Source: Haloferax marisrubri (GTDB lineage: Archaea > Halobacteriota > Halobacteria > Halobacteriales > Haloferacaceae). From it: a stretch of DNA of 64,000 bases. The notes beneath the pieces are model-generated. The model worked only from the letters and a program-made list of their open reading frames with translations, was not told where the DNA came from and did not search any database. Below are positions 1-64,000 of the stretch, one piece after another; positions within the stretch are counted from its first letter, which is position 1; each line of letters begins with the position of its first letter. A program made the position numbers and the translations under genes. The stretch lies in NCBI RefSeq assembly GCF_001469875.2, contig NZ_LOPW02000017.1:313908-377907 (forward strand), written 5' to 3'.

Positions 1-1247
1 CCGACGAGGACGCCGAAGACGGCCTGCCCGAGCGTCTCCTCGGCCGAGCGCGGACCGAGGGGCGGGTCGAAAACGAGGGGTGGCGCGTCCGGGCCGACGG
101 CACCCGATTCTGGGCGTCGGTCACCATCACCGCCCTGACCGACGACGCCGGCGAGGTCATCGGCTTCGCCAAGGTGACCCGCGACATGACCGAACGGAAG
201 CGCCGCGAGCAACAGCTCGACGCGGTGTTCAACAGCACCTTCCAGTACATCGGACTGGTCGAGCCAGACGGCACGGTCCTCCGGGTGAACGACGCCGCGC
301 TCGACCTCGTCGACGCCGACCGCGACGACGTGGTGGGGATGCGAGCGTGGGAGACGCCGTGGTGGCGCGGCGACGACGAGCGCATCGCCGACCTCCGGGC
401 CGCTCTCGGCCGCGCGGCCGAGGGGGAGTTCGTCCGCTACGAGGTCGAAATCGAACGGGAGAACACCGACCGGCCGGTCGTCATCGACTTCTCCGTCACC
501 CCGGTCCGCGACGGCGACGGCACGGTGTCGCTTCTGGTCCTCGAAGGCCACGACATCACCGCCCGCAAGGAGCGAGAGCGGGAGTTGCGCCGCGAACAGG
601 AGCGACTGGAGTTCGTGAACCGCATCATCCGCCACAACCTCCTCAACGGGCTGAACGTGGTCGGCGCGCGGGCGGACATCGTCGAGGACTTCGTGGACGA
701 CGCGGGGCTGACCCACCTCGAAACGATACAGGGACGCGTCCGCGAGATGACCGAACTCGTCGGGACGATGCGGACGTTCATGAAAGTCATCGTCGAGCGC
801 GAGTCCCACGAGTTCCGCCCGCGGCGAATCGACGAGGCGGTCGACCACGGCGTGGACTCGCTCCGCCGGGAGTCCGACGCCGCGAGCGTCGCCGTCGGGA
901 GACTGCCGGACATCTCGGTCGTCGCCGACGACCTGCTGGACGAGGTCGTCGAACACCTGCTGAAGAACGCCGTCCAGCACAACGACAAGCCGAACCCGAC
1001 GGTCGAAGTCGAGGTGGCCGCCGGCGACGACGTGGTCGAACTCCGCGTCTCCGACAACGGGCCGGGCGTTCCCGACGAGGAGAAACACCGCATCGTCGAC
1101 CAGCGCATCGAGGACCTGTCGAACCCGGGCAACGGCTTCGGTCTGTTTCTAGTCCGCGAAATCGTCGAGAGCTACGGCGGGACGGTCGAAATCGAGGACA
1201 ACGACCGCGGCGGAGCCACGTTCGTCATCACGCTCCCGCGGGCGTGA
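1..1247 (+). CDS. PAS-domain sensor histidine kinase, 5'-truncated by the window edge
   Basis: This open frame enters from before base 1 (codons begin at base 3) and ends with TGA at 1245-1247. The first 60 or so visible residues look like the end of a PAS domain (WRVRADGTRFWASVTI ... VTRDMTERK), followed by a second PAS domain up to about nt 580. The dimerisation/phosphoacceptor helix carries RIIRHNLLNGLN, with the His codon at 633-635. A HATPase domain follows, with N box LLKNAVQHN, G1 box DNGPGVPDEE and G2 box GNGFGLFLV. No membrane segment is visible in this part, so what is seen is cytoplasmic. It is a two-component kinase of the large haloarchaeal PAS/HATPase class; its signal is unknown. 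The receiver genes just downstream are possible partners, but that is inferred from position only. Confidence 0.93.
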   Translation, partial: DEDAEDGLPERLLGRARTEGRVENEGWRVRADGTRFWASVTITALTDDAGEVIGFAKVTRDMTERKRREQQLDAVFNSTFQYIGLVEPDGTVLRVNDAALDLVDADRDDVVGMRAWETPWWRGDDERIADLRAALGRAAEGEFVRYEVEIERENTDRPVVIDFSVTPVRDGDGTVSLLVLEGHDITARKERERELRREQERLEFVNRIIRHNLLNGLNVVGARADIVEDFVDDAGLTHLETIQGRVREMTELVGTMRTFMKVIVERESHEFRPRRIDEAVDHGVDSLRRESDAASVAVGRLPDISVVADDLLDEVVEHLLKNAVQHNDKPNPTVEVEVAAGDDVVELRVSDNGPGVPDEEKHRIVDQRIEDLSNPGNGFGLFLVREIVESYGGTVEIEDNDRGGATFVITLPRA

Positions 1248-1258
1248 GTGCGGTCCGG

Positions 1259-1346
1259 GTTCCGCCCGCGCTCCGTTCGAGTTCTGCCCGCGCTCCGTTC
1301 GCGTTCTGCCCGCGTTCCGTCCGTGTTCTCCCCGCGGTCGGTCGGC
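1259..1346. repeat. Four tandem copies of a 22-bp repeat after the kinase gene
   Basis: Four 22-bp units lie head to tail at 1259-1280, 1281-1302, 1303-1324 and 1325-1346. The core is GTTCTGCCCGCGCTCCGTTC; the first three copies differ at a few positions each and the fourth is more diverged. The array starts 12 bp after the kinase stop codon. There are no unique spacers, so it is not a CRISPR array. It is probably a local slippage-type expansion in the 3' untranslated region. Confidence 0.8.
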
Positions 1347-1417
1347 GGTGACCCGACCGTCAGAGACGGCCGAATCGGGTCACTGAACCGCCTAAATTCC
1401 ACCTGTTTCGATGGGCA

Positions 1418-1427
1418 GATATATTAC
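1418..1427 (+). promoter_or_regulatory. TATA-like element of the Bat-type regulator gene
   Basis: The AT-rich stretch AGATATATTA lies about 33 bp before the ATG at 1456 in otherwise GC-rich sequence. That spacing fits an archaeal TATA box for a transcript with a very short or absent leader. Confidence 0.55.
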
Positions 1428-1455
1428 TGTCCGCCGTTACTGTGTGTTCGATACG

Positions 1456-3204
1456 ATGGTCACCGAACGCTCGGCGCGCGAGAGCCCCGAACAGCGGGCC
1501 GCCGAGCAGGTCGTCCTCGTGGTCGACGACGACGAGGACCTCGCAGACACCTGCCGGTACTGGCTTGACGGCGAGCGGTTCGCCGTCGAGACCGCCTACG
1601 GCGGTGAAGAAGCTCTCCACCGACTCGACGACGACGTCGACGTCGTCCTCCTCGACCGCCGGATGCCGAACGTCACGGGCGACGACGTGCTCGACGAGAT
1701 TCGCGAGCGCGGCCTCGACTGCCGCGTGGCGATGATGACCGCGGTCGAACCCGACACCGACATCGTCGACATGCCGTTCGACGCCTACCTCGTCAAGCCC
1801 GTCTCGGAGGCGGAGGTCAAAGAGACGGTCGAGGAACTGCTCGTGCGCTCGGGGTTCGAGTCCGAGGTCCGCGAGTACTTCGCGCTCGAATCCACCGAGG
1901 CGGCGCTCGACAGCCGCGACGTAGAGGAACTCCGCGAACCGGAGGCGCTGGCCGACCTCCGGAGCCGACTGGAGGCGGTGCGGGCCGAACACGAGGCGGC
2001 GATTCGAAACCGCGAGGCGCAACTCGACCGCCTGAACCGGACCAACGAACTCCTCCGCGACATCGACCGGGCGCTCATCGACGCGCGGACCCGCGACGAA
2101 ATCGAACAGACCGTCTGCGACACGGTCGCGAGCGCCCACGAGGCCGCCGTCGTCCTCAGGCGAACCGCCGCCGGCACGCTCCGGTGTACCGCGGCGGCGG
2201 GCCACGGCCTCGACCCCGCGAGTGTCGACCTCGACTTCGTCGACGAAGCGTTCGACATCGACGGGATGGTCGAAGACGGCTTCGTCTTCGAGGACATCTC
2301 CGAGGCGCACCGCGCGGCCGTGTTCGGCGACGACGCCGACGCCCTCGACACGGTCTCGGCGCTCTGTGTCGCCATCGACTACCGCGATACGATGTACGGC
2401 GCGCTCGTCGTCTACGACGAGACCGACGGCTTCGACGACGAGTCCGTGGGGCTGTTTTCCGACCTCGGCGCGACCGTCGGCAACGGCATCAACGCGACCC
2501 AGAGCAAACAACTGCTCAACGGCGACAGCGTCGTCGAACTGGAGTTTCAGGTCGGCTGCGACGCCGGCGTACTCGCCCGGCTCTCGGCGACGCTCGACTG
2601 CCGGCTCTCGCTCGACGGTGTCACCCGCGCCGGCGACGAACTCACCTGTTTCGTCAGCGTCGCCGACGCGTCGGGGAGCGACGTGGTCGCGGCCGCAATC
2701 GACTCCGACGACGTCTCGCAGGCCCGCGTCGTCTCCGAGGGCGACGAGGAATCCGTCGTCGAACTCCGAACCGACGCCGAGGCGGTGCTTTCGACCGCCA
2801 TCGACCACGGCGCGAGCGTGGAGCGGTTGACGCTCTCCGAGGGGAGCGGCAGTCTCGCGCTCCACGTCGCGGCCGACGCCGACCACGGCGCGCTCGTCGA
2901 GGCGGTGACGACTGCCGCCACCGGCGTCTCCGTCGTCGCCAAGCGCGAGGTCGAACGGTCCGTCCAGTCGCCCGACTCCTTCCGGCGGGCGCTCGATTCG
3001 AAGTTGACCGACCGGCAGCGGACGGTCCTCGAAACGTCGCTCGTCTCCGGCTACTTCGAGTGGCCCCGCGGAAGCACGGCCGAGGAGGTCGCCGACTCGC
3101 TCGGCATCTCACCGCCGACGCTCCACGAACACCTCCGGACGGCGGAGCGAAAGCTCATCGAGACGTACTTCGACGAGTTGAATCCCGCGCCGGCGGACGA
3201 CTGA
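1456..3204 (+). CDS. Receiver/HalX/GAF/Bat regulator with C-terminal HTH_10
   Basis: This 582-residue soluble regulator begins with a response-regulator receiver domain (about 18-125). Its acidic pocket is D24-D26, the phosphoacceptor D67 lies in LLDRRMP, and the conserved Lys is K114 (LVKP). A HalX-like helical segment (about 125-195) and a GAF-like domain (about 195-340) follow, then a bacterioopsin-activator-type region. The last part (514-573) is an HTH_10 DNA-binding domain containing STAEEVADSLGISPPTLHEH. I chose the ATG at 1456 rather than an upstream ATG at 1411 because a TATA-like element sits between them and because the receiver fold begins soon after 1456. It would be phosphorylated by a histidine kinase, possibly the one just upstream, and would control transcription. 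Target genes are unknown. Confidence 0.9.
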   Translation: MVTERSARESPEQRAAEQVVLVVDDDEDLADTCRYWLDGERFAVETAYGGEEALHRLDDDVDVVLLDRRMPNVTGDDVLDEIRERGLDCRVAMMTAVEPDTDIVDMPFDAYLVKPVSEAEVKETVEELLVRSGFESEVREYFALESTEAALDSRDVEELREPEALADLRSRLEAVRAEHEAAIRNREAQLDRLNRTNELLRDIDRALIDARTRDEIEQTVCDTVASAHEAAVVLRRTAAGTLRCTAAAGHGLDPASVDLDFVDEAFDIDGMVEDGFVFEDISEAHRAAVFGDDADALDTVSALCVAIDYRDTMYGALVVYDETDGFDDESVGLFSDLGATVGNGINATQSKQLLNGDSVVELEFQVGCDAGVLARLSATLDCRLSLDGVTRAGDELTCFVSVADASGSDVVAAAIDSDDVSQARVVSEGDEESVVELRTDAEAVLSTAIDHGASVERLTLSEGSGSLALHVAADADHGALVEAVTTAATGVSVVAKREVERSVQSPDSFRRALDSKLTDRQRTVLETSLVSGYFEWPRGSTAEEVADSLGISPPTLHEHLRTAERKLIETYFDELNPAPADD

Positions 3205-3234
3205 GGCGGGCGGTTACGGGCGGCCGAGAGGAGA

Positions 3235-3627
3235 TTAATCGAGGTTTGCTTCGGGCGCGTCGCCGACGAGTCGAGCGGCGGCGTCGAAGACGTCGCGTTT
3301 GGTGACTGGTTTCGTGAGCACGTCGTCAGCGGGGAGGTCGGCGAGTTCGTCGCCGGGCGTGGCGCTGAGCATGACGACACCGAACGACGCCGGGTCGACC
3401 CGGCGGTGGAGTTCTTCGAGGACGGACTCGCCGGAGAGACCGGGGAGGTTGCGGTCGAGGAAGACGAGGTCGACGTCGTCGTCGAACGCCTGGAGGGCCT
3501 CGCGCCCGGAGTAGGCGACTCGGACGTGGTAGCGGCGTTCGAGCCACAACGCGAGGCTATCGGCGAGGGCGGCCTCGTCGTCGACGAGGAGGACGGTCGG
3601 GGTGTCGGAGGGGTGGGTCTGTGTCAT
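3235..3627 (-). CDS. Single-domain response regulator (receiver only)
   Basis: The 130-residue product is almost entirely one receiver domain: D16/D17 acidic pair, phosphoacceptor D58 in VFLDRNLPG, S88 in the MLSAT strand and K106 in LTKPV. There is no output domain; the tail after residue 120 is short. Such proteins act as phosphotransfer shuttles or bind partners through the receiver surface. The gene is convergent with the Bat-type regulator (30 bp between stop codons), and its receiver resembles that protein's N-terminus (FAVETAYGGEEAL versus HVRVAYSGREALQ), so the two may respond to related kinases. That link is inferred. Confidence 0.88.
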   Translation of the reverse strand: MTQTHPSDTPTVLLVDDEAALADSLALWLERRYHVRVAYSGREALQAFDDDVDLVFLDRNLPGLSGESVLEELHRRVDPASFGVVMLSATPGDELADLPADDVLTKPVTKRDVFDAAARLVGDAPEANLD

Positions 3628-3721
3628 GGCTCGGACCGTGGCTACGTCGGTGTCGCGGGCGTGGTCGTTCGGACTCGGACGCAGTCGAGTGTGGTCGGGT
3701 GCCGGCCGGCGGCGGTCTCGC

Positions 3722-3928
3722 TCACGCGTCGTTCATGCGCTGGGACTGCGTGTTCCCACAGCGGGTACAGCGCGTGACACGGTAGGGCTCACGAGAGAAT
3801 TCGCGGTTCTCGCGTTTCCGGCTCTCGGTCTTGATTTCGATGGAGACGTCGTGCGGCGTCCGCGACTCACACGACGTGCACTCTTCGACGAACTCGTTGT
3901 TTCGGGGACTGCTTTTACTCTTCGACAT
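3722..3928 (-). CDS. Small zinc beta-ribbon protein (DUF7835-like)
   Basis: A 68-residue basic/acidic mixed protein with two CxxC knuckles, C17-TS-C20 and C54-TR-C57-G, spaced as in a zinc ribbon. It resembles a small haloarchaeal family annotated as a putative zinc beta-ribbon protein (I recall DUF7835; not checked). The function is unknown; such proteins may bind nucleic acid or act as adaptors. The gene stands alone between the receiver gene and the sulfur-locus regulator. The intact knuckles argue strongly that it is real despite its length. Confidence 0.75.
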   Translation of the reverse strand: MSKSKSSPRNNEFVEECTSCESRTPHDVSIEIKTESRKRENREFSREPYRVTRCTRCGNTQSQRMNDA

Positions 3929-4036
3929 ACGGGGGTCGTGGCAATAGCTATGGACCCTGTGCCGTTGAATACGGAACCTAATCGATTTGGGACCCGGACC
4001 AACCGAGGGCGGCGGCCGCTCGTCGGCCGAGAGAAT

Positions 4037-4429
4037 TCACTCCGCGGGGACGATTTTCTCGTCGTACTTGTCGCGGAACTCCTGGATGAGCGTGCCCATC
4101 TGGGCGTACCAGTCGTTGAGCATGCGCTGCATGTCGTCTGCGACCTCGTTGGGGTCGGTCGGGTGGTAGACGTGGTAGTAGCCGCCGTGTTCGTAGTTCA
4201 CCTGTTCCTTCTGGATGAGGCCCGCCTGCAGCAGGCGCTGGATGGAGCGGTAGGCGGTCGAGCGCTCCCGTTCGACCGCTTCGGCGACCTCGTCGACGGT
4301 CAGATGTTCGTCGGTCTCGACGAGCACCTCGAAACACCGCCGGTCGAGTTGCTTCAGTCCGTGGAGACACTCGAGGAGCCCCTCGCACTCCATGTCCGAT
4401 TGCAGGTATTCGACCATCGAGCTAGCCAT
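4037..4429 (-). CDS. TrmB-like winged-helix regulator of the sulfur locus
   Basis: A 130-residue protein with an N-terminal winged helix-turn-helix (about 22-90): VDEVAEAVERERSTAYRSI forms the HTH, and IQKEQVNYEHGGYYHVYHP the beta wing. A C-terminal helix (93-122) probably mediates dimerisation. Three cysteines, C15, C21 and C32, sit in or just before the first helix; haloarchaeal TrmB-family redox regulators such as OxsR also use an N-terminal cysteine, so thiol or persulfide sensing is plausible. The gene lies downstream of the TauE gene on the same strand but has its own putative promoter, overlapped by a motif also found before the other sulfur genes (4467-4483). This suggests an autoregulated repressor of the whole locus. 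The DNA-binding fold is clear; ligand and targets are inferred. Confidence 0.88.
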   Translation of the reverse strand: MASSMVEYLQSDMECEGLLECLHGLKQLDRRCFEVLVETDEHLTVDEVAEAVERERSTAYRSIQRLLQAGLIQKEQVNYEHGGYYHVYHPTDPNEVADDMQRMLNDWYAQMGTLIQEFRDKYDEKIVPAE

Positions 4430-4466
4430 TATCGGTTCGGGCTACGTGGTCAGCCCTCAAAAGGGT

Positions 4467-4483
4467 TTGTATAGTTTGCACAA
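4467..4483 (-). promoter_or_regulatory. Candidate operator/TATA overlap before the sulfur regulator gene
   Basis: On the + strand it reads TTGTATAGTTTGCACAA, a dyad with TTGT and ACAA ends. It matches the site at 8571-8587 in 14 of 17 positions. On the minus strand its ACTATAC core lies where a TATA box for the regulator gene (ATG at 4429) would be, so binding would block transcription. This is a sequence-pattern inference. Confidence 0.6.
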
Positions 4484-4560
4484 CACCAGGGGAGAAACGG
4501 CGGCCCGGTGTCGCGGATTCGCGTTCGATGCGAGTGCGGTTCGCGTGCGAGTCGTCGCCG

Positions 4561-5604
4561 TCAGTCGGCGGTCGAACTCCCGGCGGCGGAGGGCGCGCGC
4601 ATGGACTTGACGGCGCTGTAGAGCACCGCGCCGGAGACCATGAGCGCCGACCCGAGGATGAGCGCGAGACTGACGTAGTCGAGGACGCCCATGCCGAGGT
4701 AGTTCCCGGCCTGCCGCACGGCGACCGCGAGCGCGCCGAGGAGCAGCATCAGGCCGAAGTAAATCTTGATTTCGTCCTCGTTGACGATGGAGGTCGCGGC
4801 GGAGCCGACGCGCGCGCCGAGCGCCGAGCCGGCGAGGAGCGGCGCGACGATAGAGAGGTCGACGCCGCCGGACTGCGCGTAGAGGAACGAGCCGATACCG
4901 CCCGAGAACATGATTTCGAACAGGTCGGTCCCGACCGCGATGGGCACCGGGACACCGATGAGGTAGAACAGCGCGGGCATGCGGATGAAGCCGCCGCCGA
5001 CGCCGAGGAAGCCCGAGAGGAGCCCCGTGGCGAACGCGACCAGGAGAATCATCCACAGCGAGACCTTGACGCCGCCGCGAAGCGTTATCATCGGCGGGAG
5101 CGAGTAGCTCTGAATCTTCTTCGCCAGCTCGGGGATGTCGTCGGCGTCGATGTCGGCGTCGCCGTCTACGTCGTGGCTGACGCCGCCGCCGTCGCCGCCC
5201 TTCAGCGCCTCGTAGGTGACGAACAGCCCGATTCCGCCGAGCAAGAGCACGTACGTGACGCTGATGATGTTACCGGCGAGCCCGAGTTCTTCGAGGTAGA
5301 GGACGATTTCCTTCCCGACTTCGAGGCCGACCGTGGTCCCGATAATCATCGAGATACCGAGTTTGTAGTCGACCTGCCCGAGGTCGCGGTGCTTCAGCGT
5401 CGCAATGACGGAGGTCCCGAAGACGAACGCGAGGCCGGAGCCGACGGCCACGCGCGAGGGATAGCCCATGACGAGGAGCGCGGGCGTCACGAGGAACGAC
5501 CCACCCATGCCGAAGAAGCCGAACAGAACGCCGATGAGGACGCCGAACGCGACGAAGAGCGCCAGCATCCCGGCCGACATGCCGAATAGCTCGAACACGC
5601 TCAC
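4561..5604 (-). CDS. TauE/SafE family sulfite/sulfonate exporter
   Basis: A 347-residue polytopic membrane protein with two homologous halves. Each half opens with the family's glycine-rich turn: GFFGMGGSF near residue 30 and GFLGVGGGF near residue 200. About eight hydrophobic segments are visible, with an acidic cytoplasmic loop (DVDGDADIDADDIPEL) in the middle. The family moves sulfite, sulfonates or related anions across the membrane. Translation starts at GTG (5604), which overlaps the stop of the preceding small gene as GTGA, so the two are translationally coupled. Placement beside rhodanese, TusA and YeeE genes favours an inorganic sulfur substrate, probably export of sulfite formed from persulfide oxidation. 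The substrate is an inference. Confidence 0.92.
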   Translation of the reverse strand: MSVFELFGMSAGMLALFVAFGVLIGVLFGFFGMGGSFLVTPALLVMGYPSRVAVGSGLAFVFGTSVIATLKHRDLGQVDYKLGISMIIGTTVGLEVGKEIVLYLEELGLAGNIISVTYVLLLGGIGLFVTYEALKGGDGGGVSHDVDGDADIDADDIPELAKKIQSYSLPPMITLRGGVKVSLWMILLVAFATGLLSGFLGVGGGFIRMPALFYLIGVPVPIAVGTDLFEIMFSGGIGSFLYAQSGGVDLSIVAPLLAGSALGARVGSAATSIVNEDEIKIYFGLMLLLGALAVAVRQAGNYLGMGVLDYVSLALILGSALMVSGAVLYSAVKSMRAPSAAGSSTAD

Positions 5605-5750
5605 TCACCACCGATGGCCTTGCGAACGGTCGGTCCGAGCGCGGCGGTCAGCGCGCCGTAGCCGACGTACAGCACCATCGCCTCGACGAGAACGACGCCG
5701 ACGAGCGCGGCGGCCTGTGCGTTCCCGCTCAACGTCTCGATTCCGAACAT
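5601..5750 (-). CDS. Small single-pass membrane protein coupled to TauE (DUF7512-like)
   Basis: A 49-residue protein (start ATG 5750) with one hydrophobic helix (AAALVGVVLVEAMVLYVGYG) and a short basic tail (TVRKAIGGE). The frame stays open to a GTG at 5789, giving 62 residues, but the added part (VQYTLSAPRGAGK) looks like leader sequence. The stop codon overlaps the TauE GTG start as GTGA, so it is made with TauE and is probably its small subunit or stabiliser. It resembles a haloarchaeal family seen beside TauE genes (I recall DUF7512). The function is unproven. Confidence 0.75.
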   Translation of the reverse strand: MFGIETLSGNAQAAALVGVVLVEAMVLYVGYGALTAALGPTVRKAIGGE

Positions 5751-5778
5751 CTTACCAGCACCCCTCGGGGCGCTCAGA

Positions 5779-5791
5779 GTGTATTGCACGC
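5779..5791 (+). promoter_or_regulatory. Weak extra copy of the sulfur-locus motif in the TauE-operon leader
   Basis: GTGTATTGCACGC shares the GTATTGCAC core with the site before the rhodanese/MBL gene (minus-strand GAGTATTGCACGG). It lies between the presumed transcription start and the ATG at 5750. It could be a secondary operator, or chance. Confidence 0.3.
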
Positions 5792-5851
5792 ATCATACTT
5801 TCTTGTACATGGCTGGCTAACCGGAGTGAGGATATAACGCTTTTGGGAATA

Positions 5852-5868
5852 CTGTGCAAGACCATATC
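5852..5868 (-). promoter_or_regulatory. Candidate sulfur-regulator operator upstream of the TauE operon
   Basis: The + strand reads CTGTGCAAGACCATATC, so the minus strand carries GATATGGTCTTGCACAG. It shares the RGTnTTGCAC core with sites at 5993 and 8445. It lies just upstream of the TATA-like GATATAACG (5831-5839), a position where a protein could activate or interfere with promoter use. Confidence 0.55.
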
Positions 5869-5992
5869 GCGATTGCATATACATAAGTTATAGAAAGACC
5901 ATAGAAATACCACTCAGTCGGACCATATTTTGTATCACACGACATTACGAACATATTTCTCCGCTATCTATGACAAAATAGGTGTTTGCTTA

Positions 5993-6018
5993 TTGTGCAA
6001 TACTATATCGGAGCACAA
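5993..6018. promoter_or_regulatory. Candidate operator with full dyad TTGTGC-N14-GCACAA
   Basis: The sequence opens with TTGTGCAATACTATATC and closes with GCACAA, giving a perfect 6-bp inverted repeat with 14 bp between the arms. The left part is the same motif as at 5852 and 8445. It is about 240 bp from the nearest start codon (5750), so it could be a distal site or could serve a transcript I cannot see. Confidence 0.5.
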
Positions 6019-6248
6019 CACCCCAGAGGAATCGCGGTCGAGAGTCGCTCACAACGGCGTTCGCGGGGATCTACGGCGACCGCCGAACGACCCGCTCTCG
6101 GCGGAAACGGGCACCGGCGCTCGACAGCGCGCGTGAGTCATCGGCCGATTCGACAGTCCTCCAGAGCGGGGCGACGGGCGCTCCGTCGCCGTCGCTCTGC
6201 GGTCGAGAGACGAAGCAGGAAAGAACGAAATCCGATTCGGCGGGGGGC

Positions 6249-6710
6249 TCAGTCGGCGGAGGTGCCGGTCGCGGCGCTCTCGGCGCGGCGGGCGCGCCAG
6301 AGCCCCTGCAGGTACGCACCGACGAACATCCCGCCGATAGCGATGAGGATGGGGTAGTTGCCGACGCCGAGGCTGGCGTAGGCCGCGCCGGGACAGATGC
6401 CGGAGATACCCCAGCCGGCGCCGAAGACGACCCCGCCGACGACGACGTTCTTGTCGAACGACTTCAGGCGGCGGCCGTAGTCGCGCCCGGTGAGGGGCGC
6501 GCGGTCGCCGAACGCCTCGGCGAGCGCGAAGACGGTTCCGGTGACGACGGCGGCCCCGCCCATCACGAAGACGAGGCCGAAGTCGTCGAACTGGAGGAAG
6601 TCGATGACGACCTCCGGTCGGGCCATGTTGCTGACGGCGAGGCCGAACCCGAATATCAGGCCGCCCGCGATGACGACCAGCATGAACCCGAGTCCGCGTT
6701 CGTCGCTCAC
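6249..6710 (-). CDS. YeeE/YedE-type transporter half, second subunit (DUF6691-like)
   Basis: A 153-residue membrane protein with about four hydrophobic helices and the conserved WGISGICPGAAY turn containing C106, the signature of the sulfur-transporting YeeE/YedE fold. In this family a conserved cysteine contacts thiosulfate or a sulfane-sulfur substrate. Translation begins at GTG 6710, overlapping the stop of the preceding half-transporter (GTGA), so the two halves are produced together and probably form one two-part channel. The open frame extends upstream to 6914, but that part is arginine-rich out-of-frame sequence and is not protein-like. Substrate (thiosulfate or persulfide sulfur) is inferred from family and neighbours. 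Confidence 0.88.
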   Translation of the reverse strand: MSDERGLGFMLVVIAGGLIFGFGLAVSNMARPEVVIDFLQFDDFGLVFVMGGAAVVTGTVFALAEAFGDRAPLTGRDYGRRLKSFDKNVVVGGVVFGAGWGISGICPGAAYASLGVGNYPILIAIGGMFVGAYLQGLWRARRAESAATGTSAD

Positions 6711-7198
6711 GGCGACACCCCCAGCGCGCTCAGGAGCTGTGCGACCCCGATGGCGACGAGCATGAACGTGGCGACGTTGACGAGCGAGGTCCGCGAGCGC
6801 GAGCCGACGCCGCAGACCCCGTGGCCGGACGTACAGCCCTTCCCGATGCGGGTGCCGACGCCGACGAGCACGCCGCCGACGGCGAAGCGCCACGGTTGCA
6901 CGTCGGAGACCCACCAGCCGTCGCCGAACAGGACGGTGTAGAGCGCGGCCCCGGCGACGATGCTCAGGGTGAACACGACCCGCCAGTCCCGCGAGGCGAC
7001 GTACTTCGCCTTGTTGAACCGCGGGAGGTCGGAGACGTACGACAGCGTCGATTCGAGGAAGGTGCTCGCGCCGGCGATGATGCCCGTCCCGAGGTAGATG
7101 ACGGCGGTCCCGAGTCCGATGAGGAGGCCGCCGAGCGCGTAGTGCGCGATACCGTTCGGGAAGAGCCCCTCGACGAGGAGCGGCGTCAGACCAGACAT
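6707..7198 (-). CDS. YeeE/YedE-type sulfur transporter half, first subunit
   Basis: A 163-residue polytopic membrane protein. The diagnostic motif GKGCTSGHGVCG (residues 119-130) holds C122 and C129, which in bacterial YeeE are on the substrate path for thiosulfate. Hydrophobic helices occur at about 20-45, 73-92, 105-116 and 138-158. Its ATG (7198) follows the stop codon of the rhodanese/MBL gene without any gap (TAAATG) and its own stop overlaps the next GTG. The three genes are therefore one operon: sulfur carrier enzyme first, then both halves of the transporter. Confidence 0.92.
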   Translation of the reverse strand: MSGLTPLLVEGLFPNGIAHYALGGLLIGLGTAVIYLGTGIIAGASTFLESTLSYVSDLPRFNKAKYVASRDWRVVFTLSIVAGAALYTVLFGDGWWVSDVQPWRFAVGGVLVGVGTRIGKGCTSGHGVCGVGSRSRTSLVNVATFMLVAIGVAQLLSALGVSP

Positions 7199-8386
7199 TT
7201 AGTTCGTCAGGGCTTCGTTGCTGGCCGCGCAGTTGTTCGGCCCGAGTTCGAGCTCGAAGGCGCGGTCGTCGTCCGACTCCTGCACGCCGAGGTTCGTCTC
7301 GATGATGTCGATGTAGTTGGCTGGCCGCGGCGGCATGTCCGAGAGGATGAACTCCACGAACTCGTCTTTGGGCATCGAAAGTGCGTCCATCGTGTCCTTC
7401 AGTTCCCCGAGCGTGGCGGTGTAACTGCCGTCGTCGGCGGGGATTGCCGCGTCGCTGAAGTGCGCGGAGGCCACGATGGCGTCGTCGTCGTGCGAGAGGA
7501 CGCGCTCCTGCAGGGAGTCGTAGAGCATTCCGGCCGCGTCGGGCGCGCCCTCGTCGCCGTCTTCGAGGTCGGGGCGGGCGACCGACTCGATGAACAGGCC
7601 GTCACCCGTGAACAGCACGTTGTCGACCTTGTAGGTCGTCATGCCGGTCGTGTGGCCGGGCGTGTGGATGGCCTCGATATCGGTGTCGCCGACGGTGAGC
7701 GTCTCGCCGTCCGCGATGGTCTCGTAGGGCGTGTCGTAGTCGACGCCGCGGGCTTCGGCGTCCTCGGGGATGACGCCCGTGACGCCGTGGTCTTCGACCA
7801 GCGTGCGGACCCCGCTGATGTGGTCGGCGTGGATGTGCGTGTCGATGGCGTACTTCAGTTCCGCGCCGAGCGCTTTCGCGTCGGCGACGTACTCGTCGGC
7901 GAAGTAGCGAAGCGGGTCGACGACGGCGGCCTCGTCGCCGTCGACGACGAGGTACGCCAGACAGCCGCTGGAGGGGCGCTGATACTGCGCGACGAGCGCG
8001 TCGCCGTCGGTCTCCAGTTCGGTGTACTCGTAGATGCTCGCCCAGCCGTTCATGCCGCGTTCGAGCGCCACGGCGTCGTAGCCCTCCTGAATCAGGAGCC
8101 CGGCGACGTACTCCGAGGAGTGGCCCTTCGCACAGAGGACGACGAACTCCTCGTCCTCGGGCAGGTCCTCGAACAGCGACTCGTCGAGCTCCTCGTCGAG
8201 GAACTCGAAGTAAGGGATGTTGACGTGCGAAACGTTCTCGCCGTCGATGCGCCAGTCCTCGTGTTCCGACGGCACGCGGTTGTCGAGGATGGTGAGCGAC
8301 TCGCCCTCGTCGATGCGAGATTTGAGCGTCTCGGGTTCGATGACTGGCACGTCGACTTCGAGTTCCGGCAGGTCTGGAACGGTCAT
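7199..8386 (-). CDS. Rhodanese/metallo-beta-lactamase fusion (persulfide dioxygenase-like)
   Basis: A 395-residue soluble protein. The N-terminal rhodanese domain (about 15-125) has an active-site loop CAKGHSS starting at C85. The C-terminal domain (about 135-395) is a metallo-beta-lactamase fold with H184-I-H186-A-D188-H189, H245 (HTPGH) and D262 (TGDG). That is the ligand set of ETHE1-type persulfide dioxygenases, which oxidise glutathione- or thiol-persulfide to sulfite. In the bacterial fusion CstB the rhodanese domain is C-terminal, so the order is swapped here. The frame runs upstream to 8452, but ATG 8386 fits the domain start and a CTTAAG promoter element at 8418-8424. It would feed sulfite to the TauE exporter (inferred). 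A glyoxalase-II-like activity cannot be excluded. Confidence 0.9.
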   Translation of the reverse strand: MTVPDLPELEVDVPVIEPETLKSRIDEGESLTILDNRVPSEHEDWRIDGENVSHVNIPYFEFLDEELDESLFEDLPEDEEFVVLCAKGHSSEYVAGLLIQEGYDAVALERGMNGWASIYEYTELETDGDALVAQYQRPSSGCLAYLVVDGDEAAVVDPLRYFADEYVADAKALGAELKYAIDTHIHADHISGVRTLVEDHGVTGVIPEDAEARGVDYDTPYETIADGETLTVGDTDIEAIHTPGHTTGMTTYKVDNVLFTGDGLFIESVARPDLEDGDEGAPDAAGMLYDSLQERVLSHDDDAIVASAHFSDAAIPADDGSYTATLGELKDTMDALSMPKDEFVEFILSDMPPRPANYIDIIETNLGVQESDDDRAFELELGPNNCAASNEALTN

Positions 8387-8444
8387 GTATGCATCACCCA
8401 CTATCGGGTGGTTCGACTTAAGCTTTCGGATGGTAGTTTGGAAT

Positions 8445-8461
8445 CCGTGCAATACTCAATC
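8445..8461 (-). promoter_or_regulatory. Candidate sulfur-regulator operator before the rhodanese/MBL operon
   Basis: The + strand reads CCGTGCAATACTCAATC; the minus strand GATTGAGTATTGCACGG. It shares GTATTGCAC with the 5993 site and lies about 20 bp upstream of the CTTAAG promoter element (8418-8424) of the rhodanese/MBL gene. Confidence 0.55.
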
Positions 8462-8570
8462 GAGGGGTGTTGGCGGATTCTAGTGCGATTTCGCACTCAC
8501 GCGGGCGTATAATGGCTCTATATGGACTTATATGGCCGATTACCGCACATATCGTCTCTGAACATAGGTA

Positions 8571-8587
8571 TTGTGTAGTCTGCCCAA
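8571..8587 (+). promoter_or_regulatory. Candidate sulfur-regulator operator before tusA
   Basis: TTGTGTAGTCTGCCCAA is nearly identical (14 of 17) to TTGTATAGTTTGCACAA at 4467-4483 in front of the regulator gene. It lies about 30 bp upstream of the TATA-like element at 8615-8620 of the tusA-dsrE operon. Confidence 0.6.
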
Positions 8588-8653
8588 GAACCGACACACT
8601 TTTACGAAGCACCACTATATTGTGGAATACACCCAACACAGGTGACTTCGAAA

Positions 8654-8905
8654 ATGAGTACATACGAACCCACCGAGACCCTCGACGTGAAAGGACTGTC
8701 CTGCCCGATGCCCGTCGTCAAGACCCGCGGCGCGGTCGACGACCTCGAAAGCGGCGGGATTCTGCAGGTCGTCGCGACCGACTCCGGCAGTATGAGCGAC
8801 CTGAAGGGCTGGGCCGACTCCACCGACGGCGTCTCCATGCTCGAACAGGAAGAGGCCGAGGAAGACGGCGACGCGGTCTTCCGCCACTTCATCCAGAAGG
8901 AATGA
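8654..8905 (+). CDS. tusA: TusA-family sulfur carrier protein
   Basis: An 83-residue acidic protein of the SirA/TusA fold. The hallmark CPMP motif (C17-P20) follows LDVKGLS; C17 is the persulfide-carrying cysteine. TusA proteins shuttle sulfane sulfur between rhodaneses, DsrE-like proteins and end users such as tRNA thiolation or sulfur oxidation. The ATG at 8654 is preferred over a GTG at 8642. AGGTGA lies eight bases before the ATG and could act as a Shine-Dalgarno sequence. The stop overlaps the start of the DsrE-like gene (ATGA), so the two are coupled and probably hand sulfur to each other. Confidence 0.93.
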   Translation: MSTYEPTETLDVKGLSCPMPVVKTRGAVDDLESGGILQVVATDSGSMSDLKGWADSTDGVSMLEQEEAEEDGDAVFRHFIQKE

Positions 8906-9483
8906 GCTCGGACGCCGACGCGCCCGTCGACGCGGGAGCCGCCTCCGTCGAAGACCTCAGAGCGCAGGTCCAAGCCCTGCAGGAAGAGGTCTCCGACCTC
9001 CGGGAGGCGACCGACGACGACGGACAGAAGTCGATGACCATCATCGCGACCAAAGGCACCCTCGACATGGCGTACCCGCCGCTCATCCTCGCCAGCACGG
9101 CGGCCGCCTTCGGCTGGGACGTCGTGGTCTTCCACACGTTCTGGGGACTCGACATCCTCCACGAGAAGAAGTCGAAGAACCTGAAGCTCAGCGCGGTCGG
9201 CAACCCGAGCATGCCGATGCCGAACGCCGTGGCCGCGTTGCCGTTCATGGACAACGTCGCCACGAGCATGATGGAAAAGAAGATTCAGGAAAACGGGACC
9301 GCGACCGTCGAGGAACTCATCGAGACCTCCCTCGACATGGGCGTGGACCTCCAGGCCTGCCAGATGACCATCGAACTGATGGGCTACGACGAAGCCGAGT
9401 TCTACGACGGCGTCACCACCGGCGTCGGCGCGGCGACGGCCCTCCAGCACATGGCCGACGCCGACGTGCAACTCATGATTTAG
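8902..9483 (+). CDS. DsrE/DsrF/DrsH-like sulfur-relay protein
   Basis: A 193-residue protein with an acidic coiled N-terminus (about 15-40) and a DsrE-type domain: SMTIIATKGTLDMAYPPLI starts the fold and a conserved cysteine (C153, in LQACQMTIELMG) takes the place of the active-site Cys. This subfamily carries persulfide sulfur and pairs with TusA. Start ATG 8902 overlaps the tusA stop by four bases. The frame is open much further upstream but that sequence belongs to the tusA region in another frame. Together with the rhodanese this completes a rhodanese-TusA-DsrE relay as in sulfur-oxidising bacteria (role inferred). Confidence 0.9.
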   Translation: MSSDADAPVDAGAASVEDLRAQVQALQEEVSDLREATDDDGQKSMTIIATKGTLDMAYPPLILASTAAAFGWDVVVFHTFWGLDILHEKKSKNLKLSAVGNPSMPMPNAVAALPFMDNVATSMMEKKIQENGTATVEELIETSLDMGVDLQACQMTIELMGYDEAEFYDGVTTGVGAATALQHMADADVQLMI

Positions 9484-9659
9484 GCCGGGGCGTCGTCTCC
9501 ACCAGCCATCCAATCCCCCCACCAACCCCACCCCATCCCACCCCACCATCCCTGCGGTTCCCTTTTCACCGTTTTTCCGACGCGACGAGAGCGGTGGCTG
9601 TCGCCCGTTTGAGGTGCGTCCGGAAAATCAGCGCCCGACGAGCGCGCCGTCCGCCCGAC

Positions 9660-10463
9660 TCAGACGTTCCAGCCGTCGCCGAACGACTCGAACCGGTCGA
9701 GGTCGTGGCCGAACAGCACGTCGCCGCCGGTCCGGCGTTCGAGTTCCTTCACTTTCTGGAGGCTCTCGAACCAGTCGCGCTCGCTCCAGAGCAGGCCGGG
9801 ACCGAGCGGTATCTCGTCGGCGTAGTTGCCCTCGACGTAGCACTCGTCGCCCGCGACGAGCACGTCGCCGTCGGGCGTCTCGATGTGCGCGCCCAGCACG
9901 CCAGGGGTGTGGCCCGGCAGGTGAATGAGTCGGAAGCCGTCGAACAGCGTGTGTTCGTCGCCGTGGACGACGTTCCAGTTCAGGTCGTGGTCGAAGTCCG
10001 ACGCGAGGTACGCGATGGAGCCCTCGGTCGTCTTCGCCGAGTAGTACGCGAACTTCAGTTCCTCCTCGTGGACGTAAATCGGGATGTCAGTGCCCGCGAA
10101 CTCCGCGAGACCGCCGGCGTGGTCGAGGTGCAGGTGGCTCATCACCACCGCGTCGATGTCGGCGATGTCGTAGCCGACCGCGTCGAGGTCGCCTTCGAGC
10201 GTGTGCTCCGCGGCGTCGACGTACTCGAACGCCTCGTACAGCGGGGCGGGCCAGTAGCCGTCGCCCGCCGCGGGATTCGCGCCGGTGTCCCACAGCACCG
10301 TCCGGTCGGGGCCGTCGATGACGGCGTTCCAGACCACGAACTCGGCCGTTTCGTGGTCCGGGCTCCGGTTCGACGCGCTCCCCATGGTGTAGCCGTCGAG
10401 GACGTACCCCATGTCCGTGAGAACGCGACCGCGGTCGACCAGGTGGACGCTGATGTCAGCCAT
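9660..10463 (-). CDS. MBL-fold hydrolase of the N-acyl homoserine lactonase type
   Basis: A 267-residue metallo-beta-lactamase-fold enzyme. The dinuclear zinc motif is H110-L-H112-L-D114-H115, with a later HLPGHTPG loop and a C-terminal GHD motif (FGHDLDRF). The arrangement matches the AiiA-type lactonase family, in which the N-terminus (MADISVHLVDRGR) forms the first strand. It may open a lactone ring, but in haloarchaea the natural substrate is unknown. It is a single gene, separated from the sulfur operon by a 176-bp CA-rich spacer and convergent with dsrE. No link to the sulfur locus is evident beyond the shared fold. Confidence 0.85.
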   Translation of the reverse strand: MADISVHLVDRGRVLTDMGYVLDGYTMGSASNRSPDHETAEFVVWNAVIDGPDRTVLWDTGANPAAGDGYWPAPLYEAFEYVDAAEHTLEGDLDAVGYDIADIDAVVMSHLHLDHAGGLAEFAGTDIPIYVHEEELKFAYYSAKTTEGSIAYLASDFDHDLNWNVVHGDEHTLFDGFRLIHLPGHTPGVLGAHIETPDGDVLVAGDECYVEGNYADEIPLGPGLLWSERDWFESLQKVKELERRTGGDVLFGHDLDRFESFGDGWNV

Positions 10464-10623
10464 ACGCCGGGATTAGGACGGAGCGGACATAACCGTTCAG
10501 GCAGTCAATATATCTCCGTCGGGCACTAGAGATACGCGTCGTTTCGGCCCGCACGGAGTCGCGACTGAAGCAATGTGAACGGGTCCGACGCCGCGAAAAC
10601 GGGAATCGAGCCGGGACGGCCGA

Positions 10624-11286
10624 CTACTCGCCGGGACCGACTTCCTCGAACGGTTGGACGATGACGAAGCCGCCCTCGCCCGCGAATTCGAGCTGGTAGG
10701 ACTCGCCCGACGAGCGGCCGAGCAGGCCCTTGATGTTGATGTCGCGGTTCGAGGACGGCGAGACGTTCCCGCTCCACGCGACGGTCGCGTTGGGGTCGGT
10801 CTTGGCCGGCGTCTGGAGGACGATGGGTTCGCCGTGGGTCGTGACGGCGACGTGGCCGGGGCCTTCGAGGAAGACGTTGAACAGGCCGCCCGAGGAGGTG
10901 CCGGCGATGCTCGTCAGCATCTTGATGTCCCAGTTCACGCTCGATTCGAACGCGAGCACGTCGTTGCCGTTGACGCTCAATTCCTCGCCCGCGTCGAGTT
11001 CGAGAATCTGGACCTCCTTGCCCTGGTCTGCGAGGTAGAGGTGGCCGGTGCCGGTCGCCTGCATCATGACGTCGCCCTCGCCCGTGGCCTTCTTCTTGAG
11101 CATCCCCTTCAGGCCGCCGGCGGACTTGCGCTCGAAGGAGATGTCGCCGGTGTAGCCGACCATCGACCCGGCTTTGGCCATGACGTTCCCGTCGAGGGCC
11201 ACGTCGAGGAGCTTCGAGTTTTCGAGTTCGAAGGAGTCGCCGCCTTCGGACGGTGCGTGCGCGCTGACGAATTCGTCTAAATCCAT
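10624..11286 (-). CDS. AIM24 family protein
   Basis: A 220-residue beta-rich protein of the AIM24/TIGR00266 family: ELENSKLLDVALDGNVMAKAGSMV opens the fold and GLFNVFLEGPGHVAVTTHG is the conserved central strand pair. No membrane segment or catalytic residue is evident. Yeast AIM24 affects mitochondrial membrane organisation, and the prokaryotic role is unknown. The gene is monocistronic; a TATA-like ACTATATCC at 11339-11347 lies about 55 bp before the ATG, implying a short leader. Confidence 0.85.
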   Translation of the reverse strand: MDLDEFVSAHAPSEGGDSFELENSKLLDVALDGNVMAKAGSMVGYTGDISFERKSAGGLKGMLKKKATGEGDVMMQATGTGHLYLADQGKEVQILELDAGEELSVNGNDVLAFESSVNWDIKMLTSIAGTSSGGLFNVFLEGPGHVAVTTHGEPIVLQTPAKTDPNATVAWSGNVSPSSNRDINIKGLLGRSSGESYQLEFAGEGGFVIVQPFEEVGPGE

Positions 11287-11404
11287 TGAGTCACCGAGTC
11301 GCGGCCGAGAACGACTCTACCGGAGAGGCGACTGTCAGGGATATAGTTCTATTTGCCGCGGGAACTCGAAACGCGGAGCGACGACCGAAAGGCGCCCAGC
11401 GCGC

Positions 11405-12739
11405 TCAGTCCCGTCGGCTTCGGTGGCCGGGGTTCCACTCGGCGTCGAGCGCCTCGTGGGTGAAGGGGACGGCGTCCTCGCCGGCGTAGGTGGCGACCAA
11501 CTGGCCGTCGCCTTCGAGGTAGTACTTGTAGGTCGTCAGGCCTTCGAGGCCGACCGGGCCGCGGGCGTGAATCTTGCCCGTCGAGATGCCCACCTCGGCA
11601 CCGAGGCCGTAGCGGTAGCCGTCGGCGAACCGGGTCGAGGCGTTGTGGAAGACGCTGGCGGCGTCGACGCCGGTCATGAACGTCTCGGCGCGCTCGGCGT
11701 CGTCGGTGACGATGGATTCGGTGTGCTTCGACCCGTGGGCGTTGATGTGGTCCACCGCGTCGTACAGGTCCGAGACGACCTTGACGGAGAGTTCGAGGTC
11801 GCCGTACTCGGTGTCCCAGTCGTCGTCGGTCGTGGGGTCGATATCGACGTGCTCGCGGGTCGCCTCGTCGCCCCGGAGGACGACGCCCTCGTCGCGGTAG
11901 CGCTCGACGACCGCCGGCAGGAAGTCGGCCGCGACGGACTCGTCGACTAAGAGCGTCTCGACGGCGTTGCAGACCGCGGGGTACTGCACCTTCGCGTCGA
12001 GGGCGATGTCCGCGGCCATGTCGAGGTCGGCCGCCTCGTCGACGTAGACGTGGCAGATGCCTTCCGTGTGGCCGAGGACGGGAATCTGGGTGTTGTCCTG
12101 GATGTAGCTGACGAACTCCGAGGAGCCGCGGGGCATCACGAGGTCCACCATGTCGTCGAGTTCGAGCAGGCGGTCGACCTCCTCGTGAGCCTCGATGAGC
12201 GTCGCCCAGCCGTCGGGGAGCTCCTCGGTGGCGGACAGAATCATCTCGTACAGCACGCGGTTCGACTCGCTCGCCTCGCTGCCGCCCTTGAGGATGACGG
12301 CGTTGCCGGACTTCAGCGCCAGCGCGGCGATTTGGACGAGCGCGTCGGGCCGCGACTCGAAGATGGTCGCGACGACGCCGATGGGGACAGAGAGCTTGTA
12401 GAGTTCGAGGTCCTCGTCCAGTTCTCTCGCCTCCAGCGTCTCGCCGAGCGGGTCGTCCTGTTCGGCGACGGACTCGACCATCCCGGCGATGTCGTCGAGT
12501 TTCGCCTCGTCGAGTTTGAGGCGGTCCACGAGCGCCTGCGTGTACTCGCCCTCCGCGAGCATCGCCTCGGCCTCCTCGACGTCCTCGCGGTTGGCCGCGA
12601 GAATCGCCTCGCTGTTGTCGCGGATGGCGTCCGCGATGGCTCCGAGCGCGGCGTCGCGGTCGGCCTCCTCGACGTTGGCGAGGCGAAGCGCCGCCGACTG
12701 TGCCTGTTCGACCTGCGCGGTCGTGTCTCGCTCAGTCAT
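11405..12739 (-). CDS. proA: Glutamate-5-semialdehyde dehydrogenase (gamma-glutamyl phosphate reductase)
   Basis: A 444-residue aldehyde-dehydrogenase-superfamily enzyme that reduces gamma-glutamyl phosphate to glutamate-5-semialdehyde with NADPH, the second step of proline synthesis. Catalytic C257 lies in [29 protein letters not shown] is the cofactor-binding loop. ATG 12739 overlaps the proB stop by eight bases; an upstream in-frame ATG at 12751 is less likely. It is the last gene of a proC-proB-proA operon. Confidence 0.96.
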
Positions 12740-13616
12740 CGAGTTCACCATCGAGGGGGAGGAACATTGTTCCCACCGATTCGCGCTCGGCTATCTTCGC
12801 CAGTACGTCGGGTTCGGTCGACTGCGCGATGACGGCGGGGATGCCGTACTCGGCGGCGTCGCGCGCGCCGCGGACCTTCGTCTGGATGCCGCCGAAGCCG
12901 CCGGTCGAACTCGCGGTGACGATGTCCTCCACGTCGCTGTAGTTGTCGCCGACGACCTCGATGCGCTCGGCGTCGGGGTCCTCCTTCGGGTTCCCGGTGT
13001 AGACGCCGCCCACGTCGGTGAGCGTCACGAGCAGGTCGACGCCGATGCCGACCGCGATGTTGGACGAAATCATGTCGTTGTCGCCGATTTGGAGTTCCTC
13101 CGTGGCGACCGCGTCGTTCTCGTTGATGATGGGCACGACGCCCCACTCCAGAAGCGTCTCGACCGTGTTCCGGAAGTTGGTGAACCGTTCGGGATTCTCC
13201 AGGTCGTGCTGGGTGATGAGTATCTGGGCGACCTTCCGGTCGTAGCGCTCGAAGCTCTCGGTGTAGCGGTGCATGAGCAGGCTCTGGCCGACCGTCGACA
13301 GCGCCTGCGACGCTTCGAGGGTGTCGCGGTCCGCCGTGGGGTGGTCGAGGCGACCGATGCCGGCACCGACCGCGCCCGAGGAGACGAGAAGCACCTCCTT
13401 GCCGCGCGAGAGGAGCGATTCGATGTCGTCGACGAGCTTGTCGAGTTTGTCGTCGTCGAGGTTGGAGTCGTCGTCGGTCAGCGAGTTGGTGCCGGCCTTG
13501 ACGATGACGCGGTCCGCCTCGGCGGCGTCGTCGCGGGCGGCGGCGACCGCGTCGGGGTCGGGGTCGGGGACTTCGGCCGTCCCGGTCGCCTCGCTCGTCT
13601 CGCTCAGTTCACTCAT
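12732..13616 (-). CDS. proB: Glutamate 5-kinase without PUA domain
   Basis: A 294-residue amino-acid kinase that phosphorylates glutamate. Motifs in order: [11 protein letters not shown] (phosphate-binding), [28 protein letters not shown]. It ends soon after the kinase fold and lacks the C-terminal PUA domain of E. coli ProB, the short form common in archaea. An acidic, alanine-rich N-terminal extension of about 35 residues ([19 protein letters not shown]) precedes the fold. Start ATG 13616 overlaps the proC stop by eight bases; the frame upstream of it is shadow sequence inside proC. Confidence 0.95.
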
Positions 13617-14382
13617 CGGCGAAGTCCTCCGCGAGCTCCTTCGACCGGCGCTCGGCCGCGACGACGGCCTCGGTGACGGCCTCGTCGGCGGTGCTGTCCC
13701 AGAGGACCTCCATTCCCTCGATGGTCGTCCCGTTCGGCGAGCAGACCGCGTCGATGAGTTCGTCGGCGGTGCGGTCGTCCTGCACGACGGTCTCGGCCGC
13801 GCCCTTGAACGTCTGGGCAGCGAGGATTTCGGCGTCTTCCTCGGAGAGTCCGCCCGCGACGCCGGCCTGCGTGACGGCCTCGATGAGATAGAAGACGAAG
13901 GCCGGGCCGCTGCCGTTGACCGCGGTTGCGATGTCCATCTGCGATTCTTCAACCTCGACGAACTCTCCCACGTCCGAGAGGAGCTCGCGGACCTCGTCGG
14001 TCAGGTCGCCGGTCGCCGCCGCGGCCATGTCGCGGGTCTCGGCGGCGAGGTTCGGCATGATGCGGACGACGCGGGCGTCGGTGCGCGCCTCGACGAACGA
14101 GGTCGGGACGCCCGCGGCGATAGTGACGAGCGTCTGGTCGGGAGACAGGTCGAGTTCCGAGAGGACGGCCTCGACGATGTCGGGCTTGACCGCGACGAAC
14201 ACCACGTCGGCGTCGGCCGCGCGCGACACGTCGTCAGTCGTCTCGTCGCAGTAGTCGGCGACCGCGGCGAGGGCGTCGGGGTCGAGGTCGCAGGCGATGA
14301 CGGAGTGGCCGCCCGCCTTCCAGAGACCGGTGAGAAGGGCGCTCCCCATGTTTCCACAGCCGATAACACTCGTGCGTACCAT
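13609..14382 (-). CDS. proC: Pyrroline-5-carboxylate reductase
   Basis: A 257-residue enzyme catalysing the last step of proline synthesis. The N-terminal Rossmann motif [10 protein letters not shown] binds NAD(P)H; the signature [17 protein letters not shown] and the C-terminal [14 protein letters not shown] helix match the family. It is the first gene of the operon, so the gene order (C, B, A) is the reverse of the pathway. A TATA-like TATTTGAA lies 25-32 bp before the ATG, so the mRNA probably has little or no leader. Confidence 0.96.
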
Positions 14383-14406
14383 TGATGCTGAGTCAAGGTA
14401 CGACGT

Positions 14407-14414
14407 TCAAATAG
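14407..14414 (-). promoter_or_regulatory. TATA-like element of the proCBA operon
   Basis: TATTTGAA on the minus strand is centred about 28 bp before the proC ATG (14382), the spacing expected for a leaderless haloarchaeal transcript. Confidence 0.5.
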
Positions 14415-14487
14415 TAACTGCGTTCCGGTCAAGCGATGCCAAACCGGAAAACGAGTTGTCAGTTCTGTGGGCCGCGACGGGGCCGCC

Positions 14488-15639
14488 TTACAGCGCGCCC
14501 TGCCGGTAGATGAGGTTGCGCTGAATCTCGTTCGCGCCCTCGTAGATGACCGGGATGCGCACGTCGCGGTAGACCCGCGAAATCTTGTACTCGTTGAGGA
14601 CCGACCGGCCGCCGTGAAGTTGCATGCCGCGTTCGGCCACGTCGACCGCCGTCTCGGTCGATTTCGTCTTGGCGGCGGCCGCCCAGAAGCCGGCGTCCTC
14701 GTTGTTTTCGACCTTTTCCGCGGCACGCCAGTTGAGCGCGCGGGCCGCCTCGAACTCCATGCGCATGTCGGCGAGGATGTGCTGGACCGCCTGGAACTCC
14801 GAGACGTTGCGGCCGAACGCCTGTCGGTCGTGGACGAACTCCCAGGCCTCCTCGATGGCGGCGGCGGCGAGGCCGAGGCTGTGGCCGCCGACGATGATGC
14901 GGCCGTGGTTGAAGAAGTCCGCGAGCATGTAGAAGCCGCCGCCCTCGGTGCCGATGAGGTTCTCCTCGGGCACCTCGCAGTCGTCGAAGACGATGTGGCC
15001 CTGCTTGGACGCGCGCATGCCCATCTTCTCGGGGATGTGCTCGGCCTCGTAGCCGGGCGTGTCCGTCGGCACGATGAACATCGAGTAGTTCGAGTAGCGG
15101 TCGTCGGTGTCGGCGGTCTTGGCGTACACCGTCAGCCAGTCGGCCTCGACGGCGTTACCGACCCAGTACTTCTCGCCGTTGAGGACGTAGCCGTCGTCGG
15201 TCTTCTCCGCGGTCGTCTCCATGCCGGCCATGTCGGAACCGGTCTGCGGTTCGGAGACCGCGAGCCCCGAAATCTGGTCGTTTTCGGCGACCGGTCGGAG
15301 CCACTTCTCCTTCTGTTCTTCGCTGCCGTAGTCCTCCATAATCTCGCACCCGAACGAGGCGAGTTGGAGCGTCAGCGCGATGCCGGCGTCGGCGCGGTAG
15401 AACTCCTCGGAGATGGCGAGAATCTGCTGGAGGTCGAAGCCCTTCCCGCCGTACTCCTCGGAGATGTCCTGCGCGACGAGCCCCGCGTCCATCCCCGCCT
15501 GGAGGACCTCGTGGGGATACTCGCCGGACTCGTAGTATTCCTCCGCGACCGGTTCGATGTGCTCTTCGGCGAACTCCCGAGCCTCCTGCTTGAGGTCGCG
15601 GGCGTGTTCGGGCACGATGGAGTCGTCGAGAAGTTCCAT
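14488..15639 (-). CDS. Acyl-CoA dehydrogenase
   Basis: A 383-residue FAD enzyme that introduces the alpha-beta double bond in acyl-CoA thioesters. Family motifs: SGLAVSEPQTGSD (FAD/substrate loop), YWVGNA, AFGRNVSEFQAVQH and the C-terminal QLHGGRSVLNEYKISRVYRD. The catalytic base is E367 in VIYEGANEIQRN. It is monocistronic, with AT-rich promoter sequence at 15660-15695. The chain length preference cannot be told from sequence; short/branched chain types share E at this position. An acyl-CoA ligase lies next upstream on the same strand, separated by 93 bp. Confidence 0.94.
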   Translation of the reverse strand: MELLDDSIVPEHARDLKQEAREFAEEHIEPVAEEYYESGEYPHEVLQAGMDAGLVAQDISEEYGGKGFDLQQILAISEEFYRADAGIALTLQLASFGCEIMEDYGSEEQKEKWLRPVAENDQISGLAVSEPQTGSDMAGMETTAEKTDDGYVLNGEKYWVGNAVEADWLTVYAKTADTDDRYSNYSMFIVPTDTPGYEAEHIPEKMGMRASKQGHIVFDDCEVPEENLIGTEGGGFYMLADFFNHGRIIVGGHSLGLAAAAIEEAWEFVHDRQAFGRNVSEFQAVQHILADMRMEFEAARALNWRAAEKVENNEDAGFWAAAAKTKSTETAVDVAERGMQLHGGRSVLNEYKISRVYRDVRIPVIYEGANEIQRNLIYRQGAL

Positions 15640-15732
15640 ACCACGCCATAGGATTGTACAGTAAAAATAGTGTATGGAACCAGTATAAACTTCAAACTAG
15701 TTCTTCGTTAGAATCCACGACCGACCCGGCAC

Positions 15733-17394
15733 TCACTCGTCCGACGGGGCCTCCTCGTCGGGCGTTTTGCCCTCGATGAGCGACGAGTCGTCGTACTGAT
15801 CGCGGAGCACCTTCTTGTCGAACTTGCCGGTCGCGGTCTTCGGCACCTCCTCGATGAAGACGACCTCGTCGGGAGCCCACCACTTCGGGAACTCGTCTTC
15901 GACGAGCGCGACGAGTTCGGTTTTGAGCGCGTCCTCGTCGACGCCGCCCTTCGGGACGATGAACGCCACGGGGCGCTCCTGCCAGCGCTCGTGGGGGACG
16001 CCGATGACGGTCGCCTCGGCCACGTCGTCGTGGGCCATGATGCTGTTTTCCAGTTCGAGCGACGAAATCCACTCGCCGCCGGATTTGATGACGTCTTTCG
16101 CCCGGTCGACGATTTGGACGTAGCCGTCTGCGTCCACCGTGACCACGTCGCCGGTCTTCAGCCAGTTGCCCTCGTAGTCCTCCTCGTTCGCGTCGGGGCG
16201 CTCGAAGTACTCGGTCGTCACCCACGGCCCGCGCACCCACAGTTCCCCGAAGTCCTCGCCGTTCCACGGGACCTCGTTCCCGTCGTCGTCGACGACGCGC
16301 ATCTCCAGTCCCGGCGCGAGCAGGCCCTGCTTGGCGCGCTTTTCGTACTGCTCTTCGGCGGGGAGGTCCTCCATCCCCGGCTTGAGGTGGGCGACGGTGC
16401 CGACCGGCGACATCTCCGTCATGCCCCACGCGTGGAGCACGTCCACGTCGTGTTCCTCGTCGAACCGGCGGATGACCGACTTGGGCGCGGCCGACCCGCC
16501 GATGATGATGCGTTCGAGCGACGAGATGTCCGCGTCGTGCTCGTCGAGGTAGTCGAGCAGGCCGAGCCACACCGTGGGCACGCCCGCGGTCATCGTCACG
16601 CCCTCCTCCTCGATGAGTTTCGCGAGGTCCTCGGGCGTCGGCGACGGGCCGGGATAGACGTGTTTCGCGCCCGCCGCGGTCGTCGAAAACGGCAGGCCCC
16701 ACGCGTTGACGTGGAACATCGGCACGACCGGCATGATGACGTCCTCCGCGCCGATGTCGAGGCCGGACTTGGGGAGCGTCGCCATCGTGTGCGCCCACAG
16801 CATCTGCTGGGAGTACTCGACGCCCTTCGGCTCGCCGGTCGTCCCCGAGGTGTAGCACATCCCCGCCGGCTGGTCCTCCGGGAGGTCCGGCCAGTCGTAC
16901 TCGTCGGGGTAGTCGGCGACGAACGACTCGTAGTCCGTCACCGGGGACAGCCCCACGTCGTCCGGCACCTCGGAGGCCATCACGACGAACTGCTCGACGG
17001 AGGCGAAGGCGTCCTCGTCGACCGCGCCGGCGAGTTTCGGCGCGAGCGACGGGTCCACGAAGATGATGCGGTCTTCCGCGTTCTCGACGATGTACTGGAT
17101 GTGGTGGTCGGGCAGAAGCGGGTTGATGGTGTGCAACTGCGCGCCCATCGAGGGCACGCCGAAGTACGTCTCGAAGTGCCGGTTGTGGTTCCAGCAGAAC
17201 GTCGCCACCCGGTCGCCGTCGCCGATGCCGGCGTCCGAAAGCGCCCCCGCGAGCTGTGCCACGCGCCCCTCGTACTCCGCGTACGTGTAGCGTTCCAGCC
17301 CTTCGGCGGTCCGAGAGACGATTTCGCGGTCCGGAAAGAGCTTACCCGCGCGCCACAGGAACGGCCGAAGCGTCTGGTTGGTAGCACCTACCAT
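15733..17394 (-). CDS. Long-chain fatty-acid-CoA ligase (AMP-forming)
   Basis: A 553-residue ANL-superfamily ligase that activates a carboxylic acid to its CoA thioester through an acyl-AMP. The P-loop-like motif YTSGTTGEPKGVEYS, the HAWGMTEMSP adenine motif, LKTGDVVTVDADGYV, and the C-terminal lysine motif KTATGKFDKKVLRD are all intact. Similarity of the first 60 residues (FLWRAGKLFPDREIVSR) suggests the medium/long-chain class. It would supply substrates for the neighbouring acyl-CoA dehydrogenase. The substrate is not determined. Confidence 0.93.
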   Translation of the reverse strand: MVGATNQTLRPFLWRAGKLFPDREIVSRTAEGLERYTYAEYEGRVAQLAGALSDAGIGDGDRVATFCWNHNRHFETYFGVPSMGAQLHTINPLLPDHHIQYIVENAEDRIIFVDPSLAPKLAGAVDEDAFASVEQFVVMASEVPDDVGLSPVTDYESFVADYPDEYDWPDLPEDQPAGMCYTSGTTGEPKGVEYSQQMLWAHTMATLPKSGLDIGAEDVIMPVVPMFHVNAWGLPFSTTAAGAKHVYPGPSPTPEDLAKLIEEEGVTMTAGVPTVWLGLLDYLDEHDADISSLERIIIGGSAAPKSVIRRFDEEHDVDVLHAWGMTEMSPVGTVAHLKPGMEDLPAEEQYEKRAKQGLLAPGLEMRVVDDDGNEVPWNGEDFGELWVRGPWVTTEYFERPDANEEDYEGNWLKTGDVVTVDADGYVQIVDRAKDVIKSGGEWISSLELENSIMAHDDVAEATVIGVPHERWQERPVAFIVPKGGVDEDALKTELVALVEDEFPKWWAPDEVVFIEEVPKTATGKFDKKVLRDQYDDSSLIEGKTPDEEAPSDE

Positions 17395-17482
17395 ACTGTC
17401 CTCTTGCGGTAAAACATAATGATTGTTTGGACACGACTCGGCGAGACGCGGGCTGTGGGTTTGGTTTCACCCGCGGGCGCGT

Positions 17483-19441
17483 TCACTCCTCGTCGCGGTC
17501 GGGAACGAGTTCGTCGCCGCCACCGCTGTCGCCCGTGTCTCCCTCCACGCGCTCGGCGTCGCTGCGTTCGTCTTCGTCGGCTATCGTCTCGTCGCCGTCG
17601 TCTCCGTCGCGTTCCGCGTCCGCGACGGTCGCGTCGCCCTCGGCGTCGTCGATGGCGGCCTCGTCGGCGTCGCTCGCGGGCGTCGTCTCGCCGGATTCGG
17701 CCTCGGAGTCGTCGGTCTCGTCGTCGTCGGTCTCGTCGTCGTCGCCGTCATCGCCGTCGTCGTAATCGGCCGCGCGCTCCGGTTCGGCCTCCGCGACGGG
17801 CTTGGCCGCGACCAGTCGCTCGCGGACCGCCTCGCGGTCGATGGTCCCCGAGACGGTCCGCGGGAGTTCGTCCGCGGTCTCGACCAGTCGCGGGCATTTG
17901 AACCCGGCGAGCCGCTCGCGGCAGAAGGCGTCGAGGTCCTCGTCGTCCGGGGGGCTCTCCGGGTCGGCGGGGACAATGAGCGCGGCGACGCGCTCGCCCC
18001 ACTCGGAGTCGGGGACGCCCAGCACGACGGCGTCGTCCACGTCGGGGTGGTCCCGCAGGACCGCAGCGACCTCGCCGGGGTCGACGTTCTCGCCGCCGGT
18101 GATGATGCGGTCGTCCTTCCGGTTCAAGACGTACAGGAGGCCGTCGTCGCCGCGGTAGCCGATGTCGCCGGTCCGGAGGCCGGCGTCGGTGAAGGCGTCC
18201 GCGGTCGCCTCGGGGTTCCGGTAGTAGCCGGGCGAGACGGTCGGTCCCGCGACGACGAGTTCGCCCGGCGTGCCGGGTTCGACGGCGGTGCCGTCCTCGT
18301 CGACGACCCAGAGGTCTGTGAAAAACAGCGGTCGCCCGACGGTCCCCAGGTCGGCGAACGCCTCGTCGGGGGTCGCGGTGGCGACCTGCGAGGCCGTCTC
18401 GGTCATGCCGTAGGTCGGGTAGACCGGCACCGAGTAGTTCCGACAGCGCTCGACGAGTTCGTCGGGCGCGGGCGCGCCGCCGAGGAGCACCACGCGGAGC
18501 GAGTCCGAGAGCGTCCCCCTGCTGTCGAGCATCCGCTTGAGCATCGTCGGCACGAGCGAGACGCCCGTCACGTCGTACTTGCCGATGTCGTCGGCCGCGC
18601 CGCCGGCGTCGAACCCCTCGCGGAGGACGATTGTCGTCCCGTACAGCGGGCCGCGGAGAATCGGGCCGATGCCGCCCATGTGGTGCAACGAGAGCGTGAC
18701 GAGCCATCGGTCGCCCGGCGAGATGCCGAGTCGGAACGCCCCGGCGACGGCGTTGGCGAGCAGGTTACCCATGGTGAGTTTCACGGCCTTCGGCGTCCCG
18801 GTCGTCCCCGAGGTGAAAAGCAGGAGCATCGTCTCCGAGAGCGACCAGCCCGCGGGCTCGACCCGCTTCGGCGCGATGGACGAGAGGTTGATGACGCCCT
18901 CCCAGCGCGGGTCGTCCACGGAGACGACGGGCACGTCGGTCGTGGCCTCGACCGCCGTCGATTCGGTGGACTCGCCGCAGACGAGCGTCGTCACGTCCGC
19001 GAGTTCGACGTTGCGGCCGACCTCGTCGGGGGTGAGCCGGTCGCTGAGCGGGACGAGCACCGCCCCGAGCCGCGTCGCGGCGTGGATGAGTCGGACGTAG
19101 TCGATGCCGGGGTCCAAGACGACGCCGAGGTGGTCGCCGGCCTCGACGCCGAGCGCGGCGAGTTGCCCGGCCGTCTCGTCCACGAGCGCGTCGAGTTCGC
19201 GGAAGGTCCACGAGTCGCCGGTCGCGGCGTGGATGAGCGCCCGGCGGTCGGGCGTCGCGGCGACCCGGTGGGAGAGCCAGTCGCGCATCGGCCCGGCGAA
19301 CCCGCGGCCTCCGGCGTCGGTGTCGTTCGCGGCGGCGTCGCCATCGTCGCCGGTCGAACCGTCACCTGCGGCTGTGTCGTCGGGTGTCTCGTCCGCGAGC
19401 GCGTCGTCGTCGGCCGTGTCGTCGGGGGAGTCTCCCGTCAT
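17483..19441 (-). CDS. menE: MenE-like AMP-forming acyl-CoA ligase with long acidic tails
   Basis: A 652-residue ANL-type ligase, about 150 residues longer than usual MenE. The catalytic core (about 50-545) has LLFTSGTTGTPKAVKLT, YPTYGMTETASQ, RTGDIGYRGDDGLLYV and PRTVSGTIDREAVRE, and is closest to o-succinylbenzoate-CoA ligase of menaquinone synthesis. It is flanked by an N-terminal 48-residue Asp/Ala/Thr/Gly segment and a C-terminal run of about 100 residues made mostly of D, E, A and G, both presumably disordered. M52 could be an alternative start. The gene begins three bases after the methylmalonyl-CoA epimerase stop. The MenE assignment is by similarity; other men genes are not in the window. 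Confidence 0.82.
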   Translation of the reverse strand: MTGDSPDDTADDDALADETPDDTAAGDGSTGDDGDAAANDTDAGGRGFAGPMRDWLSHRVAATPDRRALIHAATGDSWTFRELDALVDETAGQLAALGVEAGDHLGVVLDPGIDYVRLIHAATRLGAVLVPLSDRLTPDEVGRNVELADVTTLVCGESTESTAVEATTDVPVVSVDDPRWEGVINLSSIAPKRVEPAGWSLSETMLLLFTSGTTGTPKAVKLTMGNLLANAVAGAFRLGISPGDRWLVTLSLHHMGGIGPILRGPLYGTTIVLREGFDAGGAADDIGKYDVTGVSLVPTMLKRMLDSRGTLSDSLRVVLLGGAPAPDELVERCRNYSVPVYPTYGMTETASQVATATPDEAFADLGTVGRPLFFTDLWVVDEDGTAVEPGTPGELVVAGPTVSPGYYRNPEATADAFTDAGLRTGDIGYRGDDGLLYVLNRKDDRIITGGENVDPGEVAAVLRDHPDVDDAVVLGVPDSEWGERVAALIVPADPESPPDDEDLDAFCRERLAGFKCPRLVETADELPRTVSGTIDREAVRERLVAAKPVAEAEPERAADYDDGDDGDDDETDDDETDDSEAESGETTPASDADEAAIDDAEGDATVADAERDGDDGDETIADEDERSDAERVEGDTGDSGGGDELVPDRDEE

Positions 19442-19444
19442 CGC

Positions 19445-19828
19445 TTAGTGCGAGACGAACTCGACGAGGACGCCGCCCGTGGATTTAGGATGGAGAAAGG
19501 CGACCTCGTGGCCCCACGCACCGGGGCGCGGTTCCTCGTCGATGCGGTCGATACCGGCGGCCTCGGCGGTCCGGAGCGCGCCCTCGATGTCGTCGGTCTC
19601 GATGGCGACGTGGTGGATGCCGCCGCCGCGCTTGTCGAGGAACTTCGAGATGGCACCCTCCTCGTGGGGTTCGAGCAGTTCGAAGTAGCCGTTTTCGAGT
19701 TCGAGGAAGACGACCGACATGCCGTCGAACGTCTCCTCGTGAGCCACGGGCGCGTCGAACAGCTCCGCGAACAGCGCGGCCAGCCCGGCGGCGTCGGGGG
19801 TGGCGATTCCGACGTGGTCGAAATGCAT
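19445..19828 (-). CDS. mce: Methylmalonyl-CoA epimerase
   Basis: A 127-residue VOC-fold protein that interconverts (R)- and (S)-methylmalonyl-CoA. Metal ligands are expected at the first-strand His (MHFDHVGIATPD), the mid-protein His in GIHHVAIETDD, and the late glutamates near VLVEF. It is full length for the family. The start ATG 19828 fits a TTTATC element at 19853-19858. It heads a two-gene unit with the MenE-like ligase and works with the mutase gene at 21395. An extended frame upstream on the same strand is antisense to the YbjQ gene. Confidence 0.93.
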   Translation of the reverse strand: MHFDHVGIATPDAAGLAALFAELFDAPVAHEETFDGMSVVFLELENGYFELLEPHEEGAISKFLDKRGGGIHHVAIETDDIEGALRTAEAAGIDRIDEEPRPGAWGHEVAFLHPKSTGGVLVEFVSH

Positions 19829-19852
19829 GCCTCCAGTTCGTCGGGCGCAACG

Positions 19853-19858
19853 GATAAA
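19853..19858. promoter_or_regulatory. Shared TATA-like element between two divergent genes
   Basis: The only AT-rich element in the 54-bp gap (GGATAAACC; minus strand TTTATC) is centred 27-28 bp from both the epimerase ATG (19828) and the YbjQ-family ATG (19883). One element may therefore serve both directions. Confidence 0.5.
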
Positions 19859-19882
19859 CCCAGACGGTTCGATAGTCATGTC

Positions 19883-20251
19883 ATGATAGTAACCACAACG
19901 GAGTCGGTCGTCGGCCGCGACATCGAGGAGACGCTGGGTGCCGTCCGCGGGAACACGATTCGCGCCCGAAACGTCGGCCGCGACATCACGCAGGGCCTCC
20001 GAAACATCGTCGGCGGCGAGCTCAAGTCCTACACCGGGCTGATGGCCGAGGCGAGAGACGAGGCGACAGAGCGGATGGTGGCCGAGGCGGAGGCGATGGG
20101 TGCCGACGCCGTCGTCGGCGTCCGGTACGTGACCGCCGAGGTGGCCCAGGGCGCGGCCGAGATTCTGGCCTACGGGACCGCCGTCACACTCGTCGGCGGC
20201 TCCGACACCGACGCGGAACCCGCGTCCGAGTCGAACGCCGACGTGGCGTGA
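19883..20251 (+). CDS. YbjQ/UPF0145 family protein
   Basis: A 122-residue protein of the YbjQ (heavy-metal-binding-domain-like) family: GRDIEETLGAVRGNTIRARN at the start, then LMAEARDEATERMVAEAEAMGADAVVGVRY and a closing beta strand YGTAVTL. The fold forms pentameric beta assemblies in solved homologues and the function is not known. An acidic C-terminal tail (TDAEPASESNADVA) is haloarchaeal decoration. It starts at the ATG that fits the shared promoter element and is followed 7 bp later by a small membrane protein gene. Confidence 0.88.
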   Translation: MIVTTTESVVGRDIEETLGAVRGNTIRARNVGRDITQGLRNIVGGELKSYTGLMAEARDEATERMVAEAEAMGADAVVGVRYVTAEVAQGAAEILAYGTAVTLVGGSDTDAEPASESNADVA

Positions 20252-20258
20252 GCCGACG

Positions 20259-20597
20259 GTGACGCCGACGTCCCGGCGCGTCGTCCGCGACCCGCGGCGG
20301 CTCGCACGCGGGTTCGTCCGACTCGCCACAACCCGAGCCACGGTCGCTGTCTTCGCCGGACTCGCGGCCGTGTGGGCAGTCGGCTTCTTCGGCGTGGTGC
20401 CGATAGAAATCTGGGTCGTCGATTACCCCGCGCTCGTGGCCGCTTTCTTCTTCGACACGCTCGCGGCCAACGAGTTCGGCGTCCGCGAGACGGCGACGTT
20501 CTACCCGGCGCTCGCCGTCTTCGGCTATCTCCAAGCGATGCTCGTCGTGGCGGTCGCTCGGGTGCTTCGGGGCCGGTTCGTCGGAGTCGGTGAGTGA
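20259..20597 (+). CDS. Small two-helix membrane protein, function unknown
   Basis: A 112-residue protein beginning with GTG, eight bases after the YbjQ stop and so probably cotranscribed. The N-terminus is basic (SRRVVRDPRRLARG). Two hydrophobic segments, about residues 28-52 (TVAVFAGLAAVWAVGFFG) and 83-103 (YPALAVFGYLQAMLVVAVAR), flank a short loop. I do not recognise a family. Codon pattern and the intact membrane helices support it as a real gene. Confidence 0.65.
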   Translation: MTPTSRRVVRDPRRLARGFVRLATTRATVAVFAGLAAVWAVGFFGVVPIEIWVVDYPALVAAFFFDTLAANEFGVRETATFYPALAVFGYLQAMLVVAVARVLRGRFVGVGE

Positions 20598-20776
20598 CGG
20601 GACAGCCGTGAAACGAGTCGGGAACGGGGAACGAAAATGAGCGCGGAAGCGCGCGTCAAGAGCGGGACGCGAGGGGCGAGCAAACCGTGAAAGACGTGCG
20701 GCGTGGGAGGCGCGCGGGAGTCGTGAGCGGGCGTGGGAATGGGTGCGGTGTGGGATTCACGGCGTCGGGTCGGGCC

Positions 20777-21061
20777 TCAGTCGCGGGTGGTCCGGGCGAC
20801 CGTGACCTCGACGGGGACGCCGGGCACGTCAACCGTCAGCATCGAGCGGTCGGCCCGGGTGACGACGGCGCGGGCGACGGCGACGATGGCGGCGACGGTG
20901 ACGGCGACCGCGAGCGACGCCACGGGGTAGGTGACGACCGCGACGACCGCGGCCATCGAGGCGAGCAGGACGGCCTGCGTCGCCAGCGAGGGCGCGGGGC
21001 GGTGATGCGAGGGGCGATAGTCGGAGACGGTACGACTGTCTCTGGAGCGTCTTCGTGACAT
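20777..21061 (-). CDS. Small membrane protein, function unknown
   Basis: A 94-residue protein with a very basic start (MSRRRSRDSR) and one long hydrophobic region (about residues 28-65, VLLASMAAVVAVVTYPVASL then VAVTVAAIVAV) that could form two closely packed helices, then a short polar C-terminal beta-like segment. The frame runs upstream to 21124 but the ATG at 21061 gives the more natural N-terminus. No family recognised. The neighbours give no functional clue. Confidence 0.55.
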   Translation of the reverse strand: MSRRRSRDSRTVSDYRPSHHRPAPSLATQAVLLASMAAVVAVVTYPVASLAVAVTVAAIVAVARAVVTRADRSMLTVDVPGVPVEVTVARTTRD

Positions 21062-21394
21062 TCGTCTGGTGAGGTGGACAATCGGATGCGATACCGGGGG
21101 CTCTCCGGTCGAAGAGCCCCGCAACGCGACGGCCGCCGCTCGAACGTCGAGCGACTGGTGGCGCGAACCTCGCGCCGACAGACGGCGGCCGGGCGTGTGA
21201 CGGGTTTAGAATGCGATAAGCGGCATCATAAGCCTCGATTGTCTCCACTCGGGGGGTGATAATAAAACTCGTTAGCCGGGCGAAAGTATAATCCTAGTGA
21301 CTAGTTGGCACGGGCCGAGACGAGCTGGGCGGTCGGACTGAGCGGAGACGGAACGCGACCGCCGGCGCTGGTCGCCCCGACTCGCGGGGCCGGC
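21062..21394. other. Intergenic region with one strong hairpin
   Basis: This 333-bp gap holds a perfect 8-bp stem (GGGGCTCT at 21097-21104, AGAGCCCC at 21113-21120, loop of 8) and an AT-rich stretch around 21245-21300. Neither is followed by a T-run typical of an archaeal terminator, and I see no gene or RNA gene. The AT-rich stretch lies downstream of the mutase gene. Confidence 0.5.
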
Positions 21395-23071
21395 TCAGGC
21401 CATGCCGGGTTCGTACTCGCCGAACTCCTCGCGGAGGACGCCGCATATCTCGCCGACCGTCGCGTAGGCCTTGACCGCCGTGACGATGAGCGGGAGGAGG
21501 TTCTCGTCGCCGTTCGCGGCGGCGCGGATGTCTTCCAAGGCGGCCTCGACGGCCTCCTCGTCGCGGTCGTCCTTCCGGGCTTCGAGCGACTCGACCTGTT
21601 TTTGCTCTTCTTCCTCGGAGACCTCCTGCACTTCGACGGTCGGCTCCTCGTCCACCTGATACTCGTTGACGCCGACGATGACGCGCTCGCCCTCTTCTAT
21701 CTCGCGTTGGCGCTCGTAGGCCACGTCCTGAATCTCCCGCTGGACCCACTGGTTTTTCACGGCGTCGAGCATGCCGCCGCGGTCGTCCACCTCGTCGAGC
21801 AGGTCGAACGCCTCGTCTTCGATGTCGTCGGTCAGCGACTCGACGTAGTAACTGCCCGCCAGCGGGTCGATAGTGTCCGCCGCTCCCGACTCGTGGGCGA
21901 GAATCTGCTGGGTGCGAAGCGCCGTGCGGACCGATTTCTCGGTCGGCAGCGACAACGCCTCGTCCTTCCCGTTGGTGTGGAGCGACTGCGTGCCGCCGAG
22001 GACGGCCGCCAGCGCCTGATAGGCGACCCGAACGACGTTGTTCTCGACCTGCTGGGCGGTGAGCGTCGACCCGCCGGTCTGGGTGTGGAACTTCAACTGC
22101 ATCGACTTCGGGTTCTCCGCGCCGAAGCGTTCTTCCATGATTTTCGCCCACATCCGCCGGGCGGCGCGGAACTTCGCCACCTCTTCGAGGATGTTGTTGT
22201 GGGCGTTGAAGAAGAAGGACAACTGGGGGGCGAAGTCGTCCACGTCGAGGCCGGCGTCGACCGCGGCCTGCACGTACTGGATGCCGTTGCCGAGGGTGAA
22301 CGCGACCTCTTGGGCGGCGGTCGAACCGGCCTCGCGGATGTGGTAGCCGGAGATAGAGATGGTGTTGAACTTCGGCGTCTCCGCCGCGCAGAACTCGAAG
22401 ATGTCCGTGATGAGCCGCATCGACGGCTCCGGCGGGAAGATGTAGAGGTTCCGCGCGATGTACTCCTTCATGATGTCGTTCTGGATGGTGCCGCGAAGCT
22501 CCTCGCGGGGGACGCCCTGCTTGTCGCCGAGGGCGACGTACATCGCCAGCAGCACGGCCGCCGGGGCGTTGATGGTCATCGACGTGGAGACCTCGCCGAG
22601 GTCGATGCCGTCGAACACCGTCTCCATGTCGTGGAGGCTGTCGATGGCGACGCCCGACTTCCCGACCTCGCCGGCGGCCATCATCGCGTCGGAGTCGTAG
22701 CCCATCTGCGTCGGCAGGTCGAACGCGAGCGACAGCCCCGACGAGCCGTTGTCGATGAGGTAGCGGAACCGTTCGTTCGTCTCGGCGGCCGTCCCGAAGC
22801 CCGCGTACTGCCGCATCGTCCAGAGCCGCCCGCGGTGCATCGTCGGGTAGACGCCGCGCGTGTACGGTTTCTCGCCCGGGAAGCCAACGTCCTCGTCGTA
22901 GTCAACGTCGGCGTCGTCGGGAGTGTAGAGTCGCTCGACGACGTTGCCGCCCGTGTCGGTCGTGAACTCCTCTTTGCGCTCCCCGAAGCGGTCGAGCGTC
23001 GGCCCCAGCGTCTCCTCTTCCCACTCGGCTTTCGCCTCCCGAATCTCTTCGAGCTCGTCGGGATCAAACAT
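21395..23071 (-). CDS. mutA: Methylmalonyl-CoA mutase, catalytic subunit
   Basis: A 558-residue TIM-barrel domain that interconverts methylmalonyl-CoA and succinyl-CoA. Motifs: [54 protein letters not shown] and the substrate-pocket [17 protein letters not shown]. The cobalamin-binding domain (DxHxxG) is absent; as in other archaea it must be a separate small subunit, not present in this window. The C-terminal part (about 470-520) is a charged helical region ([18 protein letters not shown]). A CTTAA promoter element lies about 28 bp before the ATG. It works with the epimerase at 19445. Confidence 0.95.
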
Positions 23072-23226
23072 GGTCGAAGATGTGGTTTGTCCCTACTTAA
23101 GCGTACGCGGGTCGGCGGATATCGGTCGCCATCTCCGACTGTGACGACGACCGCGAGCGTGGCGAGCGAACCCGCGAACGCGGCCGCGGCGACCGATTTT
23201 ATGTCGCTCGCGCGCCCTGCTTCGCC

Positions 23227-23895
23227 ATGGACATCCTGACCGACGAGACGCGGCGGTTCCTCGCGGCGACCGCGCCCGAACACGACGCGGTGCAGTCCGA
23301 GATGGCCGCCTACGCCGACGAGCACGGCTTTCCCATCATCGGTCCCGAGGCGGGCGGCGTCCTCCGCGTCCTCGCGCATCTCACGGACGCGACGCGGCTG
23401 TTCGAGTTCGGCTCCGGGTTCGGCTACTCCGCGACGTGGTTCGCCGAGGGCATGGCCGACGACGCCGAACTCTACCTGACCGAACACGACGCCCACGAAC
23501 TCGACATGGCGCGGGACTTTCTCGACCGCGCCGGCCTCGCCGACCGGACGACCTTCCTCGAAGGCGACGCGCTCGACCTGTTCGAGGGCGTCGACGGCGA
23601 GTTCGACCTCGTCCTTCTGGACCACCAGAAACACCGCTACGCCGAGGCGTTCGACCTCGTCTCTGACCGCGTCGCCGAAGGCGGGGTCGTCGTCGCCGAC
23701 AACGTGATGCGCGGCCCGGTCGACTTCGGCGCGCTCACCGACTGGAGCGAAGGGCGGGCCGAGGCCCTCGACGGGGCCGACGCCGACACCCGCGGCATCG
23801 CGGCGTTCCTCGACGCGGTGCGGGCCGACCCGCGGTACGAGACCATCGTCCTCCCGGTTGGAAGCGGCCTCGCGGTCAGCACGCGGGTCGAATAG
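23227..23895 (+). CDS. SAM-dependent O-methyltransferase (family 3)
   Basis: A 222-residue class I methyltransferase of the catechol/caffeoyl-CoA O-methyltransferase type. The SAM-binding glycine motif is LFEFGSGFGYSATW, the acidic ribose contact is in YLTEHDAHELDMA, and the metal-binding Asp lies in FDLVLLDHQKHRY with DN in VVVADNVMRGPV. The acceptor is unknown. It is divergent from the mutase gene and precedes the NAC gene by 81 bp. Confidence 0.88.
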   Translation: MDILTDETRRFLAATAPEHDAVQSEMAAYADEHGFPIIGPEAGGVLRVLAHLTDATRLFEFGSGFGYSATWFAEGMADDAELYLTEHDAHELDMARDFLDRAGLADRTTFLEGDALDLFEGVDGEFDLVLLDHQKHRYAEAFDLVSDRVAEGGVVVADNVMRGPVDFGALTDWSEGRAEALDGADADTRGIAAFLDAVRADPRYETIVLPVGSGLAVSTRVE

Positions 23896-23976
23896 GCGCT
23901 CGAAGTCGGCGCGCGCGCCGGCCGCCGCGCACCGACGTTCGCCACGCTTTTGAGCGCCGACCCCGACCCTTCGGGT

Positions 23977-24351
23977 ATGTTTGGAGGCGGCGGGATGAAC
24001 CCGCGAAAGATGAAGCAGATGATGAAGCAGATGGGCATCGACGTGACGGAGCTCGAGGCCGAGGAGGTCGTCATCAAGACGGCCGACGAGGAACTCGTCT
24101 TCAGCGACGCCCAGGTCACGCGCATGGACGCGCAGGGCCAGGAGACCTACCAAATCGTCGGCGAGCCCGAGACGCGCGAACTCGGTGCCGGTGACGACGG
24201 CGGCGACGAGTCCACCGAGGCCGCCGACGCCATCCCGGCCGACGACGTGGCCATCGTGGCCCAGCGCGCCGGCGTCCCCGAGGACGAGGCCCGCGAAGCG
24301 CTGGAGGCCGAAGACGGCGACCTCGCCGCGGCCATCGCGCGACTGGAGTGA
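23977..24351 (+). CDS. nac: Archaeal nascent polypeptide-associated complex protein (alpha-NAC)
   Basis: A 124-residue homologue of alpha-NAC, which binds the ribosome and emerging chains. The basic, methionine-rich N-terminus ([20 protein letters not shown]) contacts the ribosome; the NAC domain covers about 21-65 ([17 protein letters not shown]); an acidic linker leads to a UBA domain (about 88-124, [19 protein letters not shown]). I chose ATG 23977 because the family begins MFGG; a TTG nine codons upstream is open. The stop overlaps the next gene's GTG start by four bases (GTGA), coupling it to the tRNA methyltransferase gene. Confidence 0.95.
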
Positions 24352-25073
24352 TACTCCTCGTCCACGGGGACCGGGAGTACCTCCGAGCGCCCGGCGACGA
24401 ACTCCACACCGACCTCGGGATGCTCACCGTCCCCGAGGACGTGGAAGCCGGTCAGACGCTCGAAACCCACATCGGCGAGGAGTTCCTCGTCCGCGAGCCG
24501 CGCGGCCCGGACCTCTTCAACCACTTCGAGCGCACCGGCGCGCCGATGATGCCGCGCGATATCGGCCTCATCGTCGGCCACACCGGCGTCGCGGCCGGCG
24601 AGCGCGTCCTCGACGCGGGCACCGGCACGGGCGTCCTCTCGGCGTACCTTGGTCGCCTCGGCGTCGACGTGACGACGTTCGAACGCGACGCCGAGTTCGC
24701 CGACGTCGCCCGCGAGAACATGCGACTCGCCGGCGTCGAACAGCGCGTCGACGTTCGCACCGGCGACATCACCGACGAGGTCGACGACCTCGCGGACTCG
24801 AAGTTCGACGTGCTGACGCTCGACACCGAGAACGCGCCCGAGGTCGTCCGCCACGCGCCCGACCTGCTCGTGACCGGCGGCTACGTCGCCGTCTACTCCC
24901 CGTTCGTGGAGGGCACGCGCGCGGCCGTCGAAGCCGCAAGAGAGGTTGGCCTCTCGGACGTGGAGACGTTCGAGACTATTCAGCGACATATGGACTTCAA
25001 CGACCGCGGGTCGCGCCCCTCGACCGCCGGCGTCGGCCACACCGGCTACCTCGTCTTCGCCCGCAACGAGTGA
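24348..25073 (+). CDS. trmI: tRNA (adenine-N1)-methyltransferase TrmI
   Basis: A 241-residue SAM-dependent enzyme that methylates A57/A58 in the T-loop of tRNA. A short N-terminal beta domain (1-55) precedes the Rossmann fold. Motifs: [16 protein letters not shown], then [16 protein letters not shown] and [13 protein letters not shown]. Start GTG 24348 overlaps the NAC stop. This NAC-TrmI pairing is common in haloarchaea and links tRNA maturation with nascent-chain handling. Confidence 0.93.
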
Positions 25074-25121
25074 GCGAGTCCGACGCAGTCGGGCCACGCT
25101 CTTCGACCCGTTCGCGTCGTC

Positions 25122-25763
25122 TCACCCGACGCGGCGAATCACGCGAAACAACTCTTCTCTGAACCGCTCCGGGTCGATTGCCTCGCGGAGCCCCGCCGCC
25201 GTCTCCGCGTCGCCGCCGCGGACCTCGCGGGGGTACGCGCCGCCGGTCAGGAGGAACTCACCGTCGACCGGCGTCACCGCGAGGTAGGCGTCGGCCGCGA
25301 GTTCGACCCCGGCGAGTTCGACGGTCGCGGCGTAGCGAACCACGTCGGCCTCGGCTTCGGTCTCCGCGCCGCTGGAATCGGGCTCGCCGTCGGCGGAATC
25401 AGTCTCGTCGCCACCGCCGCCGACTCGCACCCGGAGCGTCCGCGACTCGACGCGCCGAACGTCGGAGAAGCCGCGGGCTTCGAGGCGCGACCGGAAGCCG
25501 GCGCTCGCGCGTTTGCCGACGAGTTTCGTCAGCGCCTTCGACGGCGGCGTGTGCGGCCGAATTTCGAGGCGGCTGGCGAACAGAAAGCGCCACGGGCCGT
25601 CGGCGGTCGCCGGGACGCGCTCGCGGATGGCGGCGTCTTCGTAGACGACGGTCCGGGCGACGACGCTGACGGGACCGAGTTCGAACGGGCGGTCCGTCGC
25701 GTCGCTGACGCGGACCCACCCGTCGAGCGGCGGGAGCGTCGGCGGGGCGAGCGCGTCGGACAT
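25122..25763 (-). CDS. Conserved haloarchaeal protein, function unknown
   Basis: A 213-residue soluble protein that I cannot place in a family. It looks like one alpha/beta domain with strand-rich parts WVRVSDATDRPFELG, VVARTVVYEDAAIRE and WRFLFASRLEIRP, an acidic glycine/serine-rich linker at about 115-137 (GGGGDETDSADGEPDSSG) and a C-terminal half beginning RYAATVELAGVEL. No catalytic motif, signal peptide or membrane helix is visible. It is convergent with trmI and separated from the TFS gene by 40 bp on the same strand. Confidence 0.75.
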   Translation of the reverse strand: MSDALAPPTLPPLDGWVRVSDATDRPFELGPVSVVARTVVYEDAAIRERVPATADGPWRFLFASRLEIRPHTPPSKALTKLVGKRASAGFRSRLEARGFSDVRRVESRTLRVRVGGGGDETDSADGEPDSSGAETEAEADVVRYAATVELAGVELAADAYLAVTPVDGEFLLTGGAYPREVRGGDAETAAGLREAIDPERFREELFRVIRRVG

Positions 25764-25803
25764 ACCCCGCGTTACGGACGGAGGGCTGAAAAAGGCGAGT
25801 CGC

Positions 25804-26124
25804 TTAGTGGTCGTCTTCGCGCCACTTGTGGTCGCACTCGACGCAGGTGAAGAAACGCGTCTCGGACTCGTCGGCCGAGCGAATCTGCTTCATCTCGTAG
25901 CGCGCCACGTCGTGGCCGCACTTCGGACAGATGGTCTTCGTCGTCGGGCCGATGTCGGCGTTGTCCACGTCGGACATGTCGACGACCTCGCTGGACTCCT
26001 GGCCCTCGGTCGTGACCATCGACTTCTCCTTTTCGCTGTCGCGCGCTTTCTCGTGGCCGTTCGGACAGACCCAAACGCCGTCTTGCGGCGTCATCAGGGA
26101 CCCGCAGTCGTCGCAAAACTCCAT
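25804..26124 (-). CDS. tfs: Transcription factor S (archaeal TFIIS/RPB9-like)
   Basis: A 106-residue two-zinc-ribbon protein that stimulates RNA cleavage by archaeal RNA polymerase in backtracked complexes. The N-terminal ribbon has C4, C7, C20 and H24 (CPNGH, His in place of the last Cys); the C-terminal ribbon has C66, C69, C94 and C97. The acidic catalytic pair D85-E86 sits in the loop RSADESETRF as in TFIIS. The middle acidic linker is haloarchaeal. ATG 26124 is the only sensible start. Confidence 0.94.
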   Translation of the reverse strand: MEFCDDCGSLMTPQDGVWVCPNGHEKARDSEKEKSMVTTEGQESSEVVDMSDVDNADIGPTTKTICPKCGHDVARYEMKQIRSADESETRFFTCVECDHKWREDDH

Positions 26125-26219
26125 GATAGTACGTCCTACCGCTTGAAGGACTTAAGCGTCAGGATTGCGACGCGCTCGCGGGGGTGAGCGCTGAAAAAAG
26201 CCGGTGCCGAGCGGGCGAC

Positions 26220-26477
26220 TCAGGCGTCGCCGTCGGACTGCCCCGGTTCGCCGAGCGCCTCGATGGGCATCGCGTTGTTCAGTTCGTAGTACAGGTCCTT
26301 CGCGTCGGTGAACTCGCTCGTGAGGCAGTTCCGGACTAACTCACCGAGGTCGGCGTTCCCGTCGGCCATGAGCACCGTCACACCGTCGAGGGAAGTCGCG
26401 GCGTCCCGGCGCGAGACCGGGTACGAGAGGTCTTCGAGGAGGGATTCGACGCGACCGAGCGTGATGGATTCTTGCAC
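26220..26477 (-). CDS. DUF5789-like small protein
   Basis: An 85-residue acidic protein, resembling a small haloarchaeal family (I recall DUF5789). It is alpha-rich with conserved-looking LEDLSYPVSRRDAA and DLYYELNNAMPIEALGEPG. No catalytic residues are visible. A TATA-like TGTATAATG (26487-26495) lies 10-18 bp before the ATG, and a perfect palindrome lies further upstream (26520-26531). Function unknown. Confidence 0.75.
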   Translation of the reverse strand: MQESITLGRVESLLEDLSYPVSRRDAATSLDGVTVLMADGNADLGELVRNCLTSEFTDAKDLYYELNNAMPIEALGEPGQSDGDA

Positions 26478-26519
26478 GATTATTCATTATACATAGAGCG
26501 TATTAGCAGTTGTAGGAGC

Positions 26520-26531
26520 CGTGCTAGCACG
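26520..26531. promoter_or_regulatory. 12-bp perfect palindrome upstream of the DUF5789-like gene
   Basis: CGTGCTAGCACG is fully self-complementary and lies 43 bp before the ATG at 26477, upstream of the likely TATA element. It could be a dimeric regulator's operator. It is convergent with the enoyl-CoA hydratase gene's 3' end, so it might also be part of that transcript. Confidence 0.35.
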
Positions 26532-26601
26532 ACTATATTGGGGAGATAGCGAGGCTGAGTTGCCGATAACGCCGTCGAAAAGGATTCTCCCGCTCGTTTT
26601 C

Positions 26602-27375
26602 CTATTCGAAGTCTGGGTCGCGCTTGTCGAGGAACGCCTCCATCCCCTCGCGCTGGTCGTGGGTGCCGAACAGGCCGCTCCAGACGCGGGCCTCGAAGTC
26701 GAGCGCGGCGTCTCGCGGCGCGTCGTGGGACATGTTGATGGCGGCCTTCGCGCCCGCGAGGGCGTGCCGCGGCTTCGACGCGAGTTCCGCGGCGAGTTCC
26801 TCGACGTGCGATTCGAGTTGGTCGTGGGCGACGACTTCGCCGACGATGCCGTACTCGTGGGCGTCGCTGGCGTCGATGCGCTCGCCGAAGAAGATGAGCC
26901 GCCGCGCGACCTCGTCGCCGACGAGCGCCGGCAGGCGGACGCTCCCGCCCCAGCCGGGCATGATGCCGAGGTCGATTTCGGTCTGCCCGAGGAGCGCGCG
27001 CTCGGAGGCGACCCGGAGGTCGCACGCCAGCGCGAACTCCATGCCGCCGCCGAAGGCGTAGCCGTTGATGGCCGCGACGGTCGGCGCGGGGAACTCCTCC
27101 AAGCGCGTCGCGATGCGGTGGCCCTGCTCGGCGTACGCCTGCGCGGCGGGCGACCCGATGTCCTTCATGTAGCTGATATCCGCGCCCGCGATGAACGCCT
27201 TCTCGCCCGCGCCGGTGAGGACGACCACCCGCGCGCCGCCGTCTTCGGCCTCGTCGAGGGCGTCTTCGAGCGCGTCGAGCGTGTCCGCGTTGAGCGCGTT
27301 CATCTGCTCGGGGCGGTCGATGGTGATGGTCGCCACGTCGCCGTCCCAGTCGAGTCGGAGGGTGTCCCAGCTCAT
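26602..27375 (-). CDS. Enoyl-CoA hydratase/isomerase family protein
   Basis: A 257-residue crotonase-fold enzyme. The oxyanion-hole segments are KAFIAGADISYMKDIG and INGYAFGGGMEFALACDLR; the catalytic acid pair expected of hydratases is covered by GMEFAL (first Glu) and the QTEIDLGIMPGWGG strand (second Glu). ATG 27375 is chosen: upstream frame to 27444 is AT-rich promoter with ATAATAATTA about 30 bp before the start. It likely hydrates enoyl-CoA in fatty-acid breakdown together with the acyl-CoA dehydrogenases in this window; no operon partner is adjacent. Confidence 0.93.
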   Translation of the reverse strand: MSWDTLRLDWDGDVATITIDRPEQMNALNADTLDALEDALDEAEDGGARVVVLTGAGEKAFIAGADISYMKDIGSPAAQAYAEQGHRIATRLEEFPAPTVAAINGYAFGGGMEFALACDLRVASERALLGQTEIDLGIMPGWGGSVRLPALVGDEVARRLIFFGERIDASDAHEYGIVGEVVAHDQLESHVEELAAELASKPRHALAGAKAAINMSHDAPRDAALDFEARVWSGLFGTHDQREGMEAFLDKRDPDFE

Positions 27376-27474
27376 AGTCGAGCCGACGCAAGGGACAGGG
27401 ATAATAATTAACGTTCGGCGGTCGCGCTGAAGAATCCAGAACAACGTTATACCCCCTCCGTCGAATCCACCGAT

Positions 27475-27975
27475 ATGACGCTCTCCGACGAGGCGAAAGA
27501 ACGCCTCGCCGACATCGTCCGGCTCCAGCCGACGAAGAACAAGGAGTTACAGAACCGCTGGGACCTCGAAAGCGGGAGCGAAGTCCACCGCTACCTCGAA
27601 TCCGAGCTGAAAGACTACTACTACCGCGACGACAACAGCCTCATCCGCGCGACGGCCGAGGCGGCCGAACTCGTCGGCGTCGAACCCGGCGTCGAGGGCG
27701 ACGACGAGGCCGAGTCCGTCCCGAGCGTCATCCGCGTCCCCTCGCTCGAAGCCCGCGTCTTCGAGGTCGTCGCCGGCCCCGACGAGCGCTCCGAGAGCGT
27801 CGTCAGCGTCCTCAACAAGCTCCGAGACGAGTTCGACATCGACCCCGACGTGGACGACGTGCGCCGCGCCCTCCAGAGCCTCCGCCGGAAGGGCGTCATC
27901 GAGGTCGTCTACCGGACCGTCCCCACGTTCCGCCTCGCCGTCGAGCGCGACGAGGTCGACGTGGAAGTCGTCTAA
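27475..27975 (+). CDS. DUF5797-like conserved haloarchaeal protein
   Basis: A 166-residue acidic protein, apparently two winged-helix-like halves: SDEAKERLADIVRLQPTKN with RWDLESGSEVHRYLES at the N-terminus, and VLNKLRDEFDIDPDVDDV with ALQSLRRKGVIEVVYR at the C-terminus. It resembles a haloarchaeal family annotated only as DUF5797 (recalled). The tandem wHTH look suggests nucleic acid binding or transcriptional control, but this is inference. TATA-like CGTTATAC is centred 27 bp before the ATG, so it is probably leaderless. Confidence 0.82.
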   Translation: MTLSDEAKERLADIVRLQPTKNKELQNRWDLESGSEVHRYLESELKDYYYRDDNSLIRATAEAAELVGVEPGVEGDDEAESVPSVIRVPSLEARVFEVVAGPDERSESVVSVLNKLRDEFDIDPDVDDVRRALQSLRRKGVIEVVYRTVPTFRLAVERDEVDVEVV

Positions 27976-27993
27976 TCCCCGTTTCCGCGGTCG

Positions 27994-28593
27994 CTACGCT
28001 CGCCGCTCGAACACCAGCGCGTAGTGGTACGGCGGGATGTCGATTTCCGCCGTCACCGCGAGGTCGGTCGCATCCTCGACTATCTCCGCTGTCTCCTCGG
28101 GACCGAGACGCAGGTCGGTCGGGGGGCCGCGGGGCTCGCCGGCGATTGTCGTCTCCGACCGGGAGAGCGGTCGCCAGTTGACGACGACGAACCGGCCGTC
28201 GTCGGCGAGGACCGACGCGACTTCCGTCAGGAACTCGTCGCGGTCGTCGACCCCGTGGAACGCGTTCGCGAAGAGCGCCACGTCGACGGGGTCCGAGAGG
28301 TGCGTCGATAGCTCGCGGGCGTCGCCGCGGACCGTCACCACGTTGTCGATGCGCTGCTGGTCGGCGAGGTGTTCGAGTTCCGCGACCAGTCCGTCGTCGA
28401 GGTCGACCGCGTACACCGGGGCCGGCGCGACGATTCGCGCCGCGGGGAGCGCGAAGTAGCCGTTTCCACAGCCGATTTCGGCGACGGTATCGCCCGACGA
28501 CAGCCCGAGTTCCCGAAGCGTCTCGCCCGGCGTCGGCCAGAGCTTTCCCCACCAGTCCCAGTCCGGCAGGCTCGTGTTCTGGAATCGTTCCAT
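27994..28593 (-). CDS. Class I SAM-dependent methyltransferase
   Basis: A 199-residue Rossmann-fold methyltransferase. SAM motif I is VAEIGCGNGYFALPAA, motif II the YAVDLDDGLV acidic turn, motif III GDARELSTHL, and LFANAFHGVDDRDEFL corresponds to motif IV. An unusual Trp-rich N-terminus (PDWDWWGKLWPTPGE) precedes the fold. Acceptor unknown. It is convergent with the DUF5797-like gene (18 bp between stops) and follows the DUF5787-like gene on the same strand by 25 bp, so it may be cotranscribed. Confidence 0.88.
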   Translation of the reverse strand: MERFQNTSLPDWDWWGKLWPTPGETLRELGLSSGDTVAEIGCGNGYFALPAARIVAPAPVYAVDLDDGLVAELEHLADQQRIDNVVTVRGDARELSTHLSDPVDVALFANAFHGVDDRDEFLTEVASVLADDGRFVVVNWRPLSRSETTIAGEPRGPPTDLRLGPEETAEIVEDATDLAVTAEIDIPPYHYALVFERRA

Positions 28594-28618
28594 ATCGCTC
28601 GGTCAGAGAGGCTCGGAT

Positions 28619-29599
28619 TTAGGCGTTCTCACTACCGCGTTCGGCGCGGTCTCTGGCGCGCTCGCGCCGCGCCTCCAGAACCCGTCGCACGCCCTTCCCG
28701 GGGCCGCCCTCGATTGGCCAGCCCTTCATCCGCCACGACGGGGGCTCCGGCTCGAACGACGGACACGAGTGGGCGCACTCGCGCTGGCTCTGATAACAGT
28801 CTTTCGCGGCGCACCGCGGGACGAGCGCCCGGCCGCGCCGGTCGAGTTCGAAGTGCCGGCAGTCCGGTCGCATCGTGTCCACGTAGTTCCGCCAGCCGCG
28901 GTCGTAGGCGCGCTCGGCGAGGACGAGTCGCCGCCGGGCGTCCGCCGGGTCGGGCGAGAGCGAACTCGGGTGCCACAGCACCTCCGCCGAGTCGCCGTCG
29001 ATGCCGAGGATGCCGACTTCCACCGGGAGGTCCTCAAGCAGGGCGGGTTCGACCCGTCGCCCCGTCACCTCGGTGGCGACCCAGACCTCGTCGGCGAGCG
29101 CCCGCGACACGTCGTGTTCGAGTTGGTCGGCGAGCGCGCGGGCGGCGCTGGCGTCGAGGTTCGGCTTGTTCTCGATGGCGACGACGCGCTCGACCCAGTC
29201 GGGGTACGGCGCGGTCCGGCGGTACTCGACGCGGTTCCGCGAGCCGCGGCGCTTCTCGACGAGCCCGAGTCCCGCGGCGCGGTGGACCGCCGGCACGACG
29301 TGTCGCCACGGGAAGTCGGGTTCGGGGATGGCGTCTCTGTACCACGCCCACTCGGCGGGCGCGTGGCGGACGACGCGCAGGAGGTCCGAGTCGAAGCCGT
29401 CGGTCGAGAGGGCGCGCCGGGCGGCGAACGCCTCGGGGGCGACCTCGACGACGACGGTGTCCCAGCGGCGCTCTCGGGTGCCGAGCTGTCGGGCGACGAA
29501 CGCGGGGCGCGGGCCGTCGGGGTGCCACGCCAGTTCGGCCCAGCGGCAGACCCGTAGCTCGAAGGCGAACTCGGGGTCGCGGTCGGCGGCGTCGCTCAC
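28619..29599 (-). CDS. DUF5787-like protein with nuclease-like core and Cys cluster
   Basis: A 326-residue protein starting at GTG 29599, resembling a haloarchaeal family known only as DUF5787 (recalled). The centre has VERVVAIENKPNLDASAARA with a nearby VWVATE strand, a pattern like the E-x-K core of PD-(D/E)xK nucleases. The C-terminal part has a cysteine cluster (DCRHFEL, PRCAAKDCYQSQRECAHSCP), perhaps a zinc or Fe-S site. An N-terminal winged-helix-like region (about 60-140) is suggested by RHVVPAVHRAAGLGLVEKRR. The nuclease idea is an inference from one motif. Confidence 0.8.
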   Translation of the reverse strand: MSDAADRDPEFAFELRVCRWAELAWHPDGPRPAFVARQLGTRERRWDTVVVEVAPEAFAARRALSTDGFDSDLLRVVRHAPAEWAWYRDAIPEPDFPWRHVVPAVHRAAGLGLVEKRRGSRNRVEYRRTAPYPDWVERVVAIENKPNLDASAARALADQLEHDVSRALADEVWVATEVTGRRVEPALLEDLPVEVGILGIDGDSAEVLWHPSSLSPDPADARRRLVLAERAYDRGWRNYVDTMRPDCRHFELDRRGRALVPRCAAKDCYQSQRECAHSCPSFEPEPPSWRMKGWPIEGGPGKGVRRVLEARRERARDRAERGSENA

Positions 29600-29780
29600 G
29601 ACCGGGAGTTGCGGCGGGGAGCCGAAGGCGTTTCGGTCGGGCGGCTTCGGCGCGCGGCCCGACGACGACGCAGCCGACGCCGCGGGTGTTGCCGTCCGCG
29701 CCGCCTGCGCCCCCCGCGCCGACTCGCGGCGCTGTCGCTCGCGGGCGTCGCGTCTCGGGCGTCGGCCGAACCGACCGACG

Positions 29781-30236
29781 CTACTTCAGGTACTTGTGTT
29801 CGCCCTCGTTCCGCTCGGCGAGTTCGTCGAGGAACTCGTGGGCGCGCTCGAATATCTCGCGGGGGCCGTCCTGCGTGATGGTGTTGATGGCCTGCTCGTA
29901 GTCGCGCCACTGGAGGTCGCGGTGCTCCGTCGAGAGCTCCGCGGACGCCTCGAACGAGCGTGCGATAAAGAGGTGGACCGTCTTGTGAATCGTCGTACCG
30001 TTCGCCTCGAAGACGTAGCTGTAGTCCTCGCGGAAGCCGTCGATGAGGCGGAAATCTTGGATTCCAGCCTCCTCTTTGACCTCCCTGATTGCCGTTTGCT
30101 GAAGCTCCTCGTCCCCTTCGACCCCGCCTTTCGGGAACTCCCAGTCCCCGGGACGGCTCTTCAGGAGTAAGTACTCCCTCCGGCCGCGGGTGTCGCGGAA
30201 GAGAATGGCTCCAGCGCTGACCGCTTCGACTGCCAT
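29781..30236 (-). CDS. NUDIX hydrolase (diadenosine tetraphosphatase-like)
   Basis: A 151-residue enzyme with a complete NUDIX box at residues 37-59: G37, E43, R51-E52, E55-E56 and G58. The N-terminal strand AVSAGAILFRDTRGRREYLL and SRPGDWEFPKGG are typical of the bis(5'-nucleosyl)-tetraphosphatase class, which hydrolyses Ap4A or related nucleotides. ATG 30236 is chosen over 30257; the extra seven residues are not family-like. The gene is monocistronic, divergent from the uS10-like gene. Confidence 0.9.
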   Translation of the reverse strand: MAVEAVSAGAILFRDTRGRREYLLLKSRPGDWEFPKGGVEGDEELQQTAIREVKEEAGIQDFRLIDGFREDYSYVFEANGTTIHKTVHLFIARSFEASAELSTEHRDLQWRDYEQAINTITQDGPREIFERAHEFLDELAERNEGEHKYLK

Positions 30237-30394
30237 TACCCGAAATAAACGTGCCACCCTTTAAGAGGGTATCGGAGGCTGTAGCGCGTTCGCACGGTTT
30301 TTTACTCGGGATTCGGTGTGTGGAGCCCAGCAGTCCCGGTTCGTGTAGATGCGCTTTTACCGTCGGAGCGTGCAACAAGCAGTAGTACCCAGCT

Positions 30395-30724
30395 ATGGCC
30401 TTCGTCACGAAACTCACCTTTCAAAGCGGTGATAAGGCGGTCCTCGACCGAGTGGTCGACGACCTCAAGCAGTTCATCGAGCGGAAGGGCGCGGAGTGCC
30501 GCGGCCCTCACTCCGACCAGCCGAAACAGGTGAGCGTCCCGCAGTACCGGACGCTCCAGCCCGGCGATCAGTTCTCGTCGTGGTCCTACCCCGTGTACAC
30601 CCGTCGGCTCGAAATCCACGGCGCGGACCAAATCGCCCGCGAGGTCGGCCTCAAGGAGTTCCCCGACAGCGTCCACCTCGAAATCGAAGTCGAACAGAAG
30701 AAACCGCTCGGTCACCGTCGCTGA
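30395..30724 (+). CDS. uS10-like ribosomal protein family member
   Basis: A 109-residue protein of the uS10/mL48 fold: MAFVTKLTFQSGDKAVLDRVV, the loop KGAECRGPHSDQPKQVSVPQ, then YPVYTRRLEIHGADQI and a closing FPDSVHLEIEVEQKKP strand. Canonical archaeal uS10 lies in the EF-1alpha/rpsJ operon, which is not here, so this is most likely a second, paralogous copy. It is monocistronic. Whether it joins the ribosome, replaces uS10 under some condition, or acts elsewhere cannot be told from sequence. Confidence 0.85.
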   Translation: MAFVTKLTFQSGDKAVLDRVVDDLKQFIERKGAECRGPHSDQPKQVSVPQYRTLQPGDQFSSWSYPVYTRRLEIHGADQIAREVGLKEFPDSVHLEIEVEQKKPLGHRR

Positions 30725-30787
30725 CGGCGGCGACGGAACGCAAAAAGAGACGCGGGCTGCGCTTTTTCGCCCCGGTTTTTCGGCCGC

Positions 30788-31051
30788 TCAGACGTCCGGT
30801 CCGAGCACCTCGACCACGTCACCGGTACCGACGTGGTTGGCCGCGTCGAACGACGTGACCTCAAGCCGAATCTTGTCCTCGACGGCCGCGTCCTCGCCGT
30901 CTTCGACCCGGATGACCGAGTCGCCGATGCGGACGGTGAGCCCGTCGCCGTTGCGCTCGCTGACGTAGGCCGTGATGACCTCGCCGGGTTCGAACGTCGG
31001 TGTCGCGGTGCGGAACGTCCAGCCGGCCAAGAGCTTGCCGAGGCGGCTCAT
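30788..31051 (-). CDS. Small TRAM-like protein (DUF7513-like)
   Basis: An 87-residue protein, mostly one small beta barrel (GEVITAYVSERNGDGLTVRIGDSVIRVE ... IRLEVTSFDAANHVGTGDVVEVLG when read as strands) reminiscent of TRAM/OB domains that bind RNA. The family name DUF7513 is recalled, not verified. Its ATG overlaps the NhaC stop (ATGA), so it is coupled to the antiporter, although no functional connection is evident. Confidence 0.78.
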   Translation of the reverse strand: MSRLGKLLAGWTFRTATPTFEPGEVITAYVSERNGDGLTVRIGDSVIRVEDGEDAAVEDKIRLEVTSFDAANHVGTGDVVEVLGPDV

Positions 31052-32598
31052 ACGCGGCTCACCTCCTCACTCGTGCGGTCAGAGACGTACTCGCGGCCGT
31101 AGCCGGTCCACGCGGCGAACAGGAACACCGCCACGAGGAACCAACCGTGGAACACGTAGGGGAAGACCGACGCGGGGTTCACGAGCATCTCGGCCGTGAA
31201 CCACGGCGTCGCCTCGCCGCCGACGAGGCCCTGCATGGCCCCGTAGCCGGCCAGCAGGCCGCCGCCCCAGGGGAAGATGTACCCGAGCGCCGAGGTGTTG
31301 GCGTCGAGGATGTTGGCGCGGCGGTAGCCGTTGATGTTGAAGCGCTTGCCGAGGGTGGCGATGTAGGGCGCGATGGCGATTTCGGCCGCCGTGTTGATGG
31401 TGACCGTCGCGTTGACGAGCGCCGTCCCGACGACCATCGTGGTCTCCGCGCGGCGGACCGTCGTGGCGACGCGGTCGATGACGAGCTCCTGAATCGCGTC
31501 GAAGCCGCCGCCGGCGCGCATGATTTCCGCGCCCGCGACGAGCAAGAGCGTCAGGACGATAAGCGGGAAGAAGCCGGCCGCGCCGGAGTAGACGCTCCCG
31601 CCGACGCCGACCTGTCCCGCGGGGACCGTCTCGACGACGGCCCCGACGAGCGGGAGCGCCTCGACCGCCTGCGTCAGGCCGTTCTGCGGCGCGCTGAACA
31701 GGAGCATGCTCCCGGCCGAAACGTCCACGAGGTTCGCCGCGCCGAGCGCGACGTTGAACGCCGCCGCGAGGAGCAGCCCCCACGAGACGGCCTCGATGAT
31801 GTGTCGGCCGCGGACGGCGAGGACGATGACGAGGGCGATGTCGAGCAGGTGGACGAGCCCCCACGGCGACACCGACGCCGAAACCTCACCGGCCACGTCG
31901 ATGTGCGGCATACCGCCCCAGACGCCGGGGATACCGAAGCCGGCGACGAGGTACGCCGCGATTGCGAGCGCCGCCGCGACGACGGCGTACTTCACGCGGG
32001 ACGCGACGACACCGCCGATGTCGGCGTCCTGCGTGACCGCGGAGACGATGGTGGTGTCGCTGACGGGCGCGAGGTTGTCCCCGAACACCGCGCCGGAGAG
32101 AATCGCGCCGAACAGCAACACGGGGTTCGCGCCGAGGAGCAGTCCCGCCGGGAAGACGAGACTCGTGAAGGCGATTGCGGTGCCGTAGCCGGTGCCGATA
32201 CCGGTCGCCAACAGCGCCGCGAGCAGGAACGTCACCGCCGGGAACAGCCCCGGACCGACGTTCAGGACCGTGGCCGCCCAGACGAGGCCGTCCACGAAGC
32301 CACCGACCTGAATGGTCTCTGCGAACATGCCCGCCCAGAGCCACGCGACGACCGCCGTCGCGGCGACCCGACGGGTCATGCCGGCGAAGATGACGTCCGC
32401 GTAGTCCTTCCAGTCTCCCCGGACGAACAGCAGTCCCGCGATGAGTCCTGTCAGCATCCCCGCGACGAGGCCGGTCGTATCGCCGATACCGAGGATACCG
32501 CTCTGGAAAATCGCCCACGCGATGAACAGGGCGATGGGCAGGGCGCTCACGAGGCGCCCGCCGCGGAAACTGAGCTCGATGTCCGGTTCTTCTGGCAT
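31048..32598 (-). CDS. NhaC-family Na+/H+ antiporter
   Basis: A 516-residue polytopic membrane protein with about 12 hydrophobic segments. NhaC-type motifs include GTGYGTAIAFTSLVFPAG, LSGAVFGDNLAPVSDTTIVSA (a conserved ion-site region with polar residues in a helix) and ALVNATVTINTAAEIAIAPY. It likely exchanges Na+ for H+ across the membrane, important for a halophile. The start ATG 32598 follows a TATA-like TTATATACC. A small TRAM-like gene overlaps its stop and is probably cotranscribed. Substrate (sodium versus amino acid/proton exchange) is inferred from family. Confidence 0.92.
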   Translation of the reverse strand: MPEEPDIELSFRGGRLVSALPIALFIAWAIFQSGILGIGDTTGLVAGMLTGLIAGLLFVRGDWKDYADVIFAGMTRRVAATAVVAWLWAGMFAETIQVGGFVDGLVWAATVLNVGPGLFPAVTFLLAALLATGIGTGYGTAIAFTSLVFPAGLLLGANPVLLFGAILSGAVFGDNLAPVSDTTIVSAVTQDADIGGVVASRVKYAVVAAALAIAAYLVAGFGIPGVWGGMPHIDVAGEVSASVSPWGLVHLLDIALVIVLAVRGRHIIEAVSWGLLLAAAFNVALGAANLVDVSAGSMLLFSAPQNGLTQAVEALPLVGAVVETVPAGQVGVGGSVYSGAAGFFPLIVLTLLLVAGAEIMRAGGGFDAIQELVIDRVATTVRRAETTMVVGTALVNATVTINTAAEIAIAPYIATLGKRFNINGYRRANILDANTSALGYIFPWGGGLLAGYGAMQGLVGGEATPWFTAEMLVNPASVFPYVFHGWFLVAVFLFAAWTGYGREYVSDRTSEEVSRV

Positions 32599-32726
32599 CG
32601 TTTGTCAGAGATTGACTGGGGTATATAATAGGCACGAATTTCCTCCAACTATTTCTTCCAAACTTGCGTTTCTCGGCCACGAAACGTCGGGAGCGTTTAT
32701 CATCGCCGGGGCAAAAGAGTCCAGAC

Positions 32727-34010
32727 ATGAGCCACCGAGCGACGATGGACGACCTCGTCTCGCTTCGCCGCGACCTGCACCGCCACCCCGAACCGGCGTG
32801 GCGCGAGTTCTACACCACCGCCCGCCTCGTCGACGAACTGGAGACGCGCGACCTCGACGCGCTCTACGTCGGCCCGGAGATACTCGACGCCGACGAGCGC
32901 ATGGCCGTCCCCGACGACGCCGAAATCGACGCATGGGTCGAGCGTGCCCGCGAGGCCGGCGCGCGCGAGGACGTCCTCGACCGCCTCGCCGGCGGCTACA
33001 CCGGCGCGGTCGCGGTCGTCGAACGCGGCGAAGGCCCGACCGTCGGCCTCCGCGTCGATATCGACGGGCTCCCCATCACCGAGTCCGAGGACGGCGACCA
33101 CCTCCCGACTGCCGAGGGCTTCCGCTCCGAGAACGAGGGCTTCATGCACGCCTGCGGCCACGACGCCCACGCGACAATCGGGCTCGGCGTCCTCGACGCC
33201 GTCCTCGACTCCGACTTCGAGGGGACGTTCAAGGTGTTCTTCCAGCCGAGCGAGGAACTCGTCGCCGGCGGCAAGGCCGTCGCCGAGGGCGGCCACCTCG
33301 ACGACGTGGACTACCTGCTCGCGCTCCACGTCGGCCTCGACCACCCGACCGGCGAGGTCGTCTGCGGTATCGACGGCTTCCTCGCGGTGTCGCACTTCCG
33401 CGCCGAGTTCACCGGCGCGCCGGCCCACGCGGGCGCGAAGCCGGAGGAGGGAAAGAACGCGAACCTCGCGGCCGCGGCGGCCGTCCAGAACCTCTACGGC
33501 ATCTCCCGGCACTCCGACGGCGCGACCCGCGTCAACGTCGGTCTGATGGGCGGCGGCACCGCCACGAACATCGTCGCCGAGGAGGCGTTCATCGAGGGCG
33601 AGGTCCGCGGCGCGACGACCGAACTCATGGAGTACATGGAAGACCGCGCCCACACCGTCATCGAGTCGGCCGCCGCGATGCACGACTGCGAGGTCGAAAT
33701 CGGGGTCGAAGGGAAGGCGCCGAGCGCCCGGAGCGACGACGCGCTCGCGGCCATCGTCGGCGGCGTGAGCGAGGGCGTCGAGGGCGTCGACTCCATCCTC
33801 GACCGCGACGACCTCGGCGGGAGCGAGGACGCGACCTACCTCATGCAGCGCGTGCAGGACCACGGCGGCCTCGCGGCCTACGTCGGCGTCGGCACCGACC
33901 ACCCCGGCGGCCACCACACCCGGACGTTCGACGTGGACGAAGCGACCATCCGCATCGCCGTCGACGTGCTCGCCGGAAGCGTCGAACGAATCGCGGCCGA
34001 CCGACCCTGA
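32727..34010 (+). CDS. M20 family metallo-amidohydrolase
   Basis: A 427-residue M20 peptidase of the amidohydrolase (aminoacylase/AbgB-like) branch. Metal-binding residues sit in FMHACGHDAHATIG, FFQPSEELVAGGKA (general base Glu-Glu) and DHPGGHHTRTFDVDE near the C-terminus; a lid/dimerisation domain (about 225-330) contains EFTGAPAHAGAKPEEGKN. It probably hydrolyses an N-acyl amino acid or similar amide; the substrate is unknown. A TTTATC element at 32696-32701 is 28 bp before the ATG, supporting this start over an in-frame ATG at 32664. Confidence 0.92.
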   Translation: MSHRATMDDLVSLRRDLHRHPEPAWREFYTTARLVDELETRDLDALYVGPEILDADERMAVPDDAEIDAWVERAREAGAREDVLDRLAGGYTGAVAVVERGEGPTVGLRVDIDGLPITESEDGDHLPTAEGFRSENEGFMHACGHDAHATIGLGVLDAVLDSDFEGTFKVFFQPSEELVAGGKAVAEGGHLDDVDYLLALHVGLDHPTGEVVCGIDGFLAVSHFRAEFTGAPAHAGAKPEEGKNANLAAAAAVQNLYGISRHSDGATRVNVGLMGGGTATNIVAEEAFIEGEVRGATTELMEYMEDRAHTVIESAAAMHDCEVEIGVEGKAPSARSDDALAAIVGGVSEGVEGVDSILDRDDLGGSEDATYLMQRVQDHGGLAAYVGVGTDHPGGHHTRTFDVDEATIRIAVDVLAGSVERIAADRP

Positions 34011-34159
34011 GCCGACGAAGACGAGCCTGAGACGCGCCGAGAGCGTCGTTCGAGCGACCTCCGCCCGCCGCGACCCGACGGAACCGGCGCGCGCTCGGCC
34101 GAAGCGTCCGCGACGAACCGCCAGCGGTTATTTGTCCCCCCCGTGCATAGCCGCCAGCG

Positions 34160-35395
34160 ATGGGGCTCCTCGGAGACGAATCGACCGAAGACGCCGACCT
34201 ACGTCCGGGTCTCGCAGTCGTCGGCCTCGCCGTCGGCGTCGCGGTCGTCCAAGTCGTCGCCTTCCCCGACAGCCCCGAGACGCGCTGGCTCCGGTTCGCC
34301 GTCGAACTCCTCTTGATTCCGATTCCCGTCGCCGGCGCGTTCGTCATCGGCAGCGTCCGCGACACGCAGGCGGTCTGGCGGCCGCTGTACGCCGGAACCG
34401 CGCTGTTCACCGTCTACGCCGTCACCGACGCGGTCGACGAGGTCGTCACCCAACCCGAGGCGTTCACGCTCGTCTTCGAAGACGGGACGCTCCTCGTCGG
34501 GTCGGTCGCGCTCGCGGTCGGCGCGTTTCGGTGGTCGACCCACCGCGACGCCCGCGAGTCGGACCTGCGCCGCCGCAACGACCGGCTCGACCAGTTCGCG
34601 TCGGTCGTTACCCACGACCTCAGAAACCCGCTGAACGTCGCCCAGATGCGGCTCGAACTCGCCCGCGAGGGCCACGGAACCGAACACCTCTCGACGGTCG
34701 CCGACGCCCACGACCGGATGGAGGCGCTCATCCAGGACGTGTTACAGCTCGCCCGAGCCGGCGAGTCGGTCGGCGAGGTCGAGCCCGTCAGCCTCGCCAC
34801 CGTGGCCGCCGACGCGGTGACGAACACCAGCCTCGGGGCCTCGGGGCTCACCGTCGAGGCCGACGCGAAGTTGCTCGCCGACAGAGGGCGGCTCACCGCG
34901 GTCTTCGAGAACCTCTTTCGGAACTCGGTCGAACACGGCTCGACGAGCCGCCGGAACGCGTCCGACGACGCCGTGGAACACGGTTCCACGGGCAGTCGGA
35001 TTTCGTCCGACGACGCCGTCGAGCACAGTTCGGCAGGGAGCCGACCGTCGCCCGACGAGGCACCGAATCCGGGGGTCAGACGACCGGTTCCCGACGCCAC
35101 CGACGGCGGGTCGCCCGGCGTCAACGTCCGCGTCGGCCCGCTGGAGGGCGGCTTCTTCGTCGAGGACGACGGCCCCGGCATCCCGCCGGAAGAACAAGAG
35201 CGCATCTTCGAGTCGGGCTACACGACCGACCCGCGTGGGACCGGTCTCGGCCTCGCCATCGTCGCCGGCGTCGCCGACGCCCACGGCTGGGAGGTGACGG
35301 CGACGACCGGCGAAAAGGGCGGTGCCCGGTTCGAGTTCCGAAACGTCTCGTTCGCGGAGGAGTCCGGGGTCAGTACTTCGGGTCCGCGCCCGTGA
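34160..35395 (+). CDS. Membrane histidine kinase with repeats next to its N box
   Basis: A 411-residue kinase. About four hydrophobic segments lie in residues 15-130. The H box is [17 protein letters not shown] (His about 151). HATPase motifs: N box [14 protein letters not shown]1 [12 protein letters not shown]2 [11 protein letters not shown]. Directly after the N box, three 15-residue units beginning VEHGST/VEHSSA (residues 257-301) are inserted, each ending SDDA or PDEA, then an unstructured linker. TTATTTG lies about 29 bp before the ATG. The last 26 bases overlap the 3' end of the convergent geranylgeranyl reductase gene. Signal and partner regulator unknown. Confidence 0.9.
34928..35062 (+). 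repeat. Three in-frame 45-bp repeats inside the kinase gene
   Basis: Units at 34928-34972, 34973-35017 and 35018-35062 encode [30 protein letters not shown] and [15 protein letters not shown]. They duplicate the end of the N box (VEHGS), the part of the ATPase that follows the catalytic Asn. Being a multiple of three, they keep the frame open. Confidence 0.92.
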
Positions 35396-36785
35396 GTTCG
35401 TAGATGTCGTCCATGATGCGGTCCCGCTCGACTTTCCACCCTTCGAGGGCGCTCGGCCGACTCGGATAGCGGCCGTAGTGGGCCAGCAGTTCGTCGGCGA
35501 GGCGCTTGATTTTGAAGAACTCGTAAATCTGGTTCCAGTGACCGTAGCTCGACGCCGCGGTCTGCGCGAGGAGGACGGGACCGAACGAGGTCGTCCCGGA
35601 GTAGAGCGCTTCTGCGAGCTTCTCGCCGGGGAGGGAGGCGATGAGACCCATCAGGTCGTCCACGTCGACGGCGGTCGAGAGGATGTTGTACACGTCGAGG
35701 CTGGCGTAGCGGCCGCCGAAGTGGTCCATGACGCGCTGGTTGTAGCGCCAGAGCATCTCCTCGCCCACGTCGCCCGCTTCGAGCGCGATAGCGGCCTGCT
35801 CGCCGGCGTACTTGCCGGCGTAGGCCGCGCCGGCGATGCCGCCGCCGGTCGTCGGGTTGACGTGGGCCGCGGCGTCGCCGACGGCCATGTACCCCGGCGC
35901 GGTCGCCGAGTCGTAGGGTCGGCGGGTCGGGAGGGCGGCACCGAGTTTGTCGATGACCTCCGCGCCCTCGAACTCGGGGCGCTCGCGGAGGTCCTGCTTC
36001 AGGTCGTCGACGAGTTTCATCGGATCTTCGGTCATCTGGAAGCCGAGGCCGGCGTTGATGGTCGTCTCCGTCCGCGGGAAGTACCAGACGTAGCCCGCGG
36101 CGATGTCGGCCGGCTTGAACACGAGCGCGTCCGACCACTCGACGGGTTCGGGAACCTCGACGACCTCGCGGTACGCCGACGAGAAGTGCTGGTAGGAGAC
36201 GTTCGTGTCGAAGGTGGCGTCGGAGAAGTCCACCTTGTCCTGCAGGAGCGACAGCGAGCCAGCGCCGTCGATGACGATGTCGGCGTCGTACTCGACGACC
36301 TCGCCGTCGTGCTTGCCGACGATGCCGGTGACGGTGCCGTCGTCGTCCTGTTTCACGTCTTGGACGACCGTGTCGTAGTGGAGTTCGGCGCCGGCCTCCT
36401 CCGCGCCTTCGATGATGAGACGGCCGTACTCCCAGCGGTCGATGACGGCGAGTTCGCCGGGGACCGGGATGTCGAGGACGGTGTCCTCCTGCGGAATCTC
36501 GAAGCGGCCGTGGTCGACCTCGGTGTTGGTGAACGCGGGCTCGATTTTCGACTTCGGAATCGCCTCGGGGAAGGCGTCAGCACCTTTCAGGGCGTCCCCG
36601 CAGGCGATGTGCCCCGCTTCCTCCGCGGGCTTTCGCTCGACGATGGTCACGTCGTAGCCCGCGTTCGCGATGGTGGCGGCGGCGTAACAGCCGGAGGTTC
36701 CCGCGCCGACGACCACCACGTCCACGGACTGGGTCCGTGGGCTCGCCGAGGACTCCTCGGCGGTGTCGTTCTCGTCTGTGGACAT
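35370..36785 (-). CDS. Geranylgeranyl reductase family flavoprotein
   Basis: A 471-residue FAD enzyme of the digeranylgeranylglycerophospholipid reductase family, which saturates the isoprenoid chains of archaeal lipids. The N-terminal FAD motif is [21 protein letters not shown] with [17 protein letters not shown]; the second FAD motif is [23 protein letters not shown] polar, acidic 20-residue leader precedes the Rossmann fold. The start has a strong Shine-Dalgarno sequence (GGAGGTGAT), rare in this window. Hydrogenation of carotenoid or menaquinone side chains is an alternative role. Confidence 0.9.
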
Positions 36786-36788
36786 GGT

Positions 36789-36797
36789 ATCACCTCC
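36789..36797 (-). promoter_or_regulatory. Strong Shine-Dalgarno sequence of the geranylgeranyl reductase gene
   Basis: On the minus strand GGAGGTGAT ends three bases before the ATG (36785), with GGAGGTG five bases away. It closely matches the anti-SD of archaeal 16S rRNA and fixes the start codon. Most genes in the window lack such a site. Confidence 0.7.
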
Positions 36798-36943
36798 ATA
36801 TCGCGGGCTGAAAACTCTTTACTCCCGCACCGACCGCGCGAGCCGAGTCCGACGGGGGCCGACCCCACCGAGACGCGGCGCTCGAACGGGCGAAAACGGA
36901 GAAACAGGAAAGAGAGAACGGAAACGCGAGGGTTCCGGGCCGC

Positions 36944-38047
36944 TCAGCGGTTGTCGTCGCCGGTGTCGTAGTGCTCGCCCGCCGCCTCCGGGATGCGGGT
37001 GCGGCCGACGAGCGCGAGGATGACGAGAACCGTCACGTACGGAATCGTCTGGATGAGCGAGTCGGGGATGGCGTAGCCGGGCACCTGCTGGAGGCGAATC
37101 TGGGCGGCCTCCAGCCCCGCAAAGAGGAACGACGCGCCGAACGCGCCGATGGGGTTGTAGTTCCCGAAGAGGTACGCCACGATGGCGATAAAGCCCTTCC
37201 CGTTGACCATCGTCTGGTTGTTCCCGACGAACTGGCCGAGACCGAGCGACAGCGCGGAGCCGCCGATGCCGGCGAGGAAGCCCGAGAGGAGCACGCCCGC
37301 GTAGCGGACGCGGCTCACGTCGACGCCGACGGTGTCGAGCGCCTTGGGGTTCTCACCGGACGCGCGGACGTGGCGGCCGAACGCCGTGCGGTTCAGGACG
37401 TACCACGACGCCGGGACCGCGACGAGCATCATGTACACCGCGGGGTCGGCGTCGAAGAACGCGCCGAAAAACGGGATGTCCGAGAGGACGGGAATCGTCC
37501 ACGTCCCGAGGGTCGTCCCGAGGTTGTCGGTGTTGACGCCGCCGTAGTAGACGGTCGCCGCGAACGGCGCGAGGCCGAGCGCGATGAGCCAGACGGCGAG
37601 GCCGGCGATGATTTGGTCGGCCTTGAAGCGGATGCAGACCACGGCGAACAGCGCCGAGAACAGCACCGACGAGAGGATGCCGGCGAAGAAGCCGATCCAG
37701 ATGGCCGGGAGACCGACGACGGTCATCTCGGGGCCGACGACGGCCGTCGTGATGACCGCGGTGAACGCCGAGATGATGAGGAGGCCTTCCAGTCCGATGT
37801 TCACCACGCCGGCCTTCTCGGAGAAGATACCGCCGAGCGCGGCGAAGGTGATGGGCACCGAGAGCCGGAGCGCCGACGAGAGCGTGCTCCGACTCGTGAG
37901 GATGGCGAGGAAGTTGCCCCAGATGCTGCTCGGGAACGCGAGACCGAGGAGCGCGATGAGCAGGAAGACGCTCAGCGCCCCGCCGGCGAGGGTCGCTCTG
38001 TAAGACAGTTCGGTGTCGCGGAGCCGGTCGATAGTGGTCGTACTCAT
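36944..38047 (-). CDS. ABC transporter permease, nucleoside/BMP type (second)
   Basis: A 367-residue inner membrane protein with about eight to ten hydrophobic segments, of the BPD_transp_2 class used by sugar and nucleoside importers. LSVPITFAALGGIFSEKAGVVNIGLEGLL carries the family's conserved EKAGVVNIG motif near the cytoplasmic coupling region. It is the last gene of ATPase-permease-permease, each linked to the next by an ATGA overlap. It pairs with the permease at 38044 to form the transmembrane channel. Confidence 0.93.
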   Translation of the reverse strand: MSTTTIDRLRDTELSYRATLAGGALSVFLLIALLGLAFPSSIWGNFLAILTSRSTLSSALRLSVPITFAALGGIFSEKAGVVNIGLEGLLIISAFTAVITTAVVGPEMTVVGLPAIWIGFFAGILSSVLFSALFAVVCIRFKADQIIAGLAVWLIALGLAPFAATVYYGGVNTDNLGTTLGTWTIPVLSDIPFFGAFFDADPAVYMMLVAVPASWYVLNRTAFGRHVRASGENPKALDTVGVDVSRVRYAGVLLSGFLAGIGGSALSLGLGQFVGNNQTMVNGKGFIAIVAYLFGNYNPIGAFGASFLFAGLEAAQIRLQQVPGYAIPDSLIQTIPYVTVLVILALVGRTRIPEAAGEHYDTGDDNR

Positions 38048-39303
38048 TCGTCGTCACCTCCGAGGCGGCCGCCGTCCGTGGCCACGGTCTCGCGGTCCGG
38101 TTCGAGGTCGATGGTGGAGCCGAGCATGCGGAAGAACTCGGGCATCGCGACGAACAGGATGATGAGGCCGCGGAGGACGCCGACGAGCTGTTTCGGGACG
38201 CCGGTCCCGAACTGGACCGCGAGCGAGCCGGATTTGAGCGTCCCGAACAGGAGCGCCGCCGGGACGACCCCGAACGGGTTGTTCCCCGCGAGGATGGAGA
38301 CGGTGATGCCGTCGAACCCGAGCGCGGGGACGCCGGCCTGCCACTTGCCCATGACCATGAGCACCCAGATAGCGCCGCCCATGCCGCCGAGCGCGCCGGA
38401 GAGGAACATGCTCGTGACGGTCGTGCGCTTGGCGTCGACGCCGCCGTACTCGGCGGCCTCGGGCTGTTCGCCGCTCGTCCGGAGGTCGTACCCGAACGAG
38501 GTCTGTTCGAGCAGGAACCAGACGGCGACGACGAGCGCGAGGCCGAACGCGAGCGCGAGAATCGAGAAGTCGCCGCCCTGCGGGAACGCCACCGGGAGGA
38601 GCGTCGCCCAGTCGGGAATCGGCGTCGTCTCGACGACCTGCGAGTCGGGGTTCCCGAAGAACTCGCTGACGAGGACGAACGCGATCTGCGCCGCGATGAA
38701 GTTCAGCATGATGGTCGTGATGACCTCGTTGGCGTCGGCGTAGGCCTTGAGCGCGCCGGGAATCGCGCCGTAGAGGCCGCCGACGAGCGCGCCGATGACG
38801 ACGGCGAGCGGAATCAGGATGAGGCCGCCGACGAGTCCCGACGGGAGCAGCGGCGCGACGAAGAACGAAAACAGCGCCGTCGCGAGGCCGCCGAGGACGA
38901 GCTGTCCCTGCGTCCCGATGTTGAACAGGCCCGCGCGGAAGGAGACGGCGACCGAGAGGCCGGTGAAGATGAGGAGCGTCGTCTCCTTGAGCGTGAGCGC
39001 GAACCCGAAGTTCAGCGGGTTCCAGTCGGGGTTGAACAGCGCGGGGTCGTTCAGGAGGAACGGCTCGCCGAGCGCCCCGTTGAACAGCACGAGGTACACT
39101 TCGACGGGGTCGTAACAGAAGCCGGTGCCGAACAGCGTCGTCGCCGCGGTCTGGCACGTCGTGATGCGGCCGGAGACGAGGATGATGACCGCGCCGACGA
39201 GCACGGCCATGATGAGCGCGGCGAAACTGATAAGGATGCGCTCCGTCGCGGAGGCGGCCGTCAGCCGCCGGAGGACGGCCTTCGCGTTCTCGGCCGCGCT
39301 CAT
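38044..39303 (-). CDS. ABC transporter permease, nucleoside/BMP type (first)
   Basis: A 419-residue permease with a longer N-terminal region than its partner. The same coupling motif appears as FRAGLFNIGTQGQLVLGG. About nine hydrophobic segments; an extended external loop lies between the first two (TTCQTAATTLFGTGFCYDP contains two Cys that could form a disulfide). Its ATG overlaps the ATPase stop as ATGA. Together with the second permease, ATPase and lipoprotein it resembles the YufOPQN/BMP nucleoside importers. Confidence 0.93.
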   Translation of the reverse strand: MSAAENAKAVLRRLTAASATERILISFAALIMAVLVGAVIILVSGRITTCQTAATTLFGTGFCYDPVEVYLVLFNGALGEPFLLNDPALFNPDWNPLNFGFALTLKETTLLIFTGLSVAVSFRAGLFNIGTQGQLVLGGLATALFSFFVAPLLPSGLVGGLILIPLAVVIGALVGGLYGAIPGALKAYADANEVITTIMLNFIAAQIAFVLVSEFFGNPDSQVVETTPIPDWATLLPVAFPQGGDFSILALAFGLALVVAVWFLLEQTSFGYDLRTSGEQPEAAEYGGVDAKRTTVTSMFLSGALGGMGGAIWVLMVMGKWQAGVPALGFDGITVSILAGNNPFGVVPAALLFGTLKSGSLAVQFGTGVPKQLVGVLRGLIILFVAMPEFFRMLGSTIDLEPDRETVATDGGRLGGDDE

Positions 39304-40859
39304 TGGGCGTCACCCACCGGCGGTTCCGCGTCGGTCTCGGCGGCGTTGGGGCGTTCGCCGGCCATGAGCAGGCCGATCTCTTCTTCGGTGGTGTTGCGTG
39401 GGTCTACGATGTCCATGAGTTCGCCGTCGTGCATGACGCCGAGACGGTCCGAGAGGCCCTGCACCTCGTCGAGTTTCGAGGAGACGAGGAGGACCGCCTT
39501 CCCCTCCGCTCGGAGGGTCAACAGCCGCTCGTGAATGAACTCCATCGCGCCGATGTCCACGCCGCGGGTCGGGTGGGTGGCGACGACGAGGTCCGGTTCG
39601 CGTTCGAACTCGCGGCCGACGATGAACTTCTGTTGGTTGCCGCCGGAGAAGGACTCCGCGTCGGCGTCGGCGTGTGGCGGTCGAACGTCGTATTCGTCGA
39701 TGATTCGCTCCGCGTGGTCGCGCGCGTCGGACCAGTTTATCCGGCCGTCGGCGGCGAACGTCGGGCTGTGCTGGCTCCCGAGGATGCCGTTTTGGACGAG
39801 GTCGAAGTCCATCACGAGCCCGCGCTCGTGGCGGTCTTCGGGGATGTACGCCATCCCGTCGGCGATGCGGGAGCGGCGGGAGGCGTCGGTGATGTCTCCG
39901 CCCTTGTAGGAAATCGATCCCTCGGTCGGCGTCCGCAGGCCGGTGATGGCCTCGACCAACTGCGACTGGCCGTTGCCGTCGACGCCGGCGATGCCGAACA
40001 CCTCGCCCTCGCGGATGTCGAACGACACGTCGGAGACCGCGGGGATGCCGCGGTTGTCCTTGGCCGAGAGGTGCTGCACCGAGAGCACCTCGTCGCCCGG
40101 TTCCTGCGGTTCGGCCTTCGGTTCGAGGAGGACCTCGCGGCCGACCATCAGTTCGGCGAGTTCCTCGTTGGACGTCTCGTCGGCCTTCACGGTGCCGACG
40201 TTCTTCCCGTTTCGGAGGACGGTGATGTCGTCGGCGGCGTGCATGGCCTCCCCGAGCTTGTGGCTGATGAAGATAATCGTCTTGCCCTGTGCGGTCAGCT
40301 CCTCGAAGACGCGGAACAGCTCTTCGACCTCCTGCGGGGTGAGGACCGCGGTGGGCTCGTCCAGAATGAGGATGTCGGCCCCGCGGTAGAGTGCTTTCAG
40401 AATCTCGACGCGCTGTTGAACGCCGACGCTCACGTCCTCGATGGCGTCGTCGGGGTTCACGTCGAATCCGTATCGGTTCGAGAGGTCGATGACCTCTTGG
40501 CGCGCGCGCTCCCGGTCGACGGTCGTGCCGAACCACTTGCGCGGTTCGTTGCCGAGGACGATGTTCTCGGCGACCGTCATGGGGTCGACCAGCATGAAGT
40601 GCTGGTGAATCATACCGATTCCGGCGTCGATAGCGTCCGCGGGCGAGTCGAAGTCCCGCGGTTCCCCGTCCACGTGGACGGTCCCCTCCGTGGGTTCGTA
40701 GAGCCCGTAGAGGATGTTCATCAACGTCGTCTTTCCGGCCCCGTTTTCTCCCAGAAGTGCGTGCACCGTGCCGCGCTCGACGGTCAGGTCCACGTCGTCG
40801 TTCGCCACGACGCCGGGGAACCGTTTTGTGATTTCGTCGAGATGAACAGCGGTGCTCAT
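39300..40859 (-). CDS. ABC transporter ATPase with two nucleotide-binding domains
   Basis: A 519-residue ATPase formed by two fused domains. The first has Walker A GENGAGKTT, the signature SVGVQQRVEILKAL and Walker B DILILDEPTAVL. The second is degenerate at Walker A (GVDGNGQSQLVEAI), with ATHPTRGVDIGAMEF near its Walker B region, as in ribose- and nucleoside-type importers. GTTTAAGC (40885-40892) is about 30 bp before the ATG, so the ATPase-permease-permease operon has its own promoter and is transcribed separately from the binding protein gene. Confidence 0.95.
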   Translation of the reverse strand: MSTAVHLDEITKRFPGVVANDDVDLTVERGTVHALLGENGAGKTTLMNILYGLYEPTEGTVHVDGEPRDFDSPADAIDAGIGMIHQHFMLVDPMTVAENIVLGNEPRKWFGTTVDRERARQEVIDLSNRYGFDVNPDDAIEDVSVGVQQRVEILKALYRGADILILDEPTAVLTPQEVEELFRVFEELTAQGKTIIFISHKLGEAMHAADDITVLRNGKNVGTVKADETSNEELAELMVGREVLLEPKAEPQEPGDEVLSVQHLSAKDNRGIPAVSDVSFDIREGEVFGIAGVDGNGQSQLVEAITGLRTPTEGSISYKGGDITDASRRSRIADGMAYIPEDRHERGLVMDFDLVQNGILGSQHSPTFAADGRINWSDARDHAERIIDEYDVRPPHADADAESFSGGNQQKFIVGREFEREPDLVVATHPTRGVDIGAMEFIHERLLTLRAEGKAVLLVSSKLDEVQGLSDRLGVMHDGELMDIVDPRNTTEEEIGLLMAGERPNAAETDAEPPVGDAQ

Positions 40860-41083
40860 CTTGAGCCTTTTTTCGGGGGGGTTCGCTTAAACTCGTGGGA
40901 TTCGAGTCGGCGCGGGAGTGGTCCACACGGAGCGTCGCGGCGATTCTCGGTGGATTCGAACTGTTCAACCCACGGGCATGTTCGGCTGTCCGCGGTGCGG
41001 AACCGGCAATATTGGCCCCATCATTCCGGATGCCGTCGCTCGGGACGCGGCGTCGAAAGAAATGCGAGTGTCGGGTCGCGGGA
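40860..41083. other. Intergenic region between binding protein and ABC operon
   Basis: 224 bp that hold the promoter of the ABC operon near its 3' side (40885-40892). I see no gene. A short + strand frame includes MFGCPRCGTGNIG but lacks protein-like continuation. Confidence 0.5.
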
Positions 41084-42214
41084 TTACTCGGTCGTCGTCG
41101 GAATCTCGATGTCGCCGGCGATGATGGCCTCGCGGGACTCCGAGAGCGAGTCCTTCACGTCCTGCGGGATTTCGGAGCCGAGTTCCGCGCCGTAGACGGC
41201 GGCGACGCCGTCCTCTTCGAGGCCGAGCGTCGTCGTGGTGCCGCCGTTGAACTCGTCGTTGACGACGTTCTCGACGGAGGTGTACACCGCCGACTCGACG
41301 CGCTTGACCATCGACGCGAGGATGACGTCGGAGTAGTTCGGTTCGGTCTGCGACTGGTCGGAGTCGACGCCGATGGCGAACTTACCCTGCTCTTTCGCCG
41401 CCTGGAAGACGCCGAGGCCCGTGCCGCCCGCCGCGTGGTAGACGATGTCCGCGCCGTTGTCGTACATCGACGTGGCGATTTCCTTCCCCTTCGCGGAGTC
41501 GGAGAACGACCCGGCGTAGGCCGCGTCGACCGTGATTTCCTCGTCCGCGTGCGCCACACCGGCCTCGAAGCCGGCCTGGAACTTCCGGATGAGCGGGGCG
41601 TCGACGCCGCCGACGAAGCCGACGTTCTTCGAGTCGGGCGTCGTCGAACCGGAGCCAGCCGAGAACTCCTGCGTGGTGAGGAGACCGGCGAGGTAGCCGA
41701 CCTGGAACGAGCCCTGCTCCTCGCGGAACAGATAGCTCGCCACGTTGTCCTCGTCGACGGTGTCGTCGACGATCATGAAGTTCTGCTCCGGGAAGTTCGG
41801 TGCCGTCTCGGCGAGCGCGGACTTCTGCGCGTAGCCGATACACGACACGAGGTCGTAGTCCGGGTTCGACGACTGCGCGAACCGGCGCTGGAACTGCGGG
41901 AACTCCTCGGCCGCCGAGGGCTGCGCCTCGTCGTACTCGACGCCGAACTCCGAGGTCGCCTCCTCAATGCCGCGCTTCGCGGCGTCGTTGAACGACTTGT
42001 CACCGAGACCGCCGAGCGCGTAAACCATGCCGACGTAGGCCGACGGACCGGACTCCTCGGTCGTCTGCTCGGCCGCCGTGGTTTCCTCGCCGCCGGACGA
42101 CTCGGTCGTCGTCGCCGTCGTCTCTTGGCTCCCCTCGGACGGTCCGCCCGTACAACCTGCGAGGCCCGCGATGCCCGCAACCCCTGCCGCTTTGACAAAA
42201 GAACGTCTGTCCAT
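41084..42214 (-). CDS. BMP-family substrate-binding lipoprotein
   Basis: A 376-residue secreted binding protein. The N-terminus is a Tat signal with lipobox: DRRSFVKAAGVAGIAGLAGC, the Cys becoming lipidated and anchoring it outside the membrane. A 35-residue Thr/Ser/Glu-rich spacer follows (ETTATTTESSGGEETTAAEQ). The rest is a periplasmic-binding fold of the PnrA/BMP class (VGMVYALGGLGDKSFND, ADIVYHAAGGTGLGVFQAA, FAIGVDSDQS) that binds purine nucleosides in known members. It is on the same strand as, and upstream of, the ABC operon, with a separate promoter. Confidence 0.94.
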   Translation of the reverse strand: MDRRSFVKAAGVAGIAGLAGCTGGPSEGSQETTATTTESSGGEETTAAEQTTEESGPSAYVGMVYALGGLGDKSFNDAAKRGIEEATSEFGVEYDEAQPSAAEEFPQFQRRFAQSSNPDYDLVSCIGYAQKSALAETAPNFPEQNFMIVDDTVDEDNVASYLFREEQGSFQVGYLAGLLTTQEFSAGSGSTTPDSKNVGFVGGVDAPLIRKFQAGFEAGVAHADEEITVDAAYAGSFSDSAKGKEIATSMYDNGADIVYHAAGGTGLGVFQAAKEQGKFAIGVDSDQSQTEPNYSDVILASMVKRVESAVYTSVENVVNDEFNGGTTTTLGLEEDGVAAVYGAELGSEIPQDVKDSLSESREAIIAGDIEIPTTTE

Positions 42215-42399
42215 ATCTATGAACTCCTATTGAGACAGGGGCCGCGAAAATTGCATAAAGGTGTCGTTTCGCGGTTTCAACAGCGTCGCATCACCATGTT
42301 TGCAAACCGCCGAGAACGGGTCCGCGGTTCACGTCCGCGGGCGTCGAGTTCGCGCCGCGCCGAGTCGCGTCCGCCGGGGCGAAACCGCCTCGTGTCCGC

Positions 42400-43761
42400 T
42401 CAGGCGTCCTCGATTTCGGCTTCGACGACCGCCGTCACCTCGTCGACGAGCGCGTCAACGTCGTCGGCCTCCGCGTACACGCGGATGTAGGGTTCGGTGC
42501 CCGACGGGCGAACCAGCGTCCACGACGCGTCGGCGAACTCCAGTCGGACGCCGTACTCGGTATCGACCGACTCGGGGGCCATCGCCTCGGGGAGCGAGGT
42601 TTCGAGCGCCGCCATCGCCGCCCGCTTCTTCTCGTCGGGGCAGGGGACGCTCACTTTGCGGTACGGGCGCTCCGTGACCGGTTCGCGCAGGCCGGCCATG
42701 CCGGACTCGGCGGCGAGGCGGGCGATGAGCGCCGCCGAGGCGACGCCGTCTATCCAGCCGCCGAGCGACGGGTGGATGTGCTTCCACGGCTCGGCCGCGA
42801 ACACCACGTCGCCGCCGCCGGCGCGGGCGCTGGCGATGCCCTCGTGGAGCGCGCCGAGTCGGACGCGCTCGACGCGACCGCCGGCCTCGCGGACCCGCTC
42901 GTCGATGCGGCCTGAGGCGTTCGGCGTCGTGACGACGACGGGGTCGTCGGCGTCGGCGACGCGGACGTAATGCTCGGCGACGATGGCGATGACGGTGTCC
43001 TCGTGGACGACCTCGCCGTTCCCGTCGATGATGACGATGCGGTCGGCGTCGCCGTCGTGGCCGATGCCGAAGTCGAAGTCGCCGTCGGCGACGAACGCGA
43101 TGAGGTCAGCGAGCGTCTCGGGCGTCGGCTTCGACTCGCGGCCGGGGAAGTGGCCGTCTATCTGCCCGTTGAGCGTGACGACGCGCGCGCCGAGGTCGCG
43201 GAGGACCTGCGGCGTGCCGAGCGCAGACATCCCGTTGCCGCAGTCGACGGCGACGTTGAGGCCGTCGAGGTCCGCCCCGTGCCGGCTGGCGAACTCGACG
43301 ATAGCGCTTCGGTAGGCGTCGAGGACGCCGCTCGTCCCCGTCGCGCCCCAGTCGTCCCAGTCGGCCGGGGACGCGTTCGCCTCGACCCGCGTCTCGATGT
43401 CGCGTTCGAGGTCGCGGTCGTACTCCTGCCCGTCGACGAACATCTTGATGCCGTTGTCCGTCGGGGGGTTGTGCGAGGCGGTGAGCATGACGCCGCGGCG
43501 ACCCCGCGAGGCGAACGCGAGCGCCGGGGTCGGGACGACGCCCACGCGGGTCACGTCCGCGCCGGCGGAGAGCAGTCCGGCCTCGACGGCGGCGGCGAGG
43601 CCCTGCCCGGTCGTTCGTCCGTCGCGGCCGACGACGAACTCGGCGGGCGCGTCCGATTCGAGCGCGGCGAGGCCGGCGGCGCGGCCGACGCTGAGGGCGA
43701 GTTCCGGCGTGACTCGCTCCGTCGCGCTCCCGCGGATACCGGCGGTGCCGAAGAGTTCCAT
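42400..43761 (-). CDS. glmM: Phosphoglucosamine/phosphohexose mutase (GlmM-like)
   Basis: A 453-residue phosphohexomutase. The phosphoserine is S96 in LTASHNPP, the metal loop is GHDGDADRIVIID, the sugar-binding loop is FAAEPWKHIHPS and the phosphate loop is RPSGTEPYIRVYAEAD. Archaeal members of this branch isomerise glucosamine-6-phosphate/1-phosphate or glucose phosphates; substrate specificity cannot be fixed here. The gene is monocistronic, with CTAAGTA about 27 bp before the ATG. Confidence 0.9.
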   Translation of the reverse strand: MELFGTAGIRGSATERVTPELALSVGRAAGLAALESDAPAEFVVGRDGRTTGQGLAAAVEAGLLSAGADVTRVGVVPTPALAFASRGRRGVMLTASHNPPTDNGIKMFVDGQEYDRDLERDIETRVEANASPADWDDWGATGTSGVLDAYRSAIVEFASRHGADLDGLNVAVDCGNGMSALGTPQVLRDLGARVVTLNGQIDGHFPGRESKPTPETLADLIAFVADGDFDFGIGHDGDADRIVIIDGNGEVVHEDTVIAIVAEHYVRVADADDPVVVTTPNASGRIDERVREAGGRVERVRLGALHEGIASARAGGGDVVFAAEPWKHIHPSLGGWIDGVASAALIARLAAESGMAGLREPVTERPYRKVSVPCPDEKKRAAMAALETSLPEAMAPESVDTEYGVRLEFADASWTLVRPSGTEPYIRVYAEADDVDALVDEVTAVVEAEIEDA

Positions 43762-43947
43762 AGTCCAGCGTTGTGGGGGTCGTACTTAGATGCTGACGGT
43801 TCGCTGGATGCGTGCGAGGCGGGCGCACGGGGCGGTCACGGCGGTCGCGGCGGGGGATAGAGCGACGGCGACCGGGCCGCCGGCGGAGACACCGAACCGG
43901 CCGCCCGAGGCAGCACGCCTTTGGCGACGGGCGACGAATCGGGGGCC

Positions 43948-44232
43948 ATGAGCGAGCACGGTCGAACCCGCGCGCACGTCTACGTCTCGGGACACGTACA
44001 GGGCGTCTACTACCGGGCGACGACCCGCGACACCGCCCGCGACCGCGGCGTCGACGGCTGGGTGAAGAACCTCTCCGACGGCCGCGTCGAGGCCGTCTTC
44101 GAGGGCCCCCGCGACGACGTGGAGGCGATGGTCGAGTGGTGCCACGAGGGGAGTCCGATGGCGACCGTCGAGGACGTGGAAGTCACCTACGAGGAGCCGG
44201 ACGGCGAGACCGGCTTCCGGGTCGAGCGCTGA
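43948..44232 (+). CDS. acyP: Acylphosphatase
   Basis: A 94-residue enzyme that hydrolyses acyl phosphates. The catalytic Arg and Asn are R23 (GHVQGVYYRATT) and N41 (WVKNLSDGRVE). The fold is complete with the closing VTYEEPDGETGFRV strand. ATG 43948 is chosen; the frame upstream to 43921 adds nine residues not found in the family. It is convergent with nothing close and divergent from glmM. Confidence 0.95.
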   Translation: MSEHGRTRAHVYVSGHVQGVYYRATTRDTARDRGVDGWVKNLSDGRVEAVFEGPRDDVEAMVEWCHEGSPMATVEDVEVTYEEPDGETGFRVER

Positions 44233-44308
44233 CGGGAACCCGACAGCCGGCCGATAACATCAACGAGACGGCCAAATCGTTCAAGCGGGGTTCGGGGAAC
44301 CTGTCCCC

Positions 44309-44548
44309 ATGCGCTTCCGGAACGACACGCGGGGAATCGGCGTCGCAAAACTGTTTTTCACGCTCGTCACGAGCGTCGGACTCGGCCTCTCGATGGGCAC
44401 CTCGTTTCTCATCGTCCGCGGGCCGTTCCTCGGCGGGCCGTCGCTCGACCCGTTTCCGATGATGGCCGCGCTCGCGGTGTTCATCGTCGGCATCGTCGTC
44501 CTCTCGTGGGGGTCGACGCGGCTGTTCGGCGTGGGAACCGGGATGTGA
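44309..44548 (+). CDS. Small two-helix membrane protein, function unknown
   Basis: A 79-residue protein with a short basic start and two hydrophobic segments, about 14-37 (LFFTLVTSVGLGLSMGTSFL) and 51-68 (MMAALAVFIVGIVVLSW). I recognise no family by sequence, but the helix pair and the start following a clean intergenic gap support it. It is convergent with the RND exporter gene. Confidence 0.65.
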   Translation: MRFRNDTRGIGVAKLFFTLVTSVGLGLSMGTSFLIVRGPFLGGPSLDPFPMMAALAVFIVGIVVLSWGSTRLFGVGTGM

Positions 44549-44590
44549 GCAGGAACGGGAATACGAGCAGGAGCGGGAATACGAGCGGGG
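44547..44590. repeat. Short tandem 18-bp repeat between two convergent genes
   Basis: GAGCAGGAACGGGAATAC (44547-44564) is followed by GAGCAGGAGCGGGAATAC (44565-44582) and a partial third copy (44583-44590). It overlaps the stop of the small membrane protein and lies before the RND gene stop. A slippage-type repeat with no obvious role. Confidence 0.7.
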
Positions 44591-44610
44591 CGTGAGCGTC
44601 GACGCGACCC

Positions 44611-47121
44611 TCAGTCGGCGGTCGCCGCTGCGCCGGAGTCGCGTTCGACGCCGCCGAGGGGAACGAGCGGGTCGTTGCCGCTGAACCGGTCCCAGAGGAC
44701 CAGCGCCGAGGGCAACACCAGCATCGACGCGAGGAACGAGTAGACGATGCTCGCGGCGGTGAGCAGGCCGAACTGGCCGAGGACCGAGAGCACCGCGAGG
44801 ACGAGCACGCCGAGGCCGAAGACGGTCGTGAGCATGCTGCCCGCGAGCGCGCCGCCGGTGCCGCGGACCGTCCGGTCGAGCGCGGTTTCGAGGTCGTGGT
44901 CGGCGCGCTCGTCCACGAAGCGGTGGACGACGTGGACCGAGTAGTCCACGCCGAGGCCGATAGTCAGCGCGAGCACCGTCGCGGTGAAGGCGTTGAAGGA
45001 GATGCCGGCGAGTCGCATCGTCCCGGCGACGAACGTGACCGCGACGAGGATGGGCACGAGGTTGGCGAGCGCGAGCGACGGGCGGCGTTCGAGCCACCAG
45101 TAGACGAACACGAGGAACGCGCCGGTGCCGGCCATCGAGATGGCGAGGCTCTGCACCGCGGAGTCGAGGATGAGGTCCGAGATGGCCGAGAAGACGACGA
45201 CCGCGCCGGTGGCGGTGCTCGGGCCGCGGAAGCGCGCGGCGACCTCGCGGGCGTCGGCGACGACCGCGTCGTCGTCCGCGTCGGCCCGCACGCGGTAGTC
45301 CACGCGCGAACTCCGGTAGTCGTCGGCGAGGTACTCGCCGGCGCGGGCGGCCGAGTCGGTGGCGAACAGCGCGTCGTACACCTCGGCGAGGTTCCGGTCG
45401 GGGACGCCGTCGCCGTCCCGGTCGTGGCGCGCGACGAGCGCGGCGAACTCGGGGTTCTCTCTGGCCTCGTCGTCGATGACCGTGAGGACGCTCGTCGAGT
45501 CGGCGCGGCGGTCCTCGACGATGAAGGTGTCCGGCGGGTCCTGTGCGACCCGGTCGAGCGTTTCGAGGTAGGCGTCGTCCGTGGGTCGGCCCTCCAGATA
45601 CACCGTCACGACCCCGCTTTGGGAGGACGAAAAGCGCTCTTCGAGGAACTCGATGTCGGCGACGACGCTGTAGTCGCCCGGCGCGAAGGGCTCTGGGAGG
45701 GATTTCAGGTACGCCGGGGCCTCCGCGGGCGGCAGGAAGTCCTCCTGTCCGAACTCGGTGTCCACGCCGGTGGCGTACCACATCGCCGACCCCGAGAGGA
45801 CGAGCGCGACGACGAGGACGACGGCGGGGGCGCGGAGGGCGGGCGCGACGCCGACTCGGAGGGCCGTCCCGGGCGAACTCCCCTCGCGGCCGAGCGGCGA
45901 CTGGCTGAACGTCGGAATCGGGTAGCGCTCGCGGAGCCTGTCCACCTCGACTTTCGTCGCCGGGAGGAACACGCCGAACACGAGGAAGGTGAAGACGATG
46001 CCGATGGCCGCGACGACGCCGAAGTCACGAATCGGCGTGAGGTTGCTCACGAGGTTCGAGAGGAAGCCGATGACGGTGGTCGCGGTGACGATGAAGAACG
46101 CCACGAGGAGCTGGTCCGTCGCCTGTCGCATCGCCTCGCCGACGGCCAACCCGTCGGCGCGGTCCTCGCGGTAGCGGTTGACCGCGTGGATGCCGAAGTC
46201 GATGCCGACCGCGAGGAGCAGCGGCGGCACGGCTATCATAATCTGGTTGAACGGGATGCCCGCGAGGCCGAGGAAGCCGAACGTCCAGACAAGGGCCATC
46301 CCGAGCGCGGCGGTCCCCAACAGCAGGTCCACGAGGTCGCGGTAGGCGACGACGAGGAAGACGAGGATGAAGACGACGGCCGCGGGCACGACGAGGACGA
46401 GCGAGTCGGCGATGACCGTCCCGAACTCGTCGGCGATGACGCCCGACCCGAAGACGGAGATGTCGCCGCCGACGGTGGCGACGACCCGCGTGGCGGTCCG
46501 CTGAATCGGGGTGAGCGGGCTCTCGCCGCCCTGTCCCGCCCCGGCCTCGTCGGCCAGCGGAACCGAGTGCGTGACGACCGCAATCGTCGCCGAGGCGCTC
46601 GCCGCGGTCGGGTTGAAGTCGTCGGCGAGGAGGCCGGTGAAGCGCTCGTTGTCGGCGTTCTCGCGGACCGCGGCGGCGACCTCGGTGTCGGTCGCGCGTT
46701 CGAGCGCCGCAATCTGTGCGTCGAGGTCGTCGGCGTCCGGGTCGAGCGTCTCCGCGACCACGGTGGCGGCGCTGGCGGTGCCGATGACGCGGAGGTCGTC
46801 ACGGTCCGAGAGGCGCTTTTGGGCCTCCAGCATCCGCAGGAGTTCGCGCTTCGTCAGGACGTTCGGGGCGCGCTGGATGAGTTGCGTGCTTCCGGTCCCG
46901 GCCTCGAACCGCGGCGAGAACTCCTCGGAGACGCGCGCGAACGCCTCCTCGGCGGGCACTTCCTCGGCGAACTGCTCGGTCCCGGCCTCGGTCGAGACGG
47001 CGCTCAGCCCCGCCCCGAACACCAGCGTGAGGACGAGGAAGACGAGGATGACGCGCCGCGAGCGGTTGACGATGCGGTGGTCGACCCAGTCGACGAACCG
47101 CTGGAACTCCAGTCGGGCCAC
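44611..47121 (-). CDS. RND-superfamily (MMPL/HAE3-type) exporter
   Basis: An 836-residue membrane protein with two similar halves, each with one helix followed by a large external domain and then a group of about five helices. The helix 4 regions (GIPFNQIMIAVPPLLLAVGIDFGIHAVNRY and its counterpart SFNAFTATVLALTIGLGVDYSVHVVHRF, cited as two segments) have the G-x-x-D motif that supports proton coupling. This matches the archaeal hydrophobe exporters, which move lipids or lipophilic molecules. The stop of the preceding gene, a secreted NEW3-like protein, is three bases before its ATG, so the two form an operon. Substrate unknown. Confidence 0.9.
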   Translation of the reverse strand: MARLEFQRFVDWVDHRIVNRSRRVILVFLVLTLVFGAGLSAVSTEAGTEQFAEEVPAEEAFARVSEEFSPRFEAGTGSTQLIQRAPNVLTKRELLRMLEAQKRLSDRDDLRVIGTASAATVVAETLDPDADDLDAQIAALERATDTEVAAAVRENADNERFTGLLADDFNPTAASASATIAVVTHSVPLADEAGAGQGGESPLTPIQRTATRVVATVGGDISVFGSGVIADEFGTVIADSLVLVVPAAVVFILVFLVVAYRDLVDLLLGTAALGMALVWTFGFLGLAGIPFNQIMIAVPPLLLAVGIDFGIHAVNRYREDRADGLAVGEAMRQATDQLLVAFFIVTATTVIGFLSNLVSNLTPIRDFGVVAAIGIVFTFLVFGVFLPATKVEVDRLRERYPIPTFSQSPLGREGSSPGTALRVGVAPALRAPAVVLVVALVLSGSAMWYATGVDTEFGQEDFLPPAEAPAYLKSLPEPFAPGDYSVVADIEFLEERFSSSQSGVVTVYLEGRPTDDAYLETLDRVAQDPPDTFIVEDRRADSTSVLTVIDDEARENPEFAALVARHDRDGDGVPDRNLAEVYDALFATDSAARAGEYLADDYRSSRVDYRVRADADDDAVVADAREVAARFRGPSTATGAVVVFSAISDLILDSAVQSLAISMAGTGAFLVFVYWWLERRPSLALANLVPILVAVTFVAGTMRLAGISFNAFTATVLALTIGLGVDYSVHVVHRFVDERADHDLETALDRTVRGTGGALAGSMLTTVFGLGVLVLAVLSVLGQFGLLTAASIVYSFLASMLVLPSALVLWDRFSGNDPLVPLGGVERDSGAAATAD

Positions 47122-47124
47122 GGC

Positions 47125-48693
47125 TCAGCGCCGCCCCCGCCGGCGGACGACGAGGAAGCCCGCGCCGCCGACCGCCGCGAGGAGGACCGCCGCGCCGACG
47201 AGCGGGGCCGAGAGACCGAACGGGAGGCCGCCGCCGTTTTCGGGGGCCTCGACGCGGACGGGCACGCGGTAGGCGTCGGAGATGGTCGTCTCGCCCGCCC
47301 CGTCGTCGTAGCGGAAGTCGAGTTCGACCGGGTAGTCCTTCTCCAGCGCGCCGCGGGCGGCCGACACGTCGAACACGAGCGTCGCCGACTCGCCGGGCGC
47401 GAGTTCGTCCACGAACGCCTCGGAGTCGGTAGACGAGAGGGGGTCTTCGAGGTATATCTTCGCGGAGATGTCGGTGAGCGTCTCGTCGCGGTCGTTGACG
47501 ACCGTCACGCGGAGTTGCCCGTTCCGGCCCGGCGCGACGGTGCCCTCGTCGACGGTCACGCCGAACTCGGGAGTCGCGGCGGCGACGGCGACCCGGAGGT
47601 CGATGTCGTCGCCGGTGCGCCGGTCACCCTCGGCGTCGCGGTAGGCGACGGTCGCGGTGAACTGCCGGGGGCCGGCGTCCGCGTCGTCCGAGATTCCCAC
47701 GTCGAACGAGAACGGGACGCGCTCGCCGGGTTCGAGGTCGCCGAGGGCGTACTCGGTCTCGGTCGCCGTCGCGCTCCCCTCGGGGAGCGAGAGCGTCACG
47801 ACCGCGTTGCGCGCGAGGGCCGACCCGTCGTTGACGACGACGCCCTCGATTCGGCCCTCGTCGCCGACGCGGAGCGTGCTCGTCACGTCCGCGACGGAAA
47901 AGGACTGCTTGGGCGAGGGGATGAACCCGGCGGCGAGGTCGGGGTACTGTCGGCGCGCGCCGTCGGGGTCCTCGTAGGCGACGGCGACGCCGAGGACGTA
48001 GCCGCGGACGGACGCCTCGGAGTCGAGCGTGGCGTCGTAGACGAAGGTCCGGTTCTCGCCGGCGGGCCAGTCGGCGGCGAAACTGCTCGCGGTCTGCGCG
48101 CCGTCGAAGCTCACGTCGACCGACTGGGCGGTCACCGCGACGACGGCGTTGCGCGCGTCGAGTTCCCCCGTGTTCCGCAGGGTCAGCGCGACCGCGCCGC
48201 TGCCGCCGACGGGGACCGACGAGTCCGCGCCGACGACGGCGAACCGCACGCGCTCTTCGATTCGGACGGGCACGTCGAGGCGGTAGACGCGGCGGTGGGC
48301 GTTGTCGAACTCGTAGAACACGTCGAGGCGGAGGTTGTACTCGCCCGCGGCGACGTTCTCGGGGGCCTCGACCCGGAAGGCGACCTCGCGGGTGTCGCTG
48401 TCGTTCATCGTGCCGACGAACAGGTCGCCGGTCCTGACGGTGAAGGGCGTGTTTCGCGGGGAGAGCCTGACGCGGACGTTCTCCGCGGGCTTCGCTACGT
48501 CTTCGGTGTCCACCGGGTCGTTGGCGAACACCACTCGCACCGTCGTCTCGACGCCGGGTTCGACCACCGGGTCGACCACGTAGGCGCGGAACACGGGGAC
48601 GTGGTTCGGCTCGGCTTGCTGGCCGGCGACCGAAACCGGGAGCGCGGCGAGGACGAGCAGTACGGCGACCAAGATAGCGGTGTAACTCTTCAT
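47125..48693 (-). CDS. Secreted, membrane-anchored NEW3/COG1361-type protein
   Basis: A 522-residue extracellular protein. Residues 1-24 are a Sec signal (AILVAVLLVLAALPVSVAG). The rest is repeated immunoglobulin-like beta domains of the NEW3/COG1361 type (three or four, with RVTVVNDRDETLTDISAKIY and VALTLRNTGELDARNAVV as typical strands), followed by a C-terminal membrane anchor (about 490-515) and RRRGRR tail. ATG 48693 gives the signal; the frame upstream is not protein-like. It is the first gene before the RND exporter and probably its external partner, like membrane-fusion or adaptor proteins of bacterial RND pumps (inferred). Confidence 0.88.
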   Translation of the reverse strand: MKSYTAILVAVLLVLAALPVSVAGQQAEPNHVPVFRAYVVDPVVEPGVETTVRVVFANDPVDTEDVAKPAENVRVRLSPRNTPFTVRTGDLFVGTMNDSDTREVAFRVEAPENVAAGEYNLRLDVFYEFDNAHRRVYRLDVPVRIEERVRFAVVGADSSVPVGGSGAVALTLRNTGELDARNAVVAVTAQSVDVSFDGAQTASSFAADWPAGENRTFVYDATLDSEASVRGYVLGVAVAYEDPDGARRQYPDLAAGFIPSPKQSFSVADVTSTLRVGDEGRIEGVVVNDGSALARNAVVTLSLPEGSATATETEYALGDLEPGERVPFSFDVGISDDADAGPRQFTATVAYRDAEGDRRTGDDIDLRVAVAAATPEFGVTVDEGTVAPGRNGQLRVTVVNDRDETLTDISAKIYLEDPLSSTDSEAFVDELAPGESATLVFDVSAARGALEKDYPVELDFRYDDGAGETTISDAYRVPVRVEAPENGGGLPFGLSAPLVGAAVLLAAVGGAGFLVVRRRGRR

Positions 48694-48882
48694 CGTGAGG
48701 TCCCGGCGAGCGGCACCGACGGCGTCCGGGTCCGCGGATATCGGCGCGGGGGCGGCGACGGACCGACCCAACTGGTCGCTGATACGTTCTCTGCGGGGAA
48801 ATACGATATTCGCCCCGTTCGAGACAGTCAGCCGGGCGAGAAGGTTCGTGTCGTCGGTTCCGGCGGCCTCAGCGGAGGCGAC

Positions 48883-49326
48883 TCACGCGGTCCGGTCGAC
48901 GCCGAGTTCGGCCATCGCGCGGACCACGACGTGGGCCTCCACGAGGTCGCGTTCCTCGACCATCGGGTCGTCGGCGTCGTCGATGACGGCGCGGGCCTCG
49001 GCGAGCATGCGGTCTTCCTGTTCGGTCTGGTCGGGTTCGTCGCGGGTGCTGTTCAGGAGCGCCTCGAAGTCCTCGCGGATGCTGAAGTCCGCGCGGGCGA
49101 CGTTACACCGAGAGAGGGGGTGCATGCCGAGGTCCAAGACCAACTCGGTGACGAGTTCCCAGTCGCTCTCGCAGAACTGGAGCGTCACGTCGCCGACGAT
49201 GTCGCGCCACGCGATGGGGGCGGCGTTCTCCATGAGCGTCACCGCCCGCGGCGGGACCGCGATTCGGGCGACCGTCTTCGGGTCGTCGCAGAGACAGCAG
49301 GGCTGGTCCGTCCTGCCGGTGTACAT
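48883..49326 (-). CDS. Conserved protein with N-terminal Cys cluster, function unknown
   Basis: A 147-residue protein. The start, GRTDQPCCLCDDPK, has three cysteines (C10, C11, C13), and further Cys lie in LQFCESDWEL and LSRCNVARAD, so a metal or Fe-S site is possible. The C-terminal half is acidic and helical. I cannot name the family. No catalytic motif. It is upstream of the NEW3-like gene on the same strand, separated by 190 bp that contain an AT-rich patch near 48804. Confidence 0.72.
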   Translation of the reverse strand: MYTGRTDQPCCLCDDPKTVARIAVPPRAVTLMENAAPIAWRDIVGDVTLQFCESDWELVTELVLDLGMHPLSRCNVARADFSIREDFEALLNSTRDEPDQTEQEDRMLAEARAVIDDADDPMVEERDLVEAHVVVRAMAELGVDRTA

Positions 49327-49685
49327 ACGCGGGGTTAGGATGGGTCGTAGATGTAGCTTCGGGCCGCAGACTCGGGGCTCGAAATCAGGCGAGAACAGGG
49401 CGACGCGCCGACCGCGGCGGGCGCTCAGGGCGTTGAAACGGTCGGGTTCGAGCCCGGGGCGGGGCCGTCGAACCCGAGTAGAGGCAGCGGGAGGCGCGAC
49501 CGACTGCGTGCTGGCACTGAATCACGCATTGGGCTGGGCTGGGTATTCTGTGGTGGCGACAGTGGTCGCGCCATCTATCCGATTGAACACCGTGCATAAA
49601 TATCTTCTCCTCGGACGATACCACACACTATTGTTGACTATATACTAGTGTGTTTCAAGATATCTCGAATAGTTGTGCAGGATTG
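49327..49685. other. Intergenic region, AT-rich at one end, with an inverted repeat
   Basis: 359 bp. From 49580 to 49690 the sequence is notably AT-rich and holds a perfect 8-bp inverted repeat (ACACACTA 49623-49630, TAGTGTGT 49646-49653) and a TATA-like ATAAATATC (49596-49604). No gene is evident; the region faces the Cys-cluster gene, whose start is about 260 bp away, or an unseen small transcript. Confidence 0.5.
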
Positions 49686-50498
49686 TCAAACTAAAAATTC
49701 GCCCCCGAGAGCGCTCGTCGGGACGCGAATCGCCATCTCCAGTCCGGCGGCGTCCACCGGCGGGGTGCTCGGGAGCGTCCCGAGAGGCCGTCGGGCCGCG
49801 GCGGCGAGGACGAGCGCGTCGAGCACGTCGTCGCGGGCCACGTCGCGTCGGAGCGTCCGGTCCAGCGTCTCGCGGTAGGCGCGCTCGGCGTCGAGGTCCC
49901 GCGAGCCGGTCGAATCGGCTTCTGAACCGTCGTCGCCGTCACCGACCCTCGCCTCGCCTCCATCGAACGCCGTCCTCAGCACGTCGAGGCGGCGGGTGCG
50001 GCCCTCGGGCGTCGATTTCGATTCCGAGAGCGGTTCCCCGGCGAACGCGGCGAAGGCGAGTTCGGGATGGGATTCGAACACTCGCTCTCGGGCGCGCGGC
50101 GTCTCCCGGAGGACGGCATCGACCTCGCGGATTTTGGGCACGAGGTGCCACGCCTGAATCGAGAGTCCCGCCCCGGTCCGCTCGCGGTTCGCCGCGCTGG
50201 CCGCCTCGTGGGAGTCTGCGTCGAGGACGGCGCGGACGGGGGCGAAGAAGACGGTGGCGGCGCGGGAGCCGAGCAGTTCGCGGGCTTCGCGGTCGCACGC
50301 GCGCCGGGCGGAGTCGGGCAGACCGACGGGGATATCGACGAGCACCCGCGCGGCGTCTCGCTCGCGGGCGAGTTCCCAGACGGCGTCGAAGTCGGGAACG
50401 ACCCGTACTGAGAGGCCGTCCGCGGCGGCGACGGCGCACACCCACCCGGACCGACAGCCGTCGACGCCGATGACGGGAGATACGCGTCGCTGTGGCAC
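49686..50498 (-). CDS. DUF429 family protein
   Basis: A 270-residue protein of the DUF429 (predicted RNase H-like nuclease) family. IGVDGCRSGWVCA opens the fold and VLVDIPVGLPDSARRACDREAR is the family's signature second motif; VFFAPVRAVLD and VFESHPELAFAAF also match. Acidic residues in those motifs (D13, D55 region, E of FESHPE) would form the metal site if it is a nuclease. It starts at GTG 50498, supported by CTTTTCTCC 27 bp upstream and the absence of an ATG. Activity unproven. Confidence 0.85.
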   Translation of the reverse strand: MPQRRVSPVIGVDGCRSGWVCAVAAADGLSVRVVPDFDAVWELARERDAARVLVDIPVGLPDSARRACDREARELLGSRAATVFFAPVRAVLDADSHEAASAANRERTGAGLSIQAWHLVPKIREVDAVLRETPRARERVFESHPELAFAAFAGEPLSESKSTPEGRTRRLDVLRTAFDGGEARVGDGDDGSEADSTGSRDLDAERAYRETLDRTLRRDVARDDVLDALVLAAAARRPLGTLPSTPPVDAAGLEMAIRVPTSALGGEFLV

Positions 50499-50538
50499 GA
50501 ACCGAGCTACGTCGCCGAGCAGGAGAAAAGTCCCGGAT

Positions 50539-51216
50539 TCAGGAGTCGAGGACTGCGGCCGTCATCTGCCGGCAGGAATCGCGGAGTTCGCTGAGCGTCA
50601 CGTCGATGGCCGCGTCGAGCGAGACGAGCAGTTTCACGCCGTCGTCGATAGGTACCCTGACGATGAGCGCGTCGTCGATGGCGAACGCGACGAGTTCCGG
50701 CCCGCCGATAGGGAGGTCTTCGAGCGGTTGGTCGATGGCCTCCTCGTTCGTGAGCGTCGCGACGAGCGTCTTGACGGTGTTTTCGTCGTAGCGGTCGAGA
50801 AGCGACTGCTCGAAGAAGCGAATCTGGGTCCGAACCGGCTCACACCACGCGATTGCACGGAGTGCGTCCCCGTAGGCGTCCTGCAACTCCGAGGATAGTT
50901 CTGGTGCGGGGAACTCACCGTCGTCGACGACGGTCACGTCCGCTTCCTGGTCGAGTGCGACCCGTTCGTAGGCGAGTTCGCCGAGGTCCGTCAGCCCGTA
51001 GAGTCGCCCCTTCTGCTGTGACTCCGGTACCAACAGTTCGACGATGCCCCGCTCCCGCAGTTCGGAGAGCGCCCGAGACACATGCGGCTGTGCAAGGTCG
51101 GTCTCCGCGGCGATTCGGGAGGGGAGTCCCGAACCGTGCTCCGAGAGGTACCGACACACGGCCAGTCGGTACCGAGAACTCGCAATATACCCCGCGGAAT
51201 CCCACGTCTCGGTCAT
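50539..51216 (-). CDS. Winged-helix transcriptional regulator
   Basis: A 225-residue protein with an N-terminal winged helix (about 10-75): SSRYRLAVCRYLSEHGSGL, SRIAAETDLAQPHVSRALSE (HTH) and the wing KGRLYGLTDLGELAYE. The remaining 150 residues form an alpha/beta domain, probably for ligand binding, dimerisation or a sensor role. ATG 51216 is chosen over an in-frame ATG at 51282, since AGATATACC (51289-51297 minus strand) and other AT-rich promoter sequence lie just upstream. It is divergent from the DoxX gene; the 367-bp gap between them holds inverted repeats that may be its operators. Confidence 0.86.
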   Translation of the reverse strand: MTETWDSAGYIASSRYRLAVCRYLSEHGSGLPSRIAAETDLAQPHVSRALSELRERGIVELLVPESQQKGRLYGLTDLGELAYERVALDQEADVTVVDDGEFPAPELSSELQDAYGDALRAIAWCEPVRTQIRFFEQSLLDRYDENTVKTLVATLTNEEAIDQPLEDLPIGGPELVAFAIDDALIVRVPIDDGVKLLVSLDAAIDVTLSELRDSCRQMTAAVLDS

Positions 51217-51583
51217 AAACGAGACTCTCCGCTGGTTGTTTTCATCATGATTGACACGTCCCATACTGGTATGCAATGCCAAGCGGGGTATATCTTTCGA
51301 GGGTCGAACAATACTACCATATACGTACCATATATCGCCAGAGAATGAAACACACAGGCTCTCACTCGCCCAAAGTCTGTAAGACCCGGCATCGATGCCC
51401 GTGCTCTCTCGCGGATTTCACCCGCGAGTAACGCTGGCGTAACCGGATACCCGTGTGGTTACCCGGTTACATGTATGTCAGCAAACATATATATCGGTTC
51501 GGTCTCGTACCAGGTAACGCAATGATAGTAGTACCCCCGACGACGGACCGCCACACGACAACCACCGCGACGGAGGTGCCGAG
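51217..51583. promoter_or_regulatory. Divergent control region between regulator and DoxX genes
   Basis: This 367-bp region contains AACATATATATCGG (about 51484-51497) as a TATA region for DoxX, AT-rich ACCATATACGTACCATATAT (around 51316-51336) on the regulator side, an inverted repeat GTAACCGG (51439-51446) / CCGGTTAC (51463-51470) with a further GGTTAC at 51457-51462, and a stem CTCGCGG (51408-51414) / CCGCGAG (51422-51428). The GTAAC elements recur near 51429 and 51513. It looks like a multi-site operator region. Confidence 0.6.
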
Positions 51584-52015
51584 ATGAGCGTCGCGCTCCA
51601 GTTCGCCGCTCCCGGCGCGGACATCGCGTTCCTCCTCGCGCGCGTCCTCTTCGGCGCGGTGCTCGCGTTCATGGGACTCAACCACTTCCTGAACCTCGAC
51701 CACATGACCGGCTACGCGGAGATGAAGGGCCTGCCGGCACCCCGCCTCGGCGTCGTCGTCTCCGGCGGGATGCTCGTCTTCGGCGGCCTCGGAATCGCGC
51801 TCGGCGTCTTCCCCGCGCTCGCCGCCGGGGCCGTCGCCGTCTTCCTCGTCGTCGGGACGCCGGTGTTCCACAACTTCTGGGCGGTCCCCGAGGACCAACA
51901 GGAGTCCGAGATGACCGGCTTCCTGAAGAACGTCGTCATGCTCGGCGGCGCGCTCGTCTTCCTCGCGCTCAGCGGGACGACGTGGTCCTACGCCATCGGC
52001 CTGACGCTGTTCTAA
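51584..52015 (+). CDS. DoxX family membrane protein
   Basis: A 143-residue protein with four hydrophobic helices (about 16-35, 57-78, 79-98, 117-140). LLARVLFGAVLAFMGLNHFLNL starts the DoxX fold and PVFHNFWAVPEDQQESEM sits in the conserved loop before the last helix. DoxX proteins are linked to quinone-coupled oxidation of thiosulfate or sulfur compounds in some archaea and to redox homeostasis in bacteria; its role here is open. It is divergent from the winged-helix regulator, and probably controlled by it. Confidence 0.88.
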   Translation: MSVALQFAAPGADIAFLLARVLFGAVLAFMGLNHFLNLDHMTGYAEMKGLPAPRLGVVVSGGMLVFGGLGIALGVFPALAAGAVAVFLVVGTPVFHNFWAVPEDQQESEMTGFLKNVVMLGGALVFLALSGTTWSYAIGLTLF

Positions 52016-52193
52016 CCGCCGAGGCGGCTCACGACACGACCCCGGACGGAGCCCCGAGGCGTCACCGCCCCACAGATTCATCGGCCTCCGAACCCACCAC
52101 ACACTCATTCGTGACCGACGCAATACCGGATTCCACACGCTCTCGTCGCCCGCCGAGTAGCCGACCCCGACCGCCCGCCGCGGGGGGTCGCTG

Positions 52194-52775
52194 ATGGACG
52201 GCGCGCCCGACGCCTTCGGCTCCCCGTACCGCCTGCTTTCGGGAGCCGTCGTCCCGCGCCCCATCGCGTGGGTGAGCACCCGCGGCGACGACGCCGACAA
52301 CCTCGCGCCGTACAGTTTCTCCACCGTCGCCAGCGTCGACCCGCCGGTGCTCGTCTTCGCGCCGGTCGGTCGCGGCCCGTCGCTGAAGGACACGCCGCGA
52401 AACGCCATCTCGCGCGGCGAGTTCGTCGTCAACGTCGTCACCCGCGACCTCGTGGAAGCGATGAACGAGACCGCCGCGACGGTCTCACCGGGCGTGGACG
52501 AGTTCGAACACGCCGGCATCGAGAAGGCCGAGTCCGTCCGGGTCGACGCCCCCCGCGTCGCCGACGCCAAAGTCGCCTTCGAGTGCACCCTCTACGACAG
52601 CATGGAAGTCGGCTCCTCGACGCTCGTCCTCGGCGAGGTCGTCCACGCGCACGTCGCCGACGAGGTGCTGACCGACGGCAAACTCGACACGCGGAAGCTC
52701 GACGCGGTCGGCCGCCTCGCCGGCAGCGAGTACGCGACGACCGACGACCGGTTCGAACTCGTCCGCCCGGACTAG
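52194..52775 (+). CDS. Flavin reductase-like FMN-binding protein
   Basis: A 193-residue split-barrel flavoprotein of the flavin reductase family. GAVVPRPIAWVSTRG, SFSTVASVDPPVLVFAP (FMN contact) and FVVNVVTRDLVEAMNETAA are characteristic. It reduces or carries FMN with NAD(P)H. It starts 178 bp after DoxX, on the same strand, so it may have its own promoter; a joint redox role with DoxX is possible but not shown. Confidence 0.9.
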   Translation: MDGAPDAFGSPYRLLSGAVVPRPIAWVSTRGDDADNLAPYSFSTVASVDPPVLVFAPVGRGPSLKDTPRNAISRGEFVVNVVTRDLVEAMNETAATVSPGVDEFEHAGIEKAESVRVDAPRVADAKVAFECTLYDSMEVGSSTLVLGEVVHAHVADEVLTDGKLDTRKLDAVGRLAGSEYATTDDRFELVRPD

Positions 52776-52871
52776 CCCGTTCCGACGAAACCGCTCCGGC
52801 GGCCCGCCCGTTATCGAAGATTGATAATGGGGAGCGAAGGTTTATCGCGGGATACAGAGTCGTTCGAACCA

Positions 52872-53525
52872 ATGAGCGACGTGTCGTTGTCGAGCGTGCT
52901 TTCGTTTCTCGATACTGATGACGCGGCAACCGTCGTCGAGCGGGTCCGCGCGACCCACGGAGAGCGAACGAAACGGAGCGTCCGCGACGGGCGGACGTTC
53001 CTCTTTGCGGCCCCCGAAGGAGAGTCACAACCGACCGAGGTCGTCTGGATAGACGTGGAAGCCGCGTTCGACGCCCGGAGCGTCGAGGCGTTCGCCGAGC
53101 GCTGCGACGACCGCGGCATCGACGGAACGCTCCTGACGACCGGCGACGAGGAGCAGGCCATGGAGACGCTCGCCCTCGCGTTCGCGGCCGACGACCAACT
53201 CGACGAACCCGACGAGGACGGCGACCGCGACCTCCTCGTCGACCCGGACGAAGTCGAGCGTCCCATCGACCTCGTGGCGCTTCCCGACCTCGTGGAGGCG
53301 CTCGAAGACGCCGACCTCGACGAGGACATCATCGACGAGTACCACGAGCCGCACGAACCGGAGTTCGAGGAGATTCTCGACGAGATAGACGCCGAAGAGG
53401 CCCGCGCCGCGGCCGAGGCGGACGCCGCGTCGGGCGCGGGTTCCGGTCGCGCGCTCGCGCTCCTCGTCGCGGCCGTCGTCGTGGTGGCGATCGTCGCCGC
53501 GCTCGTCCTGTTCGGCCCGTTCTGA
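52872..53525 (+). CDS. Acidic tail-anchored protein, function unknown
   Basis: A 217-residue protein. The N-terminal part (1-110) is an alpha/beta domain (AATVVERVRATHGERTKRSV, TEVVWIDVEAAFDARSVEAF) that loosely resembles haloarchaeal nuclease-like or Mrr-type folds, though no clear active site is seen. A highly acidic middle section follows (EDADLDEDIIDEYHEPHE), then one C-terminal membrane helix (ALALLVAAVVVVAIVAALVLF) that ends the protein, leaving it facing the cytoplasm. TTTATC (52841-52846) is 28 bp before ATG 52872, so the transcript is leaderless. Family not recognised. Confidence 0.75.
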   Translation: MSDVSLSSVLSFLDTDDAATVVERVRATHGERTKRSVRDGRTFLFAAPEGESQPTEVVWIDVEAAFDARSVEAFAERCDDRGIDGTLLTTGDEEQAMETLALAFAADDQLDEPDEDGDRDLLVDPDEVERPIDLVALPDLVEALEDADLDEDIIDEYHEPHEPEFEEILDEIDAEEARAAAEADAASGAGSGRALALLVAAVVVVAIVAALVLFGPF

Positions 53526-53556
53526 GCGGCGCTCGGGGTCACTGACTCATTCTGTC

Positions 53557-53997
53557 TCACCCGCGAGCCCGCCGCTCCGCGAGTCGCTCGATTCGACGGA
53601 GTGCGACCGCGCAGACCGCGGCGTACGGCCCCGCGAGCACCGGGATTTCGAACGACACCGCACACCGGTCGGGGCCGACCGGTTCCACTTGGTGTCCCGT
53701 CGCCGGGACGCCGGCTACACGCCACGTCCACCGGTGGGCCTCGTCGTCGCACGTCTCGATGCTGAACGGAACCCAGACGCCGGCGACGCGGACCTCGCCG
53801 TGACTTCCCGCCTCGATTCGTCCGTCGACGCCGCGGACGCCCGACACGCTCGGCCCCCAGTCGGGCCAGTCGGCGACCGACACCAACACGTCCCACGCCG
53901 CCACCGCGGGAGCCGAAATCCGCCGGGAGACGACCAGTCGCCGCCCATCCGGCGTTCGTTCCACGCGCGTTCGGGTCCGGTTCGACTCGCCCCTCAT
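53557..53997 (-). CDS. SRPBCC (START/Bet v1-like) family protein
   Basis: A 146-residue protein with the SRPBCC fold pattern: RLVVSRRISAPAVAAWDVLVSVADWPDWGPSVSG (cited as its two strands and helix), a VAGVWVPFSIETCDDEAHRW strand group and a C-terminal helix VCAVALRRIERL. The fold encloses hydrophobic ligands such as polyketides or lipids; no enzymatic motif is seen. GTTATATTAC (54021-54030) is about 29 bp before ATG 53997. It is divergent from the 38-codon gene at 54082. Confidence 0.82.
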   Translation of the reverse strand: MRGESNRTRTRVERTPDGRRLVVSRRISAPAVAAWDVLVSVADWPDWGPSVSGVRGVDGRIEAGSHGEVRVAGVWVPFSIETCDDEAHRWTWRVAGVPATGHQVEPVGPDRCAVSFEIPVLAGPYAAVCAVALRRIERLAERRARG

Positions 53998-54081
53998 ACG
54001 CCCTAGTATGCTAATAAGTCGTAATATAACATCGCCGAAATCTTTATCCACGAAACGTGGTAGCAACTACCAAGGCAACAC

Positions 54082-54198
54082 ATGAGCAACACAAGTGACC
54101 GCCCCAAGACGATGCGAGACGTCAGCCACACACCACCCACAGGCGAGAGCGTCACGAACGTCTGGGAGCGAGGACACGAATCCGAGTCCACAGAGTAG
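54082..54198 (+). CDS. Candidate 38-residue microprotein
   Basis: An ATG-to-TAG frame encoding 38 residues, MSNTSDRPKTMRDVSHTPP followed by TGESVTNVWERGHESESTE. It is too short for routine gene calling but has a good promoter: CTTTATCC (54042-54049) is about 36 bp before the ATG, next to the divergent TATA of the SRPBCC gene. The composition is typically haloarchaeal (acidic, polar) and has no membrane helix or Cys. The ordered MRDVSHTPPTGE part looks like a conserved peptide rather than random sequence. Function unknown. Confidence 0.6.
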   Translation: MSNTSDRPKTMRDVSHTPPTGESVTNVWERGHESESTE

Positions 54199-54638
54199 CC
54201 GGGCAGAATCAATCGCACGACGACGAACCGTAACGAACCATCCGCACCGAACTCCACCAACCCAACCAACCGAACCGTAACGAACCAACTGAACAGCAGC
54301 GAACCGACCGAACAGCAACGAACCATCCGCATCGTAACGAACCACCCGCACCGAACTCAACCAACCCAGCCAACCAAGTGAAGCGAATCCAGCGACTCAA
54401 CCACGAGACGGCCAACACGATACGACTACCCAAGTAACCGACCGAGCGACCGACTGTATCGAACTCGACCACCTCCCGCTGGAAAGGGAGAACGTGCGTC
54501 CTTCCTGCGCACCGTTGCGACCGACCCGCGCCGGCCGTCCTGCCGGCGCGCACTCGATTTCCGACCGACTGTACCCGTTACCCGCCGGACCCGGCACCTA
54601 TCGGGACGTTTAACCCCGAGTCCAACGGGCGTTCGAAC
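54199..54638. other. CA-rich, T- and G-poor tract with imperfect direct repeats
   Basis: About 440 bp with no gene. From 54210 to 54430 the + strand is made almost entirely of A, C and scattered G, with few T. Motifs such as CGTAACGAACCA recur; a 43-bp block at 54228-54270 is repeated at 54332-54374 with few changes, and CCGTAACGAACCA recurs at 54275-54287. An RNA read from the + strand would have little secondary structure. The rest (54430-54638) is ordinary sequence leading to the mvaD promoter. Confidence 0.7.
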
Positions 54639-55613
54639 ATGAAGGCCACCGCCAAGGCCCACCCGATTCAGGGCCTCGTGAAGTATCACGGGATGCGAGA
54701 CACGGAGCGCCGAATGCCGTACCACGACAGCATCAGCGTCTGCACGGCACCGAGCCACACGCAGACGACGGTCGAGTTCCTCCCCGACGCCGACGAGGAC
54801 GTCTACGTCATCGGCGGCGAGGAAGTCGAGGGCCGCGGCGCGGAGCGCATCCAAGCCGTCGTCGACCGGGTCCGCGAGTTGGCCGACTTCGACCACCGGG
54901 TTCGACTGGAGAGCGAGAACTCCTTCCCCTCGAACATCGGGTTCGGGTCGTCGGCATCCGGGTTCGCCGCCGCCGCGATGGCACTCGCCGAGGCGGCCGA
55001 CCTCGACATGACGCGCCCCGAAGTCTCGACCATCGCCCGCCGCGGGTCGGCGTCCGCCGCTCGCGCCGTTACGGGCGCGTTCTCGCACCTCTACTCGGGC
55101 ATGAACGACACCGACTGCCGCTCCGAGCGCATCGAGACCGGCCTCGAAGACGACCTGCGAATCGTCGCCGCGCACGTCCCCGCCTACAAGGAGACCGAGC
55201 AGGCCCACGCCGAGGCCGCCGACAGCCACATGTTCCAAGCGCGGATGGCGCACATCCACGCCCAGATAGACGACATGCGCGACGCGCTGTACGACGGCGA
55301 CTTCGACGCCGCCTTCGAACTCGCCGAACACGACTCGCTGTCGCTCGCGGCGACGACGATGACCGGCCCCGCCGGCTGGGTCTACTGGCAACCGCGCACC
55401 ATCGCCGTGTTCAACGCCGTCCGCAAACTCCGGAACGAGGAGGACGTGCCGGTCTACTTCTCGACCGACACCGGCGCGAGCGTCTACATCAACACGACCG
55501 AGGAGTACGTCGACCGCGTCGAGGAGGTCGTCGCCGACTGCGGCGTCGAGACCGACGTGTGGGGCGTCGGCGGCCCCGCCGAAGTGCTCGACGAGTCCGA
55601 AGCGCTGTTCTGA
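54639..55613 (+). CDS. mvaD: Phosphomevalonate decarboxylase
   Basis: A 324-residue GHMP-kinase-superfamily enzyme of the mevalonate decarboxylase family. In haloarchaea this protein decarboxylates mevalonate-5-phosphate to isopentenyl phosphate in the modified mevalonate pathway. AKAHPIQGLVKYHGMRD opens the fold; the phosphate-binding motif is FPSNIGFGSSASGFAAAA; the catalytic Asp is expected in VPVYFSTDTGASVYIN. Length and lack of a signal match the family. It feeds IPP synthesis for the isoprenoid lipids, the same lipids the reductase at 35370 saturates. Confidence 0.93.
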   Translation: MKATAKAHPIQGLVKYHGMRDTERRMPYHDSISVCTAPSHTQTTVEFLPDADEDVYVIGGEEVEGRGAERIQAVVDRVRELADFDHRVRLESENSFPSNIGFGSSASGFAAAAMALAEAADLDMTRPEVSTIARRGSASAARAVTGAFSHLYSGMNDTDCRSERIETGLEDDLRIVAAHVPAYKETEQAHAEAADSHMFQARMAHIHAQIDDMRDALYDGDFDAAFELAEHDSLSLAATTMTGPAGWVYWQPRTIAVFNAVRKLRNEEDVPVYFSTDTGASVYINTTEEYVDRVEEVVADCGVETDVWGVGGPAEVLDESEALF

Positions 55614-55682
55614 ACGCCCGGCCGCCCGCCGCGCACCGCGACCGCCGTCATCCTCTTTTCTCTCGCGCCCTACGAGACAGCC

Positions 55683-56816
55683 ATGCGTGTCCTGGTTCTC
55701 GGCGCCGGGTACGCGGGCCTCACGCTCGCCCGCGACCTCGAACGCCGACTCCCCGCCGACGCCGACCTGACCGTGGTGAACGACTCCGCGCACCACCTCG
55801 TCCAACACGAGGTCCACCGCGCGATTCGGCGGCCGGCAGTCGCAGACGCGATTCAGGTCCCCCTCGACGAGGCGCTCGACCGCGCCGAGGTCGTCGTCGA
55901 CCGCGTGACGGCGGTGGACCGCGACGCGCGGACCGTCGAACTCGCCGAGGGCGACGCCCTCGACTACGACTACTGCGCGGTCTGTCTGGGCGCTGAGACC
56001 GCCTACTACGGCATCCCCGGCCTCGAATCCCACTCGGTCCCGCTGAAGCGCGTCGCCGACGCGGAGACCATCCGCAAGCGCTTTTTCGACGACTGCGACG
56101 AGGGCGGCACCGTCGTCGTCGGCGGCGCGGGGCTGTCGGGCGTGCAGGTCGCGGGCGAACTCGCCGCGCTCCGCGACGAGGAGGGCGCGCACGCCGATAT
56201 CGTCCTCGTCGAGCAACTGGACGCCGTCGCGCCGTCGTTCGACGAGTCGTTCCAGCGGGCGGTCCGCGACGAACTCCTCGACAGGGGCGTCGAGATTCGG
56301 ACCGAGACGACCGTCGAGTCGGTGACGGACGCGACCGTCGCGACCGACACCGGCGACATCGACTACGACCTGCTCGTCTGGACGGGCGGCATCGCCGGCG
56401 ACGACGCGATGGGCGGCGAGCGACCCTCCGTCAGGGCGGACCTCCGACTCGACCGCCGGACGTTCGTCGTCGGCGACGCGGCCCGCGCCGTCGACGCCGA
56501 CGGCGAACCCGTGCCGGCGAGCGCCTCCGCGGCCCTCCGCGAGGCGAAGACCGTCGCCGGCAACATCGCGGCGCAGGTCGAGTTCGAGGCGACCGCCGGC
56601 GAGAACGACTTCGCGCCCCGGGTCGACCCCTACCGGTTCGAAGTCCCCGGCTGGATCGTCTCCGTCGGCGACGGCGCGGTCGCGCAGGTCGGCCCGAGCA
56701 TCTTCCGCGGGAAGGCCGCGAAAGCGATGAAAGCAACCGTCGGGGCCGGTCACCTCACCTCCGTCGGGGCGATTTCGCGGGCGGTCGACCTCGTCGACGA
56801 AGAACTGCACGCCTGA
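55683..56816 (+). CDS. NDH-2-like FAD-dependent oxidoreductase
   Basis: A 377-residue two-Rossmann flavoprotein like type II NADH dehydrogenases and sulfide:quinone oxidoreductase relatives. The FAD motif is VLGAGYAGLTLAR (residues 5-17), the NAD(P)H motif is VVVGGAGLSGVQVAGEL, and the second FAD motif is TFVVGDAARAVDADGE. A hydrophobic-amphipathic C-terminus (about 345-377) could dock to the membrane surface. It would oxidise NADH and reduce menaquinone. No redox cysteine pair typical of sulfide:quinone oxidoreductase is visible. It is 70 bp after mvaD; no operon logic is evident. Confidence 0.88.
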   Translation: MRVLVLGAGYAGLTLARDLERRLPADADLTVVNDSAHHLVQHEVHRAIRRPAVADAIQVPLDEALDRAEVVVDRVTAVDRDARTVELAEGDALDYDYCAVCLGAETAYYGIPGLESHSVPLKRVADAETIRKRFFDDCDEGGTVVVGGAGLSGVQVAGELAALRDEEGAHADIVLVEQLDAVAPSFDESFQRAVRDELLDRGVEIRTETTVESVTDATVATDTGDIDYDLLVWTGGIAGDDAMGGERPSVRADLRLDRRTFVVGDAARAVDADGEPVPASASAALREAKTVAGNIAAQVEFEATAGENDFAPRVDPYRFEVPGWIVSVGDGAVAQVGPSIFRGKAAKAMKATVGAGHLTSVGAISRAVDLVDEELHA

Positions 56817-56868
56817 CAAAGTACTGATGGGTCGGGCGCACGGTCCGGCGGTTCGACCCTGAGAAGTT

Positions 56869-56875
56869 CTTTATC
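56869..56875 (+). promoter_or_regulatory. TATA-like element for the 7TM kinase transcript
   Basis: CTTTATC is centred 26 bp before a GTG codon at 56898. It is over 100 bp before the kinase ATG at 56981, so transcription would begin at or close to the GTG of a short upstream frame. Confidence 0.55.
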
Positions 56876-56897
56876 GGATGCCGGAGTACCTCCGCCC

Positions 56898-56984
56898 GTG
56901 TTCGACGACGCCGGGCACGACCGTCGAGATTTCGTCCCCGAGAGGATTCCACGAGACGTGACGGACAAGCGAGGTGTTCGATGA
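56898..56984 (+). CDS. Candidate leaderless 28-codon upstream frame coupled to the kinase
   Basis: GTG at 56898 opens a frame of 28 codons (MFDDAGHDRRDFVPER then IPRDVTDKRGVR) ending with TGA at 56982-56984. The stop overlaps the kinase ATG at 56981 as ATGA. The CTTTATC element is at leaderless distance. Ribosomes starting on the leaderless mRNA would translate this peptide and could reinitiate on the kinase. The peptide is charged and has no known family. Confidence 0.45.
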   Translation: MFDDAGHDRRDFVPERIPRDVTDKRGVR

Positions 56985-58690
56985 ACTGGCAGTACACCGC
57001 CTACGCCTACCCGATGGTCTTCGCGGCGGTGGTCGCCGGGGTCCTCTCGGCGTACGCGGTCCAGTTCGTCCGCCGCCGCGGGCGGAACCCGACCGTCGTC
57101 TCGTTCGCCGTGCTGACGGCCGCCGTCGCCTTCTGGACCGCAACGACCGCGGTCAAGCTGTTCCTCGTCGACCCCGGCGCGAAACTGCTCGCGTACAAGC
57201 TCCTCCACGTCGGGGCGATGGCGGCCGCGCCGACGTTCTTTGTCTTCGCCCTCGCGTACACCGACCGCCGGGAACTGCTCGACAGACACGTCGTCGCGTC
57301 GCTGTACGTCGTCCCCGCGGTGTTCCTCGTCGTCCTTTTCACCAACCCGCTGGAGTTGGGCTACACCGGCTGGGAGCTGTCGACCGTCGACGGCGTGACG
57401 GTGCTCTCCGTCGCCGATGGCCCGATGAGCGTGTTCGGCCTCGTCTACGGCTTCGTCCTGCTGTTTCTCGGACTCGGCATCATCGGCCAGTACGCCCTCG
57501 AACTCGATCGACCCTACCGGACGCAGGCGACGCTCCTCATCGTCGGGATGCTCGTGCCGTCGGTCGTCGCCGCGCTCGAACTCACCGGCACGCCGCCGCT
57601 CGCCGGCGGCGTCAACCTCATCCCCGCGTCGCTCGCGGTCCCCTCGGTGACGTTCGGCATCGCCGTCTACCGCTACAAGCTCCTCGACATCCTCCCGCTC
57701 GCCTACGCGACCGCCGGCGCGCACTCGGCCGACGGGCTCGTCGTCCTCGACGCCGACGAGGTCGTCGTCCACGTCAACGACCACGTTCGCCCGCTGTTGG
57801 GCACCGGCGACCCGCTCCTCGGTCGACCGGCGAGTGAGGCTCTCCCGAACTACGACGACTTCGGCGACGGGCGCTCGTCGTGCGACGTACTGGTCGAGGA
57901 CGAACGCTACGTCGAGTTGACGCGCATCCCGCTCGACCAGGCCGGCGACCCGCTCGGCTGGGTGATTTCGGTCCGAGACGTGACGCCGCGGAAGCACTAC
58001 GAACTCGCCTTGGAGTCGCGGAACGACGAACTGGAGGTGCTCAACCGCATCGTCCGCCACGACATCCGAAACGACATGCAACTCGTGACGGCGTACATCG
58101 ACATCGTCCTCGACCACGAACCGCTGTCCGACGAGGCGCGGGCGCAGTTGGAGACGGCGCTCCGGCGGGCGCTCAACACCGTGGACCTCACCGACGTGCT
58201 CGGGCAACTGATGCGCGCGACGAACGACGACGAGCGTCGTCGCGCCCTCGACGTCGGCGATGTGCTCCGCGAGTCCGTCGAAGACGTGCGCGAGGGCTAT
58301 CCGAACGCGGCGTTCACGGTCGGCGGCCTCCCGTCGGCGACGGTGTTCGCCAACGACCTGCTCGACTCGGTGTTCGTGAACGTCCTGAAGAACGCGGTCG
58401 TCCACAGCGACCGCGACCGCCCGGCCATCGTCGTCTCGGGCACCGCGGACGACGAGGGCGTCACCGTCCGCATCGCCGACGACGGGCCCGGCATCTCCGA
58501 CGAACAGAAGTCGGTCGTCTTCGGGAAGGGCGCGAAGGGGCTCGAAAGCCCCGGCACCGGAACGGGCCTCTACCTCGTCGAGACCATCGTCTCGAACTTC
58601 GGCGGCACCGTCCACATCGAGGACAACGAACCGCGGGGGAGCGTCTTCGTCATCGACCTCCCGCTCGCCGCCGTCGAGGCCGCGGACTGA
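56981..58690 (+). CDS. 7TM histidine kinase with PAS domain
   Basis: A 569-residue sensor kinase. Residues 5-235 contain seven hydrophobic segments of the 7TM histidine-kinase N-terminal type. A PAS-like domain follows (about 240-345: SADGLVVLDADEVVVHVNDH). The H box is RIVRHDIRNDMQLVTAY, and the HATPase motifs are FVNVLKNAVVHSD (N), DDGPGISDEQK (G1) and GTGTGLYLVE (G2). A 28-codon frame directly upstream overlaps its start. No response regulator is adjacent. The stimulus, probably a membrane-soluble ligand, is unknown. Confidence 0.92.
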   Translation: MNWQYTAYAYPMVFAAVVAGVLSAYAVQFVRRRGRNPTVVSFAVLTAAVAFWTATTAVKLFLVDPGAKLLAYKLLHVGAMAAAPTFFVFALAYTDRRELLDRHVVASLYVVPAVFLVVLFTNPLELGYTGWELSTVDGVTVLSVADGPMSVFGLVYGFVLLFLGLGIIGQYALELDRPYRTQATLLIVGMLVPSVVAALELTGTPPLAGGVNLIPASLAVPSVTFGIAVYRYKLLDILPLAYATAGAHSADGLVVLDADEVVVHVNDHVRPLLGTGDPLLGRPASEALPNYDDFGDGRSSCDVLVEDERYVELTRIPLDQAGDPLGWVISVRDVTPRKHYELALESRNDELEVLNRIVRHDIRNDMQLVTAYIDIVLDHEPLSDEARAQLETALRRALNTVDLTDVLGQLMRATNDDERRRALDVGDVLRESVEDVREGYPNAAFTVGGLPSATVFANDLLDSVFVNVLKNAVVHSDRDRPAIVVSGTADDEGVTVRIADDGPGISDEQKSVVFGKGAKGLESPGTGTGLYLVETIVSNFGGTVHIEDNEPRGSVFVIDLPLAAVEAAD

Positions 58691-58814
58691 GCCGACCCGG
58701 TTGGCTGACTGACCCACCCCGTTCGACCGACTGACGCCCCGACTCCCGAATCAACTCGCCGCACGTTTTTCTCGGTGTCACAACTGTTATCGACCATGTA
58801 TGTGACTAACAATC

Positions 58815-59969
58815 ATGGACTATTCGCTCTCGGACGAACAGCGGGCCATCCGCGAGGAGGTCCGACGGTTCGCCGAAAACGAGGTCGCACCGGTCGCGGG
58901 CGAGTACGACGAGGCCGAGAAGTATCCCGCTGAGGTCGTCCGCAAGGCGTCGGAGATGGGGCTGACGGGGGCGCACTTCCCCGTCGAGTACGGCGGCGTC
59001 GGCTACTCGTCGCTGGAGAACGCGCTCGTCACCGAGGAGCTGTTCGCGGTCGACCCCGGCATCGGGCTCTGCATCACGAGCGCCGGCTTCGGCGCGGAGG
59101 CCATCATCAGTTTCGGCACCGACGACCAGAAAGAGCGCTTCCTGCCGCCGATTACGGAGGGAGAATCCGTCATGGGCGCGGCCATCAGCGAGCCGCAGGC
59201 GGGGTCCGACGTGACCTCCGTGCGCACCCGCGCCGAGAAGGACGGCGACGAGTGGGTGATAAACGGCACCAAGATGTGGATAACGAACGGGAGCGTCGGC
59301 GACTACTTCGTCGTCATGTGCCAGACCGACCCCGACGCGGACGACCGCTACGCGGGCTTCTCGCAGATTATCGTCGAGGCCGACCGCGACGGGTTCTCCG
59401 CGGACAAGATAACCGGAAAGATGGGCATCCGCGCCAGCGACACGGCCGAACTCGTCTTCGACGACGTGCGCGTGCCCGAGGAGAACCTCGTCGGCACCGA
59501 GGGAATGGGCTTCCTCCAGCTCATGCAGTTTTTCGACGAGACGCGGACCGCGGTGGCCGCGCAGGCGGTCGGCATCGCCAAGGGTGCCTGCGAGCGGGCG
59601 CTCGACTACGCCAAAGAGCGCGAGCAGTTCGGCCGCTCCATCGGCGACTTCCAGGCGATTCAGCACAAGCTCGCGGAGATGCACACCGCGACCGAGGCCG
59701 CCCGGCAGTTGACCTACAAGTCTGCGTGGAGCGTCGACAACGACGAGGACCAACTGACCGCGCTCGCGTCGATGGCCAAGGAGTTCGCCTCGAACGTCGC
59801 CACCGACGTGGCCGACGAGGCCGTCCAGATTCACGGCGGGGCCGGCTTCGTCAACGACCACGACGTCGAGCGGCTCTACCGCGACGCGAAAATCACGCAG
59901 ATTTACGAGGGAACCACGGAGATTCAGAAGAACATCATCGCCCGCGAACTGCTCGGCAAGGGCTTCTGA
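58815..59969 (+). CDS. Acyl-CoA dehydrogenase
   Basis: A 384-residue FAD enzyme, second of its family in the window and only moderately similar to the one at 14488. Motifs: MGAAISEPQAGSD, WITNGSVGDYF, QFGRSIGDFQAIQHKLAEM and VQIHGGAGFVNDHDVERLYRD. The catalytic Glu is E365 in IYEGTTEIQKN, the usual place for short- and medium-chain enzymes. It has no neighbours in fatty-acid breakdown and starts after an AT-rich promoter near 58760-58812. Confidence 0.95.
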   Translation: MDYSLSDEQRAIREEVRRFAENEVAPVAGEYDEAEKYPAEVVRKASEMGLTGAHFPVEYGGVGYSSLENALVTEELFAVDPGIGLCITSAGFGAEAIISFGTDDQKERFLPPITEGESVMGAAISEPQAGSDVTSVRTRAEKDGDEWVINGTKMWITNGSVGDYFVVMCQTDPDADDRYAGFSQIIVEADRDGFSADKITGKMGIRASDTAELVFDDVRVPEENLVGTEGMGFLQLMQFFDETRTAVAAQAVGIAKGACERALDYAKEREQFGRSIGDFQAIQHKLAEMHTATEAARQLTYKSAWSVDNDEDQLTALASMAKEFASNVATDVADEAVQIHGGAGFVNDHDVERLYRDAKITQIYEGTTEIQKNIIARELLGKGF

Positions 59970-60062
59970 GTCGGGTCTGAGACTGCCCGTGGCTCGCGGC
60001 GTCCGGCCGCCGCCGCGGACGGCGTCGCTCGTGGACGAGGTTTTACCGCCGCCGCGCCAAGA

Positions 60063-60761
60063 GTGAGCGTGGCACCGTTCGACGCGATTCTCTTCGACCT
60101 CGACAACACGCTCTGTACGAACGACCAGAGCGGCGAGAACATCTACGCCGGCGCGTTCGACGCCGCCGGTCTCGACCGCTTCGGCGAGCCGTCGGACCTC
60201 TGGACTGCACTCGACGGCCCGCCGGACCACGACGACCACGAGGGCTACCTCGCCGACGGCTTCGAGCGCGTCGCGGCGAAACACGACCGCGAGGGGGTCG
60301 ACGTTCGGGCGCTGGCCCGCGGGTTCGTCGAGACGATCGACCACTCGGCGGTCTCGTTCCGCCCCGGTGCCGAGGCCGCGCTCGCCGCCGCCCGCGACCA
60401 CGCGTCGGTCGGCCTCGTCACCAACGGTCCCGAGCGGCGGCAGTCTATCAAACTCGACGCGCTCGGCATCGCCGACGCGTTCGACGCGGTCGTCTTCGCG
60501 GGCGATATGCCGCGGCGAAAACCCCATCCCGACCCGTTCGACCGGGCGCTCGCCGACCTCGACGCCGAGGCGAACGCGAGCCTCCACGTCGGTGACTCGC
60601 TGGAGTTCGACGTTGACGGAGCCCACCGCGCCGGCCTCGACGCCGCGTGGTGCCCGGTCGAAACGGGTACTGAAGGCGACCTGGACCCGACCTCGCACGC
60701 CCCGGCGTACGTCCTCCGGTCGCTCACCGAGTTTTCTGCGATTCTGGACGGCGGCCCGTGA
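60063..60761 (+). CDS. HAD-superfamily hydrolase
   Basis: A 232-residue Rossmann-like phosphatase. Motif I is ILFDLDNTLC (D12 nucleophile, D14), motif II VGLVTNGPERR, motif III lysine in PRRKPHPDPFDRAL, motif IV LHVGDSLEFDVDGA. The cap domain (about 20-95) is the helical type of phosphoglycolate phosphatase or haloacid dehalogenase relatives. Start is GTG at 60063 or 60069; a TTTTACC element near 60040 is 27 bp before the latter, so 60069 is possible. Substrate unknown. Confidence 0.9.
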   Translation: MSVAPFDAILFDLDNTLCTNDQSGENIYAGAFDAAGLDRFGEPSDLWTALDGPPDHDDHEGYLADGFERVAAKHDREGVDVRALARGFVETIDHSAVSFRPGAEAALAAARDHASVGLVTNGPERRQSIKLDALGIADAFDAVVFAGDMPRRKPHPDPFDRALADLDAEANASLHVGDSLEFDVDGAHRAGLDAAWCPVETGTEGDLDPTSHAPAYVLRSLTEFSAILDGGP

Positions 60762-60832
60762 CGGTCCCCCGCGGTCGGCCATGCGGGAACCGTCCGCTGG
60801 ACCTTTGTTGGCGTCGCCCCTAGAGTGGCTCC

Positions 60833-61837
60833 ATGGACCCCGTCGCAACCGTACTCGCCCGCGAGTTTCCCGAGCGACGCGTCGCGGCGACGGCCCGCGT
60901 GCCGAACGGGAACCACAAGCGGACCGCGGTGGCGACGTTCGCCGACGGCGGGGAAGTCGTCGTCCAGACGGCGACCGACGCCGCGGCGCTGGCCCTCGAA
61001 GCCGACCTCTCGCGGGCGGTCCGAGAGCGCACGACGATTCCGGTCCCCCGCGTTCTCGCGTCGGGCGCGCTCGACGGGTTCGGATACGTCGTCGTCGAGC
61101 GCGCCGCCGGCGACGAACTCCACGAGCGGTTCGTCTCGCTCGATTCGGCGACCCGGCGACGCGTCGCCCGGTCGTTCGGCGTCGGTCTCGGCCAGCTCCA
61201 CGAACAGTTCACCTTCGACGGCTACGGTCGGCTCGTGCGCTCCGCTCGCGGCGGACAGCGAGCCGACGGGGGCGAACCGGCCGCTGGAGGGGTCGCGTTC
61301 GAATCGGAAACGGCGACCGACCGCGGGTTCGACGCCGCGAGCGCCGACGGCAGCGACTGGGAGACGTGGTTCTCCGCCTACGTCCGCGAGGGAATCACCG
61401 CGCTTCCGGCCGCGTTCGACGGGCTTCGAGAGCGGTTGGCGGACGCCGTCGCGGCCGCGTCGCTCCCCGCGAACCCGCCGTCCCGCCTCTACCCGTGGGA
61501 TTTCAGACCGGGGAACGCGCTCGTCGCCGACGGCCGCGTGACCGCCGTGCTCGACTGGGGACAGCCGATGGCCGCCGCGCCGGGGCTCGCCGTCGCCAAG
61601 GTCGAACACCTCGTCGCCGACTGGTACGTCGAAGACGGCGCGCCGTTCCGCCGGGCGTTCCGCGCGGGCTACGAGTCGGTCCGGCCGCTCCCGGCGGTGC
61701 CGCGCGCCTATCGGGTCGCCGCCGTCGCCCACTCGGCGGTCGATTCGGCGGGAGAAGTCACCCGTCCCGGCTACCCCGAGCGAACCGGGGCGGCCGCGCT
61801 CGACTTCCATCGGGACCGACTCGACGCGCTGTTGTGA
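60833..61837 (+). CDS. APH-like phosphotransferase with altered catalytic loop
   Basis: A 334-residue protein of the aminoglycoside phosphotransferase/choline kinase fold. The Brenner-type catalytic motif HxDxxxxN reads LYPWDFRPGN: the Asp and Asn are present, but the usual His is not. The DFG-like metal site is LDWGQPMAAAPG. An acidic/glycine-rich insertion (about 140-180) lies in the middle. It probably phosphorylates a small molecule, not necessarily an antibiotic; catalytic competence with this loop is uncertain. It follows the HAD gene by 71 bp on the same strand. Confidence 0.8.
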   Translation: MDPVATVLAREFPERRVAATARVPNGNHKRTAVATFADGGEVVVQTATDAAALALEADLSRAVRERTTIPVPRVLASGALDGFGYVVVERAAGDELHERFVSLDSATRRRVARSFGVGLGQLHEQFTFDGYGRLVRSARGGQRADGGEPAAGGVAFESETATDRGFDAASADGSDWETWFSAYVREGITALPAAFDGLRERLADAVAAASLPANPPSRLYPWDFRPGNALVADGRVTAVLDWGQPMAAAPGLAVAKVEHLVADWYVEDGAPFRRAFRAGYESVRPLPAVPRAYRVAAVAHSAVDSAGEVTRPGYPERTGAAALDFHRDRLDALL

Positions 61838-61934
61838 CCGCGGCCGGAATCGGTGCCGCCGACCTCGTTCGAAGGCGCGCCGCACCCCCGCGGCGACACT
61901 AACTACTAATTCGGAGTGCGTGGTACAGATAGGC

Positions 61935-62243
61935 ATGGTACGAGAAGACGGCAAGCGAAACTTCGTTCTCGTCGAAGACGGCGAGGAGACAAGCGTGTTC
62001 AGCGGAACGTATCCCCGACAGGCGGCGCTGAAGGCCGCCCGACGGCTCCACCCCGCCCCGAGCCTCGACGACATCGACGGGAAGGCGACGCTCAGGCTCC
62101 GCGAGCGCGGGACCGACCGCGTCCACATCTACGAGGGGTGGGCGTGGACCGAGGAGAAAGACGATGACGCCCCCGAGTGGATGGACGACTACGTCACCCG
62201 GGCGAACGTCTCGAAGCAGGGTATCGAGCACCTCGAGGCGTAA
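61935..62243 (+). CDS. MC1-type non-histone chromosomal protein
   Basis: A 102-residue archaeal chromatin protein of the MC1 family, which binds and bends DNA. MVREDGKRNFVLVEDGEE opens the fold; RQAALKAARRLHPAP, HIYEGWAW and VSKQGIEHLEA match the family. ATG 61935 is set by homology and by ACTACTAAT (61902-61910) at about -29, giving a leaderless transcript; a GTG five codons upstream is less suitable. Compared with methanogen MC1 it has extra acidic residues in the C-terminal third, as expected for a halophile. Confidence 0.94.
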   Translation: MVREDGKRNFVLVEDGEETSVFSGTYPRQAALKAARRLHPAPSLDDIDGKATLRLRERGTDRVHIYEGWAWTEEKDDDAPEWMDDYVTRANVSKQGIEHLEA

Positions 62244-62311
62244 GCCGGGGGTTCGGCGGTTCCGGGGTGACCCGCCTTCGTTTTTTGCGAGTCGCGCGTC
62301 GAGTCACCGGC

Positions 62312-63649
62312 TTAGTCGCCGGCCTGTGCCGCCTCGCCGTGACCGCCATGGCCGTCGTCGCCGACTGACTCCGAGCGGTGGAGCCAGTAGAGGACGCCGA
62401 ACAGGCCGGTGGCGAACACGTTCAACACGAGCTTGTAGTCCGCCTCGATGCTCACCTCGGCGATTTGGACGCTCTCGGGCGCCGGGATGAGCCCCACGCC
62501 GAGGAAGACGAAGTGGATGATGACGCCCGTCAGGACCGCCGCGACGAATATCATCCCCGAGAGGACGGCCGCGAACGTCGTCCCGTAGTACTCTCGGTAG
62601 GCGTTCATGATGGGCGGGACGATGAGGTCCGCGTAGATGTAGCTCAGGACGCTCCCGAACGGCAGGCCGTTCGAGAACAGGACCGCTCCGAACGGGACGT
62701 TCCCGACCGAGCAGACGAAGGTGGCGACGCCGATGACGGCCCCGAGGACCGCGGTCCAAAAGACGTACACCGGCAGCCCGAACGTCGGCCCCGAGAACAC
62801 CGAGGTCCACACCGACTCGGGGATGAACCCGGCGATGAGGCCGGCGAAGACGAACCCGATGGCGATTTCGTCCCACAGCATCCCCCACTCCTTCCATTGC
62901 TTGTCGGCGAGCGCCTTCCACCCCGACAGCGACGTGGCCTGCTCGCGAACCGTCGTGTTGGCCTCCTCGGGGTCGAAGCTCTCCTTACACGACTTCGAAC
63001 AGAAGTAGAACGTCCGCCCGTCGTGTTCGACGGAGTACTCCGTCTCCTCGGGGTTCACTTCCATCCCGCAGACGGGGTCGCGGACGGTCTCGGTGCCCTC
63101 GTCTTGGACGTTCTGTCGGGCCTGTTCGACCACCTCGTCAGGAACGAGGTAGACGAAGCCGAACGCCATCAGCCCGATGAGGATGAACCCGCCGAGGATG
63201 TCGGCCACGAGGAACTGCCAGCCGAGCAGAATCCAGATGACCGCGCCGATTTCGATGACGAGGTTGGTCGAGGCGAACATGAACGCCCCGAGGGTCGCCG
63301 CCGCCGACCCGCCCTTCTTGAACAGGTTCTTCGCGGTGGCGATGGCGCTGTAGGAACACGACGAGGAGACGAAACCGAACAGCGAGCCGTAGCCGATTTC
63401 GCGCGGGCCGTGGCCCTCCAGTAGCTCCGAGACCTCCTCGCCCGAGGTCCACGCCTCCACGCCGCCGGCGATGGCGAAGCCGACGACGAGCGCCCACCAC
63501 GTCACCCACGCCATGGCCGCGGTGGTGGAAAGCGCCTCCCGGGCGCTCTCGACGAAGAACGTCCCGAGCGGTTGTGTGGTCGTGAATACGCCGAGTCCGA
63601 CCGTCGCGAGTGCGATGACCGTGAGTATCGCGTATTCGGTCCGGTCCAT
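62312..63649 (-). CDS. DUF318-like permease with an embedded YHS metal-binding domain
   Basis: A 445-residue membrane protein in three parts: an N-terminal half with about four helices (including FGFVSSSCSYSAIATAKNLFKKG), an embedded soluble domain at about 195-235 (VRDPVCGMEVNPEETEYSVEHDG then FYFCSKSCKESFDPEE, cited as two pieces) with a CxM and CxxxC pattern of YHS/TRASH domains, and a C-terminal half with about four helices (FVCSVGNVPFGAVLFSNG). The last residues are His-rich (GDDGHGGHG). The two halves resemble permease family DUF318/ArsP. The YHS domain binds copper or other thiophilic metals in related proteins, so metal or metalloid export is likely. Substrate not known. Confidence 0.9.
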   Translation of the reverse strand: MDRTEYAILTVIALATVGLGVFTTTQPLGTFFVESAREALSTTAAMAWVTWWALVVGFAIAGGVEAWTSGEEVSELLEGHGPREIGYGSLFGFVSSSCSYSAIATAKNLFKKGGSAAATLGAFMFASTNLVIEIGAVIWILLGWQFLVADILGGFILIGLMAFGFVYLVPDEVVEQARQNVQDEGTETVRDPVCGMEVNPEETEYSVEHDGRTFYFCSKSCKESFDPEEANTTVREQATSLSGWKALADKQWKEWGMLWDEIAIGFVFAGLIAGFIPESVWTSVFSGPTFGLPVYVFWTAVLGAVIGVATFVCSVGNVPFGAVLFSNGLPFGSVLSYIYADLIVPPIMNAYREYYGTTFAAVLSGMIFVAAVLTGVIIHFVFLGVGLIPAPESVQIAEVSIEADYKLVLNVFATGLFGVLYWLHRSESVGDDGHGGHGEAAQAGD

Positions 63650-63882
63650 GGGGGTAGATATGAGGGGAGCCGTACCTAACTCGGTTGTGCCTAGGAGAAT
63701 CGGGCTTTCGACGCGGCGTGAGTTTGGGTTCCGAAGACGAGTCGGCGGCCGGGTTTAGACGGAAAGCCGAGCGTCGGCGCGGCGGCTCCGACGACCGGCC
63801 GGAAGGCGAGCGATGCGCGCGATACCGGGCGATTCCCCCCGACACCAGAGGGTTAACTTCTCATGGGACCTACCCTCGACGC

Positions 63883-64000
63883 ATGACCCTTACTGCGGAG
63901 TTCGTCATCCGTTCGCCCTCACTTCCGTTCGTCAGCCTCGCGGCGTCGCTCCCGTCGCAGCAACTGGAGTGCGTACACGGGCTCTGTCACGAGGGTGGCT
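63883..64000 (+). CDS. Bat-type HTH regulator, 3'-truncated by the window edge
   Basis: Only 39 codons are visible, beginning MTLTAEFVIRSPSLPFVSL and continuing AASLPSQQLECVHGLCHEGG. This opening matches the N-terminal domain of haloarchaeal helix-turn-helix regulators of the bacterioopsin-activator class. GGTTAAC (63851-63857) is about 28 bp before the ATG, giving a leaderless start. The DNA-binding domain is beyond the window. Confidence 0.7.
   Translation, partial: MTLTAEFVIRSPSLPFVSLAASLPSQQLECVHGLCHEGG

Follow-up and report, generated by a model that had tools for sequence, protein, structure and literature searches.

The question raised by this locus is how a histidine kinase came to carry three consecutive 15-residue repeats beside its N box. 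The window, by which we mean the whole stretch of 64,000 nucleotides of Haloferax marisrubri that was analysed, contains a gene for a membrane histidine kinase of 411 residues at 34160-35395 on the forward strand (Pfam HATPase_c, 7.9e-17; HisKA, 6.6e-14). Its HisKA domain spans residues 143-201 (Pfam), and the phospho-acceptor H as well as the N, G1, and G2 boxes are recognized by Pfam and alignment. The N box (residues 249-260; 34904-34939, forward strand) is largely invariant among 36 haloarchaeal kinases. Directly 3' of the LFRNS codons lie 135 bp (34928-35062) that consist of three in-frame units of 45 bp, and unit 1 begins within the last N-box codons. These three 15-residue units, described in the earlier note, are recovered both by a covariance model and, independently, by TRF (34928-35026, period 45, 79% matches, score 128). 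TRF-like repetition of another kind occurs at 1259-1336 of the window, where a 22-bp tandem repeat has 3.5 copies with 89% matches. At 35370-35395 the 3' end of the kinase gene shares 26 bp with that of a convergent reductase ORF.

The three units, all read on the forward strand, differ in their state of preservation. Unit 2 (34973-35017) scores 56.8 bits (E 2.6e-14), its hairpin 1 at 34973-34989 is GTGGAAC-ACG-GTTCCAC with 7/7 pairs, and its hairpin 2 at 34995-35011 has 6/7. Unit 1 (34928-34972; 38.8 bits, E 3.3e-9) has 6/7 pairs in hairpin 1 (34928-34944) and 5/7 in hairpin 2 (34950-34966). Unit 3 (35018-35062; 21.5 bits, E = 3e-4) is decayed, with 5/7 and 4/7 pairs. Some units of the window array were among the training units of the first covariance model, and the second model did not use all of them. 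Against a null of synonymous codons, the pairing gives P = 0.003 for unit 2, 0.24 for unit 1, and 0.08 for unit 3. Thus, unit 2 is clearly palindromic and units 1 and 3 are eroded; paired palindromes are still recognizable in units 1 and 2, and unit 3 is degenerate. A free fold of the complete array gives a mixed structure spanning the units (z = -2.5), which is less telling than the comparative evidence. A distal tail of 21 residues (35063-35128, forward strand), common to close orthologues, follows the array and possibly represents remnants of older units.

Where the repeat sits in the protein bears on what it could do. The ATP lid of HATPase_c kinases is found between the G1 and G2 boxes. 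Alignment places the G1 box DDGPG at 35165-35179 and the G2 box GTGLGLAIV at 35237-35263, both on the forward strand, so the lid of this kinase falls within 35165-35263, outside the repeat. The insertion had been thought to lie where the lid begins; it lies instead in the loop that joins the N-box helix to the strand after it. An AlphaFold2 model built from the 36 haloarchaeal kinases predicts the rest of the catalytic core well and sets residues 263-318 apart from it as a low-confidence loop, which connects the N-box helix (242-264) to strand 323-328. The membrane part and the insert hold the overall pLDDT of the model down to 67. The insert is thus predicted to be a disordered loop and not the ATP lid.

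The unit itself has a defined architecture. Its 45 bp hold two palindromes (7-3-7, 5 nt, 7-3-7), that is, two 7-bp stems with 3-nt loops at columns 1-7/11-17 and 23-29/33-39 and with spacers of 5 and 6 nt. Two examples are GTGGAAC-ACG-GTTCCAC with ACCAGAC-TGC-GTCTGGT, and GTCGAGC-ATG-GCTCGAC with GTCGGAT-TTC-ATCCGAC. At the protein level the element adds a polar peptide of the type xEQxSSGSRTQSGDx. We collected 64 distinct units via protein similarity, and therefore pairing played no part in their selection. In these units 94.5% of cells are paired, and changes on both sides of a pair number 155 versus 59 in shuffles; shifting the partner by 1-3 bases abolishes the signal and gives nothing comparable. 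Resampling of synonymous codons gives 9.12 of 14 pairs expected per unit versus 13.03 observed (Z = 20). Pairs 3:15 and 6:12 are third codon positions throughout, and they covary (CG/GC, AU/GC). Because this covariation is purely synonymous, selection on the protein is not able to cause it. An amino-acid covariation (S...D with N...G) arises from pairs 23:39 and 24:38. The stems are kept by compensatory change far beyond what the protein requires.

These observations bear on the view that selection acts on the loop through kinase activity, with the palindromes as by-products. The N-box site does recur in kinases of many genera, as such tuning would have it, but the synonymous covariation at 3:15 and 6:12, the same peptide type in unrelated enzymes, and a loop that is predicted to be disordered and varies from 0 to about 7 steps make this explanation highly improbable.

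The compensatory change raises the further question of which nucleic acid is constrained. Mismatches in kinase units are A-C in 33 cases versus G-U in 13, and in non-kinase units A-C in 9 versus G-U in 11, numbers that codon constraints also influence. The lack of a G-U preference on the sense strand suggests that DNA, more likely than the sense mRNA, is the molecule under constraint. Selection on mRNA hairpins that control stability, cleavage, or translation would account for the strong compensatory change and for the nearly constant orientation of genic copies. Such a role is nevertheless very unlikely, given this mismatch spectrum, host genes that are unrelated in function, the free decay of distal units, and no match above cut-off in Rfam. 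The only Rfam match was a chance one to mir-598, below the cut-off of that family.

The arrays in other kinases show how the repeat grows. N-box inserts were found in kinases of Halobellus, Natrialba, Halobacterium, Haloarcula, Halorientalis, Haloterrigena, Natronorubrum, and Haloplanus, and the unit peptide is found again in further kinases of the home genome; in many genera the N box has repeatedly served as a landing site. The loop varies from 0 to about 7 steps among kinases of different species. The stretch from the N box to the next strand is 67 residues in the window kinase, and in orthologues with a common distal tail it is 66, 81, 96, or 111 residues, in exact 15-residue steps, whereas the H. 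larsenii orthologue has no unit; copy number therefore varies between species, as had been supposed. Adjacent units within arrays differ at 14.2 of 45 positions versus 11.8 for shuffled units. Hairpin 2 is common to neighbours in 0 of 42 cases, and hairpin 1 is common to units i and i+2 in 12 of 15. Simple slippage is contradicted by this unlikeness of adjacent units and alternation of hairpin 1; duplication of two-unit blocks could contribute to array growth. The N-box-proximal unit is better paired than the last one in 31 arrays and worse in 5, a polarity that is inflated because the last unit can take in unrelated tail sequence.

The earlier note had derived the repeat from the kinase gene itself, which would duplicate its own VEHGS by slippage or unequal exchange and serve as a frame-keeping contingency locus. 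Orthologues that differ by exact 45-bp steps, and an ABAB order in some arrays that fits duplication of a 90-bp dimer, speak for such local expansion. Against it are the exact 15-residue steps combined with differing neighbour stems and decay away from the N box, the fact that identical adjacent units are never seen (0/42), and single insertions with clean empty sites. The dispersal of the element in many unrelated genes largely refutes it, and we consider it extremely doubtful: the unit belongs to a dispersed double-palindrome element of many kinases and unrelated genes, and a contingency-like switch is not supported. The survey of haloarchaeal kinases that the note proposed does find units in many genera with variable numbers of steps, but the element is also scattered outside kinases.

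A covariance model built from kinase units detected the element outside kinases in Haloferax. A second model, built from mixed units, found it in 107 of 116 Halobacteria genomes and 42 of 46 genera; the genomes were one per species, so that comparisons are between species, and element counts are lower bounds because scoring was limited to the best candidates. The rest of the phylum, represented by about 53 genomes, yielded a single marginal match (E about 1e-3); as GC content probably differs between the groups, this control is imperfect. The palindromic repeat occupies many unrelated genes, and most copies examined are intragenic. From their sequences we take the hosts to include TrpA, ValS, EndA, CopA, GltX, PurC, CofG, and LeuS, as well as LeuC, UvrC, LigA, DapA, DapF, TrpE, and ABC transporters. 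One protein-search match (G000:C10:170872) was rejected, as the sequence there lacks the element.

The window contains a second copy on the reverse strand (36717-36761; 43.4 bits, E 1.7e-10), close to the N terminus of a geranylgeranyl-reductase-family gene and in frame with it; its hairpin 1 is at 36745-36761 (GCCGAGG-AGT-CCTCGGC) and its hairpin 2 at 36722-36740. All 14 of its 14 pairs are formed (P = 0.0005 versus the synonymous null; DNA fold z = -5.2), with the proviso that pairing in non-kinase copies is biased upward because they were found with a pairing-based model. Loci of H. gibbonsii, H. prahovense, H. massiliensis, and H. denitrificans (L193-L196) also have matches at the equivalent position, downstream of the kinase. 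A weak element-like match at 56175-56236 of the window (forward strand, 20.3 bits) has a long first loop and may be due to chance. The home genome has a further in-frame copy, LHLPGSQTQSGDVGELGD, at L410:987-1031 (C17:57386-57430), with the stem CGGCAGA..TCTGCCG.

Occupied and empty alleles compared in 21 host genes give an insert of 45 bp in most and of 48, 51, 51, and 57 bp in four; apparent lengths of 28 and 30 are alignment artefacts, and another alignment gives 45. Every insert length is a multiple of three, and hence the reading frame is kept. Direct repeats of 9 bp at the junctions match on average at 6.7 of 9 positions versus 4.6 in the background, and at 7/9 or better in 11 of 19 cases. 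They are imperfect: 9/9 in CofG, PurC, ValS, and ABC289, 8/9 in TrpA and L309, and weak or absent at several other insertion events. We also asked whether the hairpin-1 arm guides the element to its target or copies the target sequence, and rejected the idea (5.00 of 7 matches at its own site versus 4.91 in permutations, P = 0.33).

The frame of insertion is strongly biased. Codon statistics of the flanking sequence assign sense frame 0 to 28 distinct coding copies outside kinases, the two flanks agreeing in each; L106 and L129 are two more that read in this frame, and three coding copies are antisense (L111, L333, L343). None of the called coding copies uses another sense frame, with many further copies having flanks too ambiguous for a call. 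Read by eye, the consensus is free of stops in all six frames, and stops are thus not the reason for the single-frame bias. The bias may come from tolerance of the polar peptide or from target choice. An element occurs at the identical site in two different families in PurC (L129 and L299), and at the identical site in two Haloferax species with empty relatives in TrpA (L135 and L330); these shared sites reflect either recurrent targeting or transfer.

In CofG, inserts at one site in two Haloferax species (L109, L123) differ in both stem arms, with compensation (GCCGAGG..CCTCGGC in G008, GACGAGC..GCTCGTC in G007). Such differences at paired positions of orthologous inserts are what upkeep by mutation would produce, with gene conversion among copies, or intrastrand template switching at quasi-palindromes, keeping the arms complementary. 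Alone, this process explains neither the dispersal nor the constant insert length, and as the whole account it is rather unlikely, but it is compatible with the reading that we prefer.

On that reading, which we consider likely, Halobacteria possess a short palindromic DNA element, non-autonomous and probably mobile, and the repeat consists of copies of it. The 45-bp unit, with longer variants of 48, 51, and 57 bp, would have been inserted on many occasions, with orientation and frame almost always the same, and would have given the host protein a polar flexible loop, presumably neutral, that does not destroy it. The left arm of hairpin 1 is already spelled out by the N-box codons V-E-H-G of histidine kinases, and purifying selection on the N box would preserve this landing site, so that new 45-bp units would continue to arrive there. 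Units thus appear to arrive on the N-box side, where selection on VEHG keeps the site, and arrays would come to have intact palindromes in N-box-proximal units and decay in distal ones.

The palindromes could instead be DNA sites under selection, comparable to REP/BIME sequences, that spread as useful because a chromosomal protein binds them or because they determine topology. The mismatch spectrum fits DNA, and one genus (G055, G087) has some intergenic copies and larger intergenic arrays. Copies are, however, mostly intragenic, at sites that different species often do not have in common, and the wide variability of the stem sequence is unfavourable to a sequence-specific binder, so we regard this alternative as unlikely. 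The intergenic arrays of that genus have longer stems and lie in part inside a larger dispersed intergenic repeat (L339, L340, L345-L347, L349, L352, L353, L364); the genus is possibly the best place to seek a mobilizer of the element.

No transposase or other mobilizer could be linked to the element in a search that covered Y1 transposases. A Y1 transposase is present in G000, G055, G087, and G091; it is absent from G008, a genome 94% complete with 28 element matches at E <= 1e-4, and mobilization by Y1/RAYT is unsupported. It is possible, although we would not yet expect it, that this is a class-wide and still active archaeal mini-element that moves mostly in 45-bp steps and in one frame, lengthens the surface loops of core enzymes, uses the N box as a permanent landing pad, and depends on so far undescribed mobilizing machinery.

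In-frame palindromic inserts have so far come mainly from Rickettsia, plus one cited archaeal report. If our reading is true, nearly every haloarchaeon bears inserts in conserved enzymes whose counterparts in sister species have empty sites, and this in genetically tractable genera. It would then be testable how the elements move, why they keep to a single frame, whether the host ever benefits, and what share of haloarchaeal protein loop variation is owed to them. Inserts of this element in haloarchaeal kinase alignments should not be taken for ordinary homologous signal.

How does the element compare with known systems? REP/BIME are short, dispersed, extragenic palindromes with paired hairpins, and RAYT are Y1 transposases. 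The haloarchaeal element likewise has short palindromes, paired hairpins, and dispersed copies, but it is mostly intragenic and in frame, and Y1 is absent from the genome with 28 matches. Compared with MITEs, its hairpins are both internal, and they differ from one another. In the open PMC literature we found no published haloarchaeal description of it. The MITEs, PATEs, and SMRs of Haloquadratum are, like it, short and non-autonomous haloarchaeal repeats; PATEs have near-terminal palindromes and are tied to IS605-type transposons, SMR-A is about 110 bp, and in-frame coding insertion is not among the features given in the parts of that report consulted (PMC3119063). Mitochondrial protein genes of nematomorphs, according to the excerpt consulted, also contain palindromes, but these are perfect inverted repeats that are long (up to 284 bp) and belong to animal mitochondria (PMC6649704). 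Palindromic repeats fused into protein genes of M. jannaschii, as a 2005 report is summarized in the portion of a review consulted (PMC2229807), are likewise archaeal and in protein genes, but of a different archaeal class. RPEs are palindromic and occur in frame within many unrelated conserved genes of Rickettsia, and also between genes, with a length of 105-146 bp in one review and of about 150 bp in the other (PMC2229807, PMC10969869). The haloarchaeal element shares palindromy, in-frame position in unrelated genes, and intergenic occurrence with RPEs, a likeness drawn by description; its unit is 45 bp with two small hairpins, compared with about 105-150 bp. For RPEs we know of no mobilizer. 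Whereas RPEs belong to Rickettsia, the present element is class-wide and forms tandem arrays at a recurrent kinase site, and it would best be read, by analogy, as an RPE-like coding palindromic element.
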